Of a stretch of 46,739 nucleotides of DNA, positions 1 through 46,739 are shown in pieces; the stretch's first letter is position 1, and the number at the start of each line of letters is the position of its first letter. The translations under genes and the position numbers were made by a program. The stretch lies in the NCBI RefSeq assembly GCF_000332315.1, contig NZ_KB235933.1, forward strand, positions 1,123,162 to 1,169,900, in the 5' to 3' direction. This DNA is from Prochlorothrix hollandica PCC 9006 = CALU 1027. Lineage in GTDB: Bacteria; Cyanobacteriota; Cyanobacteriia; Prochlorotrichales; Prochlorotrichaceae. The notes under the pieces are model-generated. The model was not told the DNA's origin. It made no database searches and saw only the letters and a list, made by a program, of their open reading frames with translations.

Positions 1-278
1 AACCCACCAATAATGCAGCGGAGCGCTCCCTCCGACCAGCGGTGATTGCTCGCAAACTCAGCTTTGGCTCTCGGTCTCGACAGGGTAGCCAGTTTGTGGC
101 CCGTCTGTTGACGGTCACCTCTTCTCTCAAGGTTCAACAACGTCCCATTCTGGACTTCCTCACGGACGCTTGTCGTGCCCATCGCTACCACCTCGCTCCT
201 CCTTCTCTTCTCCCTCCCGCTGAGTCCTAAGACCCTAGCCTGAAACCCCCATTATTTCGTAGACCCCTGAATAGTTAC
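1..278 (+). mobile_element. IS66-family insertion sequence, right end
   Basis: The window opens inside an IS66-type element. It holds the transposase C-terminus and about 48 bp of right terminal sequence ending in CCCCTGAATAGTTAC at 278, whose reverse complement is GTAACTATTCAGGGG. The last ~45 bp resemble the right ends of the short elements at 4654-4866, 10781-11063 and 11230-11508, so those look like MITEs mobilised by this family. Immediately after 278 a TAXI-protein reading frame begins in mid-domain, so the element interrupts that gene. The left end and the other target-duplication copy lie outside the window. Confidence 0.8.
3..230 (+). CDS. IS66-family transposase, C-terminal part
   Basis: This is the last ~75 residues of a DDE transposase, cut by the window edge. 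The frame is open from base 3 and reads P-T-N-N-A-A-E-R-S-L-R-P. This matches the IS66 block that carries the final catalytic Glu (N-N-x-x-E-R), followed by the usual K-L-S-F-G-S-R-S and G-S-x-F-V-A-R-L-L-T segments. Family knowledge: the enzyme cuts and joins the element's terminal repeats. A start at 42 would be internal and is not real. Whether the full transposase is intact cannot be seen. Confidence 0.85.
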   Translation, partial: PTNNAAERSLRPAVIARKLSFGSRSRQGSQFVARLLTVTSSLKVQQRPILDFLTDACRAHRYHLAPPSLLPPAES

Positions 279-1394
279 CAAGAAACCGGTGGCACGTCCG
301 AAAACCTAAAACTCCTGGAAGATAAAAAACTCGATCTCGTCACCGCCCAAGCCGATGTACCCGCCGGACCATCTGCCCGCATCCTCGCGAAACTCTATGG
401 GGATGAATTTCAATTGATGGTACAAAACACCGCCCGCATTAAAACCTTTCGAGATTTGCGAGGTAAGCGCATTGCCTTGCCGGCTGCGGGGGGACAGTAT
501 CGATCGTTCCTCAACCTAGCCGAACATTTTGGCCTGACTGCTCAGGATTTTCAATTTGTCGGCAGCACCGAAGCCGAAGCCAATCAGATCTTTAGCGATC
601 GCCAAGCCGATGCCATCTTCCGGGTTCGTGCCCCCAGCAATACTACCTTAAAAGCCTTGGTCCAAAAGGGTGAAATCACCATCCTGCCCATTGAACAAGC
701 ATCGGCCATGGGAATTAAATATCCCACCTTTATCCCTTCACTAATCGCCCAAGGCACCTACCAAGGTTTCCCCCCTATTCCCCCTCAAGATCTCCCCACT
801 GTGGCCGTTCACCGCACGCTACTCGCCCGTGAAGATTTGGATTTTACGGTGGTTTATGCCATTACCCAAGTATTGATGGATTATCGCCAAGAAATTGTCG
901 ATGCTATTCCTCCAGATCAGGCGGAAATTCGTCCCTTAGTGGCTCAGTTTCAGGAGCCGGAGACGGGGACGGGGTTGGGTGCCCCCCTGCATCCGGGAGC
1001 ATTGGCCTATTACGATCGCGATCGTCCCTCGTTCATTCAGGAAAATGCCGATCTTCTAGGGTTTTTATTAACCTTGTTGTTAGTCATTGGCTCTTGGTTA
1101 GTGCAAATTAAGGGCATGATGGAGGCCCATCAGAAAAACCAAGCCGATGAATACAGTAGTCGCGTGATTATCCTTTTGGAACAGGTACAGGTCAGTAAGT
1201 CATTGCGAGAATTAGAAAAAATTCATCATGAATTATTGGTCATGTTAACGGCGGCAGTACGAGATTTAGATCAAGATGTAATTTCCGAAGAGTCGTTTCA
1301 ATCATTTCGGGTGGTGTGGCAAATCGCCTTGGATGTGAACCGAGAGCGTCGGACATTTTTGGCTCAAAAAATGCGTCAATCCGCTACACCCTAA
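279..1394 (+). pseudogene. TAXI-family TRAP solute-binding protein, 5' end removed by IS66
   Basis: The frame runs unbroken from the IS66 boundary to the stop at 1392-1394, beginning Q-E-T-G-G-T-S-E-N-L-K-L-L. It continues with D-L-V-T-A-Q-A-D-V and R-D-L-R-G-K-R-I-A-L-P, which are TAXI (TRAP-associated extracytoplasmic immunogenic protein) hallmarks. The signal peptide and first strand of the fold are missing because the IS sits there. The C-terminus is unusual for a binding protein: a membrane segment encoded near 1057-1115, then a helical, charged cytoplasmic-type tail of ~85 residues. Translation from ATG 414 would give a 326-aa fragment without export signal. The missing 5' part may lie on the far side of the IS. 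Confidence 0.75.
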
Positions 1395-1406
1395 AAACCA
1401 GTTTGA

Positions 1407-2273
1407 TCAGTCCTGGCTCCGACCCAAACCCGACGATCGGCCCGCGATCGTCCGGGGATTCAGTCCCCAGGCCAGCAAAAACAGGGCAAAAGCCGTGAGG
1501 GCAATGGTTGCACCGGAGGGCCAGTCCCAGTAATAGCTGATGTAGAGACCCGTCACCGTGGCCGCCACCCCCACTCCCGCTCCCCCCACCATCATCCAGT
1601 GCAATTGACGGAACCAGAGGGAGGCGGCGATCGCCGGACAGACCATCAGGGCCATGATCAGCACCACCCCCACCGACTGCATTCCGGCGACGATGGTTAA
1701 ACTAATGACAGCCGTCAGTCCTAAACTGAGCAACGACACGGGTAAGCCCGCCACCTCGGCTCCGACGCGATCGAAGGTGAAAAACAGCAAGGGGCGGTAG
1801 AAAATGATAATTAAGGCCAAAATTCCCAGGGTGATCCCCAGGGTACGCTCCACATCCTGGGCCGTGACGCTGAGAATATCCCCAAACAGAAACCCCTCCA
1901 AATCCAGGCGCACCTGGAGAGCTGAGATTAAGACAATGCCCAGGGCAAAAAAACTGGCTAAGGTGGCATTCATGACCGCATCCACCTTGAGGCGGGGCTG
2001 TTGTTGCAACCAGTGGATGACGATCGTGCTAGCAATGCCCGCAGCCATGGCCCCCAGCAAAATATCCACCCCCAGGAAATTGGCCAGGGCCAGTCCCGGC
2101 AAAACTCCATGGGAAATGACATTGGCCAGGAAGGTCATGCGCTGCACCACTAAATAGGTCCCCACCACGGGACAGAGAATGCCCACTAAAATGCCAACGG
2201 CTAGGGCTTGGCGCATGAAGTCATAGCTGAGGGGCTGTAGAATACCCTGGATGATACCGTCCATGAGTTCCAC
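1407..2273 (-). CDS. ABC-3 family metal (Zn/Mn) permease
   Basis: A 288-residue, strongly hydrophobic protein with about eight predicted membrane spans. It matches the ABC-3 (ZnuB/MntB/TroC) permease family in length and in signature stretches such as S-H-G-V-L-P-G-L-A-L and the late G-V-V-L-I-M-A-L-M-V-C-P-A-I-A-A. The family moves Zn2+, Mn2+ or Fe2+ inward across the plasma membrane with an ATPase and a periplasmic binding protein. Neither partner is adjacent: the downstream neighbour is the broken TAXI gene (convergent, 12-bp gap) and moaD is divergent 57 bp upstream. The metal cannot be assigned from sequence. Confidence 0.85.
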   Translation of the reverse strand: MELMDGIIQGILQPLSYDFMRQALAVGILVGILCPVVGTYLVVQRMTFLANVISHGVLPGLALANFLGVDILLGAMAAGIASTIVIHWLQQQPRLKVDAVMNATLASFFALGIVLISALQVRLDLEGFLFGDILSVTAQDVERTLGITLGILALIIIFYRPLLFFTFDRVGAEVAGLPVSLLSLGLTAVISLTIVAGMQSVGVVLIMALMVCPAIAASLWFRQLHWMMVGGAGVGVAATVTGLYISYYWDWPSGATIALTAFALFLLAWGLNPRTIAGRSSGLGRSQD

Positions 2274-2330
2274 CCCGATCGTCCTCCCGTTTGTGCTTGT
2301 TTTTTACCCTTTACCCCCTTAGCCAACACC

Positions 2331-2579
2331 ATGATCACCGTCACCGTCAAACTGTTTGCTGTGTATCAGGAAGCCTACGGTCTCCCGGAACTGACCTGGC
2401 AGCTAGCCCCAGGGTCAGCGGTGGGGGCAGTGCTGGATCGGGTGGTGGCAGACCATCCCCACCTGGAGCGGTGGCGGGGAGTGACGCGGTTTGGGGTGAA
2501 TCTACAGTTTGTGGGGGGGGATGTGGCCTTGGTGGATGGGGATGAGGTAGTGCTGATTCCGCCGGTGAGTGGGGGGTAA
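2331..2579 (+). CDS. moaD: Molybdopterin synthase sulfur-carrier subunit MoaD
   Basis: An 82-residue ubiquitin-fold protein of the MoaD/ThiS family. It starts with a beta strand of type I-T-V-T-V-K-L-F-A and ends in V-L-I-P-P-V-S-G-G, the Gly-Gly tail that is adenylated by MoeB and thiocarboxylated. Length and the P-P-V-S-G-G ending fit MoaD better than ThiS. In the family it supplies sulfur, with MoaE, to convert precursor Z into molybdopterin. No other molybdenum-cofactor gene is in the window. It is divergent from the metal permease and convergent with the His-rich protein gene (7-bp gap). Confidence 0.85.
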   Translation: MITVTVKLFAVYQEAYGLPELTWQLAPGSAVGAVLDRVVADHPHLERWRGVTRFGVNLQFVGGDVALVDGDEVVLIPPVSGG

Positions 2580-2586
2580 CGGGGGC

Positions 2587-3996
2587 TTAGGGATTGTGGC
2601 CTAGGGTTGAGGAGGTCGTGGGGGGCTGCGATCGGCGATCGAGGCTAAACCCCAGGGCCAAACCGATGCCAAAGAAGGCCATTAAATAGGCCAAGCTAAT
2701 GAAGCGAACGGAGAGAGGGGGGGGAACAGCGTTAATTTCCAGGAGTTGGAGGGTTTTTTGACCTGTAGGCACTAAGGCTGTGGCCTTTTCCGACTGCCCA
2801 AATTCCAGGGGAGTGGCTTGGACTTGGTGATCCGCTGCGTCAAAAAACTGACTGCGCCAAGTGATTTGTCCCCTGGCATCGGTGAGACCGATGTAGCGAA
2901 AGATGGGGCGATCGTGGTCTAAATCCACAGTTTGCACTGCGATCGGGAGATTACCTAAGGGTTTCCCCGTGGGATCGGTGGCGGTGATGGTGTGGCGGAA
3001 CAGTTGGCCTACGGTGGCGCTGCGATCGCCGTCAATGCGCAGGATGGGTGCGTTGGTCTTTAGATTTAACTCAGGATTTAACTCAGGATTTAACTCAGGA
3101 TTTAACTCAGGATCCGACTCAAACTCCAACAGCGGATCGGCATGGGGGGCAGCGTGGCCCGTTTCCCCACTGTGACCATGGCTGTGGTGATCATGATCCG
3201 AAGCCACTAAGCCTAATTCTGATCGCACATTGACATAGAGGAGGGCGACGATCGCCGCCACCGTTGCCCCGCTGAGCAAGAGCCGCACTCCCTGGGGAGC
3301 TAAGTCTCCCTCAGCCTTGGGAGCATCCCGACGGATCAGCCAGCCGCCCCCCAACCCCAACAACAACAGACCCACGGCCCACAGTCCCCCGTTGCGATAT
3401 TTGACCGATCGTTCTGGAACGATCAGGGTAAAGGGTTGCTGAAGGGTGACGGGGGCACTGGCGGGGCTAGCGGTGTTGGGATTTAGGGTATTAGAATCTG
3501 GGACGTTAGAATCTGGGACGTTAGGGGTAAAACTGGCCTGAACCTGGAGGGTATAGTGACCCCGAATGGGCAGAACCTGGGCTAGATCTAAGGTGCCATC
3601 GGGGGCTAGGGCGCTCAGTTCCAGCAGGGTTGTGCCTTCGGAGAGGGGGAAGTCTGTGGTAAACCAGGGGGTGCGATCGGGGGTCTGGAGACTCAGGTGA
3701 TAGCGGACCTGGGGGATGGGTTGTTGGTCTGCATCCAGGGTTTGCAGACGCAGGGCCACGGCTGTGCCGTTGGGTTGCAGGGGATCCGAAGGCAAGCTCA
3801 GGACAATATGCTCTCCAGTTAGGGGACTGGGGGCAGGGGTAGCAGGACTGGATCCGGGCTGTTGGCTTAGGTTTTGTTGGCTTAGGTTTTGTTGGTTTAG
3901 AGTCTGGCTTAGGCCAGGACTGACCATGGATCCCAGTCCCAGGCAGACAAGACTGGCCCCAAGGGCTAGCCCCTGGAGCGTTTGGTGTTGGCGCAT
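2587..3996 (-). CDS. Signal-peptide, His-rich membrane protein downstream of cbtB
   Basis: I do not recognise the family. The 469-residue product starts with a cleavable-looking signal peptide (residues ~1-30). A Gln/Asn-rich repeat and an immunoglobulin-like beta domain follow. Membrane spans appear near residues 204-222 and 240-258, then a His cluster (H-D-H-H-S-H-G-H, then H-A-A-P-H), a second beta-rich domain and a C-terminal span. Three short tandem repeats lie in frame: Q-N-L-S-Q, N-V-P-D-S and four N-P-E-L units. The His cluster and its position behind the cobalamin riboswitch and cbtB suggest metal or cobalt handling, which is inference. A 99-bp MITE separates it from cbtB. Confidence 0.7.
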   Translation of the reverse strand: MRQHQTLQGLALGASLVCLGLGSMVSPGLSQTLNQQNLSQQNLSQQPGSSPATPAPSPLTGEHIVLSLPSDPLQPNGTAVALRLQTLDADQQPIPQVRYHLSLQTPDRTPWFTTDFPLSEGTTLLELSALAPDGTLDLAQVLPIRGHYTLQVQASFTPNVPDSNVPDSNTLNPNTASPASAPVTLQQPFTLIVPERSVKYRNGGLWAVGLLLLGLGGGWLIRRDAPKAEGDLAPQGVRLLLSGATVAAIVALLYVNVRSELGLVASDHDHHSHGHSGETGHAAPHADPLLEFESDPELNPELNPELNPELNLKTNAPILRIDGDRSATVGQLFRHTITATDPTGKPLGNLPIAVQTVDLDHDRPIFRYIGLTDARGQITWRSQFFDAADHQVQATPLEFGQSEKATALVPTGQKTLQLLEINAVPPPLSVRFISLAYLMAFFGIGLALGFSLDRRSQPPTTSSTLGHNP

Positions 3997-4016
3997 CGTG
4001 TTAGCAATTGAAGGTA

Positions 4017-4115
4017 CAGCAGCCCTAAATGGGTCGTCTAGTGTGCGCCCTCTGGGCGAACACCAGACAAAGGGTTTTAGCCATCGAGATCCTTACAACT
4101 AATTGAGGATTGCTG
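4017..4115. repeat. TA-flanked 99-bp MITE, copy 1
   Basis: The element begins CAGCAGCCCTAAATGGG and ends with the inverse of CAGCAATCCTCAATT. It is flanked by TA on both sides (4015-4016 and 4116-4117), with a GC-rich palindrome in the middle. It lies between cbtB and the His-rich gene and would be transcribed with them, so it may affect readthrough or message stability. Confidence 0.85.
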
Positions 4116-4143
4116 TAGTTATTGTAATCTCGACGGAATTAGC

Positions 4144-4344
4144 CTAGTGGCAAGCAACGGCAGCGGTGCTGTGGCGGGTGCCGTGGAGGGCATCGTGGGC
4201 GGGGGGATAGGTACTGAACAGGAGAGTCCAGACGGTGAGGGAACAGAGTCCCGTGTAGAGGGCCGCTTGGACGGGAACCGACAGGGTAAAGGTTTGGGTA
4301 CGCTGCCAGGTGGAGCGTAGGGACGCAGCAGGGGATAGGGCCAT
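4144..4344 (-). CDS. cbtB: CbtB family cobalt/cobalamin-associated transport subunit
   Basis: A 66-residue protein with one membrane span (about residues 26-44: A-L-Y-T-G-L-C-S-L-T-V-W-T-L-L-F) and a His-containing C-terminus. The tail A-H-D-A-L-H-G-T-R-H ending V-A-C-H is the hallmark of CbtB. In many bacteria CbtB accompanies CbtA and is predicted to take up cobalt. Here no CbtA follows; a larger His-rich membrane protein takes its place. The start lies about 45 bases behind the 3' end of a cobalamin riboswitch on the same strand, which strongly supports both the call and repression by cobalamin. Confidence 0.85.
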   Translation of the reverse strand: MALSPAASLRSTWQRTQTFTLSVPVQAALYTGLCSLTVWTLLFSTYPPAHDALHGTRHSTAAVACH

Positions 4345-4389
4345 GGGATCTGTGCCTCGCAGATGGAATGGGCGATGAATGGGCGATCG

Positions 4390-4560
<171 letters not shown>

Positions 4561-4653
4561 CCGATCCCTCGTCCACTGACTATACCAGGCTCCCCTTCTC
4601 TTTACCAGGCTTACCGCTGAAAGCGAGACAAGATTAACGGCACAGTGAGGCGA

Positions 4654-4866
4654 GGGGTGCATTTCACCTGGGAACCCTCGACCTCGGGTAGGGTTCTTGC
4701 CCCCGTGCCGACCCTCTTGGCGACCCCCAACCGGGGCAACCACGGGGGGATTGCCCCTACCAAAATCGGGGAATCTGCCCAGGTGAAATGGACCCTCTCA
4801 ACTCGCCTAAGGTCTGTTGTCTAGAGCCTGAAACCCTCATTCTCCTGTGGACTCCTGAATAATTAC
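4654..4866 (+). repeat. IS66-type MITE, left-truncated copy
   Basis: Homologous over ~210 bp to the complete elements at 10781-11063 and 11230-11508. The homology runs from GGGGTGCATTTCACC through the region with TTGCCCCTACCAAAATCGG to the right terminus ACTCCTGAATAATTAC. The left terminus GTAAYTATTC is missing. It lies between the riboswitch and the diguanylate cyclase gene, and no coding function is visible. Confidence 0.75.
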
Positions 4867-4899
4867 CCAGGCTGACGGTTATCTTGGTTGGGTACATTA

Positions 4900-4998
4900 G
4901 GGCACCTCGATTAATTGTGGCGCGCGGCTTCGCCGCGCGCCACAACCCTGATTCTTACGTGGGTTACTGGGCGAAAATTTAGATTTTTCGAGGTGTCC
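4900..4998. repeat. Second MITE family (GGGCACCTCGA ends), copy 1
   Basis: About 99 bp with inverted ends GGGCACCTCGA and TCGAGGTGTCC. An internal perfect palindrome of the type TGGCGCGCGGC / GCCGCGCGCCA is present. The second copy at 8802-8900 has the same length and homologous ends. It abuts the stop codon of the diguanylate cyclase gene, so its stem could act as the transcript 3' end. Confidence 0.7.
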
Positions 4999-4999
4999 A

Positions 5000-6568
5000 T
5001 TAGTTAGACGGCGAAGGGGTGGGGGAATCCTGGGGTTGCAGGTATTCAATGCGATCGCGGCCATTGTCCTTGGCCAAATACAACAGGCGATCGGCTTCCC
5101 TCACTAAATGCCCCGCTGCTTGAATCGAAATAGCCCCCCACAGGGAAATCATCTGGTCTGGGTTGTGGTGAGGGGTTGCGGGTGTTGGGGCTGGGCCTGT
5201 GGTTGACAAGGCTGTTAGGGATGCCGGGTTTTCCTGAGGGACACTCGCCTCAGGGATGGGTCTGGACTGCTGTTCCGGAGCGGTAGGTTGTACGGATAGG
5301 GGAGGAATAATGCTGGTGACCCCAAAACTGAGGGTCACAAAGGGTTGAACGGCGGAAGCACCATGGGGGATTTGGAGAGCATGGAAGCGATCGCGAATCC
5401 CTTGGGCCACCTGCACCGCTCCCTCCACCGTTGTTTCTGGCAGCAAGAGGGCAAATTCTTCACCCCCATAGCGGGCCACAATATCTCCGGGCCGCCTGAG
5501 TTGACTTTGCAAGACTTGGGCCACCTGAATTAAACATTGATCCCCTAAGACATGGCCATGGTAGTCATTATAAATTTTAAAGGAATCCACATCACAGAGA
5601 ACCAATGCGAGGGGTTGTTGACGACGGGAGCAGCGGAGCCATTCCCGGTGCAGCATTTCATCAAAATAGCGACGGTTAGACACTTGAGTGAGTCCATCTA
5701 AATGAACCTGGCGGCGCAGTTCTAGTTCTAGTTGTTTCCGTTCCGTTATGTTGCGTAGATTGATTAATAATCCGTCATCTAATTTCAAGGCATGGAGAGT
5801 ATACCATTGATTAATATTTTCAGTAGAATTATGCCAGTTAATATCCTGCTCAAACGGTGTGCCATTGTCTACTACTAATCGTAGAGATGGCATTAACTTA
5901 CCATCAATATCCTGAATAAAGTCCTCCAGATTCAGACTGCAAGAGTTAGAACTTCGACGACTTTTCTGAAATATATTATCCATCTCAGGATTGGCTAAAA
6001 TACACTGAAATGATTGAATGGTGTCAGGTTTTTCGGAATTTCTGATGGACTGAAAAACAGCAATTCCATCCTTGGATGTATTAATAATTTGAGTAATGAG
6101 TTGACGGGATTGATTGAGATTATGCTCGATTTGCTTCCGCTGTTTGATCTCTAACTGCAATTGTCGCCGTTGGGACTGGAGGGTTAGTTGATTTCTAATA
6201 CGTGCTAGGACTTCTTCTACCTTAAATGGTTTCGTAATATAATCTTGTCCGCCTACTTCAAAGGCACGAACCTTGTCTAAAGTGTCATCTAAAGCGCTGA
6301 TGAAAATAATTGGAATATCAATAGTACTCGGATTGCTCTTTAGACTTTTGCAGACTGCATAGCCATCCATTCCTGGCATTTTAATATCCAGTAAGATCAA
6401 GTCTGGTGTTAGCAATTGGGCTGATCTAATGCCCAATTGACCGCTGACTGCTTTCCGCAGTCGGTAGCCTTGCTCCTCTAGTAAATGGGAGAGCACTCGA
6501 ATATTTTCCGGTACATCATCAATAATCAGAATATTAACTGCACCTGCCTCTGAGGGTGAAAGTTGCAT
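5000..6568 (-). CDS. Response regulator with GGDEF (diguanylate cyclase) output
   Basis: The 522-residue protein has a receiver domain (about 10-130) with acidic pair D17/D18, phospho-acceptor D61 in L-L-D-I-K-M-P-G-M-D-G and the I-T-K-P-F lysine. A coiled linker (~135-155), a PAS-like segment (~150-280) and a GGDEF domain (~285-510) follow. The active site is G-G-E-E-F at 368-372 and an R-P-G-D inhibitory (I-site) motif lies five residues upstream, so it should make cyclic di-GMP with product inhibition. A Pro/Ala/Thr-rich insertion of ~60 residues splits the late GGDEF domain. No cognate kinase is adjacent. The receiver and PAS part is more AT-rich than the GGDEF part, which may indicate domain shuffling. 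Confidence 0.9.
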   Translation of the reverse strand: MQLSPSEAGAVNILIIDDVPENIRVLSHLLEEQGYRLRKAVSGQLGIRSAQLLTPDLILLDIKMPGMDGYAVCKSLKSNPSTIDIPIIFISALDDTLDKVRAFEVGGQDYITKPFKVEEVLARIRNQLTLQSQRRQLQLEIKQRKQIEHNLNQSRQLITQIINTSKDGIAVFQSIRNSEKPDTIQSFQCILANPEMDNIFQKSRRSSNSCSLNLEDFIQDIDGKLMPSLRLVVDNGTPFEQDINWHNSTENINQWYTLHALKLDDGLLINLRNITERKQLELELRRQVHLDGLTQVSNRRYFDEMLHREWLRCSRRQQPLALVLCDVDSFKIYNDYHGHVLGDQCLIQVAQVLQSQLRRPGDIVARYGGEEFALLLPETTVEGAVQVAQGIRDRFHALQIPHGASAVQPFVTLSFGVTSIIPPLSVQPTAPEQQSRPIPEASVPQENPASLTALSTTGPAPTPATPHHNPDQMISLWGAISIQAAGHLVREADRLLYLAKDNGRDRIEYLQPQDSPTPSPSN

Positions 6569-6640
6569 TTCAGCGACGGTTAGGAGAACTAAAAACAGGG
6601 TTTATTGTCTGGATACGGGGAGGAGCCTTAAAAAACATGG

Positions 6641-6945
6641 TATAGCAATCCTAAATCAGTGGTGATGGCCGATGTGATGGTTGATGTGATGGTTGATGTG
6701 ATGGTTGATGTGATGGCTGAAGCCTCTGAAGTAATTATTCAGGGGGTCACGGAAGAATGAGGGTTTCAGGCTTCAGAAAACAGACCTGAGGCGATGGGAG
6801 AGGGTCGGGCGCATCTCGTCATTGGGGGGGCAGGATCGGATTGAAATCAGGGGAGGTCAATGCCCCCATTTTGGGTACGGGCGAAGCATGGGCGGCAAAA
6901 CTTGGGGCGATCACCCAGAGAATACCTGCGCCCATGCTTCGCCCC
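6641..6945. repeat. Repeat-filled spacer between two minus-strand genes
   Basis: The 435-bp gap 6569-7003 contains no convincing gene. It holds a single end of the TA-type MITE (TAGCAATCCTAAATCAGT, from 6643). Next are four tandem 12-bp units GATGTGATGGTT at 6671-6718, the last with one change. At 6731 a truncated, reversed IS66-MITE end begins (GTAATTATTCAGGGGG). A palindrome follows with arms GGGCGAAGCATGGGCG at 6879-6894 and its inverse at 6929-6944. Confidence 0.7.
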
Positions 6946-7003
6946 TACGATGCACCCCCCCAACCCTGACATGCGCCCGCGCTCCTGCCTTCAGTGGGTC
7001 GCC

Positions 7004-8413
7004 CTAACGGCGACTATTCCAGGTGGCAGCGGCGGACTCTAGGGCTTGATCAACGGTTTTCTGCCCCAACATGGCAGCTTGGAGATTTTCGTAAATGGCC
7101 TTTTGCAACAGGTTGACATCGGTCATGGCCGGTACCAACACCTCCGCCTCACCAATTTGGGTGGCACTGACAAGGCGGGCCTGGGCAACGGAGTCGCTGG
7201 TTTGGGCCGTTGTGTCGGGGGTCCCATTGGGGGCAGCGTCATCCGGTGGGTCTGCTGTTGGCGGGTCTGCCATACCCAGACTGGTTTGGTAGTCGGCTAA
7301 GGCTTGGGCCGTGGACGGTAGAACGTTGGCTGCTTTGGCAAAGGCTAATTGATTCTCGCTATTGGTGACATAGAGGGCAAACTGCACGGCGGCGGCGGTG
7401 TGTTCGGCTCCCCGCTGTGCTACATCCTGGGGCACCACCAGATTCATAACAGCCACATTCTTTTTGCCGGTGGTACCGCTGATTTGGGGACTAGCGGCAG
7501 AGACGGCGGCGATCGTGGGGGCATTAATCGCAATGCTGTTGAGAAACTCAGGGCTGGAAGCCAAAATGGCGGTCTCCCCCGCTTGGTACAGTTCTATGGC
7601 CCGTCGATGGCCTTGGGTTAAGACTTCCTGGGGTAGGAGTCCCTTTTGGTAGAGGTCAACCCAATATTGAAAGGCCGATCGCCCTGCATCGCTGACAAAG
7701 GCAGCTTGGCCTTGATCATCCACCAAAGTTACCCCCATTTGCACCAGGGACTCTAAAACCTCGGCGGAGTCTTCCGGGACAAAGGTAGCAAAAAAGGCAT
7801 ACTTGCCGGTTTTATCCTTGAGGGCTTGGGCCAAGGTAGCCAATTCACCATAGTTTGTGGGGGGGGTGTCGATGCCCGCTGCCGCCAGCAACGATCGGTT
7901 ATAGATGGTGACCCGCGTCGTGAGGTACCAGGGCAACCCGAAACTGGTGTCCCCTAGGGTGCTGGCCTGCCAAATATTGGGGAGATAGGTGCTGCGTAGT
8001 TCGGGGGTCACCACCGTATCCAGGTTTAACCAGGCATCTCGGCTGGCCAGTTGGGAGGCAAAGTTGGGGTTGAGGTTGACCACATCGGGGGCCGTGCCCG
8101 CAGAGACGGCGGTGAGGATCTTGCTCTCCATGGCGGACCAGGGCACATCAACCCAGCGCACTGCTAGGGTGGGGTTGTTTGCCTCAAAGGCGGCGATCAG
8201 TGTATTGAAGTATTCGTCAAAGTCCGGGCTAAGTTGCATGGTCCAAAATTCAACCTCGGTGCGCCCGTCGCTGCTGGCAGTGTCCCCTGTGGTGGGGGAA
8301 CTACTACAACTGACCATCCCACTGATGAGCATCCCCACCAGGAGCCACGTCCAAAATCTGGCTCCCGATCGCCGGAGCGATCGCCATTCCCAACCCCATG
8401 ACAGCCAACCCAT
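7004..8413 (-). CDS. ABC transporter extracellular solute-binding lipoprotein (family 1, sugar type)
   Basis: A 469-residue lipoprotein. The N-terminus carries Arg residues, a hydrophobic core and a lipobox ending at C36 (G-M-V-S-C), so the mature protein is lipid-anchored outside the plasma membrane. The body has family-1 binding-protein features: V-E-F-W-T-M near residue 55, A-F-E-A-N-N-P-T-L, G-T-A-P-D-V-V-N-L and G-L-P-W-Y-L-T-T-R. Relatives bind sugars or glucosylglycerol-type solutes. A Pro/Asp/Thr-rich stretch near residues 380-410 looks like a linker insertion. No permease or ATPase is adjacent, so the substrate is not assigned. Confidence 0.85.
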   Translation of the reverse strand: MGWLSWGWEWRSLRRSGARFWTWLLVGMLISGMVSCSSSPTTGDTASSDGRTEVEFWTMQLSPDFDEYFNTLIAAFEANNPTLAVRWVDVPWSAMESKILTAVSAGTAPDVVNLNPNFASQLASRDAWLNLDTVVTPELRSTYLPNIWQASTLGDTSFGLPWYLTTRVTIYNRSLLAAAGIDTPPTNYGELATLAQALKDKTGKYAFFATFVPEDSAEVLESLVQMGVTLVDDQGQAAFVSDAGRSAFQYWVDLYQKGLLPQEVLTQGHRRAIELYQAGETAILASSPEFLNSIAINAPTIAAVSAASPQISGTTGKKNVAVMNLVVPQDVAQRGAEHTAAAVQFALYVTNSENQLAFAKAANVLPSTAQALADYQTSLGMADPPTADPPDDAAPNGTPDTTAQTSDSVAQARLVSATQIGEAEVLVPAMTDVNLLQKAIYENLQAAMLGQKTVDQALESAAATWNSRR

Positions 8414-8801
8414 AAGACTAAAACCTCGTTGCCGCGTCCAGAAATTTTGCTAATCCCCCATCCTACCCTACTTTGTCTCTTAAATTTCTTGTCAGTCAGG
8501 GGCAAATCAGGGGCAACCCTCCGGGGTAATCTGCTGCAAGGGTGGTTATGGGGGGCGGGTATTTTGCCTGGAGTGGGGTAACCTTGGTCACTCTGACTCG
8601 ATCGCGGGCACCCCTGCCCCTGCCTGATCCCCCGCTGTCGTTGCTATTTAGAGGGAGAAATCAGTACAATAGCAGGGATGTTCGTTGACTTGATTTACTG
8701 GTTCATACTGATACAAATTTGTCCTTACCGTTTCGCTTGCAGATCTCTTTCACCGCTATCTGTAACCGGAACTAGCTTTTTAGGACTTCTAAATGACTAG
8801 A

Positions 8802-8900
8802 GGGCACCTCGAAAAATCCAAATTCTCGCCTCTGTACCAACGCAAGAATAGGGGTTGTGGCAGGCGGCTGTGCTGCCTGCCACAATTAATCGAGATGCCC
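8802..8900. repeat. Second MITE family, copy 2, in the desaturase upstream region
   Basis: About 99 bp, reversed relative to 4900-4998. The ends are GGGCACCTCGA and CGAGATGCCC, with TA near both borders, and the internal hairpin has arms GTGGCAGGCGGC / GCCTGCCAC. It sits ~200 bp before the desaturase start. The rest of the 8414-9100 gap has no gene that I can support; AT-rich stretches near 8640-8720 and 8905-9030 could hold the desaturase promoter. Confidence 0.7.
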
Positions 8901-9100
8901 TAGAATTTTGGAAAAGTTAAAGCAAGGTTTGGGTACAACGTTCAGAGCAAGTCGTTAAGGGTCTAGATCAGTCAGGCGCAGAGGGTATACTCGGCGATCG
9001 TGACTTAGATTCGGGTGAATTAAACGATTTCCCTAGGAGCTAATCCCGCAGGGACAGCTCTGTGGTGCAGTATGGATCTTTCAGAGGAGATTTAAAAAAC

Positions 9101-10210
9101 ATGGCACTTGTTAAATTCCCCCACAAGGTTGGGTTTTACTCAACCCTTAAAGCAAGGGTTGATGAGGAATTTAATCATTCTCACGGCAGCCAGAAAGGAA
9201 ACTGGCCGATGATTGGTAAGGCTGCGATTATTTTGGGGGGATATATAGCCTCCTATGTGGCTTTGGTCTTTTTCTGTTCTAACCTATGGTTAGCGATCGC
9301 CCTTGGTTTTGTCCTATCCCAGTTCTATGTCATGGTGGGGTTTGGCATTCAACATGATGGCACCCATGAAAGTTTTTCTCGCCACAAATGGGTTAACCGG
9401 TTAGCCGGTATGGGGCTGGACTTTTTGGGAGCCAGCAGTACCATGTGGAAGTATCGCCATAATTTTGTACACCACACCTATACGAATATTGCCCATGTGG
9501 ATGATGATCTGGAGACCTTAAATATTCTGCGTCTCAGTCCTCACCACGACTGGAAGCCTTGGCACCGGTTCCAACATTTGTACTGTTTTCTGGTTTATGG
9601 AATTCTAGCTGTTTTTTGGATTTATGTTTCAGACTTCCAAAAACTCCAGTCGGGTAAGTTGGGGAAATATAATATTCCTGACTTTAGTGTTGCAGACAAG
9701 GTAGTGCTGTTTGGGGGGCGGATTTTATTTATCTCCTATTCCATGATTCTACCCAGTTTCTTCCACCCCTTCTGGCAGGTCGTTGTGGCCAATGCCCTAA
9801 TTTTGATGGTGGTGGGTATTAATCTCTCCCTGGTGTTCAACCTGGCCCATGTGACGGGGGATAATGAGTATCCTCAGCCGGAGAATGGGGAGATTGAAAA
9901 CGAGTGGGCGATCCATCAGGTGGTCACAGCCGCTAACTTTGCGGCCCATAATCCTTGGGTGAGTTGGTACACGGGCGGTCTCAACTGCCAAATTGAACAC
10001 CACCTATTCCCCACCATTTGCCACATCCACTATCCCCGCCTTTGTAAGATTGTGGAGCAAACCTGTGGTGAGTTTGGCGTTCCCTATGTGTCTTATCCCA
10101 CGGTGATGGAAGCTCTGGCCTGTCATCTTCAGTTCCTGAAGGATTTGGGACAGCCTGACTCGGTGGCTTCGGTGCCGATGGCGGTGCCTGTCGATGTGGT
10201 GGGTCGCTAA
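9101..10210 (+). CDS. Front-end acyl-lipid fatty acid desaturase (DesD-like)
   Basis: A membrane di-iron desaturase. ATG 9101 is preferred over GTG 9062 because AGGAGA lies 12 bases upstream and the N-terminus then matches relatives (369 aa). Three histidine boxes are present: H-D-G-T-H at 85-89, H-N-F-V-H-H at 120-125 and Q-I-E-H-H at 297-301. Gln in place of the first His of box three is the front-end (delta-6/5/4) signature, and H-L-F-P-T-I-C-H-I-H-Y-P closely resembles DesD. There is no cytochrome b5 domain, so ferredoxin is the likely donor. Four hydrophobic segments fit a membrane location. Regiospecificity cannot be read from sequence. Confidence 0.85.
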   Translation: MALVKFPHKVGFYSTLKARVDEEFNHSHGSQKGNWPMIGKAAIILGGYIASYVALVFFCSNLWLAIALGFVLSQFYVMVGFGIQHDGTHESFSRHKWVNRLAGMGLDFLGASSTMWKYRHNFVHHTYTNIAHVDDDLETLNILRLSPHHDWKPWHRFQHLYCFLVYGILAVFWIYVSDFQKLQSGKLGKYNIPDFSVADKVVLFGGRILFISYSMILPSFFHPFWQVVVANALILMVVGINLSLVFNLAHVTGDNEYPQPENGEIENEWAIHQVVTAANFAAHNPWVSWYTGGLNCQIEHHLFPTICHIHYPRLCKIVEQTCGEFGVPYVSYPTVMEALACHLQFLKDLGQPDSVASVPMAVPVDVVGR

Positions 10211-10236
10211 ACCAACACGAAAAAACCAGTATGAAA

Positions 10237-10265
10237 AACCCGGCACGATGTTGCTGGGTTTTTTT
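10237..10265 (+). terminator. Rho-independent terminator after the desaturase gene
   Basis: Stem arms AACCCGGCA (10237-10245) and TGCTGGGTT (10252-10260) pair over nine positions with one G-U. The loop is CGATGT, and a run of seven T follows immediately. It lies 26 bp behind the desaturase stop codon. Confidence 0.85.
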
Positions 10266-10780
10266 ATGGCTGTTTCTAGGGGGCTGTCCCTGGGGCAGAG
10301 ATCCCTGGGGAATTTCCCTCAATGATGGGGTTGGGAGGGCAGGCTTGGGGCGGGGGCGATCGGCCCTCGATCGAGTCTCAGCCGGGAACAGGGACCGGGG
10401 GTGGGGATCCCGGCGATCGCGGTTTCTGGTCTACCCAGCCCCCCACGACCTTCTGCGTACCACGCAGGTTATCAAAGCCCAGAACCCTTGCTATATAAAG
10501 CTTTCAAAAATAATTCTTCAATCCAGGACTATTTTTGGACTACTTTTGCACCCTGTCCTAGAGGGGCGAGAAACGGGGCTGAGGGGGTGCGGTGGGGGGA
10601 CAGGGGAGCTAGCTGGCTGACCTAGGGGGGACGCGATCGCAGCCAAAATCCTCCCCGAACCGACGGCTATCATTCAACAATTCTTCCCCCTAGGATAAGC
10701 CGTAAAGAACCAGATTAGACACCGTTTTGTAGCCCTTAAATTATCAAAAGGACTGAAGTCCTTACTACAAACTTTCGTCT

Positions 10781-11063
10781 GTAACTATTCAGGGGGGGAC
10801 GAAGTGAGTAGGGTTTCAGCCCCACGATCGCCGGTCAGAGCCGGATCAACGGGGTGCATTTCACCTTGGAACAATTGACCTCGGGTAGGGGTCGCGCCCC
10901 CGTGCCGACCCTCTTGGGGACCCCCAACCGGGGCAACCACGGGGGGATTGCCCCTACCAAAATCGGTGAATCCACCCCAGTGAAATGAACCCTCTCAAAT
11001 CGCCTAAGGTCTGTTGTCTAGAGCCTGAAACCCTCATTCTGCTGTAGCCCCCTGAATAATTAC
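10781..11063 (+). mobile_element. IS66-type MITE, complete copy A (283 bp)
   Basis: Begins GTAACTATTCAGGGGG and ends CCCCTGAATAATTAC. The 9-bp sequence CTTTCGTCT precedes it (10772-10780) and follows it (11064-11072), a target duplication. It has no transposase reading frame. Terminal sequence is shared with the IS66 right end at 231-278. Confidence 0.85.
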
Positions 11064-11229
11064 CTTTCGTCTTTGGTTCGTCGTGATCAATTTATTGAGC
11101 AACCTATATTGAGCAACCTATAACGACTGAATTCTTTACTACAAACTTTCATCTTTGGTTCGTAGTGATCAATTTATTGAGCAATCTATATTGAGCAATC
11201 TATAAGGACTGAAGTCCTTACTACGAACT

Positions 11230-11508
11230 GTAACTATTCAGGGGGAACGTGAGTAGGATTTCAGCCCCACAATCGCCGGTCAGAGCCGGATCAACGGGAT
11301 GCATTTCACCTGGGAACCCTCGACTTCGGGTAGGGTTCTTGCCCCCGTGCCGACCCTCTTGGGGAGCCACAGCCGGGGCAACCACGGGGGGATTGCCCCT
11401 ACCAAAATCGGTGAACCCACCCCAGTGAAATGGACCCTCTCAAATCGCCTAAGGTCTGTTGTCTAGAACCTGAAACCCTCATTCTCCTGTGGACCCCTGA
11501 ATAATTAC
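11230..11508 (+). mobile_element. IS66-type MITE, complete copy B (279 bp)
   Basis: Same ends and interior as copy A. It is flanked by the 9-bp direct repeat CTACGAACT at 11221-11229 and 11509-11517. The different target sequence shows an independent insertion rather than duplication of a larger block. No coding capacity. Confidence 0.85.
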
Positions 11509-11580
11509 CTACGAACTTTCGTCTTTGGTTTGTAGTGCTCAATTTATTGAGCAACCTATCCCGCTTTTCCATTTCTTACC

Positions 11581-11918
11581 AGTCTTATTTTAGACCTGTT
11601 AATAGACTTGTTTTAAGACCCACAAGACTTGTCTAGAACCTTCTAGCCGTGGAGGATTATCGTGGCACTCAAGAGTGCTATGAACTGCAACGCCCTCTTT
11701 GATCCCATTCTGGGGATCTCCATTATTTAGTCTCAGAAACCTTGTTTTAGACCCATGAATAGACCTGTATTAGGACTAATGGGTCTTAGATCCAATGGTT
11801 CCAAAGCGGACGATCGACTGGGTTCAGGACAAGTCAAACCGCGATCGCCCATCATTAATCCTATTAGTCTTAAAATAGACCTATAAATAGACTTTAATTA
11901 AGACCAGCAAGTCTTAAT
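11581..11918. promoter_or_regulatory. Three ~50-bp imperfect palindromic repeats upstream of cobS
   Basis: Similar AT-rich units lie at about 11581-11632, 11728-11791 and 11864-11918. Each has the core TAGACCTRTNAATAGAC, and the outer arms are of the type AGTCTTA and TAAGACTT. They are the only ordered structure in the last 350 bp before cobS, so they may be operator sites or a fourth repeat family. No cobalamin riboswitch motif is present here. Function is unknown. Confidence 0.5.
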
Positions 11919-12027
11919 CTTCGATATCGTGACCGATCGTGACCCCCAGCACCCCTCCCATCACCCCAAGACAACCGCCCTCCCCATCCCCTACACTAGC
12001 CACCAAAACCCTTGGATCCCTGCCACC

Positions 12028-12819
12028 ATGAACGGTTCGCCCCCCTCTCCCCTGTCCTCATTCCTGGCCAGCCTCACCTTCTACACCACCATTCCCCTAG
12101 CCTGGGTGGGTCCCCTCACCTTTCACCGCATCGCCCGCTTTGCCCCCTGGGTGGGTCTCTTGCTGGGATGCAGCTTAGGCTTACTGGATCAGGGATTAGC
12201 CGCAGTGGGGATGCCACCCCTAACCCGTGCGGCCCTAGGGGTAGCGATTTGGGTGGGCCTGACGGGGGGATTGCACCTGGATGGAGCCATGGACAGCGCC
12301 GATGGGTTAGCGGTCATGGCTCCCGATCGTCGCTTGGAAGTCATGGCCGACAGCGTCACCGGAGCCTTTGGAGCCATGGTGGCGGTGCTGATTCTGTTAT
12401 TGAAAACCCTGGCCTGGGTTGAATTACCCCGTGGCCTCCCTGGGGAATCTCTGTGGCTGTTGGCCCTGGTGGCCGGTTGGGGGCGCTGGGCGCAGGTAGT
12501 GGCGATCGCCCGCTATCCTTATCTCAAAGCACAGGGCAAGGGAGCCTTCCATAAAAAAGAGTTTGAGACACCTTGGGACTGGTTATTGGGCCTTGTTAGC
12601 TTAATAGTGATAGCAAGCCTCGGTTTTCTCTGCCATGGACTCTCCCTAGTCTTAGTAATCAGCCTCACCCTAGGGGGAGTCGTCCTAGGGCTAGGGATCC
12701 CTGCTTGGTTTAATCAGCAATTGGGGGGCCACACCGGAGACACCTATGGAGCCGTGGTGGAATGGACGGAAGCCCTACTACTCTGCGGCTTAACGGTTTT
12801 CAGCGCCCCAGGAACGTGA
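12028..12819 (+). CDS. cobS: Adenosylcobinamide-GDP ribazoletransferase (cobalamin synthase)
   Basis: An integral membrane enzyme that joins adenosylcobinamide-GDP to alpha-ribazole in the last assembly step of cobalamin. ATG 12028 gives 263 residues, the usual length. A GTG at 11929 would add 33 poorly conserved Pro/His-rich residues. Family marks are F-Y-T-T-I-P near the N-terminus, the G-G-L-H-L-D-G-A-M-D-S-A-D-G metal/substrate motif, M-A-D-S-V-T-G-A-F-G and G-G-H-T-G-D-T-Y-G-A near the C-terminus. Six to seven membrane spans are evident. It stands alone, followed 165 bp later by a HAD gene on the same strand. Confidence 0.92.
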   Translation: MNGSPPSPLSSFLASLTFYTTIPLAWVGPLTFHRIARFAPWVGLLLGCSLGLLDQGLAAVGMPPLTRAALGVAIWVGLTGGLHLDGAMDSADGLAVMAPDRRLEVMADSVTGAFGAMVAVLILLLKTLAWVELPRGLPGESLWLLALVAGWGRWAQVVAIARYPYLKAQGKGAFHKKEFETPWDWLLGLVSLIVIASLGFLCHGLSLVLVISLTLGGVVLGLGIPAWFNQQLGGHTGDTYGAVVEWTEALLLCGLTVFSAPGT

Positions 12820-12984
12820 CCCCTACACCAACCCAAGCCGATCGCATTATCGAGGCTGAGTGGCTTCAAATCCCTGGCTAATGACTTGGCGGGCATCAGG
12901 CGGGCATCACTGCCCCAGGGATCTGGTTTGTTCAAGGCTCCTGTTAAAATGGAAGCTTAACTAAAATCCCTCCAACTCCTGCCC

Positions 12985-13746
12985 ATGGTCCCCCAAGCCT
13001 TAATTTTTGACGTTGATGGAACCCTGGCTGAAACAGAGCGGGATGGTCATCGCGTCGCCTTTAACCAGACCTTTGCTGCCGCTGGTTTAAGCTGGCACTG
13101 GTCCGAGACCCTATATGGTCAATTATTGGAAATTCCAGGGGGAAAAGAACGCATCGCCCATTACCTAGACCAGTACTGTCCCCCCCAGGATCCCCGCCTA
13201 CCGCCCCAGGCCGATCGCCCCGCCTGGATTGCTGCCCTGCACCAGGATAAAACCCAACGCTATGGCCAGATTATCCGCCAAGGGTGCCTTAAACCCCGCC
13301 CTGGGGTTCTGCGCCTGATCCAAGAAGCCCGATCGGCGGGAGTACGCCTCGCCATCGCCACCACCAGCGCCCTCCCCAACGCCCTAGCTGTGTTGGAAAC
13401 CGCCCTCGCCCCCGATGCCCCCCACTGGTTTGAAGTCATCGCCGCCGGAGACATCGTTGCCGCCAAAAAACCCGACCCCGCCATTTACCACTACGTCCTC
13501 CAGCAACTCCAGTTGTCCCCCCAGGCTTGTCTCGTCATTGAAGACTCGGCCCAAGGTCTCCAAGCCGCCACCGCCGCCGGACTCACCACCCTGATCACCA
13601 CCAATGCTTACACCCAGCACCAGGATTTCAGTGCCGCCCAGTGGGTGTTGAGTGATCTCGGGGAACCCCAGCGGCCCTGCACCGTTATCCGGGGATCCCT
13701 GGGCGATCCTCCCTATGTCAGCCTCGATCGCCTCTGGTTTTCCTGA
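12985..13746 (+). CDS. HAD-superfamily phosphatase, CbbY/PGM-like
   Basis: A 253-residue HAD hydrolase. Motif I is F-D-V-D-G-T with nucleophile D9 and acid/base D11. The Thr/Ser motif II appears as I-A-T-T-S near 127, and motif III/IV as K-K-P-D-P and V-I-E-D-S-A-Q-G-L. A helical cap sits between motifs I and II, which is subfamily I. The closest named class is CbbY, where plant and bacterial members hydrolyse xylulose-1,5-bisphosphate, an inhibitor of Rubisco. That role is plausible in a cyanobacterium but unproven here, as other small phospho-sugars are possible substrates. Confidence 0.85.
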   Translation: MVPQALIFDVDGTLAETERDGHRVAFNQTFAAAGLSWHWSETLYGQLLEIPGGKERIAHYLDQYCPPQDPRLPPQADRPAWIAALHQDKTQRYGQIIRQGCLKPRPGVLRLIQEARSAGVRLAIATTSALPNALAVLETALAPDAPHWFEVIAAGDIVAAKKPDPAIYHYVLQQLQLSPQACLVIEDSAQGLQAATAAGLTTLITTNAYTQHQDFSAAQWVLSDLGEPQRPCTVIRGSLGDPPYVSLDRLWFS

Positions 13747-13781
13747 AATTTGGGTGTCAATCCTAGAGCTAGAGACGGGAG

Positions 13782-13885
13782 CATCCCAGTTTGGCAACGT
13801 GCTCCTCATCCCCCAGCCCCTTCTCCCAGGGCCGGAGCAGGGGAGCCAGACTGTTCAAAGTCCCTTTCCCTCATCCCCCAGCCCC
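13782..13885 (+). repeat. Fourth repeat family (CATCCCAGTTTGGC end), truncated copy
   Basis: Shares CATCCCAGTTTGGC, CATCCCCCAGCCCC and TTCTCCCAGGG with the complete copy at 36345-36476. The 3' terminal repeat is missing. It lies in the short gap between the HAD and glycosyltransferase genes and explains why the reading frame before ATG 13903 is open but not protein-like. Confidence 0.7.
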
Positions 13886-13902
13886 ATGAACCAACCCCAG
13901 CC

Positions 13903-15057
13903 ATGAGCCAGCCCCACGTCAGCCTTTTTTTCCGTGCCCTCCAGGGGGGGGGTGCAGAACGGATCATCGCCAACTTAGCGCGGGGGCTGGTAGAACGGGG
14001 TTATGGGGTTGATCTAGTGTTGACCCGTGCCGAAGGCATCTACCTGGCAGACCTACCCCCCAGAGTGCGGGTGATTGCCCTCCAGGAGATTCCGCCCCTC
14101 TACGGCGGATTTCAGAGTCACCACTCCAGTTCCTCCCTGGGAAATCTCTTGCGCTTAGGGCATTATTTGCAACAAGAACGGCCCTTAGTCCTGTTGGGGG
14201 CGACCCATTTCATTAATGAAGTGGCCATTGTCGCCAAACACCTGGCACGGGTACCCACCAAAGTGTGGGTGGCGGAACACACCACCTTATCCCTGGAATC
14301 CCAGGGGGTGGAGCAAACCTCCTCCCGCTATGCCCCCACCACGGCCCGCTGGCTCTATCCCTGGGCCGATGGCATTATTGCGGTCTCCCAGGGAGTGGCC
14401 CAGGATTTAGCCACTTTAATCCATCTGCCCCCCTCCCGCATCCAGGTCATTTATAACCCCGTCCTCACGCCGGAACTGTACGCAGCAGCCCAAGCAGAAC
14501 CCCATCATCCTTGGTTAGCCCAGGGCCAAGATCCCCCTGTGCCCGTCATTCTGGGGGTGGGGCGTTTTGTGGCGCAAAAAGACTTTGCCACGTTAATCCG
14601 AGCCGTTGCCCAGGTGCGTCAACGGCGATCGGCCCGTCTGATCTTGATGGGGGGCGGTCGGCAACAGGCTGCGCTACAAGCCCTCGCCCACGATCTAGGC
14701 ATTGCCCAAGATGTGGCGATTTTAGATTTTGTCGCCAATCCCTACGCCCTCATGGCCCGATCGGCGGTCTTTGTCCAGTCTTCCCGCTGGGAAGGCTTGC
14801 CCACCGTTCTCATTGAAGCCTTGGCCCTGGGGCTGCCGATCGTCGCCACCGACTGCCCCAGTGGAGCCAGGGAAATCCTGCGGGATGGACGCTATGGAAC
14901 CCTGGTGCCCATCGGTCGGGCTGATGCCATGGCGCGGGCGATCGAAGCGGCCCTGGGATGGCAGGGAGCCGCCCCCGCCCTGCCGGAGTCCTGGTTGCAA
15001 CAGTTTCAACTGGAAACAGCGGTGCAGCGCTATAGTGAGGTTCTGGGATTGCCCTAA
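13903..15057 (+). CDS. Glycosyltransferase family 4-type, GT-B fold
   Basis: A 384-residue retaining glycosyltransferase. The start at 13903 is chosen because the frame upstream to 13750 runs through a repeat element. The N-terminal half has G-G-G-A-E-R-I-I-A-N-L-A-R-G-L, the usual acceptor-side motif. The C-terminal half has V-I-L-G-V-G-R-F-V-A-Q-K-D-F and the E-x7-E donor motif in E-G-L-P-T-V-L-I-E. Relatives act at the cytoplasmic face in polysaccharide or glycolipid synthesis with nucleotide sugars. Sugar and acceptor are unknown. It may share a transcript with the HAD gene. Confidence 0.85.
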   Translation: MSQPHVSLFFRALQGGGAERIIANLARGLVERGYGVDLVLTRAEGIYLADLPPRVRVIALQEIPPLYGGFQSHHSSSSLGNLLRLGHYLQQERPLVLLGATHFINEVAIVAKHLARVPTKVWVAEHTTLSLESQGVEQTSSRYAPTTARWLYPWADGIIAVSQGVAQDLATLIHLPPSRIQVIYNPVLTPELYAAAQAEPHHPWLAQGQDPPVPVILGVGRFVAQKDFATLIRAVAQVRQRRSARLILMGGGRQQAALQALAHDLGIAQDVAILDFVANPYALMARSAVFVQSSRWEGLPTVLIEALALGLPIVATDCPSGAREILRDGRYGTLVPIGRADAMARAIEAALGWQGAAPALPESWLQQFQLETAVQRYSEVLGLP

Positions 15058-15095
15058 CCCTGCGCTGTCGTTTTGAGGTCGCTCACATCAGCCTT

Positions 15096-15560
15096 ATGTA
15101 TAGAAATTCCCCAAAAGCCTTCAGTTCCCACGCCCTCAGCCCCAAAGCCCTGGGCCAAAGCCTGCTCTACCCCGTTGACTTCACCAGTCGCTGGTTTGCC
15201 ACCACCGCCATTAGCGGCTATCAACGGTTCATCTCCCCCCATAAGGGATACCAGTGTGCCCATCGATCGCTCCACGGAGGCAAATCCTGCTCGGCCTTTG
15301 TCAAAAGTAGCATCAGCCACCATGGGGTTTGGCGCGGGTTACAATTAGCCCGCCATCGGTTCCAAGCCTGTGGGGAAGCCCATCAGATCCTCAAGCTCAA
15401 TCACCTGTGCCAAAATCGCCACTCCATCAGAAATGGTTTAGGCCAAACCCTGATCGATCGGGTGCTGCCCCTCAAAGGTGGCCCAGGGGATAGCTGCGAT
15501 GATTGCCAACTCTGTTGCATCAAAATGGATGCTTGCCCCTGTAACGGCCAGAAAATGTAA
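15096..15560 (+). CDS. yidD: YidD-like membrane protein insertion factor with Cys-rich tail
   Basis: The 154-residue protein contains the YidD (DUF37) core at about residues 38-80: G-Y-Q-R-F-I-S-P-H-K-G-Y, H-G-G-K-S-C-S and H-G-V-W-R-G. YidD assists YidC-dependent membrane insertion. It is about twice the usual YidD length. The extra C-terminal part ends in a Cys cluster (C-D-D-C-Q-L-C-C, then D-A-C-P-C) that could bind metal or form disulfides. ATG 15096 is the first in the frame. It follows the glycosyltransferase by 38 bp. Confidence 0.8.
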   Translation: MYRNSPKAFSSHALSPKALGQSLLYPVDFTSRWFATTAISGYQRFISPHKGYQCAHRSLHGGKSCSAFVKSSISHHGVWRGLQLARHRFQACGEAHQILKLNHLCQNRHSIRNGLGQTLIDRVLPLKGGPGDSCDDCQLCCIKMDACPCNGQKM

Positions 15561-15600
15561 CGACACTCCCCCCATCCCGGCCAAAACGGTCTGGGAAGGG

Positions 15601-15652
15601 GAGTTTATCCCTGGTTTCTCTATCCCTGGTTTCTCTATCCCTGGAATCATTA
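15601..15652 (+). repeat. Short tandem repeat after yidD
   Basis: A 15-bp unit TCCCTGGTTTCTCTA is repeated about three times with a final variant TCCCTGGAATCATTA. It is non-coding. The remaining bases up to 15789 show no gene that I can support. Confidence 0.6.
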
Positions 15653-15832
15653 AGTCGTCGTTTTCGGTGTAACCTAACCTCTTCTCGTCGTGTTACCACG
15701 CTTGTCGCAACTTGTACAAGGGGCGTGAGAAACTTCGCTATAATTAGTTCAGGGCTACACGATAGCCTAGCCTTAATCCTGTTCACTAATCCTGTTCACT
15801 GGAATCTAGAATAACTCTCTACCTACCGATTA

Positions 15833-15932
15833 CAGCAGTCCTAAATGGGTCGTGTGGTGTCCACCCTCCGGGGACACACCACACCAAGGGTTTCAGCCCA
15901 TCGAGATGCCTACAACTGATTTAGGGTTGCTG
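15833..15932. repeat. TA-flanked MITE, copy 2 (100 bp)
   Basis: Ends CAGCAGTCCTAAATGGG and the inverse of CAGCAACCCTAAATC, with TA at 15831-15832 and 15933-15934. It interrupts the first part of the degraded gene around it. The interior is an inverted repeat of the type TGTGGTGT / ACACCACA. Confidence 0.85.
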
Positions 15933-16111
15933 TATCAAAGATAAACTTTATATTGAAACGCGAAATGAAGATGCATTAGCACAAGCCAAAGAAATTGCAT
16001 CAAGGGCTTTTGAGGTTAGCCTTTCAAAGAATTACGGACGCATTCATGGGTTTATTTAGAACAATACTTTTCATGTAGTTTGGTTTGATCCAGCCCATAA
16101 TTTATATTCTA

Positions 16112-16210
16112 CAGCAGTCCTAAATGGGTCGTATGGTGTGCCCCCTCCGGGGGCACACCATACCAAGGGTTTCAGCCATCGAGAGCCTTACCACTGATTT
16201 AGGGTTGCTG
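16112..16210. repeat. TA-flanked MITE, copy 3 (99 bp)
   Basis: Same family and orientation as copy 2, with TA at 16110-16111 and 16211-16212. It splits the degraded gene between the codons for L-Y-S and M-N-R-G. The second TA supplies the A of the ATG at 16212. Confidence 0.85.
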
Positions 16211-16438
16211 TATGAATCGTGGCATTAACAGCCATAGGGATGCTGCAACTGTTCGCTGTTTTGGGCCTGATGAAGTGAAGCAACTGCAAGCAGTGAAGCG
16301 ACTGCAAGCAGTGATTCGAGATCTGCAAGTCGAAAATGCAGAACTGCACGAAGCATTAATGCAGTCGGAGTAGGAAGGTTATCGAAAACAGCCATAATCA
16401 ATTCACCGGGATACCATCGCCACCACAGCCTCCATCTG

Positions 16439-16651
16439 TTGCTCCAAGCCTCCCCCCAAGCCAACTGGGGCAGCTTGGAAGCGGCGGTGGCCTATCTCTG
16501 CAAAACCTATTTACCCCGCAGCGATCGACCCACGGGGGACTCCAACCGCAACTGTGACCAAATTCCAGCGATCGCCCTCGATCGAGGATTTTTCACCGAT
16601 GCCAGCAATGTTACGGCCCTGATGCGTTCCCTAGCCTTTCCACCCCTATAA
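16439..16651 (+). CDS. Possible small hypothetical protein
   Basis: An open frame of 70 codons from TTG 16439 ends 15 bp before the exonuclease start. Upstream the frame stays open and reads K-T-A-I-I-N-S-P-G-Y-H-R-H-H-S-L-H, with no ATG. The product (S-P-Q-A-N-W-G-S-L-E-A-A-V-A-Y-L) has amphipathic helical character but no domain that I recognise. It could be a remnant or spurious. It is reported because position and codon use are compatible with a leader gene of the exonuclease. Confidence 0.25.
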   Translation: MLQASPQANWGSLEAAVAYLCKTYLPRSDRPTGDSNRNCDQIPAIALDRGFFTDASNVTALMRSLAFPPL

Positions 16652-16666
16652 TTTCGGTTTATTCAT

Positions 16667-17284
16667 ATGGTTATCTCGCTATCGCTGCCTGATCTCAATG
16701 CTAATCTGACCCAAATCCCCGTCACTATTCTCGATGTGGAAACCACGGGGGTTTCTCCCCGCCGGGGGGCACGGGTGATTGAGGTGGCTCTGCTGCAAGT
16801 ACAAGGGAACCGGGTGGTGGCTCAACTGGATACGTTGATCGATCCCCAAGCGCCTTTGGATCCGAGGGCAATGGCGGTTAATGGCATTACAGGGGGAATG
16901 CTGGCCCATCAGCCCACCTTTGGGGCGGTTTTGCCGCAGATTACGGCGATTTTGGCTTCAGGGCTAGTGGTGGGTCACAATATCAATTTTGATCTGACGT
17001 TTTTGCAGGCGGAGTATGGGTTACTGGGCCAGTCTCTGCCGCCGCTGCTGGCGTTGGATACGTTGCCCATTGCCCGCAAGTACTACCGCTTCCCCCGCAA
17101 TAATCTCCAGACGATCGCCCAGGCGTTGCAGATTAAGGCCGATCGCTTTCACCGAGCCATGGCGGATGTGCAGGTGACGGCGGGGGTGTTCGACTATTTC
17201 CGGGCCGATCGCGGTTTGGAGACGGTGCAGGACTGGCTCAGTGCCCAAGGGAAGCCGGTGTGGCGGGGGGTGACTCCGGGGTAA
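16667..17284 (+). CDS. DEDDh-type 3'-5' exonuclease, DnaQ-like
   Basis: A 205-residue exonuclease of the DnaQ/epsilon superfamily. Exo I is D-V-E-T-T-G (about 23-28), exo II is H-N-I-N-F-D near 109, and exo III is H-R-A-M-A-D-V near 163, giving the DEDD metal-binding set with the His general base. V-N-G-I-T is the usual spacer motif. Related stand-alone proteins trim or proofread DNA 3' ends. No polymerase gene is nearby, so it is not called DnaQ itself. Its 3' end overlaps the convergent DUF2442 gene by 47 bp. Confidence 0.85.
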   Translation: MVISLSLPDLNANLTQIPVTILDVETTGVSPRRGARVIEVALLQVQGNRVVAQLDTLIDPQAPLDPRAMAVNGITGGMLAHQPTFGAVLPQITAILASGLVVGHNINFDLTFLQAEYGLLGQSLPPLLALDTLPIARKYYRFPRNNLQTIAQALQIKADRFHRAMADVQVTAGVFDYFRADRGLETVQDWLSAQGKPVWRGVTPG

Positions 17285-17675
17285 CGGGGGAACGACTCGC
17301 GCCTCCCTGGGAAACCAGATCAGCCATCCACCGCTGGGTGCCAAAAATCCCTGCCACTAAACCGACAATTTCAAAGTCTGCATCCAAGCGATCCCAGTGA
17401 ATGCTACGACCCCCATCATCGAGCCAGATGTCACTGAGATCCGCAGTGCTAGCATTGTCTAGACCTTGAAGCAAGTGGGGGGTAATGCTGAGGAATGCCC
17501 CATTTTTCAGGGCAATCACCACTAGGTTAGTGGCGGGGTCGAAGTAGGCCGCTTTTGCGCGGGGTTCCACGGCATCAGCCGCCTGGGTTGCAGCTTTTGC
17601 GGTTTCGAGTTGGGCATTCAGTTGAGCATCAAGGTCTGCTGCGTTGCTGGGATCGAGCCAATTAGGGAAAGCCAT
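17238..17675 (-). CDS. DUF2442-domain protein
   Basis: The 145-residue protein has the cyanobacterial DUF2442 pattern. A-Y-F-D-P-A-T-N-L-V-V-I-A-L-K-N-G is followed by I-T-P-H-L-L-Q-G-L, then I-H-W-D-R-L-D-A-D-F and G-I-F-G-T-Q-R-W-M-A at the end. The N-terminal 40 residues are Ala/Gln-rich and probably helical. Some DUF2442 proteins pair with DUF4160 in toxin-antitoxin-like modules, but no partner is visible here. The last 47 bases overlap the exonuclease gene tail to tail, so their transcripts can form antisense pairs. Function unknown. Confidence 0.75.
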   Translation of the reverse strand: MAFPNWLDPSNAADLDAQLNAQLETAKAATQAADAVEPRAKAAYFDPATNLVVIALKNGAFLSITPHLLQGLDNASTADLSDIWLDDGGRSIHWDRLDADFEIVGLVAGIFGTQRWMADLVSQGGASRSPVTPESPPATPASLGH

Positions 17676-17842
17676 GGATTCGGTGCGACTCCTTCAATCA
17701 CAGTATGGGGGACTTGACTTTAACTGGGGCGGAGTCTTCACGGTTGGGGAAGCGATCCGCCTGATATTTTATAGTATGCTTATACTCACGATCGACTTCC
17801 ATCAATGCTACAGCTTCTCTGTGTACCCAGGTTTACCCACCC

Positions 17843-20800
17843 ATGTTTAGTGCTACAACCCGCGCCCTTTTTCACCTGAAAACGCTCCAAGATGCGATGA
17901 AAAACTTTACGTTTCCCTTGGACTTTGAGGAGCGGCATCACATTGTTTTGCCATGGGTTAAACATCTCCAAAACGGTACCCTAGATCAGATGAAGGAAGT
18001 CTCGTTGCATGGGGATTTTCTTCGGGATATTTTTCAGGATGTGTTGGGGTATCGATCGCTGATCCAAGGATCGGGGGAGACTTGGGAAATCCATGCAGAG
18101 CAAACTATGGCCGATGGGGGTGGGTCAGCAGATGCGGCGATCGGTTTTTTTGCAGCCAGCACCGGTTCCCGTGGCAACGTGAAGCTAGGGGGGCGGGTTA
18201 TCGCGCCCATTGAACTGAAAGGGGCGAAAAATGACCTCGATCGGCCATCGCCGGGGCGTAAGGAGTCAGCGGTGGATCAGGGTTGGCGCTATGCTAACTA
18301 TACCCCCCATTGTCAATGGGTCATTGTTTCCAATTATCGAGAAATTCGACTCTACCAAACCAGTAAAACCCCTGCCTATTACGAGTCTTTTTTACTAGAA
18401 GATTTACAGAATCTTGAAAACTTCAAACGGTTCTATTTTATCCTCTGTCGTCAGAATTTTTTAGGCAAATCTCCCGAATTAACGGATGCGTCCCGCATCG
18501 ATCGCCTGCTGCTGGATTCCGATCAGAGAGAGGAAGCCATTACCAAGGAACTTTATGAACAGTATAAAGCTGTACGTTTGAGTTTAACCCAGCATTTTCG
18601 CCGTACAACCCCGAAGTCCCTCAGAAATCGAAATTATGTCCTGATTGAAAAGGCTCAAAAACTGCTCGATCGCATTTTGTTTATTGCCTTTTGTGAAGAC
18701 TGTGGGCTACTCCCTCCTAAAACCCTCACCAAAGCCTATGAATTTCAAGATATCTATGGCAATTCTAGCCCTTGGGATCGTTATAAACAAGTCTTTCGTT
18801 GGGTGAATGCGGGCAATGAAAATCCTGCTATTCCTGGCTATAACGGTGGTTTATTTAAGCCTGATCCGTTATTAGATGAAACTTTTGAGGTTAATGATCT
18901 CCTATGCAGTCAACTTAACCAATTGACCCGCTTTGATTTTGCCACGGAGGTATCCGTTAATATTCTAGGCCGCATTTTTGAGCAATCCATTACGGATTTG
19001 GAAGAGTTAAAGGCGGAGGCGGAGGGGCAGATTTTTGACCAAAAGCAGGGTAAACGGAAGCGCCAAGGCGTGTATTATACCCCTGCTTTTATCACGGAAT
19101 ATATTGTGGGGCTGGGGTTGGGGGGATATTTGCGGGAACAGGAGCAACGGTTGGCTTTAGAGTTAGGACTAGGGGATCTGGGGGATCTGCCCCTGGAGAC
19201 CCAACGGGAGCGCGAAATCCAATTTTGGCAAGCCTATCATGGGGTGTTGGAACAAATGCGAGTCTTGGATCCTGCTTGTGGGTCGGGGGCTTTTTTAATT
19301 GCGGCCTTTGATTATTTAAGTCGGGAATATGGGCGAGTCGATCGTTCCCTCAAGGCGTTAACTGAGTCAACGTCTAATGCTGAGACTATTCCCGCTAAAC
19401 CTGCGGTGCCTATGGTGACCCAGGGCAGTTTATTAAATGGCAATTTAGAACCTCAAGTTTCTCTAGCCGATCCGGCTATTCCTTCGGAATCTACTAAACC
19501 GGAAGTTGCAGCGTTGATTCTGAGCCAAAATCTTTATGGGGTGGATTTATCGCCGGAGTCAGTGGAAATTACTAAGTTATCGTTGTGGTTAAAGACAGCA
19601 AAACCGGGGCAGGTGTTGCTGGATTTGGATGACAATATTAAGGTGGGTAATTCGATCGTGGCGAATGCCAGGGTCGATAAGGCAGCGTTTAAGTGGCAGC
19701 GGCAGTTTCCCCAGGTGTTTGCAGCGGGGGGGTTTGATGTGGTGTTGGGCAATCCGCCCTATGTGCGCCAGGAGTTGTTGTCGCCGTTGAAGCCTTATCT
19801 TCAGGCGAATTATCAAACCTATGATGGGGTTGCGGATCTCTATGTGTATTTCTATGAGAAGGGGCTGGAGGTGCTGAAGCCTGGTGGGGTTTTGTCTTAT
19901 ATTGTGACGAATAAGTGGTTTAAGGCGGGCTATGGGGAACCGTTACGGCGGTTTTTTGCAGAAAATACGGTGGTGGAGCAAATTTTGGATTTTGGCCATG
20001 CGCCAATTTTTGAGGATGCCGATGTGTTCCCCTGTATTATTTCGGCCCGCAAACCCACACAAAAGCGGCAGGTTCCGGCGGTGCAACGAGGCCCGGAGTT
20101 ACTGGTGCGGGTGTGTCCGATACCCCGTGAGCAGTTGCCCGGTTTGAATCTGTCTCAGTATGTACAAGAGCAGGGCTATGATGTGCCGTGGGACGGGTTT
20201 ACGGCCAATACCTGGAGTTTGGAACCCCCAGCCGTTAATGGGTTAATGCAAAAGATTCAAGAACGAGGAATTCCCCTCAAAGATTTTGCAGGAGTGAAGC
20301 CCTACTATGGGATTAAAACAGGACTAAATGAGGCTTTTTTAATTGATGAAGCAACACGGAACCACTTAGTTCAAGCTGATTCCCACTCTGCTGAGGTTAT
20401 TAAGCCCTATTTACGCGGTCAAGATATCAATCGATGGATTCCTAATTGGAATAACTTATGGATTATTTTATTAAAATCTAGCTTAAATACTAAATGGCCC
20501 TGGAGTAACCATAATGACGTGGATCAAGCGGAAATTATATTTTCCGAATATTTTCCATCACTTTACAAGTATCTTCACCCATTCAAGAATGCACTACAGA
20601 AACGACAAGATAAGTGTTGCTACTGGTGGGAGCTACGTCCTTGTGCTTTTTATGATGCTTTTACGAATCCTAAAATCTTTTTCCAGCAAATTCAGTTTCA
20701 TCCATACTTTGCTTTATCACAACAAGAAATCTTCTCTAACAATAAAGTTTCTTTACTGCCTACTGACAGTCTATATCTGATATCAGTTTTAAATTCACCT

Positions 20801-21319
20801 CTCATTTGGTGGTACAGTTGGCGACATTTACCACACATGAAAGATGATGCTTTAGCACTAGTTGGCTATCATATGGAAACTCTACCAATTGCTAATGTAT
20901 TACAGAATATGACAGCACAGGTTGAAGAGAAGGCATTCATTATTATTGAAATTACTAAATCTAATCAACAGGCTCACCATGAAGTAATAGACTGGTTAAA
21001 GGTAGATCATAAAATCACAAAATTGGGTCAGAAACTCGAAAATTTTGCCAGCTTAGACTGCGATCGATTCTTAGAGGAAGTGCGGCAGCGTCAGCCTAAA
21101 GGAGCTAGCTTTGGTCCCAAAGTCGTCAAACAACTGCGGGAGGTTTATAACGACTATGCTCCCGGCATTCAAAGCCGTCAAAATCAAGCCCTCATTTTGG
21201 AAAATCAACTATCCGATCTCGTCAACCAAGCCTACGGACTCACCCTCGAAGACATCGACCTCCTCTGGAAAACTGCCCCACCCCGAATGCCCATCCCCCG
21301 CCCCCATGCCCAACCCTAA
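17843..21319 (+). CDS. Type IIG restriction-modification enzyme (fused endonuclease-methyltransferase)
   Basis: A single 1158-residue chain combining restriction and N6-adenine methylation. The N-terminal part has a PD-(D/E)xK-type site, with S-A-D-A-A-I-G-F-F and I-E-L-K at 123-126. A helical linker leads to the methyltransferase: motif I D-P-A-C-G-S-G at 476-482 and motif IV N-P-P-Y at 637-640. The C-terminal third is the target recognition domain. Bases ~20260-21060, coding this domain, are clearly more AT-rich than the rest, which suggests exchange of specificity. The frame is intact. It needs no partner gene. ATG 17843 is kept, though M-K-N-F at residue 19 is an alternative. Confidence 0.88.
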   Translation: MFSATTRALFHLKTLQDAMKNFTFPLDFEERHHIVLPWVKHLQNGTLDQMKEVSLHGDFLRDIFQDVLGYRSLIQGSGETWEIHAEQTMADGGGSADAAIGFFAASTGSRGNVKLGGRVIAPIELKGAKNDLDRPSPGRKESAVDQGWRYANYTPHCQWVIVSNYREIRLYQTSKTPAYYESFLLEDLQNLENFKRFYFILCRQNFLGKSPELTDASRIDRLLLDSDQREEAITKELYEQYKAVRLSLTQHFRRTTPKSLRNRNYVLIEKAQKLLDRILFIAFCEDCGLLPPKTLTKAYEFQDIYGNSSPWDRYKQVFRWVNAGNENPAIPGYNGGLFKPDPLLDETFEVNDLLCSQLNQLTRFDFATEVSVNILGRIFEQSITDLEELKAEAEGQIFDQKQGKRKRQGVYYTPAFITEYIVGLGLGGYLREQEQRLALELGLGDLGDLPLETQREREIQFWQAYHGVLEQMRVLDPACGSGAFLIAAFDYLSREYGRVDRSLKALTESTSNAETIPAKPAVPMVTQGSLLNGNLEPQVSLADPAIPSESTKPEVAALILSQNLYGVDLSPESVEITKLSLWLKTAKPGQVLLDLDDNIKVGNSIVANARVDKAAFKWQRQFPQVFAAGGFDVVLGNPPYVRQELLSPLKPYLQANYQTYDGVADLYVYFYEKGLEVLKPGGVLSYIVTNKWFKAGYGEPLRRFFAENTVVEQILDFGHAPIFEDADVFPCIISARKPTQKRQVPAVQRGPELLVRVCPIPREQLPGLNLSQYVQEQGYDVPWDGFTANTWSLEPPAVNGLMQKIQERGIPLKDFAGVKPYYGIKTGLNEAFLIDEATRNHLVQADSHSAEVIKPYLRGQDINRWIPNWNNLWIILLKSSLNTKWPWSNHNDVDQAEIIFSEYFPSLYKYLHPFKNALQKRQDKCCYWWELRPCAFYDAFTNPKIFFQQIQFHPYFALSQQEIFSNNKVSLLPTDSLYLISVLNSPLIWWYSWRHLPHMKDDALALVGYHMETLPIANVLQNMTAQVEEKAFIIIEITKSNQQAHHEVIDWLKVDHKITKLGQKLENFASLDCDRFLEEVRQRQPKGASFGPKVVKQLREVYNDYAPGIQSRQNQALILENQLSDLVNQAYGLTLEDIDLLWKTAPPRMPIPRPHAQP

Positions 21320-21379
21320 CGCCCAACCCTAACGCCTCCCCATTACCCCTACGATCGCCGATCGGTCATGCCCCAAGCT

Positions 21380-21549
21380 GTAGGTTGGGTTGAGTCTGCA
21401 ACCCTTCAAGGTTCACGGGTACAACCTCACAGAGCGAAACCCAACAGGCCACGTTGTCGGTTCCGGGTTGGGTTTCGTTCCGCTACTCAACCTACAATTT
21501 GCCCAAGGCATTGGACACTAGGGATTGGACACTAGGGATTGGACACTAA
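21380..21549. repeat. Palindromic repeat (GTAGGTTGGGT family) plus a 14-bp tandem repeat
   Basis: An inverted repeat with ends TAGGTTGGGTTGAG and CTCAACCTAC encloses GAAACCCAACA and GTTGGGTTTCG. It is related to copies at 43935-44051 and 44070-44142. Next to it GGACACTAGGGATT occurs two and a half times (21512-21549), overlapping the 3' end of ppx. This fills the convergent gap between the Type IIG gene and ppx and may serve as terminator. Confidence 0.65.
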
Positions 21550-23219
21550 GAAACGGGAGGGTTCGGCGATCGGCTGGGGGTTTGGAGGCAGGGCAAAATC
21601 TTGACCCCATAGGTGCGCTCAAACTCCTCCTTCTTTTCCCCTAGGCTCCATAGTTCCAGATCGCAACTATTGCCCGGATCCGTCGGTTCCAAATGCAGGG
21701 CGAGGCGACGATCGGAGCCATCATACACACAGGTCACCTGGGCGATCGCGCCGATTTGTTGGCGATCGAGGGCCACCGCCAACCGCAGCAGGGGACTCAG
21801 TTGATCCACCATGCGGCGATGGCGTTTGCCCGCCAAATTGCGGTAATTCTCATGTTTTTTCTTAGGGCCACTTTTGCGGTGGTAGCGGGCCAAATTGGCG
21901 ATCACCTCCAGCTCCGTTTCCGTATAGCCCAGCAGCCCCCCATGGCGCACTAAATAATAGGAATGCTTATGGTGGGCGGAATGGGTCACATAATGGCCCG
22001 CATTGTGCAAAATCGCCGCCGCCCACAGCAGTTCCCGTTCCACCGCTCCCCACTCGTGCAATTGCCCCTGCAACTGATCAAACAAACTGAGGGCAAAGGC
22101 CGCCACCCGTTCCCCATAGGGCAAATTGACATGGAACTTAGTGGCCGCCCGCAACACACTGCGGTAGCGGATAGAACTCTGGAACCGCAGGCGATCCTCA
22201 ATCAGCCCATGGGTCAGCATCCAATCTACGATCACCCCTTCCCGCAGGGCACGTTCGCAAATGGTGATGCTATCAGTGCCCAGGAGGGTCATGGCTTCCA
22301 GCAGAATCAGGGCACCGGCCACGATGATTTCCGCCCGTCGATCGGACATTTCCGGCATTTCCAGCCGTTCTCCATAGGTCATGCGCCGCAATTGTTGCAC
22401 CATGGCCTGGAGATCCGATCGACTGAAGGCGTAGCCATGGAGGGGATCGGGAATGGTTCCCAGGTGCTGGTGGGCGTGGATCATGGCCAGAATTTCAATG
22501 GTGCCCGAAGTCCCCACCAGTTTAGGCACCTCTTCCGGCTGCAACCGGTTGCGCAACTCCTCCACGGGCCGCTCCAACATGCCCCGCAAAAAGGCCCGCA
22601 GATACTGAAACTCCCCGTCACTGATGGGATCCGTGGTCACAAACTCGGTGGTCAGGCGCACAGCCCCCACCTTGGTGCTGCTGAGGCTGCGGGGTTCCTG
22701 GCCAGAACCCAAAATCAACTCCGTGGATCCCCCGCCAATGTCAATAATGATGTGGGGCTGCTGGTGCAGTTCCATCCCCGACAGCACCCCCAGATAAATG
22801 CGCCGCGCCTCCTCTGCCCCGGCGATCAGGTCAATGCTTAAGCCCAGTTCCTGTTTAACGGTGCGGATAAAGTCCAGGCCATTGGGGGCTTCCCGCACGG
22901 CACTGGTGGCCACCGCCACGATCTCCTCCACCTTGAGGGATTGGGCGCGGGCTTGGCAGCGTTGGAGGGCGCTGAGGGCACGATCCATGGCAGCAGCGGT
23001 GAGATCCCCGGTGTCAGGACAGCGCTCCCCCAGGCGCACCGTATCCTTTTCCTTGGCAATGATATAGAAGGCGGGGAGGGTGGGGTCAATGCGCACCACG
23101 ACCATGTGGATCGAATTGGTGCCCACGTCAATGGCGGCGACGATGCGATCGCCCTGGGCAGGATCCAGAGAGCGATGGGGGATCGGGTTGGCGGTGGGCA
23201 GGGGAGCGATATCGGTCAT
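21546..23219 (-). CDS. ppx: Exopolyphosphatase / Ppx-GppA phosphatase
   Basis: A 557-residue protein of the Ppx/GppA family. The ASKHA ATPase-like core has phosphate-1 motif A-I-D-V-G-T-N-S-I at 29-37 and phosphate-2 motif I-I-D-I-G-G-G-S-T-E-L near 157. G-T-S-G-T-I-E appears near 240. The C-terminal half is an HD-like helical domain with A-A-I-L-H-N-A-G-H-Y. It removes orthophosphate from polyphosphate ends, and some members also hydrolyse pppGpp. The length matches cyanobacterial Ppx. It is transcribed away from the Tat-type binding protein gene's 3' end. Confidence 0.9.
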   Translation of the reverse strand: MTDIAPLPTANPIPHRSLDPAQGDRIVAAIDVGTNSIHMVVVRIDPTLPAFYIIAKEKDTVRLGERCPDTGDLTAAAMDRALSALQRCQARAQSLKVEEIVAVATSAVREAPNGLDFIRTVKQELGLSIDLIAGAEEARRIYLGVLSGMELHQQPHIIIDIGGGSTELILGSGQEPRSLSSTKVGAVRLTTEFVTTDPISDGEFQYLRAFLRGMLERPVEELRNRLQPEEVPKLVGTSGTIEILAMIHAHQHLGTIPDPLHGYAFSRSDLQAMVQQLRRMTYGERLEMPEMSDRRAEIIVAGALILLEAMTLLGTDSITICERALREGVIVDWMLTHGLIEDRLRFQSSIRYRSVLRAATKFHVNLPYGERVAAFALSLFDQLQGQLHEWGAVERELLWAAAILHNAGHYVTHSAHHKHSYYLVRHGGLLGYTETELEVIANLARYHRKSGPKKKHENYRNLAGKRHRRMVDQLSPLLRLAVALDRQQIGAIAQVTCVYDGSDRRLALHLEPTDPGNSCDLELWSLGEKKEEFERTYGVKILPCLQTPSRSPNPPVS

Positions 23220-23323
23220 GGCCGGGGTAGCATAAACGACGAAACGTAGAGAATACGTTCATTAGCTTACACTGCTGTTAGCGCCCAATTCCGGAAACCT
23301 GACCATACTCAGCGGCAACTCCC

Positions 23324-24496
23324 TTACCGAGAACGGCGCATGGTGTCCCACAGGGTCTGATAGTGGGCCAAGGCGGCGGCGGGCAGGGGGTTGATGAATT
23401 CACTGCGATCGATCACCCCTGGATCCGGCAGTAAGACAGGGGATCGGGGGGGCCGATCGCCCGCCACCTGCATCAGGGCCAGGGGGGAGGTGCCTTGGCC
23501 CAACTGGGCAAATTTGGGAGCAATGGACTGATCCCAGCAAAAATTAATCCAATGATTCACTGCCCCCAGATCCCCCGCCGCCCCACGGGGCCGCACCCAG
23601 AGATCCGCCCACAGGGCCGTGCCAGAGGGGGGCACCACTAAACGAATGTTGCGATCGTACACCAGCAGGGGCAACAGATCCGTAGACCAGCCCACGGCCA
23701 CCGCCACATCCCCCAACAGCAAAGGCTGGAGGTAGTGGTCGGAACTGTAGAGTTTGACTTGGCGTTGGAGGCGGGCCAAGGTTTGGGGCAGATCGGGGAT
23801 GGCGGCGGGGTTGGGTTCGTTGTAGGAGTAGCCCAGGGATTTGAGGGCTAGCCCCACCACTTCCCTGGGGTTATCGGGCAGGGCCAAGGATCCCTGAACC
23901 TCCTCCCGCCAAAGGTCGATCCAGTCTTGGGGTTCCCAGCCCCAGCCTTGGCACTGGTCTTGGCGATAGGCGATGAGGGTGCTGCCCCAGCGGTAGGGCG
24001 CAGCCCAGATCTGGCCCTGGGCACCGCTGGGGTCGTTGGCAATGGGAAAGCCCCGATCGTCCCGCTGCACCAGCGATCGCCAGGGTTCCGGCATCTGGCT
24101 CCACTGGTGCCACTGCTGGGGATCGGGGAAGGGCTGAATCAGATTTTGGGCAATGGCGGCGGCTAACCAGGCATCCCCCAGGCTGAGGAGGTCGGCTCCG
24201 GTGTCGGGGCGATGGAAGGGCCAGAGTTGGCCTAAGCCCTGGGGGGGGGTGCCGTCTTGGCCGCTGTGCCAGCGTTGCAGCAGGCGGAACAACTGAGCGG
24301 GTTGGTCGGCGGGGGTGAGGCGCAGGGGTCCGGCGGTGGGGTGGGTTTTGTGGAAGGCTCCGACGAGTTGGGGGGGGAGGGAGCCTTGAAGAATGCGGAT
24401 GTCGAGTCCAGGGGGGGGGCTGCCGCAGGCACTGAGGGCTGTGGTGAGGCTGAGGGCGGTGCTACCCACCAGGAAGGATCGACGGTTGAGTTTCAT
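23324..24496 (-). CDS. Periplasmic solute-binding protein, polyamine-type (PotD/PotF-like), Tat lipoprotein
   Basis: A 390-residue binding protein. The N-terminus N-R-R-S-F-L-V-G is a twin-arginine signal and S-A-C-G (Cys at ~24) a lipobox, so it is exported folded and probably lipidated. The body has W-A-A-P-Y-R-W-G-S-T-L-I-A-Y and L-L-L-G-D-V-A-V-A-V-G-W-S, as in spermidine/putrescine binding proteins. It lacks much of the usual N-terminal acidic pocket pattern, so another ligand is possible. No transporter genes adjoin. It is 104 bp from ppx on the same strand. Confidence 0.75.
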   Translation of the reverse strand: MKLNRRSFLVGSTALSLTTALSACGSPPPGLDIRILQGSLPPQLVGAFHKTHPTAGPLRLTPADQPAQLFRLLQRWHSGQDGTPPQGLGQLWPFHRPDTGADLLSLGDAWLAAAIAQNLIQPFPDPQQWHQWSQMPEPWRSLVQRDDRGFPIANDPSGAQGQIWAAPYRWGSTLIAYRQDQCQGWGWEPQDWIDLWREEVQGSLALPDNPREVVGLALKSLGYSYNEPNPAAIPDLPQTLARLQRQVKLYSSDHYLQPLLLGDVAVAVGWSTDLLPLLVYDRNIRLVVPPSGTALWADLWVRPRGAAGDLGAVNHWINFCWDQSIAPKFAQLGQGTSPLALMQVAGDRPPRSPVLLPDPGVIDRSEFINPLPAAALAHYQTLWDTMRRSR

Positions 24497-24670
24497 GATC
24501 GACGGTTGGGGTCCAGGGGTTGGGGGCTAGGGGCTTTAGCAATACAGAACAATGGCACAAGGTTTGTCTAAGGCTCCTCTGGTGTTGCGGTTCAAGAATC
24601 CTCGTAGTCTGGCTCCCATTCCTTGTCTCCTTTGTCTTTCTGTAATATACACCCTTCTTTTTATACCCAC

Positions 24671-24817
24671 CTAACGGTATTTAAGCTACAGCAGTCCTAA
24701 ATGGGTCGTGTGGTGTGCCCCCGGAGGGGGCACACCACACCAAGGGTTTCAGCCGTCGCGATCCTTACAACTGATTTGGGATTGCTGTAACGGTATTTAA
24801 GCTAACGGTATTTAAGG
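24671..24817. repeat. 15-bp tandem repeat split by TA-type MITE copy 4
   Basis: CTAACGGTATTTAAG occurs three times. After the first unit's core a 99-bp MITE is inserted at 24689-24787, flanked by TA at 24687-24688 and 24788-24789. Removing it restores three adjacent units. The element lies ~130 bp before hsdR, within the 24497-24914 gap, and may affect expression of the Type I operon. I see no gene in the gap. Confidence 0.8.
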
Positions 24818-24914
24818 GCAATACATAAGCACCCTAAACCATAGGGTTGGGCGTTTGAGAGGCAAATGTGCCAAAACTAAAGCATAGCGATCTTACCCTT
24901 TCCCCAATCTTCCT

Positions 24915-27677
24915 ATGGCTGAACCCAATCAAAATCCAGAGCAACAGGCCCGCGATCGCATTGATGACCGGCTCCGGCAGGCCGGGTGGGAGGTGCAGGG
25001 CAAGACTGAAACCAACATCACTGTAGCGTTAGGGGTCGCCCTTAAGGAATACTCTACCGATGTTGGTCCCGCAGACTATGTGCTGTTTGTCGATCGCAAA
25101 CCCGTAGGCATTATCGAGGCCAAGCGCGAAGATGAAGGTCACCGCCTAACCCTCGTAGAGGAGCAGTCCCAGGGATACGCCACGGCTAAGCTCAAGTACA
25201 TCAATAACGCACCGCTCCCCTTTGTCTATGAAAGCACAGGGGTTCTGACTCGTTTTACCGATCGCCGCGATCCAAAGCCGCGATCGCGCCCAGTCTTTTC
25301 CTTTCACCGCCCCGAAACCCTTCAGGCATGGTTGAGAACCGATCGGCCCCTGAGGACACGGTTACTCGATTTTCCCGCACTGGATACCACCGGTTTGCGG
25401 GAGTGTCAGACACGGGCTATCCAAAACCTAGAGCATTCCTTTCAGGAGAACCGGCCCCGCGCCCTGCTCCAGATGGCGACAGGATCCGGTAAAACTGTTA
25501 CCGCTATTACGTCAGTGTATCGATTGCTCAAGTTTGCCAAGGCGAAAAGGGTGCTGTTCCTGGTGGATACCAAGGGATTGGCAGAGCAGGCCGAGCAAGA
25601 GTTCATGACCTTTACCCCGGTGGACGATAACCGCAAGTTCACGGAACTGTACAACGTGCAGCGGTTGAAGTCGCGCTATATGGCGACCGATAGTCAGGTC
25701 TGTATCTCCACCATTCAGCGACTCTACTCCATCTTGAAGGGGGAAGATCTGGATGAGACAGTAGAGGAAAGAAACCCTAACGAGATGATGCAGCCCAAGG
25801 CTCCGATGCCCGTGGTTTATAACCCCAGCATCCCGATCGAATTCTTCGATTTCATCGTTATTGATGAGTGTCACCGCTCTATCTACAGTCTGTGGAAGCA
25901 GGTGCTGGATTACTTTGATAGCTTCCTGATTGGTCTGACCGCTACTCCCGATCAGCGAACCTTCGCCTTCTTTAATGAAAATGTGGTGAGTGAGTATACC
26001 CATGAAGAGGCGGTAACGGATGGGGTAAACGTGGGCTTTGATGTCTATACGATCGAAACTGAGATTACCCAGAAGGGCAGCCGTCTGGTGGCCAGGGAAT
26101 TTGTCGATAAGCGAGATAAAATGACCCGGAAGCGCCGCTGGGAGCAGCTTGACGAGGATTTGACCTACTCCGGCAAGCAACTGGATCGGGATGTGGTCAA
26201 TCCGAGCCAAATCCGCAATATCATCCGCACTTTCCGGGATAAATTACCGGAGATTTTCCCCCACCGGAAGGAAGTCCCGAAGACCCTGATCTTTGCCAAG
26301 ACTGACAGCCACGCCGATGACATCATTCAAATGGTGCGGGAGGAGTTTGGGGAAGGGAATGCCTTCTGTAAAAAGGTGACTTACCAATCTAAGGAGGATC
26401 CCAAATCGGTATTGGCCCAATTCCGCAACGACTACTACCCCCGGATTGCGGTCACGGTGGACATGATCGCCACGGGAACCGATGTCAAACCGTTGGAGTG
26501 CCTGCTGTTTATGCGGGATGTCAAGTCTCGTAACTACTTTGAGCAAATGAAGGGGCGGGGAACTCGGACCTTAGGGGAGGACGACCTGAAGAAGGTCAGC
26601 CCTTCGGTGATATCTCGCAAAACTCACTTTGTGATTGTCGATGCGGTCGGGGTTACCAAGTCCCTCAAAACCAATAGCCGATCCCTGGAGCGAAAGAAGG
26701 GAGTACCCCTAAAAGACCTGATGATGGGTGTCATGATGGGTGCCCAGGATGAGGATGCGTTTATATCCTTGGCGGGTAGACTGGCCCGCTTAGAGCAGCA
26801 GTTGGAGCCGAGAGAGCGGGAACGGCTAGGGCAGATGACGGGGGGATTGAGTGCCGGACAGATCGCTAAAGCCCTGCTCAATGCCTATGACACGGACACC
26901 ATAGCCGATAAGGCCCGACTCGATGGCGGCTTAGCGAGTACGGCGGAGCCATCCCCAGGGGCGATCGCCAACGCCCAGCAAGATCTGATCCGTGTCGCTG
27001 CCAGTGCCTTTACCGGTGAGGTGATTGACTTTATCGAGAATGTCCGCCGGGTGCATGAACAGATTATTGATACTGTCAATCTCGATCGGGTCACCGCTGT
27101 GGGGTGGGATGCCCAAGCCAGAGACCGGGCGATGCATCTGATCCAGGATTTCACGTCCTTTATGGAGCGCCATAAAGATGAGATCACGGCGCTTAAAATC
27201 TACTACAATCAACCCTATCAACGGCGTGACCTGACGTTTCAGATGATTCGCGAGGTATTAACCATCCTTAAAACCGAAAAACCGACGCTGGCCCCCCTGT
27301 CGGTGTGGCAAGCCTATGAACTGGTGGAAGGCAAGAAGGCCGGTACTCCCATCAGTGAACTGACGGCGTTGGTAGCCTTGATTCGCAAGGTGGTGGGGAT
27401 AGACCAGGAGCTAACCCCCTATGAGGGCACGGTGAACCGCAACTTTCAGCAGTGGGTGTTTCAGAAGCAGGCGGGGGCAGCCCCCAAGTTTACTGAGGCC
27501 CAAATGGAGTGGCTGCGGATGGTGAAGGAACACATGATTAGCTCGTTTCATCTTGAGCGGGATGATCTGGACTATGCCCCTTTTGATGCTCAGGGGGGGC
27601 TGGCCAAGATGTATCAACTCTTTGGGGATATGATGGATGGGCTTATTGATGAGATGAATGAGGCGTTGGCGGCGTGA
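24915..27677 (+). CDS. hsdR: Type I restriction enzyme, HsdR (endonuclease-translocase)
   Basis: A 920-residue motor and nuclease subunit. The N-terminal nuclease site has D-Y-V-L-F and E68-A-K70. The SF2 helicase follows with Walker A A-T-G-S-G-K-T (188-194), D-E-C-H at 317-320, L-T-A-T-P and motif VI Q-M-K-G-R-G-T-R at 544-551. The C-terminal helical domain (EcoEI_R_C type) should dock on the methyltransferase. It can cleave only in complex with HsdM2HsdS. The frame is intact. Its stop overlaps the hsdS start by GTGA, so the two are translationally coupled. Confidence 0.93.
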   Translation: MAEPNQNPEQQARDRIDDRLRQAGWEVQGKTETNITVALGVALKEYSTDVGPADYVLFVDRKPVGIIEAKREDEGHRLTLVEEQSQGYATAKLKYINNAPLPFVYESTGVLTRFTDRRDPKPRSRPVFSFHRPETLQAWLRTDRPLRTRLLDFPALDTTGLRECQTRAIQNLEHSFQENRPRALLQMATGSGKTVTAITSVYRLLKFAKAKRVLFLVDTKGLAEQAEQEFMTFTPVDDNRKFTELYNVQRLKSRYMATDSQVCISTIQRLYSILKGEDLDETVEERNPNEMMQPKAPMPVVYNPSIPIEFFDFIVIDECHRSIYSLWKQVLDYFDSFLIGLTATPDQRTFAFFNENVVSEYTHEEAVTDGVNVGFDVYTIETEITQKGSRLVAREFVDKRDKMTRKRRWEQLDEDLTYSGKQLDRDVVNPSQIRNIIRTFRDKLPEIFPHRKEVPKTLIFAKTDSHADDIIQMVREEFGEGNAFCKKVTYQSKEDPKSVLAQFRNDYYPRIAVTVDMIATGTDVKPLECLLFMRDVKSRNYFEQMKGRGTRTLGEDDLKKVSPSVISRKTHFVIVDAVGVTKSLKTNSRSLERKKGVPLKDLMMGVMMGAQDEDAFISLAGRLARLEQQLEPRERERLGQMTGGLSAGQIAKALLNAYDTDTIADKARLDGGLASTAEPSPGAIANAQQDLIRVAASAFTGEVIDFIENVRRVHEQIIDTVNLDRVTAVGWDAQARDRAMHLIQDFTSFMERHKDEITALKIYYNQPYQRRDLTFQMIREVLTILKTEKPTLAPLSVWQAYELVEGKKAGTPISELTALVALIRKVVGIDQELTPYEGTVNRNFQQWVFQKQAGAAPKFTEAQMEWLRMVKEHMISSFHLERDDLDYAPFDAQGGLAKMYQLFGDMMDGLIDEMNEALAA

Positions 27678-29185
27678 CAGATAGACCTTTACCAACAGGC
27701 TGGATTTCTGGTCAGTTGGCTAATTTCATTAAGCCCAGAGGTGAAAAGGTTTCACCTTCTGATTTTCCAGAGTTCAAATTCATTGGAATGGACAACATAG
27801 AGAGCCAAACAACTAAAATCCTTGGCTCTGTTCCTGCTCAAACGATGAAAAGTAATGCATCTCGCTTTTATGAAGGAGATGTCTTATATGGTCGTCTTCG
27901 TCCCTATCTGAATAAGGTCGCTCAAGTTAACTTTCACGGGTTAGCCTCTGCTGAATTTATTGTCTTTCCTGACACTCCAATTCTCAAAAGTTTCTATCTG
28001 AAATATCGACTTAATGCGGCTGATTTTGTAAGTTTTGCAAGTCATCTAAATGAGGGAGATCGACCGAGAGTTAGCTTTGACCAGATTGGTACATTCAATC
28101 TGCTTCTCCCTCCCCTTGCGGAACAGCAGCGGATTGTAGACAAGATTGAGGAATTGTTCTCCGATCTGGATGATGGGATTGCGTCGCTGAAAAAGGCACA
28201 GCAGCAGCTAAAGGTGTATCGGCAGGCGGTGCTGAAGTGGGCGTTTGAAGGCAAGCTCACGGCCCAGTGGCGCGAGGAGCAGAAACGACAAGGCAAGCTA
28301 GAGTCTGCCGATACGCTGCTAGAGCAAATCAAGGCGGAACGGGAGCAGCGCTATCAGGCAGCGATCGACCAGTGGCAGGCTGATGTCAAGGCTTGGGAAG
28401 CAAATGGCAAGGTCGGGAAGAAGCCGGGGAAACCGAGTAAATTAGGGGAAATAGTATCACCAGAAGAAGCAATAAAACAATCTCTAATAGATTTGCCGAA
28501 AAACTGGTTCTGGGTTGGAGTGGATTCCTTATGCAGCAAAGTTGTTGATTGCTTGCACTCTACCCCGAAATTTAAAGGAGAAGGATTTTATTGTGTTGAT
28601 ACTACTTGTATTGAGCCTGGGAAGATAGTCTTTCAGAAGATTAGATTTGTGGATGAAGACACATTTTTAGACAGAATAAAAAGATTAGAGCCACAAGCAG
28701 GTGATATTCTATTTGCCCGAGAAGGGACTGTCGGAACTGCTTTGTTGGTTCCCAAAAATATTAGTTTGTGTCTGGGGCAAAGAATGATGATGTTCAGAAC
28801 ATTAAATTCTATTGATCCAAGCTTTTTTATGTATGCCTTGCAATCACCTATATTTATCAACCAATATAAGCCATATATCGGTGGAACTACGTCTCCACAT
28901 CTCAACATAAGCGATATTAAATCATTCTTCCTTCCGGTTGTTCAGCTAGATGAACAAAATCAAATCGTGGAAGAAATCGAATCCCGCCTCTCCATTTGCG
29001 ATCGCCTCGATGCCACGATCACCGAAAACCTCGATCGGGCCGAAGCCCTGCGCCAAAGCATTCTCAAACAAGCCTTTGAAGGCAAGCTCGTTCCCCAAGA
29101 CCCCAACGACGAACCCGCCTCAGTGTTGCTAGAGCGGATCCGGCAGGAGCAGGCTAAAGGAAAGGGGGGAATACCTAATGGCTAG
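27674..29185 (+). CDS. hsdS: Type I restriction-modification specificity subunit HsdS
   Basis: A 503-residue protein with two target recognition domains (about 1-155 and 275-430). Two conserved helical spacers end in near-identical motifs W-A-F-E-G-K-L-T and Q-A-F-E-G-K-L-V. A charged coiled segment with K-K-P-G-K-P lies between the halves. The start is GTG 27674, overlapping hsdR. The second recognition domain (about 28440-28930) is visibly AT-richer than flanking DNA, a usual sign of domain replacement. It overlaps xisH by 8 bp. Confidence 0.92.
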   Translation: MTDRPLPTGWISGQLANFIKPRGEKVSPSDFPEFKFIGMDNIESQTTKILGSVPAQTMKSNASRFYEGDVLYGRLRPYLNKVAQVNFHGLASAEFIVFPDTPILKSFYLKYRLNAADFVSFASHLNEGDRPRVSFDQIGTFNLLLPPLAEQQRIVDKIEELFSDLDDGIASLKKAQQQLKVYRQAVLKWAFEGKLTAQWREEQKRQGKLESADTLLEQIKAEREQRYQAAIDQWQADVKAWEANGKVGKKPGKPSKLGEIVSPEEAIKQSLIDLPKNWFWVGVDSLCSKVVDCLHSTPKFKGEGFYCVDTTCIEPGKIVFQKIRFVDEDTFLDRIKRLEPQAGDILFAREGTVGTALLVPKNISLCLGQRMMMFRTLNSIDPSFFMYALQSPIFINQYKPYIGGTTSPHLNISDIKSFFLPVVQLDEQNQIVEEIESRLSICDRLDATITENLDRAEALRQSILKQAFEGKLVPQDPNDEPASVLLERIRQEQAKGKGGIPNG

Positions 29186-29591
29186 GGATCTATTCCATGA
29201 TGTGGTCAAACAGGCACTCATCAAAGATGGTTGGCAAATCACCAACGATCCCCTATTCCTTAAAGTGGGTGGGGTGGACTTCTTTATTGATCTAGGTGCA
29301 GAAAAACTCATTGCTGCTGAACGAGACGGCGAAAAAATTGCCGTCGAAATCAAGAGTTTTATTAATACCTCTTCAATGGCTGACTTTCATCTGGCGATCG
29401 GTCAGTTCATTAACTACCGGGTTGCGCTCAAAGTTGCTGAACCAGACCGCAGGTTAATCCTGGCTATCCCTGACATCGCCCATACAACATTCTTTCAAAA
29501 AGACTTTCCCAAAATGGTCATTCAGGAATACCAGCTCAGCGTCTTAGTTTATGACATCGAAAATGAGGTGATCGTCCTATGGCAAACCTAG
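29178..29591 (+). CDS. xisH: XisH family protein (fdxN element excision controlling factor)
   Basis: A 137-residue protein matching XisH over its whole length: A-R-D-L-F-H-D-V-V-K at the start, then a PD-(D/E)xK-like core with D38 and E57-x-K59 in V-E-I-K-S-F. The Anabaena homologue is needed with XisI and XisF for excision of the fdxN element, but xisHI pairs are widespread in genomes without that element. Here it lies inside a Type I RM operon, overlapping hsdS by 8 bp and xisI by 13 bp, with a good AAGG ribosome site. A nuclease-like or toxin-like role is inference. Confidence 0.9.
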   Translation: MARDLFHDVVKQALIKDGWQITNDPLFLKVGGVDFFIDLGAEKLIAAERDGEKIAVEIKSFINTSSMADFHLAIGQFINYRVALKVAEPDRRLILAIPDIAHTTFFQKDFPKMVIQEYQLSVLVYDIENEVIVLWQT

Positions 29592-29923
29592 ACAAAAAAC
29601 AAACCTATCGCACCATCATCAAGCAACTCTTAGAAGAGTATGCCACCTACAAGCCAGCCTACGGCGACATCGAAATCCAAACTGTTTTCGATCTAGAACA
29701 TGACCACTATCAAGTGGTTGCGGTCGGTTGGAACAAAAAAGAGAGGATCTATGGTTGCTCCATTCACCTGGATATTAAGGATGAAAAAGTCTGGATTCAG
29801 GTCAACAATACCGAACTCGATATCGGTCAAGATATCGTGAACCGAGGAATCCTCAAAGATGATATTGTCATTGGGTTTCAACCCCCCTATCTACGCCAGG
29901 TTTCAGGCTATGCGATCGCTTAA
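29579..29923 (+). CDS. xisI: XisI family protein
   Basis: A 114-residue partner of XisH. It has the family pattern L-L-E-E-Y-A-T-Y-K-P-A-Y-G-D-I-E-I-Q near the start, Y-Q-V-V-A-V-G-W mid-protein, W-I-Q-V-N-N-T-E-L-D-I-G and the F-Q-P-P-Y-L-R ending. It overlaps xisH by 13 bp, so the pair is translationally coupled, as is normal for xisHI. A 138-bp gap with no clear signal separates it from hsdM. Biochemical function is unknown. Confidence 0.9.
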   Translation: MANLDKKQTYRTIIKQLLEEYATYKPAYGDIEIQTVFDLEHDHYQVVAVGWNKKERIYGCSIHLDIKDEKVWIQVNNTELDIGQDIVNRGILKDDIVIGFQPPYLRQVSGYAIA

Positions 29924-30061
29924 CCAGGAGCCGTGGAAGACGCAACCGCATTTCTGCAAGAGTATCCAGAAACTTGCGATCGCCGTTGACGGGTTGACAA
30001 GCAAACAGTGGGTTAGCCCGTCTGTTAATCGATAGCAAAGATTTACGAAGGAACACCCCTG

Positions 30062-31641
30062 ATGAACACTGCCCCCATTATTTCTAAAGTCTGGAGTTTC
30101 TGTGATGTCCTACGGGACGATGGCGTGGGCTATGGGGATTACCTGGAGCAGTTGACCTATCTGCTCTTCCTCAAGATGGCCGATGAGTACAGCAAGCCCC
30201 CTTACAAACGCCAAACCGGGATTCCTGCCGGGTATGACTGGGAAAGCCTCCGCCCTCTACGCGGGGCTGAGTTAGAGGCCCACTACCTGGAAACGTTGCG
30301 AATCTTAGGCCAGCAAAAGGGAATGCTCGGCCAAATTTTCACCAAGGCCCAAAATAAGATTCAAGACCCAGCCAAGCTCTATCGGATCATCGACATGATT
30401 GATACAGAGAACTGGGTGATCATGGGGGCTGACGTTAAAGGCGACATCTACGAAGGACTCCTGGAGAAAAACGCCGAAGATACCAAAAGCGGTGCCGGTC
30501 AGTACTTCACCCCACGGGCACTCATCTGGGCCATGGTGGAATGTATACGGCCTGAACCTCAATGCACGATCGCCGATCCAGCCTGTGGAACCGGGGGATT
30601 CTTCCTCGCGGCCTATGACTTCCTGGTGAAGAATTACCAGCTCGATCGCGATCAAAAAGAATTCCTCAAATTTCACACCTTCCGAGGAAACGAAATCGTG
30701 GCTAATACCCGCCGCTTGGCGCTGATGAATATGTTCCTCCACAACATCGGCGACATCAGCAGCGAAAGCATGATCTCTTCCCAGGATGCGCTCATAGCTG
30801 ATAGCGGCGATCGCTTTGATTACGTGCTAGCCAATCCCCCTTTTGGTAAAAAAAGCAGCATGACCTTCACTAAAAAAGAAGGAAAGAAAAAAGAGAAGGA
30901 TCTAACGTATAACCGCCAAGATTTCTCAGCTACCACCTCAAACAAACAGCTCAATTTCGTACAACACATCCTCACCATTCTCAAAACCACGGGCCAAGGA
31001 GCCGTCGTAGTGCCAGATAACGTATTGTTTGAAGGCGGTGCCGGGGAACAGATGAGGCGAAAGCTTCTCGATAAGACCGATTTCCATACGATTCTTAGGC
31101 TTCCCACCGGCATCTTTTACAAACAAGGCGTAAAAGCCAACGTCATCTTTTTCGATAACAAACCCGCCGCCAAAGACCCCTGGACAAAAGAAGTCTGGTA
31201 CTACGATTTCCGCACCAACATCCACCTCACCCTCAAAAAGAACTCATTACAGCGGGAGGATCTCCAAGACTTTATCGACTGCTACAGCAATCCCAAATCA
31301 GTTGTAAGGATCTCGATGGCTGAAACCCTTGGTGTGGTGTGCCCCCGGAGGGGGCACACCACACGACCCATTTAGGACTGCTGTATAACCCCGAAAACCG
31401 CTACGATCGGGCAGAAACTTGGTCAGAGGCAGACCCTGAAGGACGCTGGCGCAAGTTTAGCTATGGGGAACTCATCGCCCGCGATAAAACCAGCTTGGAT
31501 ATTTTCTGGCTCAGAGATAAAAGCCTCACCGATCTGGACAACCTACCCGATCCAGATGTCCTAGCCCTAGACATCATCGAGAACCTGGAGGCCGGCCTAG
31601 AGAGCTTCCGGGCCATTGCCGGTAGGCTTCAGGCAGAGTGA
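30062..31641 (+). pseudogene. hsdM: Type I RM methyltransferase HsdM, split by a 99-bp MITE
   Basis: An N6-adenine methyltransferase with motif I D-P-A-C-G-T-G-G at 172-179 and motif IV N-P-P-F at 258-261. Native sequence runs to residue 408. There a TA-type MITE (31285-31383) inserts, adds 29 foreign residues and stops the frame at 31375. After the second TA the native frame resumes with N-P-E-N-R-Y-D-R and runs 84 codons to 31641. Excision of the MITE plus one TA gives D-C-Y-N-P-E-N-R and a 492-residue protein of normal HsdM length. The present product keeps the catalytic domain but lacks the C-terminal helices that contact HsdS and HsdR. Confidence 0.9.
31285..31383. repeat. TA-flanked MITE, copy 5, inside hsdM
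   Basis: 99 bp in reverse orientation: begins CAGCAATCCCAAATCAG and ends GGACTGCTG. TA is at 31283-31284 and 31384-31385. The total addition of 101 bp shifts the frame. The internal hairpin is TGTGGTGTGCCCCC / GGGGGCACACCACA. Confidence 0.92.
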
Positions 31642-31725
31642 CGACCATCCGCACCAGTTGTCCTCTCACTGGTCTCCAACCACGGCTTGACACTCCTATT
31701 GCTTCGTTCCCCCCTGAAGAGTGGG

Positions 31726-32964
31726 TTACCTTAAACACTGCTGATAGACCGTCACCATCTGCTGGGCGATGGCCTCCCAATGGTAATGGGAACGGGCATA
31801 GGTGCGGCCCTGGATGCCCCGCTGCGCCAAAGGAGAACCCGGTGCAAGGGCTGTGTGCAGCGCTCCCGTTAAAGCCGCCACCTCACAGGGCACCACCCAC
31901 CCCGCCCCCGCCGCCTCAATGTCCGGCCAAATATAGACCTGATCCGACACCACCACGGGCACCCCAGCGGCCATGGCTTCCGCCACCGCAATACCAAAGT
32001 TTTCGTAATAGGACGGCAACACAAACAGATTAGCCGCCTGCAACAAGGCCCATTTATCCGCCCCCCCCACAAAGCCGGTGATCGTGGTGCAGTGGCGCAG
32101 GGGGGATTGGGCAATGCGCTGCTGAATCTGGGTTTCGTAGGCGGGATCCTGGGGATTGGAACCGGCGAGGACAAAGTGGAAGGGGGTGCCCGATCGCTGC
32201 AACGCTTCCAAACTGGGCAAGAGCAAATCCAGCCCTTTCTTGGGATCAATGCGGGACATAAACAGCACCAGGGGCGGAGCCTCAGGGCCAGACTCTGGCA
32301 AAGACCACCGCGATCGCACCTGGAGCCGTGCCAGGGTTTTGGCTGTTGGGCGATCGTCGGGGCGATCGTTCCCCGCATCTACCCCATCCCACAGCGGTGG
32401 CCAACTGACCCCCAAGGGCACCACCACATCCCGCGTTGTCGCCCCAAACCGCTCCGACACCTGGGCTTCTAAAGGACTGGTGAAATGGACTGCCGCCGCT
32501 TGGCGCAAATTGGGGGCTTCCAGGGCATAGCCATAGAGGCGTTTTAAGGCTTGCTTCTTACGCAGATCCGCCGGATCTAGGGTCCCCAGGGGCCGCAGAA
32601 TATAGGGCAAGCCCTGCCAACGGGCCACGGTGGCGGCGGCAGTGGTGACGGGGGAAAAGAGGGCATGGATATGGGCCAAGTCGTACTGGCTATGGTGGCG
32701 GGCCAACCACTGCAACAGACCCAGGGAAAATTTATAACGGCGGAAGGGAGAACAGGCAAAGTAATAGACCCGGTAACCGTCCTCCAGCACCGGCTGATGG
32801 AGGGGCACATCCAGGGGGGGCTGGCCCACATCCCCATTGCTGTTAGTGGTCAGCAGGGTCACCTCCACCCCCTGCTGCCCCAGGGCACGGCTCAGTCCCC
32901 GCACCATTTGGCTGGGTCCGCCATAGACCAGGGACACGGACGGAATGATTTGCAAGACTTTCAC
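31726..32964 (-). CDS. Glycosyltransferase family 4-type
   Basis: A 412-residue GT-B enzyme. The N-terminus reads L-Q-I-I-P-S-V, then Y-G-G-P-S-Q-M-V-R-G-L-S-R-A-L, the family's substrate-loop motif. The C-terminal half has L-F-M-S-R-I-D-P-K-K-G-L-D-L-L and the E-x7-E motif in Y-E-N-F-G-I-A-V-A-E-A. It likely adds a sugar from a nucleotide donor during exopolysaccharide or O-chain synthesis. It is convergent with the hsdM remnant (84-bp gap) and begins 49 bp from the next minus-strand gene, possibly in the same transcript. Confidence 0.85.
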   Translation of the reverse strand: MKVLQIIPSVSLVYGGPSQMVRGLSRALGQQGVEVTLLTTNSNGDVGQPPLDVPLHQPVLEDGYRVYYFACSPFRRYKFSLGLLQWLARHHSQYDLAHIHALFSPVTTAAATVARWQGLPYILRPLGTLDPADLRKKQALKRLYGYALEAPNLRQAAAVHFTSPLEAQVSERFGATTRDVVVPLGVSWPPLWDGVDAGNDRPDDRPTAKTLARLQVRSRWSLPESGPEAPPLVLFMSRIDPKKGLDLLLPSLEALQRSGTPFHFVLAGSNPQDPAYETQIQQRIAQSPLRHCTTITGFVGGADKWALLQAANLFVLPSYYENFGIAVAEAMAAGVPVVVSDQVYIWPDIEAAGAGWVVPCEVAALTGALHTALAPGSPLAQRGIQGRTYARSHYHWEAIAQQMVTVYQQCLR

Positions 32965-33013
32965 GGCTGGAACCCCTTAAAGGTGACAAACGGCGACGGG
33001 TGAGAACTGGGGG

Positions 33014-33607
33014 TCAGTGGGGCTGACCCTGGGCCAGTTCCTCCTGCACCACCGCCTCTAGGGTTTTGAGGTGGAACTTCACCACTGCGCCACTGCTTAA
33101 GGCTACCTCAACATGGGGGTTGCCCCGGTTCTCTAGGCCACTGCGATCGAACCCAGGCAGGTTAAGACCGGTTAAAACGTCAAACACCCGAAAATCCTGA
33201 TCCGGCAGCAAGAGGGCCAGAATCTGCAACCCTTCCGGGTAGGTATTGTGGGGTTTTGGGGCGATTAACTCTAAAATCCAAGGCTGACCCTGGGCAAAGG
33301 TCGCGCTAGCTGCTTTCCAGGTACTGATGGGCCGTTGATTGATGGGCACTTCCCCCAAGAGTTCCCAGCCCAGTGCCCCTAAAGCCTGTTTTGTGGCGGT
33401 ATAGTGGGCGATCGTAGTGGTACGGTAGCCAAGATGGGTCACCATGGCGTTAATCCCATCGTAATCCAGGGTTTTTCCTAAGTATTGCCCCAAAGCTGCC
33501 ATTAGTTGCCCCTGTTCCCCTAAAAGGTTCCCAATTTGCTGCTGAATAAAATCCTGAGATGGGCGATCGAGAAGGGCTGTGAGGTCAGGTAAGAGTGTAT
33601 TTTGCAT
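33014..33607 (-). CDS. Hypothetical protein
   Basis: I do not recognise this 197-residue protein. The first 60 residues are helical (L-L-G-E-Q-G-Q-L-M-A-A-L-G-Q-Y-L). The rest alternates strands and loops (W-I-L-E-L-I-A-P-K-P-H-N, V-E-V-A-L-S-S-G-A-V-V-K-F) and ends in a helix. No signal peptide or membrane span is present. The start codon at 33607 is the last of three ATGs spaced exactly 14 bp apart in a tandem repeat. It lies upstream of, and on the same strand as, the glycosyltransferase gene. Confidence 0.6.
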   Translation of the reverse strand: MQNTLLPDLTALLDRPSQDFIQQQIGNLLGEQGQLMAALGQYLGKTLDYDGINAMVTHLGYRTTTIAHYTATKQALGALGWELLGEVPINQRPISTWKAASATFAQGQPWILELIAPKPHNTYPEGLQILALLLPDQDFRVFDVLTGLNLPGFDRSGLENRGNPHVEVALSSGAVVKFHLKTLEAVVQEELAQGQPH

Positions 33608-33650
33608 CAGGTATATTGCATCAGGTATATTGCATTAGGTATATTGCCTC
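33605..33650 (-). promoter_or_regulatory. Tandem leader mini-ORFs overlapping the hypothetical gene start
   Basis: On the minus strand a 14-bp unit ATGCAATATACCTG occurs twice in succession just before the gene's own ATG. Each unit encodes M-Q-Y-T and stops at TGA overlapping the next ATG (TGATG). GAGG at 33647-33650 precedes the first ATG (33635) by 11 bases. The layout suits re-initiation from one mini-ORF to the next and so a brake on expression. Function is inference. Confidence 0.45.
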
Positions 33651-33677
33651 AGATTTGAGAGTTTCACCAATAATGTC

Positions 33678-33776
33678 GAGTACAACTCGACAATCCCCCT
33701 GGGAGACTCGACAATCCCCCTGCCTGGGAGAGCCGACTTGTAGTCGGCTTTGGGTTGAGTACAACTCGACAATCCC
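33678..33776. repeat. Short direct repeats and a hairpin in the 33651-33895 gap
   Basis: GAGTACAACTCGACAATCCC occurs at 33678-33697 and 33757-33776. Shorter copies of ACTCGACAATCCCCCTG lie between them, together with a hairpin AGCCGACT / AGTCGGCT. No gene is seen. Confidence 0.6.
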
Positions 33777-33895
33777 ATCCAGGACTGAACAACGTTCGAC
33801 AGGGTTCAGCCAATGTGATTAGGCATCACGACCCAGGCCAACAGATGCTAGCGATCGCCATCGACCAACAGCAGGTATCAACAGCTAAGTCAAGA

Positions 33896-34432
33896 TTAAG
33901 GCCGAACGATGGCATTAAGCCACACAGTTGCCCCGATCGCCACCATCACGGCCAAAAACCAGAGCAGACGGTTCATCTGGGGTCTAAAACCGGCCAAATT
34001 TAAGGGAGTGGGATCCAGAAACGTGGGCGGAGGGTTGGGAGGGAGCAGCGTGGGAGTACCGCCCGATCGCTGGTACTGTGCATCACTGTCATCCACTGCC
34101 GATAAATCGGGAATATCCACCACCCACTCTGGGCGAGTCGTCAGGCGAGGGGCTTCTAGGATAAACAAAACCTGGGAACTTTGTTTACGGGTCTCAGCAT
34201 CGGGGTGTTTCGACAACTTACGGCAGAGATTCCGCGCATCGTCCAAATTTCCCCCTCCTTCATAGGCCATCACCAACGCCAACTGCACCTCCCCCCCCAA
34301 CGGGGTATTGGGATTGAGGTGGGCGATCGCCGCTTCATAGGCTTCAATGGCTGTGCGGTAGCGACCCCCATCAAAGGCCAATTTCCCGGCAGTGTAATAG
34401 TCTTGGGCTAGCTCACGATCGCGCTGGGTCAT
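33896..34432 (-). CDS. Small TPR-like protein with C-terminal membrane anchor
   Basis: The 178-residue protein begins with TPR-type helices (about 8-95: Y-Y-T-A-G-K-L-A-F-D-G-G-R-Y-R-T-A-I-E-A-Y-E-A-A-I). A Pro/Thr-rich linker (~120-145) and one membrane span near 157-174 (L-L-W-F-L-A-V-M-V-A-I-G-A-T-V) follow. It should be a tail-anchored scaffold facing the cytoplasm. No partner can be named. It is 56 bp downstream of the flavoprotein gene on the same strand and may be cotranscribed. The intervening bases hold a repeated GGAGATTTTAGGC. Confidence 0.65.
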   Translation of the reverse strand: MTQRDRELAQDYYTAGKLAFDGGRYRTAIEAYEAAIAHLNPNTPLGGEVQLALVMAYEGGGNLDDARNLCRKLSKHPDAETRKQSSQVLFILEAPRLTTRPEWVVDIPDLSAVDDSDAQYQRSGGTPTLLPPNPPPTFLDPTPLNLAGFRPQMNRLLWFLAVMVAIGATVWLNAIVRP

Positions 34433-34488
34433 GGGTACATCAGTTGATCATTACCGGGGATTTTAGGCGGAGATTTTAGGCGGAGATT

Positions 34489-36045
34489 TTAGGAAAAACG
34501 GGTTAGAAGCTTGAGAAATTTCTTCGTTTTCGGGGTCAAGAGGGTGCGGCGGTAGGCATCGGCAGCTTTTTTGATGGCTTCCGCCTGGGTGGGGTAGGGA
34601 TGAATCACACTGGACAGTTTACTGAGACCTAGATTGTGAACCATGGCGGTGGTAATTTCACTAATCATATCCCCTCCATGGCGAGCCACGATCGTCGCCC
34701 CCAGAATCTGATCCGATCCCCGCTTATGGTGAATTTTGACAAAGCCCTCGGTTTCCCCATCGGCGATCGCCCGATCCACCTTAGCCATATCAATGTAGAT
34801 GGTGTCTACGGCAATGCCCTGGTGCCGTGCGTCTTGCTCCGACAGCCCCACCTGGGCCACCTCCGGATCCGTATAGGTGGCCCAGGGCATAACCAAGTCA
34901 CTGAGGCGGGCACGGCCCAAGCCCCAGGGGGAAAACAAGGTGTTTTTGAGGACAATGCGGGCCGCTGCATCGGCAGCATGGGTAAACTTCCAGTCCATGC
35001 AAATATCCCCCGCTGCATAGATCTGGGGGTTACTGGTTTGGAGATAGTCATTGACCACCACGCCCCGACGGCGATCGTACTGCACCCCCACCGCCTCCAG
35101 GTTCAACCCCTCCACATTGGGGGCACGGCCCGCCCCCGCCAAGATCTCATCCACCACGATCGTCCCCGTGTTCTCGCCACTGCTATAGGTAAGGCGCTTC
35201 CCCTCTGGGGTCACCTCCACCTGCTGCAATTGGCACTGCAACACCAGCTCCACCCCATCCCGCACCAATGCCCCCTGCACCAGAGCCGCCGCATCGGCAT
35301 CTTCCTTATGAAGCACATGATTACCCCGATGGAACAGCACCACCTGGGATCCCAGCCGCTGAAAGACTTGGGCCAATTCGCAACCAATGGGACCGCCCCC
35401 AATGACGGCCAAACGGCGGGGAGCTTCCGTCAGGTTAAACACCGTTTCATTGGTGAGGTAACCGGCCTGATCTAGCCCTGGGATATTAGGCCGCACTGCC
35501 CTGGCTCCCGTGGCAATGACTGCTTTTTTGTAGGCCAGAACCTGGGAACCCACCTGGATTTGGCCCGGTTGCAGAAACTGACCGCCCCCCAGGAACACAT
35601 CCACCCCCAAGCCCTGGAAACGCTGGGCCGAGTCGTGGTGACTGATGCCCGCCCGCAATTGCCGCATTCGGGCCATCACGGACCCAAAGTCCACGGCCAC
35701 CTCAGCGGGGGGCTGCACCCCAAAGGGCAAGCTCTGGCGCATATCCGCCGCCACCCGCCCCGATCGAATCAAACATTTGGAGGGAATGCAGCCCACATTG
35801 AGGCAATCTCCCCCCATCAGATGGCGCTCGATCAAGGCCACCTTCAGCCCCAGGTCCAAGCCCGCTGCCCCCGCCGCCACCACTAAGCCAGCGGTGCCCG
35901 CCCCAATCACCACTAAGTCATAGCAGCCCGCTGGGGTGGGGTTTTGCCAGTCCTGGGGGGAAACATGGCTCAGGAGGGTTTGGTTGGCTGCATCCAGGGG
36001 GGTTACGGGGGCAGCGTCAAAGGCCAGAGGAGGGGTTGAGTTCAT
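34489..36045 (-). CDS. Mercuric reductase-like FAD-dependent NAD(P)-disulfide oxidoreductase
   Basis: ATG 36045 is preferred over TTG 36078, giving 518 residues. The protein has V-I-G-A-G-T-A-G-L for FAD, the redox motif G-G-D-C-L-N-V-G-C-I-P-S-K, and V-I-G-G-G-P-I-G-C-E-L for NAD(P). A-A-G-D-I-C is the second FAD contact. The C-terminal dimer domain ends H-P-Y-P-T-Q-A-E-A. It lacks the HMA domain and the C-terminal Cys pair of true MerA. Such proteins are common in cyanobacteria and their substrate is not settled; dihydrolipoamide-type activity is possible. No mer genes are nearby. Confidence 0.85.
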   Translation of the reverse strand: MNSTPPLAFDAAPVTPLDAANQTLLSHVSPQDWQNPTPAGCYDLVVIGAGTAGLVVAAGAAGLDLGLKVALIERHLMGGDCLNVGCIPSKCLIRSGRVAADMRQSLPFGVQPPAEVAVDFGSVMARMRQLRAGISHHDSAQRFQGLGVDVFLGGGQFLQPGQIQVGSQVLAYKKAVIATGARAVRPNIPGLDQAGYLTNETVFNLTEAPRRLAVIGGGPIGCELAQVFQRLGSQVVLFHRGNHVLHKEDADAAALVQGALVRDGVELVLQCQLQQVEVTPEGKRLTYSSGENTGTIVVDEILAGAGRAPNVEGLNLEAVGVQYDRRRGVVVNDYLQTSNPQIYAAGDICMDWKFTHAADAAARIVLKNTLFSPWGLGRARLSDLVMPWATYTDPEVAQVGLSEQDARHQGIAVDTIYIDMAKVDRAIADGETEGFVKIHHKRGSDQILGATIVARHGGDMISEITTAMVHNLGLSKLSSVIHPYPTQAEAIKKAADAYRRTLLTPKTKKFLKLLTRFS

Positions 36046-36344
36046 GGGGTGGGGGATAGCATGGGGGAACGAAAACAAAAGACGCTAGACGCTGCCTTGG
36101 GCGCGGCAACTGTGCCCCTAACAGGGGGCGATCGCTCTACGAGTCAGGTTTCCTACAGATTCTGCCTTGGGGGTTGAAACTATGGCCCTACCGGGGTTTA
36201 GTCGGTGTAGGGTTCCGGAAACCTGACCCTGCCGGTGGGGTGGGGGTTTGCCAAGGTCTACCACCATTAAAAACCAAAGGACTGGTTTTAGCCGTGGGGG
36301 TGTCTGGAAATTTCCTCAACCGGCGACGGGTCCAGCGTCGGGAT

Positions 36345-36476
36345 CATCCCAGTTTGGCAACTTGCTCTGCATCCCCCAGCCCCTTCTCCCAGGGCGGGAG
36401 AAGGGGAGCCAGAACGTTCAAAGTCCCTCTCCCGTTCTGGGAGAGGGATTTAGGGTGAGGGCCGCCAAAGTGGGAT
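36345..36476. repeat. Fourth repeat family, complete 132-bp element
   Basis: Inverted ends CATCCCAGTTTGGC and GCCAAAGTGGGATG (one mismatch) enclose an internal palindrome around CTTCTCCCAGGGCGGGAGAA. Truncated relatives lie at 13782-13885 and 46499-46545. It sits in the divergent gap 36079-36606. The rest of that gap has no gene that I can support. Confidence 0.75.
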
Positions 36477-36606
36477 GTAACCCTAGCTTAAGACTATAAA
36501 TACCCCATTTTAGCTCATAAGACCGGTTTTTTTGGTTATAACCTGAAAACCAACGATTTTGTATAAAATAAACCCACAACAAAAGCCGTCAAAGCTTCCC
36601 TCAGCC

Positions 36607-37083
36607 TTAAGCGCCCATGGCTTCCCTGAACCAGGGATCCACTCCTTGGGATCGGGCCTTCGGGGCTGAGGTGGCCGCTTTGCCCGCCAAAATCCGATCG
36701 CCCCCTTCATTGATCACCAACGGATCCCAACCCGGTGGAGCCGGAAAGGTGAGGGCCAGGGTAACCGCCAGGGTGGGGGGGGCTTCAAACAAAAGATTGA
36801 CAAAGGAACCGTGGCAGTGCTTGGCCATACACTGGGCCTTGGCCTCCAAAAGGCGGTGCAGAACCTGGGGATACAGGGTCGTGGGAATGCCCAATAAAAC
36901 CCAGCCTTTACGGTTTTGGGCACGGCGAAAGCGCAAGGTGGCCCAGGGGTTGGAGCGATCGTGGCGATCGCAGACCGGACGATCGCAGGCCAGATCATCA
37001 AGAACAGGGCGATCGCAGGGTAGAGAATCGGTTAGACTAAACATCGGCATACCAGTACCCGTGTACGATTGAGATATACTCAT
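36607..37083 (-). CDS. Hypothetical protein
   Basis: A 158-residue frame (147 from the alternative ATG 37050). The middle reads G-W-V-L-L-G-I-P-T-T-L-Y-P-Q-V-L-H-R-L-L-E-A-K-A, and later G-S-F-V-N-L-L-F-E-A-P-P-T-L and G-W-D-P-L-V-I-N-E-G-G-D-R, which looks like a real globular protein. The frame on the opposite strand (36617-37072) is less protein-like and was rejected. No domain is recognised. The region before the start is AT-rich (TATACTCATTTAGTT), a plausible promoter. Confidence 0.55.
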   Translation of the reverse strand: MSISQSYTGTGMPMFSLTDSLPCDRPVLDDLACDRPVCDRHDRSNPWATLRFRRAQNRKGWVLLGIPTTLYPQVLHRLLEAKAQCMAKHCHGSFVNLLFEAPPTLAVTLALTFPAPPGWDPLVINEGGDRILAGKAATSAPKARSQGVDPWFREAMGA

Positions 37084-37164
37084 TTAGTTCAATTGTACTA
37101 TATTTACGCCGCACCAGTCCGGATAGTTGTGTCTGATTTCGCCATGGCTAGACGTTGTGTTATT

Positions 37165-37490
37165 CCAAGTCCCGGGGCAAAAAGGCGATGGGAGAGGGTC
37201 CATTTCCCTGGGGTGGGTTCACCGATTTGGGTAGGGGCAATCCCCCCGTGGTTGCCCCGGTTGGGAGTCCCCAAGAGGGTCGGCACGGGGGCGCGACCCC
37301 TACCCGAAGTCAATTGTTCCAAGGTGAAATGCACCCCGTTGATCCGGCTCTGACCTTAGGCAATTGGAGAAGGTCCATTTCCCTGGGGTGGGTTCACCGA
37401 TTTGGGTAGGGGCAATCCCCCCGTGGTTGCCCCGGTTGGGAGTCCCCAAGAGGGTCGGCACGGGGGCGAGAACCCTACCCACAGTATCTA
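37165..37490 (-). repeat. Two adjacent truncated IS66-type MITE copies, reversed
   Basis: Two blocks (about 37190-37353 and 37370-37490) match the interior of the complete MITEs in reverse: GGTCCATTTCCCTGGGGTGG, GGTAGGGGCAATCCCCCC and GAGGGTCGGCACGGGGGCG. Both lack the terminal GTAAYTATTC repeats. They fill most of the 37084-37631 gap downstream of nrdJ, and I see no gene there. Confidence 0.7.
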
Positions 37491-37631
37491 CAGCAACCAT
37501 CTTTTGTCAGTTAACCAGGCTTTTACACCATTAACGGGGCTAATGCCATCTGGTTTTAAGGATTCAGTGCCCTAAACCTGCGTTAGCTTGCCCTGGTGCG
37601 GGTTGCCTATGCAGATCTAGGGCACTCGGGA

Positions 37632-38702
37632 CTAGGTGGGTTTCACCTCCGGCATCAGACACTTGTCGGAATCACAGCCCGCTGGACCAGCTTCCTGGAG
37701 CAAACCCTGGTCATAGCGTTGCAGGGCTGCTTGGAAGTTGTCGGTTTTGCGGCGCTGGGTTACCTCGGCCAGGAGGCGATCGTAGGTGGCCTGATCCACC
37801 GGTTCAAAGGGCAGGCGGGGGAACGTTTGGTGATCATCAAAGCGGGCCAGCAGGGCTGCGGAAATATAGCCCCCATCACTGTCCACCACCTGATGCATGG
37901 CTTGGGCCAGGGCATCTACTTCGGATTCCCGGAGTTCGATCGTGGCGCTGGTGTTATGGCGGGTGTAATGGCGCTGCACCTGCATATAGAAATCGAACTG
38001 GGCGAGGGCCGAAAATTGGCTAATGTCCACCCCATCGGCTCCCGGTAAGTCTGCCCAACTGACCGCTGTGGGAATTTCCACCAACCACTCCGTACAGCGG
38101 GGATCGAAGGGATCCTGCAAGAGGTTGCCCTGGTCGTCTTTGTCCGCCTGGGAGGGCACGATGTTGTAGCCATAGTCCAAACAGGCTAGGGCCACGGGGT
38201 CATCGCGGCGGAAGGTGATGCGCCGCAGGAAACGGGCTGCTTTGGGGGGGTGCCAGCCGCTGGAAGCACCGGTGAGCAGGGCTTTGGTGCCGCTGGGCTG
38301 GACGGTGGTGCAACGGTTGGGACGACGCAGCCCATGGCGATCGCAGTAGTCCCACACCTGTTGATGCACGACTTCTCGCCAGTGGTTGAGGTAGGCGGCT
38401 TCTTCGGCCTTAAAGTGCTGGCCTTGGGCTGTGTCGGGTCGCCCTGCGGTCCACCACTGGAGCCACTCCATGCCAAAGGCATGGACGAAGAAGTCAAACA
38501 AACCGGTGAAGGAAACTCCCACAATGGGATCCCATTCCCTGGATTTGCGGTAGCGTTCTTCGGTGAACTGGTGATTGAGCAACACCGCCACGGAGAGGGA
38601 ACAGGCTTTGAAGGCTTCATCTTGGGCGGCGCGATCGTGGGGATCAATTTGGTTGAGATGAACCTCCGCCAAATTGCAATGAAAAGCAGAACCAATGATT
38701 TC
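37632..38702 (-). CDS. nrdJ: Adenosylcobalamin-dependent ribonucleotide reductase NrdJ, exon 2
   Basis: The C-terminal 356 residues of a monomeric class II ribonucleotide (triphosphate) reductase. They begin at the Glu of the catalytic N-P-C-G-E motif, followed by F-H-C-N-L-A-E-V with the active-site disulfide Cys. T-V-Q-P-S-G-T-K-A-L-L-T-G is the phosphate-binding loop. The C-terminal shuttle pair is C-D-S-D-K-C. There is no usable start: TTG at 38705 is the last three bases of a group I intron. Expression therefore depends on RNA splicing to exon 1. Confidence 0.9.
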   Translation of the reverse strand, partial: EIIGSAFHCNLAEVHLNQIDPHDRAAQDEAFKACSLSVAVLLNHQFTEERYRKSREWDPIVGVSFTGLFDFFVHAFGMEWLQWWTAGRPDTAQGQHFKAEEAAYLNHWREVVHQQVWDYCDRHGLRRPNRCTTVQPSGTKALLTGASSGWHPPKAARFLRRITFRRDDPVALACLDYGYNIVPSQADKDDQGNLLQDPFDPRCTEWLVEIPTAVSWADLPGADGVDISQFSALAQFDFYMQVQRHYTRHNTSATIELRESEVDALAQAMHQVVDSDGGYISAALLARFDDHQTFPRLPFEPVDQATYDRLLAEVTQRRKTDNFQAALQRYDQGLLQEAGPAGCDSDKCLMPEVKPT

Positions 38703-39181
38703 CAAATTGTTACCCTAGGGGCTTTTTATCCCCTAGTTCTAGGGTTTCTTAATTCACCCTAGTTCGGCGTACATTTTCATTTCTATGATCACTATTTTAG
38801 AAATGCCCCACACTCTTGGAGGGATTATAGTCTGGGAATTGCAATGGTCAATAAATTAAATTATACAGCACTCTTAAATCAGTTGTAAGGATCTCGATGG
38901 CTGAAACCCTTAGTGTGGTGTGCGCCTGGTGTGCGCCTGGAGGGCGCACACCACACGACCCATTTCGGACTGCTGTACACGGATTAACGTCTTGAAGTAT
39001 CAACGCATTAACCGATCAATTCATGCCATTTATTTATACTATTCATGGATTCATGAAGTATCCCAGGATCACCCTCTACGCTCTACGGTACTGGTGGTTT
39101 TTTAGACTGCCAGTTACCTCGGTATTAGCATCGCAGCTTTCACCGATTTTGCGGGGTTTTTAACGTGAGGCAATATCACTT
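38703..39181 (-). ncRNA. Group I intron in nrdJ (479 nt, ORF-less, with a MITE inside)
   Basis: It separates the codons for N-P-C-G and E. P1 pairs exon bases CGTGTGGT with guide GCCTCACG (39164-39171), with one U-U mismatch and the expected U-G at the splice site, across a 10-base loop. P4 is TCGGT/ACCGA (39142-39146 with 39119-39123), enclosing P5 AGC/GCT with GAA and AAT joiners. P6 is GGTA/TACC plus CTGG/CCAG. P7 is GAGGG/CCCTC (39072-39076 with 38819-38823). A TTCATG/CATGAA hairpin fits P8, and two CTAGGG hairpins precede the last base, G, fitting P9. No homing endonuclease is encoded. Confidence 0.85.
38866..38975. repeat. TA-flanked MITE, copy 6, inside the nrdJ intron (110 bp)
   Basis: Ends CAGCACTCTTAAATCAG and CATTTCGGACTGCTG, with TA at 38864-38865 and 38976-38977. 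It is longer than the other copies because the TGGTGTGCGCC motif is duplicated in the central hairpin. It lies between the two P7 strands of the intron, in a peripheral position, so folding of the core could survive. Confidence 0.88.
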
Positions 39182-41671
39182 ACCACACGGATTGAGACCA
39201 TAGCGTTGGAAACGGTGTTCCAGTTCGTCCTCAGGCATATCGGGGCAGCGCTGGCGCACCCAACCCTTGGCTTCCGCTGGGCCTAGACTGGTGTAGATTT
39301 CCAGGAATTCCTGTTTGAGGAGGGGTTCACCGAGGAGATCGGCATTGGAGCGGGCGATCGCTTCGGGGGCGTATTGAATGGCCCCTTCCCCGGAATACAA
39401 CTGTTTTTGCACCGCCGCCGTCATCTCCGCCAAGGTGGGTTTGTGGTGATAAACACGGGTGTGGTTAGCCATGCGCAAGGCATCCCGTTCCGGGTCAATG
39501 CGCCAGTTCCCATTTTCATCCTGTTGCCAGAGGTTATCTTTAGCAGTGCTGCCGAGGGTGTCATCGTGGGCAAATTGGCGAATGCCTGCGGAATTGTGGG
39601 TGAGATAGCCATCACAGTAAAAACAATGCGCTTCTTCCACCTCAATGTCATAGGTTTGCACGGAATCATAGCTCCCCAGCCCCTTAACGGTCACCGGGAT
39701 ATCGAGATCAATCTCTGACTCCGCTTGATAGCGCTCATAATTCGAGGCGACCTTGCGACTGCCCTGGAAGCCCATGGCCTGCATTTCACTGTAGGTATAG
39801 GTTTCCCGCATCATCTCACCCGGCACCGTAAAACCATGCATTTTCAGCCCTTCCCGCAGCTTCCCTTTCAGGGAGTGGGGGGCAATGATGGCGTTGTACT
39901 GGCTCTTAAAGGCAGGGATGGTGACGTTGTATTTGACTTGCCAGTGGCTGACATGAGGGCGTACTACGGTCATCCGTCCAGTAAAACCAAGACTGGAGAG
40001 AACGGCAGCGACTTGACGCGCAAATTTTGGATAAACCGTAGTCACCAGATGAGGGGGGCGATTATTGACCGCACCATCACGATCCATACCATCACTATCC
40101 ATTAAGCCAGCCAGATAAGCCGATCGCACCTCCACTGAGCCTTGCAGGATAAAGGGAGGAACCACCAACGGTTGATGGGGTTGTTTGATGTGCTGGTGGA
40201 AGTATTCTGCTAAACGGATGGACGAGCAGATGGATTTAGCGGTATTTTCTCCCTGGGTCTGGCCATGGCTAGCGGTTAGGCCAAATAACCCTAGAGCCTG
40301 ATCGATCTTGTCTTGGAGGCGTTGGCTGAGTTCAGGCTGATGGGCATTCATGGCCCACTCAACGCGCCCATAGGGTTTGTTGTGCTTGTTGCGGCCCAAG
40401 GCTACATAACCATCCCCATGGGTGAAACCCATCAACCAAGCAATCTCCGGGGTCAAAGCAGGGATGGTTAGGGGTTTGGCGGTGCGACTATGGTTCGGAC
40501 GCTGGGCTGTGGTGTCTTGGGGCAAGGTTGTGACGGTACCCGGCAGCAGTTGAGTGCTATGGAGCAGACGATCGCCCGCTGCCAAGTCCTCTAGACGTTT
40601 CCAGGTCATGCTGCCGGTGGCATTGGTGAGGACAGCCATGCGGTGCTGGAGAGTGGCACGGGGAACGGTGGCGTTAGTTTCCAGTTCGTAGACATCCTGA
40701 ATACCCTGGTCAAACTTATTAACCACGCGCCGAAAGCCAATGGGCGTTTGCACCCGATCGCCCACTTGCACCTCTTTAATCGGCACTAAACCGTGATCGG
40801 TATGGACTAACGCATCTTCCGGCAGACAGCGACGGATATTGCCAGCCACGATCGTCACCGCTGCTTGATCAATGAGCAAACAGCATTCCACGGAATTTAA
40901 CTGCCGTCCCACCGCTTTATTGAGAATGGCCACACATTTTTGATACATCTCCGGGAGCTTGACCGGGTTGGCCACCCCGCCAAAGCCTTTGAGGGCTTCC
41001 CCCGCAGGGCGCACATCATGGAGATTAACAGTTACATCAATATCTCCGTTGAAGCGATCGTCGGTGGACAGTTCCAGCAGGGTTTGGTAGGAGGAGACCC
41101 AGCCTTGGCGACTGTCCCCCACGGTGATGGTCACCTGTTGGCCGTTCACCGCCACCGTTGTCTGCTCCCGGCGCTGATCCGGCGCAGTCACCCCCAGTTC
41201 CGCTTCCACGCTCAGGCTCAGGCTATTGCGGATGGGGGGCAACTGTTGGATATAGCGCGGCTCCAAGACGGCCCCGGTGCCGCAGCCCATCATGGCCAGA
41301 TCCATCATGAGGCCAAAGGCTCGCCAGTCTTCGGCGTTGGTGCTGGTGCAGTTGTAGGCACCGGAGAAATTTTGGGGATTTTCGGCCCAAGCAGTGCCCC
41401 CAATCCAGAGCCAGCGCCCGGAGGTCAGTGCCCGTAATTGCAATTGGTTGCGGCGGATCAGATCCGCCTCATCGGGGCTAAGTTGCCCCAGCTTGATCAG
41501 CCCCTGGAGGGTGCGATCGATGACTTCCGGCCAACTTTCCCGCACGCCATCGGTTTTGCGACTATAGGTGCGATAGAAAACGGGGTTGGCGGCGGGGGCG
41601 GTCGCCGGGAAAATGTCCGCTGTCCCTGGAGTGTTGGGTTCAGCAGGGGGACGGGTGAGTTCTTGAACCAT
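39182..41671 (-). CDS. nrdJ: Adenosylcobalamin-dependent ribonucleotide reductase NrdJ, exon 1 with intein
   Basis: ATG 41671 is preferred over GTG 41737. Extein sequence has Y-N-C-T-S-T-N with the first active-site Cys, then M-G-C-G-T-G-A-V-L-E-P. It runs to G-N-I-R-R, where a 412-residue intein interrupts, resumes at S-A-G-I-R-Q-F, and ends at G-L-N-P-C-G, the thiyl-radical Cys motif, where the intron begins. Without splicing the frame adds one Lys and stops at 39176. With both removed, exons 1 and 2 give about 774 residues, close to class II monomers such as the Lactobacillus enzyme. It reduces NTPs to dNTPs using B12. Confidence 0.9.
39593..40828 (-). mobile_element. Intein with LAGLIDADG homing endonuclease in NrdJ
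   Basis: A 412-residue intein. The N-terminal splice block is C-L-P-E-D-A-L-V, with Cys1. Block B holds T-L-Q-H. Two LAGLIDADG-like motifs are L-M-G-F-T-H-G-D-G-Y-V and L-A-G-L-M-D-S-D-G-M, with acidic residues retained. The C-terminal block is Y-D-I-E-V-E-E-A-H-C-F-Y, ending T-H-N before extein Ser. All splice residues (Cys1, block B His, penultimate His, terminal Asn, Ser+1) are present, so it should splice, and the endonuclease may be active. Confidence 0.93.
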
Positions 41672-41737
41672 GAAATCTCTGGGGTTGTGTTGTTGCGTGG
41701 ACAAAACCCCCGACCCAAGGAGGGATGACCGCTTCAC

Positions 41738-42119
41738 AGAGGGGGATCAGCCTCGGTTGGGGCAGAGGTCTACGGGACTAGTAGAGGGGATCAGGAGACC
41801 CGGAAAAACAGGGCATAAAGCAAAGAAAGGGCTGAAGCCCTGACTATGAAAGGAGGCTGAAGCCTTTGCTCGTCAAGGACTACACCCCGATCGATGGGTT
41901 CGTTTGATGCTCCTGAATCCCAGGGGAGCAGTCCAAAACTGGGACAGAAAACCCAAGGCTAGGGTTGTGCCCCATGGCTCGGACTGCACCTAATCGGTCT
42001 TCTAGCCTAACGCTCAAATTCCCCGATAGGATCCCTATGCAGATTTTCTCTTGGGCCTAGGGTTTAACTCCTTGATTCCATGGCCGTCCTCCGCTCCCCC
42101 TAGACCCAGATCGAGTTGC
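41738..42119. other. Gene-free region between gatB and nrdJ
   Basis: No gene or clear riboswitch is seen. A short repeated AAGGGCTGAAGCCCTGACTA / AGGAGGCTGAAGCC motif lies at 41826-41870. The nrdJ promoter presumably lies here. Confidence 0.5.
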
Positions 42120-43631
42120 TTACTCTCCTTTGAGGTGGCGGATGAGGATTTGGTTGGTGAGTTTGGGATCCACCCGTCCGCCGGTTTTCTTCATCAGTTG
42201 CCCCACAAAGAAGCCCTGAAGCTTGGTTTTACCAGCCCGGAACTGTTCTAACTCCTGGGGATGGGCATTGATCACCTCCAGCACCAGGGCTTCGATCGCC
42301 GCCGGATCGGAAATTTGGGTCAGTCCCTGGCTTGCCACCATGGCCTTGGGGGATCCCCCCGACTCCAACAGTTGGGGCAAGAGATCCTTGGCGATTTTGC
42401 CGCTGATGGTGCCGCTGGTGATCAAATCCACCAACTCCGCCAGGACTGGGGGGGTGAGGGGCAGGGTGGTGATGGTCAGGTCTTTGTGGCCATTGAGATA
42501 GGCGGCGATGTCCCCCATGATCCAGTTGGCCGCTTGCTTGGGTTCGGCTCCGGCGGCGATCGTGGTCTCAAAATAGGCCGCTGTGGCCTGGTCATCCGTC
42601 AGCACCCGCGCATCATAGGCCGATAGCCCTAGGTCATCTTCATAGCGGTGGCGCTTTTGGGCGGGCAGTTCCGGCACTTCGCTGCCCCACTGGGTCAACT
42701 GGGCGGCGGTCACCTCCAGGGGGGTTAGGTCCGGTTCGGGGAAATAGCGGTAATCGCTGGATCCCTCTTTTTTGCGCATACTGAAGGTTTGCTGGCTGCT
42801 TTCATCCCAGAGGCGGGTTTCTTGGACAATGGTGCCGCCGCTTTCCAGGCTTTCGATTTGCCGTTCAATTTCAAAATCAATGGCCTTGGCGATCGCGCTA
42901 AAGGAGTTCATGTTTTTGATCTCCACCTTGGTGCCAAAGGCTTCTTGGCCCACGGGACGGACGGATACATTGACATCGCAGCGCAGGGATCCTTCCTGCA
43001 TGTTGCCGTCGCTGATGCCCAAATAGCGGACAATGCGCCGCAGTTCCTGGGCATATTCTGAGGCTTCTTGGCCGGTGCGAATGTCCGGTTCCGAGACAAT
43101 TTCCAGCAGGGGCACCCCGGCCCGGTTGTAGTCGGCTTTGGAGTGGGTGGATCCCGCTAGGCGATCGCTGCCCCCATGGACGAGTTTACCGGCATCCTCT
43201 TCCATGTGGAGGCGGGTAATGCCGATGCGCTTGGTTTGGGCCTTGCCCTCGTCGTTCAACAGGGGTTTGCCTTTTTTGTCGGTGATTTCAATTTCCAGCC
43301 AGCCATGCTCGACGATCGGCAGGTCATACTGGGAAATTTGATAGTTTTTGGGCAAGTCGGGGTAGAAATATTGCTTGCGATCGAATTTGCTGTAGTCGGC
43401 GATCTGGCCATTGAGGGCGGTACCGGCTTTAACGGCAGATTCCAGCACCCGCTGGTTCAACACAGGCAGCACACCGGGCATCCCCATGCACACCGGGCAA
43501 ACATTGGTGTTGGGGGGGCTGTCGAAGGCGGTGGAACAGTTACAAAAGATTTTGGTGGCGGTGTTGAGTTGGCAGTGGGTTTCGAGTCCGATGATAACGT
43601 CGTATTGGGTTTTTACGGCTACGGCAGTCAT
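42120..43631 (-). CDS. gatB: Asp/Glu-tRNA amidotransferase subunit B
   Basis: A 503-residue GatB. It starts V-I-I-G-L-E-T-H-C-Q-L and has the zinc site C-N-C-S, then C-P-V-C-M-G-M-P-G. Y-F-Y-P-D-L-P-K-N-Y-Q-I-S-Q-Y and D-Y-N-R-A-G-V-P-L-L-E-I are kinase-domain hallmarks. The C-terminal YqeY-like helical domain ends F-F-V-G-Q-L-M-K-K-T-G-G. With GatA and GatC it converts misacylated Glu-tRNA(Gln) to Gln-tRNA(Gln) in the cytoplasm, an essential step in cyanobacteria. GatA and GatC are not in the window. The frame is intact. Confidence 0.97.
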   Translation of the reverse strand: MTAVAVKTQYDVIIGLETHCQLNTATKIFCNCSTAFDSPPNTNVCPVCMGMPGVLPVLNQRVLESAVKAGTALNGQIADYSKFDRKQYFYPDLPKNYQISQYDLPIVEHGWLEIEITDKKGKPLLNDEGKAQTKRIGITRLHMEEDAGKLVHGGSDRLAGSTHSKADYNRAGVPLLEIVSEPDIRTGQEASEYAQELRRIVRYLGISDGNMQEGSLRCDVNVSVRPVGQEAFGTKVEIKNMNSFSAIAKAIDFEIERQIESLESGGTIVQETRLWDESSQQTFSMRKKEGSSDYRYFPEPDLTPLEVTAAQLTQWGSEVPELPAQKRHRYEDDLGLSAYDARVLTDDQATAAYFETTIAAGAEPKQAANWIMGDIAAYLNGHKDLTITTLPLTPPVLAELVDLITSGTISGKIAKDLLPQLLESGGSPKAMVASQGLTQISDPAAIEALVLEVINAHPQELEQFRAGKTKLQGFFVGQLMKKTGGRVDPKLTNQILIRHLKGE

Positions 43632-43934
43632 GGCGAGGAAATCCGTCTACAGGGGTGATCGCGGGTCAGGGTTTGGGTCGGTTGGCTAGGATTGGGTCTA
43701 GCACCGATGGGCTAGGATTGATAGTCCTGTACCAAGGAGCTGTACCCATGATGCTAGGGGGCTAGCCTCGATCGGCAAGGACTCTTGGCCGGATTTAGGG
43801 GCGACCTTGCAGAATTTACAGAGGCAATACTCACAGTCAGAGTCTATGGTACGTCCCCTAGGGGGTTTTGGGTCGATCGGGTCTTGCCAAGCTCCCCGGT
43901 TCAGGGTTTGATCAACCCCAGTTCATAGCCAGCC

Positions 43935-44142
43935 GTAGGTTGGGTAGAGCTTGGAACCATTTTAGGTTTGTTGTCACAACCTTCCAGGGCGAAACCCAAC
44001 AGCCCGTTTTGTCAGGTTCCTTGTTGGGTTTCGTTCCTCTACCCAACCTACGATCGGTTGTTTTTCGCTGTAGGTTGGGTAGAGCTTGGAACCATTTTAG
44101 GTTTGTTGTCACAACCTTCCAGGGCGAAACCCAACAGCCCAT
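43935..44142. repeat. Two tandem copies of the GTAGGTTGGGT palindromic repeat
   Basis: Copy one spans 43935-44051 and copy two 44070-44142. They are nearly identical over the first ~75 bp (GTAGGTTGGGTAGAGCTTGG and following). Copy two lacks the right arm. A related copy is at 21380-21495. They fill the 43632-44188 divergent gap between gatB and the kinase-like gene. No other gene is seen in that gap. Confidence 0.75.
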
Positions 44143-44218
44143 TTATTGATGATCTATGATGATCAGCCATGAATAGGTTGCCAGTGTCTTGGACGTTTTA
44201 ATTCAGAAGTGCCAACGT

Positions 44219-45532
44219 ATGAATGCCAACACCGTTAACCTCAGCGGTCGCCAACGGATGTTATCCCAGCGCATTGCCCTTGCTGCCTTACAGTGGGTGG
44301 CTAGCCCCGATCGCGCACTCCAAGCCCAAGGCCGCGAGACCTTGACCCAATCTTTAGCAACCCTGGCCCAGGTGCACCGGGGCTTAACCCAGGGGGATGA
44401 GTCCCTCAACTTGTCCGGCTACTGTTCCCCTGCTATCCAGCGCCTCTATTTTGATCCTCCCGTGGGGGTGGATCGGCAGGTGCGGGCTTATGTGGCAGCG
44501 GGGCAAGAACTGTTGGCCACTGCCGAGGGCGATCGCAGCCTCCACCATCCGGCCCTCCAGGACATCTTGACCACTGCTCCCCAGGTCTTAGCCGCCCTCG
44601 ATCGCGTGGTGACCCAATATGAACAGGAAAGCCAAGAAGCAGCGTTACGGTTCCAGACCCAATTAATCCAAGCCCAGCGCCTGTCCAGCATTAACCAACT
44701 GATCGACGGGGTGACCTATGAGCTAACCAACCCGGTCAATGTCCTCTGTGGCAATTTGCCCGAAGTGCACCACTATGGGTCACAAATGCTGGATCTATTG
44801 CACCTGTACCGCAACACCTATCCCCAAGCCTCCCCCGCCATTGATCAAGCCCTGGCAACCCTGGATCTGGACTTTGCTACCCAGGATTTTCCCGATGCCC
44901 TGGCAGCGCTCCAAACCCACAGCAATCGCATTCGTCAACTGGTGTTTGCCCTGCGCAGTTTCTGCCGCCCGGATCAGTCCCAACATGCCTGCGCCGACAT
45001 CAATGCCGGTATCGATAGCGTCCTGTTGCTGTTGCGTAGTCGCTGGGATCATAAGCTGCCCCACCAAAAAATTGAGGTCAAAAAACAGTATCAGGTCTTA
45101 CCCCCTGTCAACTGTTATCCGGAGCAGTTAAATTGGGTGTTTATGAATCTGATCAACAATGCCATTGAAGCCTTAGAGACGACTTCAGCAACCACTTCAG
45201 CAACCACTTCAGCAACCACGGCTAATCAAAGACGGCCTCGGCAGATTACCATCACCACCGCCATGCGTCCCCAGGGCCACGCCCCCGCCCTGGCCCAGCA
45301 ACCCACCATTGTGATCCAAGTGGCCGACACGGGACCCGGCGTTGCTCCTGGGATCCAAGCCCAATTATTTCAGCCGTTCACCACTACTAAAAGTGCAGCG
45401 GGTCAGCAGGGGTTGGGGCTGGCCATGGGGGCGGCGATCGTCGAAGACCACCATGGGGGGGTGTTGCGCCATGTGCCGGAGTCTGGCCCTGGGGCACTCT
45501 TTGAAGTGGAAATTCCCCTGCGCCAGGGATAG
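44219..45532 (+). CDS. Histidine-kinase-like protein lacking the phospho-acceptor histidine
   Basis: ATG 44219 gives 437 residues; TTG 44189 is an alternative. The N-terminus N-L-S-G-R-Q-R-M-L-S-Q-R matches PilJ/NarX-type sensor regions, but there are no membrane spans. A coiled coil leads to the dimerisation region. It reads L-I-D-G-V-T-Y-E-L-T-N-P-V-N where relatives have H-E-I-N-N-P, so Tyr 167 replaces the acceptor His. The ATPase domain looks intact: N-box N-L-I-N-N-A-I-E-A, G1 D-T-G-P-G and G2 G-L-G-L-A-M. A Thr/Ser/Ala tandem insertion lies at ~322-336. No response regulator is adjacent. Confidence 0.85.
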   Translation: MNANTVNLSGRQRMLSQRIALAALQWVASPDRALQAQGRETLTQSLATLAQVHRGLTQGDESLNLSGYCSPAIQRLYFDPPVGVDRQVRAYVAAGQELLATAEGDRSLHHPALQDILTTAPQVLAALDRVVTQYEQESQEAALRFQTQLIQAQRLSSINQLIDGVTYELTNPVNVLCGNLPEVHHYGSQMLDLLHLYRNTYPQASPAIDQALATLDLDFATQDFPDALAALQTHSNRIRQLVFALRSFCRPDQSQHACADINAGIDSVLLLLRSRWDHKLPHQKIEVKKQYQVLPPVNCYPEQLNWVFMNLINNAIEALETTSATTSATTSATTANQRRPRQITITTAMRPQGHAPALAQQPTIVIQVADTGPGVAPGIQAQLFQPFTTTKSAAGQQGLGLAMGAAIVEDHHGGVLRHVPESGPGALFEVEIPLRQG

Positions 45533-45617
45533 GGGGATAATGGTGATGCCCCTGGTTATGCGTTCGTTTTAGGGCTATTTTATAGGTCCGTGAGAAAAGT
45601 CCGTGAGCAGTCCCCCC

Positions 45618-46490
45618 ATGAACAAATCCTGGTTTCTAGCCTTACCCCGATCGATCCCCCACGTTTGGGTCATCTGCCGCCGTGGCCTCTGCCTAGTGGC
45701 CTTGGTGCTGTGCCTGTGGGGGGCGGGGCTGGCAAGGGTACCCGCTGCCCAAGCTGCCGTTACGACTGATGAACTGGAACAGTTTTTCCAGGTCGTTGAT
45801 GATTTGTTTCAGAAGGGCTTGGCCGCGTCCCAGGCCGGACACTTTGAAGAGGCGGAAGCCTATTGGACCGCAGCCATTGAGCTATATCCCCAAAATCCAG
45901 CGGCTTGGAGTAATCGGGGCAATACACGGGTCAGCCAATTCAAGTTGGAGGCGGCGATCGCAGATTTTAACCAAGCCGTGGCCCTAGCTCCCAACCTGCC
46001 GGATCCCTACATTAATCGCGGCATTGCCTGGGAAGGGTTACAGCAATGGGACAAGGCGATCGCCGACTATGACAAAGCCCTGATCTTCAACCCCAAGGAT
46101 CCCGTCGCCTACAATAACCGGGGCAATGCCCAGGGGGGAGCGGGGGACTGGGAAGCCGCCAGCCGGGACTTTAAAAAAGCAGCCTTTTTAGCCCCAGGCT
46201 TTGCGGGGGCCAATGTCAATTACGCCCTCAGCCTCTATCAGGTGGGGAACGTGCAGGAATCTACGCGGCTGTTGCGGGGTCTGGTGCGTCGCTATTCCAA
46301 GTTTGCCGATCCCCGTGCTGCTTTGGCGGCGGTGCTGTGGGGCCAGGGGTTGATCGGGGAGGCGGAAAGTAACTGGTACCCGGTGATTGGCCTGGATCCC
46401 CGCTATGGCAATGTGAACTGGCTGCGGGACATTCGCCGCTGGCCCCCGGCGGTGGTTAGTTCTTTAGAGAAATTTTTGGCCTTGCGGTAA
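45618..46490 (+). CDS. Exported TPR protein
   Basis: ATG 45618 gives 290 residues; GTG 45603 would add five. The N-terminus is basic, then hydrophobic (L-V-A-L-V-L-C-L-W-G-A-G-L), then A-A-Q-A-A, a likely signal peptidase site. At least four TPR units follow (about 65-205; for example A-A-W-S-N-R-G-N-T and P-Y-I-N-R-G-I-A-W-E-G). The C-terminus reads W-L-R-D-I-R-R-W-P-P. It is probably a scaffold in the periplasm or thylakoid lumen. A partner cannot be named. It follows the kinase-like gene by 85 bp on the same strand. Confidence 0.8.
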   Translation: MNKSWFLALPRSIPHVWVICRRGLCLVALVLCLWGAGLARVPAAQAAVTTDELEQFFQVVDDLFQKGLAASQAGHFEEAEAYWTAAIELYPQNPAAWSNRGNTRVSQFKLEAAIADFNQAVALAPNLPDPYINRGIAWEGLQQWDKAIADYDKALIFNPKDPVAYNNRGNAQGGAGDWEAASRDFKKAAFLAPGFAGANVNYALSLYQVGNVQESTRLLRGLVRRYSKFADPRAALAAVLWGQGLIGEAESNWYPVIGLDPRYGNVNWLRDIRRWPPAVVSSLEKFLALR

Positions 46491-46739
46491 AGGTCATCCC
46501 TCATCCCCCAGCCCCTTCTCCCAGGGCGGGAGAAGGGGAGCCAGAACCTTCAAACCCACATTCAGCAGGTTTCTAAGACAAACAGAAAATTAAGGGAACC
46601 CAGAGCCAGAGGGGGATAGAGCAAGATCAAGGGGATAGAGCTGTTCCTCCCTTGAGAGAGCAGGATGCTCAACTCAAGCAATAGTATTTTTGACAGTGGC
46701 TTCCCAAAAACCTCAAGACTAGACGTTGAAATTCAGTCA
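46491..46739. other. Gene-free right edge with a partial repeat
   Basis: A partial copy of the fourth repeat family (CATCCCCCAGCCCCTTCTCC from ~46509) is followed by about 190 bp in which I see no gene. Confidence 0.5.

Follow-up and report, generated by a model that had tools for sequence, protein, structure and literature searches.

A group I intron predicted between the catalytic cysteine and glutamate codons of nrdJ in Prochlorothrix hollandica has same-site relatives in cyanobacteria and Bacillaceae

The profile, pairing and comparative data indicate that nrdJ, the only ribonucleotide reductase gene found in Prochlorothrix hollandica PCC 9006, is interrupted by a group I intron that would be spliced out to restore the catalytic N-P-C-G-E motif, and that this intron belongs to a family inserted at the same site; we assign this explanation as a whole a probability of about 94%. 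The gene lies on the minus strand of the window, i.e. the whole analysed stretch of 46,739 nucleotides, to which all coordinates refer unless a contig is named. An initial annotation of this DNA had placed a group I intron in nrdJ; the family membership of the intron, an intein in exon 1 and a MITE inside the intron were absent from it.

Exon 1 ends with CTC AAT CCG TGT GGT at 39182, exon 2 starts with GAA ATC ATT GGT at 38702, and the insert of 479 nt between them (39181-38703, final base G) falls between the codons for G and E inside the N-x-C-x-E triad, so that N and C are encoded by exon 1 and E by exon 2. The position first proposed, with exon 1 running to N-P-C-G and exon 2 beginning at E, is correct to the base. 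In a whole-genome profile search, nrdJ appeared as three colinear pieces (profile 22-280, 279-379 and 379-723) of TIGR02505, the monomeric adenosylcobalamin (B12)-dependent ribonucleoside-triphosphate reductase (RTPR):

39182 to 41737, minus strand: nrdJ (RTPR) exon 1, TIGR02505 22-280 and 279-379, in the open frame 39176 to 41737 (translation)
39593 to 40828, minus strand: intein of 412 aa (CLPEDALVH...YLTHN), placed by Pfam domains, the colinear TIGR02505 break 280/279 and coordinates
38703 to 39181, minus strand: predicted group I intron, 479 nt, terminal G, placed by its ends, same-site relatives, pairings, covariation, folding and the Rfam match of an orthologue
37632 to 38702, minus strand: nrdJ exon 2, starting E-I-I-G, TIGR02505 379-723, 416 bits

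Joining the exons and removing the intein yields a protein of 796 aa with a single continuous TIGR02505 match (profile 22-723 of 724, 780 bits). In 17 sampled relatives the TIGR02505 match is unbroken over the intron site, and these sites are therefore taken to be empty, i.e. intron-free. A sequence search with the RTPR fragment against solved structures gave no match at 0.001.

The intein in exon 1 is in frame and carries a LAGLIDADG-type endonuclease domain; it is matched by PF05204 (6e-7) and PF14528 over the cut-off, with PF14890 (Intein_splicing) below its cut-off. Open-frame, intein-like breaks in NrdJ were also seen in other cyanobacteria (G004, G005, G017, G028, G030, G035, G036 and others) at profile 376-378 (at N-P-C-G) or 387 (between FH and CNL), i.e. 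0-9 residues from the intron site, and in the nrdJ genes of L022, L050 and L099 the intron and an intein-like insertion occur together.

An intact nrdJ or nrdAB elsewhere, named in the initial annotation as a finding that would speak against its reading, was looked for and not found in the 99%-complete genome: profile searches, which an unknown reductase type would escape, detected no class I subunits (PF02867, large; PF00268, small), and likewise no class III enzyme (PF13597) and no second TIGR02505 gene. Because nrdJ is the sole reductase gene found and exon 2 by itself is without the N and C of the catalytic triad, DNA synthesis and dNTP supply in this cell very probably depend on splicing of the intron and of the intein, as judged from the genome sequence. 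In the mechanism that we propose, (i) the folded intron RNA would bind guanosine at P7, (ii) cleavage would follow the GGU that ends P1, and (iii) the exons would be joined with P10 positioning GAA, by which N-P-C-G-E would be restored. The exon-1 intein would also have to splice, after translation. A cobalamin riboswitch (59 bits) is present at 4372-4580 on the minus strand, about 33 kb from this B12-dependent reductase gene.

The predicted fold of the intron comprises the following elements:

39182 to 39189, minus strand: P1 5' strand (exon CGUGUGGU), pairing invariant in 28 of 28 relatives
39172 to 39177, minus strand: P10 guide GAUAUU, pairing with exon 2 GAAAUC at 5 of 6 positions
39164 to 39171, minus strand: internal guide sequence GCCUCACG (P1 3' strand), pairing with exon CGUGUGGU
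39151 to 39156, minus strand: P3 5' strand CCCCGC, with 3' strand GUGGGG at 38811-38806, 6 of 6 pairs doubly changed in relatives
39087 to 39146, minus strand: P4-P5-P6 domain, from window pairings and folding
39077 to 39081, minus strand: P7 5' strand GCGUA, with 3' strand UACGC at 38771-38767 and S-element AAAAUGUACGCC
38819 to 39076, minus strand: P7.1 (GAGGG/CCCUC), P7.2 and the enlarged P7.2 loop, from alignment and folding
39066-39061 with 38837-38832, minus strand: P7.2 CUGGGA/UCCCAG, from alignment and folding
38778 to 38805, minus strand: P8 hairpin, the site of the endonuclease ORF in long relatives, from folding and relatives
38715 to 38762, minus strand: P9 and P9.2 hairpins, with 97% and 99.5% of cells paired in relatives

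The sequence directly shows both intron boundaries, the P1 guide together with its 5'-site U.G pair, the core of P3 and P7, the P10 pairing and the final G. P1 consists of seven pairs, including the splice-site U.G, and one conserved U.U mismatch, P10 contains one A.A mismatch, and the intron ends TTTG. Pairs are formed throughout P1 (7/7), P3 (6/6), P4 (5/5), P5 (3/3), P6 (3/3), P7 (5/5), P7.1 (5/5), P7.2 (4/4), P9 (7/7) and P9.2 (7/7), and at 5/6 positions of P10, and unconstrained free-energy folding recovers 55 of 56 nested core pairs. The P1 guide with U-G pair, P4-P5-P6, P7 and terminal G that had been described at the outset are all found in the window sequence. GAGGG/CCCUC was considered as P7 and rejected, since in the alignment it falls at P7.1, with GCGUA/UACGC as the true P7. 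In subgroup IA, P7.1 and P7.2 lie between P7 and P3 and P2 is lacking; because P7.1 and P7.2 are present and P2 is absent, the nrdJ intron is, on its predicted pairings, of subgroup IA.

The nrdJ intron shares the core P3-P9 architecture of the Rfam model Intron_gpI (RF00028), and this model misses the window copy, which was unreported both at the gathering threshold and, with chance matches only, at E up to 10 in a 600-base stretch; the case was therefore built on relatives. The covariance-model match anticipated by the initial annotation was obtained for a same-site orthologue from Lentibacillus halodurans (L046; 81.3 bits, E 2.9e-21, cut-off 50), though not for the window copy, and the orthologue alignment puts P3, P7 and P8 on the same elements as our hand-drawn structure. 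The Rfam group I model can thus miss introns of essential genes, and such genes may consequently be annotated as broken. The only RF00028 match in the P. hollandica genome is the group I intron of tRNA-Leu(UAA) (L001 1480-1830; by eye from the tRNA halves), and the Lentibacillus contig stretch bears, further upstream, another group I intron (L046 589-913, RF00028 59.5 bits).

Using the insert DNA as query, same-site copies were retrieved from cyanobacteria, and 22 of 386 sampled cyanobacterial genomes have the intron after N-P-C-G (flanks counted by hand). Scanning named genomes for guide and target (CCGTGTGGT, a gap of 8-15, GCYTCACGTWAAA) returned at least 115 stretches; the 80 listed divide into 45 from cyanobacteria and 35 from Bacillaceae, the latter, among the matches listed, from Lentibacillus, Neobacillus, Bacillus, Anoxybacillus, Oceanobacillus and others. 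As for the exons, those of Bacillaceae code for a class II reductase that is clearly different (VVATNPCG, then EQPLAPYSVCNLA after the intron site). Both ends could be placed for at least 89 complete same-site introns of 176-1219 nt, that of the window included, and all 89 placed introns have a terminal G followed by GAA or GAG.

Covariation was assessed in an alignment of 28 same-site introns, the window intron not among them, against the hand-drawn structure including the P3/P7 pseudoknot and P10. In this alignment 90.1% of cells are paired and both sides have changed at 46 of 70 pairs; the covariation score is 0.489 compared to 0.156 in shuffles, none of 500 shuffles scored as high, and sliding the partner strand gave only 0.067-0.142. 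Compensatory changes are massive in P3, P5, P7, P7.1 and P9. P7, the element that RF00028 also takes as P7 in the Lentibacillus orthologue, is 100% paired with both-side changes at two pairs (variants GCGUA/UACGC, GACUA/UAGUC and GCAUA/UAUGC), P7.1 is 100% paired with both-side changes at 5/5 pairs, P7.2 is 95% paired, and P6 is GG/CC in cyanobacteria and CC/GG in Bacillaceae. MAFFT shifts P4, P6a and P8 of the Bacillaceae by a few columns relative to cyanobacteria, which lowers the covariation values for these helices. P10 changes with exon 2: in cyanobacteria GAAATC occurs with GATTTT or GAAATT with AATTTT, and in Bacillaceae exon 2 GAACAA occurs with guide TAGTTT, suggesting that one P1 target has been kept and P10 retuned. 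In total, the pairings, covariation, terminal G, P10 and Rfam match to the same-site orthologue uphold the group I identity first proposed.

Of the 89 introns, 86 have an in-frame stop among the first six codons downstream of the 5' splice site, where shuffles lead to an expectation of about 31; in the window it is the second intron codon (AAG TGA), which would halt ribosomes before the core. Bacterial group I introns are known to have such early stops, which have been proposed to aid folding by ribosome stalling (PMC3984707). In six phage-like contigs of IMG/VR, divergent nrdJ genes have the family's guide and target following N-P-C-G. As far as sequence comparison can tell, a single family of group I introns sits at this codon boundary of class II reductase genes from cyanobacteria and Bacillaceae, and several phage-like contigs also have a member there. 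A related group I intron was also observed in an apparent rtcB (RNA ligase) gene of Nostocales (L006, L036, L038, L041-L044); its core matches that of the nrdJ intron, its guide differs, and the L006 copy has a LAGLIDADG-like ORF.

The open-frame list contains no ORF in the window intron, which agrees with the initial annotation that it carries no endonuclease; the window copy is not in itself an endonuclease-bearing mobile intron. Long same-site introns (about 1.07-1.22 kb) have an ORF of about 311-325 aa in P8, and those of cyanobacteria and Bacillaceae are about 30% identical with a common K-P-D-F...E-(I/V)-K. These ORFs weakly match Phage_endo_I (4e-5), NUMOD3 and, by profile, T7 endonuclease I (4e-4). 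A predicted structure model (mean pLDDT 75, pTM 0.40) had no Foldseek match at E 0.001, its weak fold matches being to nucleases of the PD-(D/E)XK type, among them T7 endonuclease I, Vsr and I-Bth0305I. On these weak matches the P8 ORF is a putative PD-(D/E)XK-type endonuclease, which would be the likely means of homing in the family members that have it; the Anabaena intron L079 has a GIY-YIG ORF instead. In a tree of 120-nt intron cores, which are too short to prove transfer, phage-like contigs are mixed with Bacillaceae. Homing with transport by phage is the likely route of intron spread.

The P7.2 loop of the window intron contains a MITE:

38866 to 38975, minus strand: MITE with TA flanks at 38977-38976 and 38865-38864 and terminal inverted repeats CAGCAGTCCGAAAT / ATTTAAGAGTGCTG
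4015-4117, 15831-15934, 16110-16212, 24687-24789, 31283-31385 and 38866-38975: MITE copies in the window, with TA ends

The MITE is 110 bp long (intron positions 207-316) and is arranged as TA, CAGCAGTCCGAAAT ... ATTTAAGAGTGCTG, TA; the palindrome GTGTGGTGTGCGCCC lies inside it. Of the copies elsewhere, twenty were aligned; they are about 99-104 bp long, with TA on both sides in nearly all, and the palindrome loop of the intron copy is longer by 11 bases. Across the 5.6-Mb genome, where the element is present in several hundred copies, the terminal motif CAGCARTCCKAAAT was counted 571 times, and not once when read backwards. The TA duplication presumably reflects a parent of the IS630/Tc1 type. 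The window as a whole has six copies of the roughly 103-bp element, the intron copy included, and at 37170-37480, downstream of nrdJ, there are two near-identical copies of another repeat (GGTAGGG...CCCGTGCCGACCCTCTTGGGGACTCCCAACCGGGG...). The intron has no IS605-type tnpA/tnpB ORF as in an IStron, its passenger being the MITE. All pairs predicted for MITE bases in the folded intron stay within the MITE, suggesting that on the P7.2 arm of the ORF-less window copy this genome-wide element would form a closed stem that lies outside an intact core. The MITE could slow splicing in vivo.

The strongly extended P7.2 arm of the window copy, together with the position of nrdJ as sole reductase gene and the retention of the intron at one site in two phyla, could be taken to mean that dNTP supply is switched through regulated splicing, the long arm serving as sensor. 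We find this quite unlikely, given that the P7.2 loop is conserved among relatives in neither sequence nor length, that half of it is a generic MITE, and that mobility and neutrality explain the distribution. It is less likely still that the MITE and the enlarged loop abolish splicing, making the intron a decayed group I intron and nrdJ a pseudogene: the MITE is there and Rfam gives no match on the window copy, but the core helices, guide, P10 (5/6) and terminal G are all intact, both exons are open with full-length profile coverage, and the profile searches turned up no further reductase gene. A group II intron or another insertion has practically no chance of being correct, for although group II introns also occur in cyanobacterial reductase genes (PMC12702839; also pointed out in the initial annotation), the insert has no Rfam group II match, no GUGYG start, no domain V and no reverse transcriptase, its P3/P7 pseudoknot is backed by covariation and by the RF00028 match in the orthologue, and the group I pairings rule this reading out.

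Returning to the same-site intron, its parts may be combined into one scenario in which a single lineage, spread by phage and by the action of a PD-(D/E)XK-type endonuclease, colonised the same catalytic codon boundary in two phyla with P10 retuned to each exon 2, and in which the MITE-enlarged arm makes the supply from the sole reductase of this organism depend on splicing conditions. Taken jointly, these elements form a speculative chain that we consider unlikely to hold in full.

Similar arrangements have been described. According to papers citing the work, the RIR (ribonucleotide reductase) gene of Nostoc punctiforme PCC 73102 is interrupted by a group I intron that itself harbours an IS element (Meng, Zhang and Liu 2007, J Bacteriol 189:2150; cited in PMC12702839 and PMC3984707), and so resembles the present case, by the description in those papers, in being a group I intron of a cyanobacterial reductase gene with a transposable element inside, the passenger being an IS there and a MITE here. 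Nostoc punctiforme NIES-2108 (L107) has a 288-nt intron at the site of the window intron. In Candidatus Thiomargarita nelsonii, dsrA contains a group IA2 intron bearing a MITE (PMC4853749); as in nrdJ, a MITE of a genome-wide family lies in a group I intron of a protein gene, whereas the gene is a different one and introns and MITEs are likened by description. The nrdE gene of phage Twort has group I introns (Landthaler 2002, cited in PMC3653736), which, as described in the citing paper, likewise interrupt a reductase gene close to conserved residues, an endonuclease being present in one of them, although nrdE is a phage class I reductase in contrast to the cyanobacterial class II nrdJ. In 2009 the RNRdb curators put the number of group I introns in reductase genes at more than 100 (PMC2795772). 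Given this survey and the 2007 Nostoc punctiforme intron, the kind of intron found in the window was already known. A literature search, outside of which many journals lie, returned no paper on this intron in Bacillaceae nrdJ or on the PD-(D/E)XK-type endonuclease of the nrdJ intron.

The interest of the finding lies in the distribution at the same codon in two phyla. Nearly every DNA-based cell needs a ribonucleotide reductase, and here the sole nrdJ would be readable only after RNA splicing between the codons for the catalytic Cys and Glu and protein splicing upstream. With members in cyanobacteria, Bacillaceae and phage-like contigs, the same-site family is a large natural series that can be aligned and is suited to studying the passage of a group I intron between phyla with a fixed P1 target and a changing P10, the acquisition and loss of endonucleases, and the capacity of a single loop to absorb secondary insertions.
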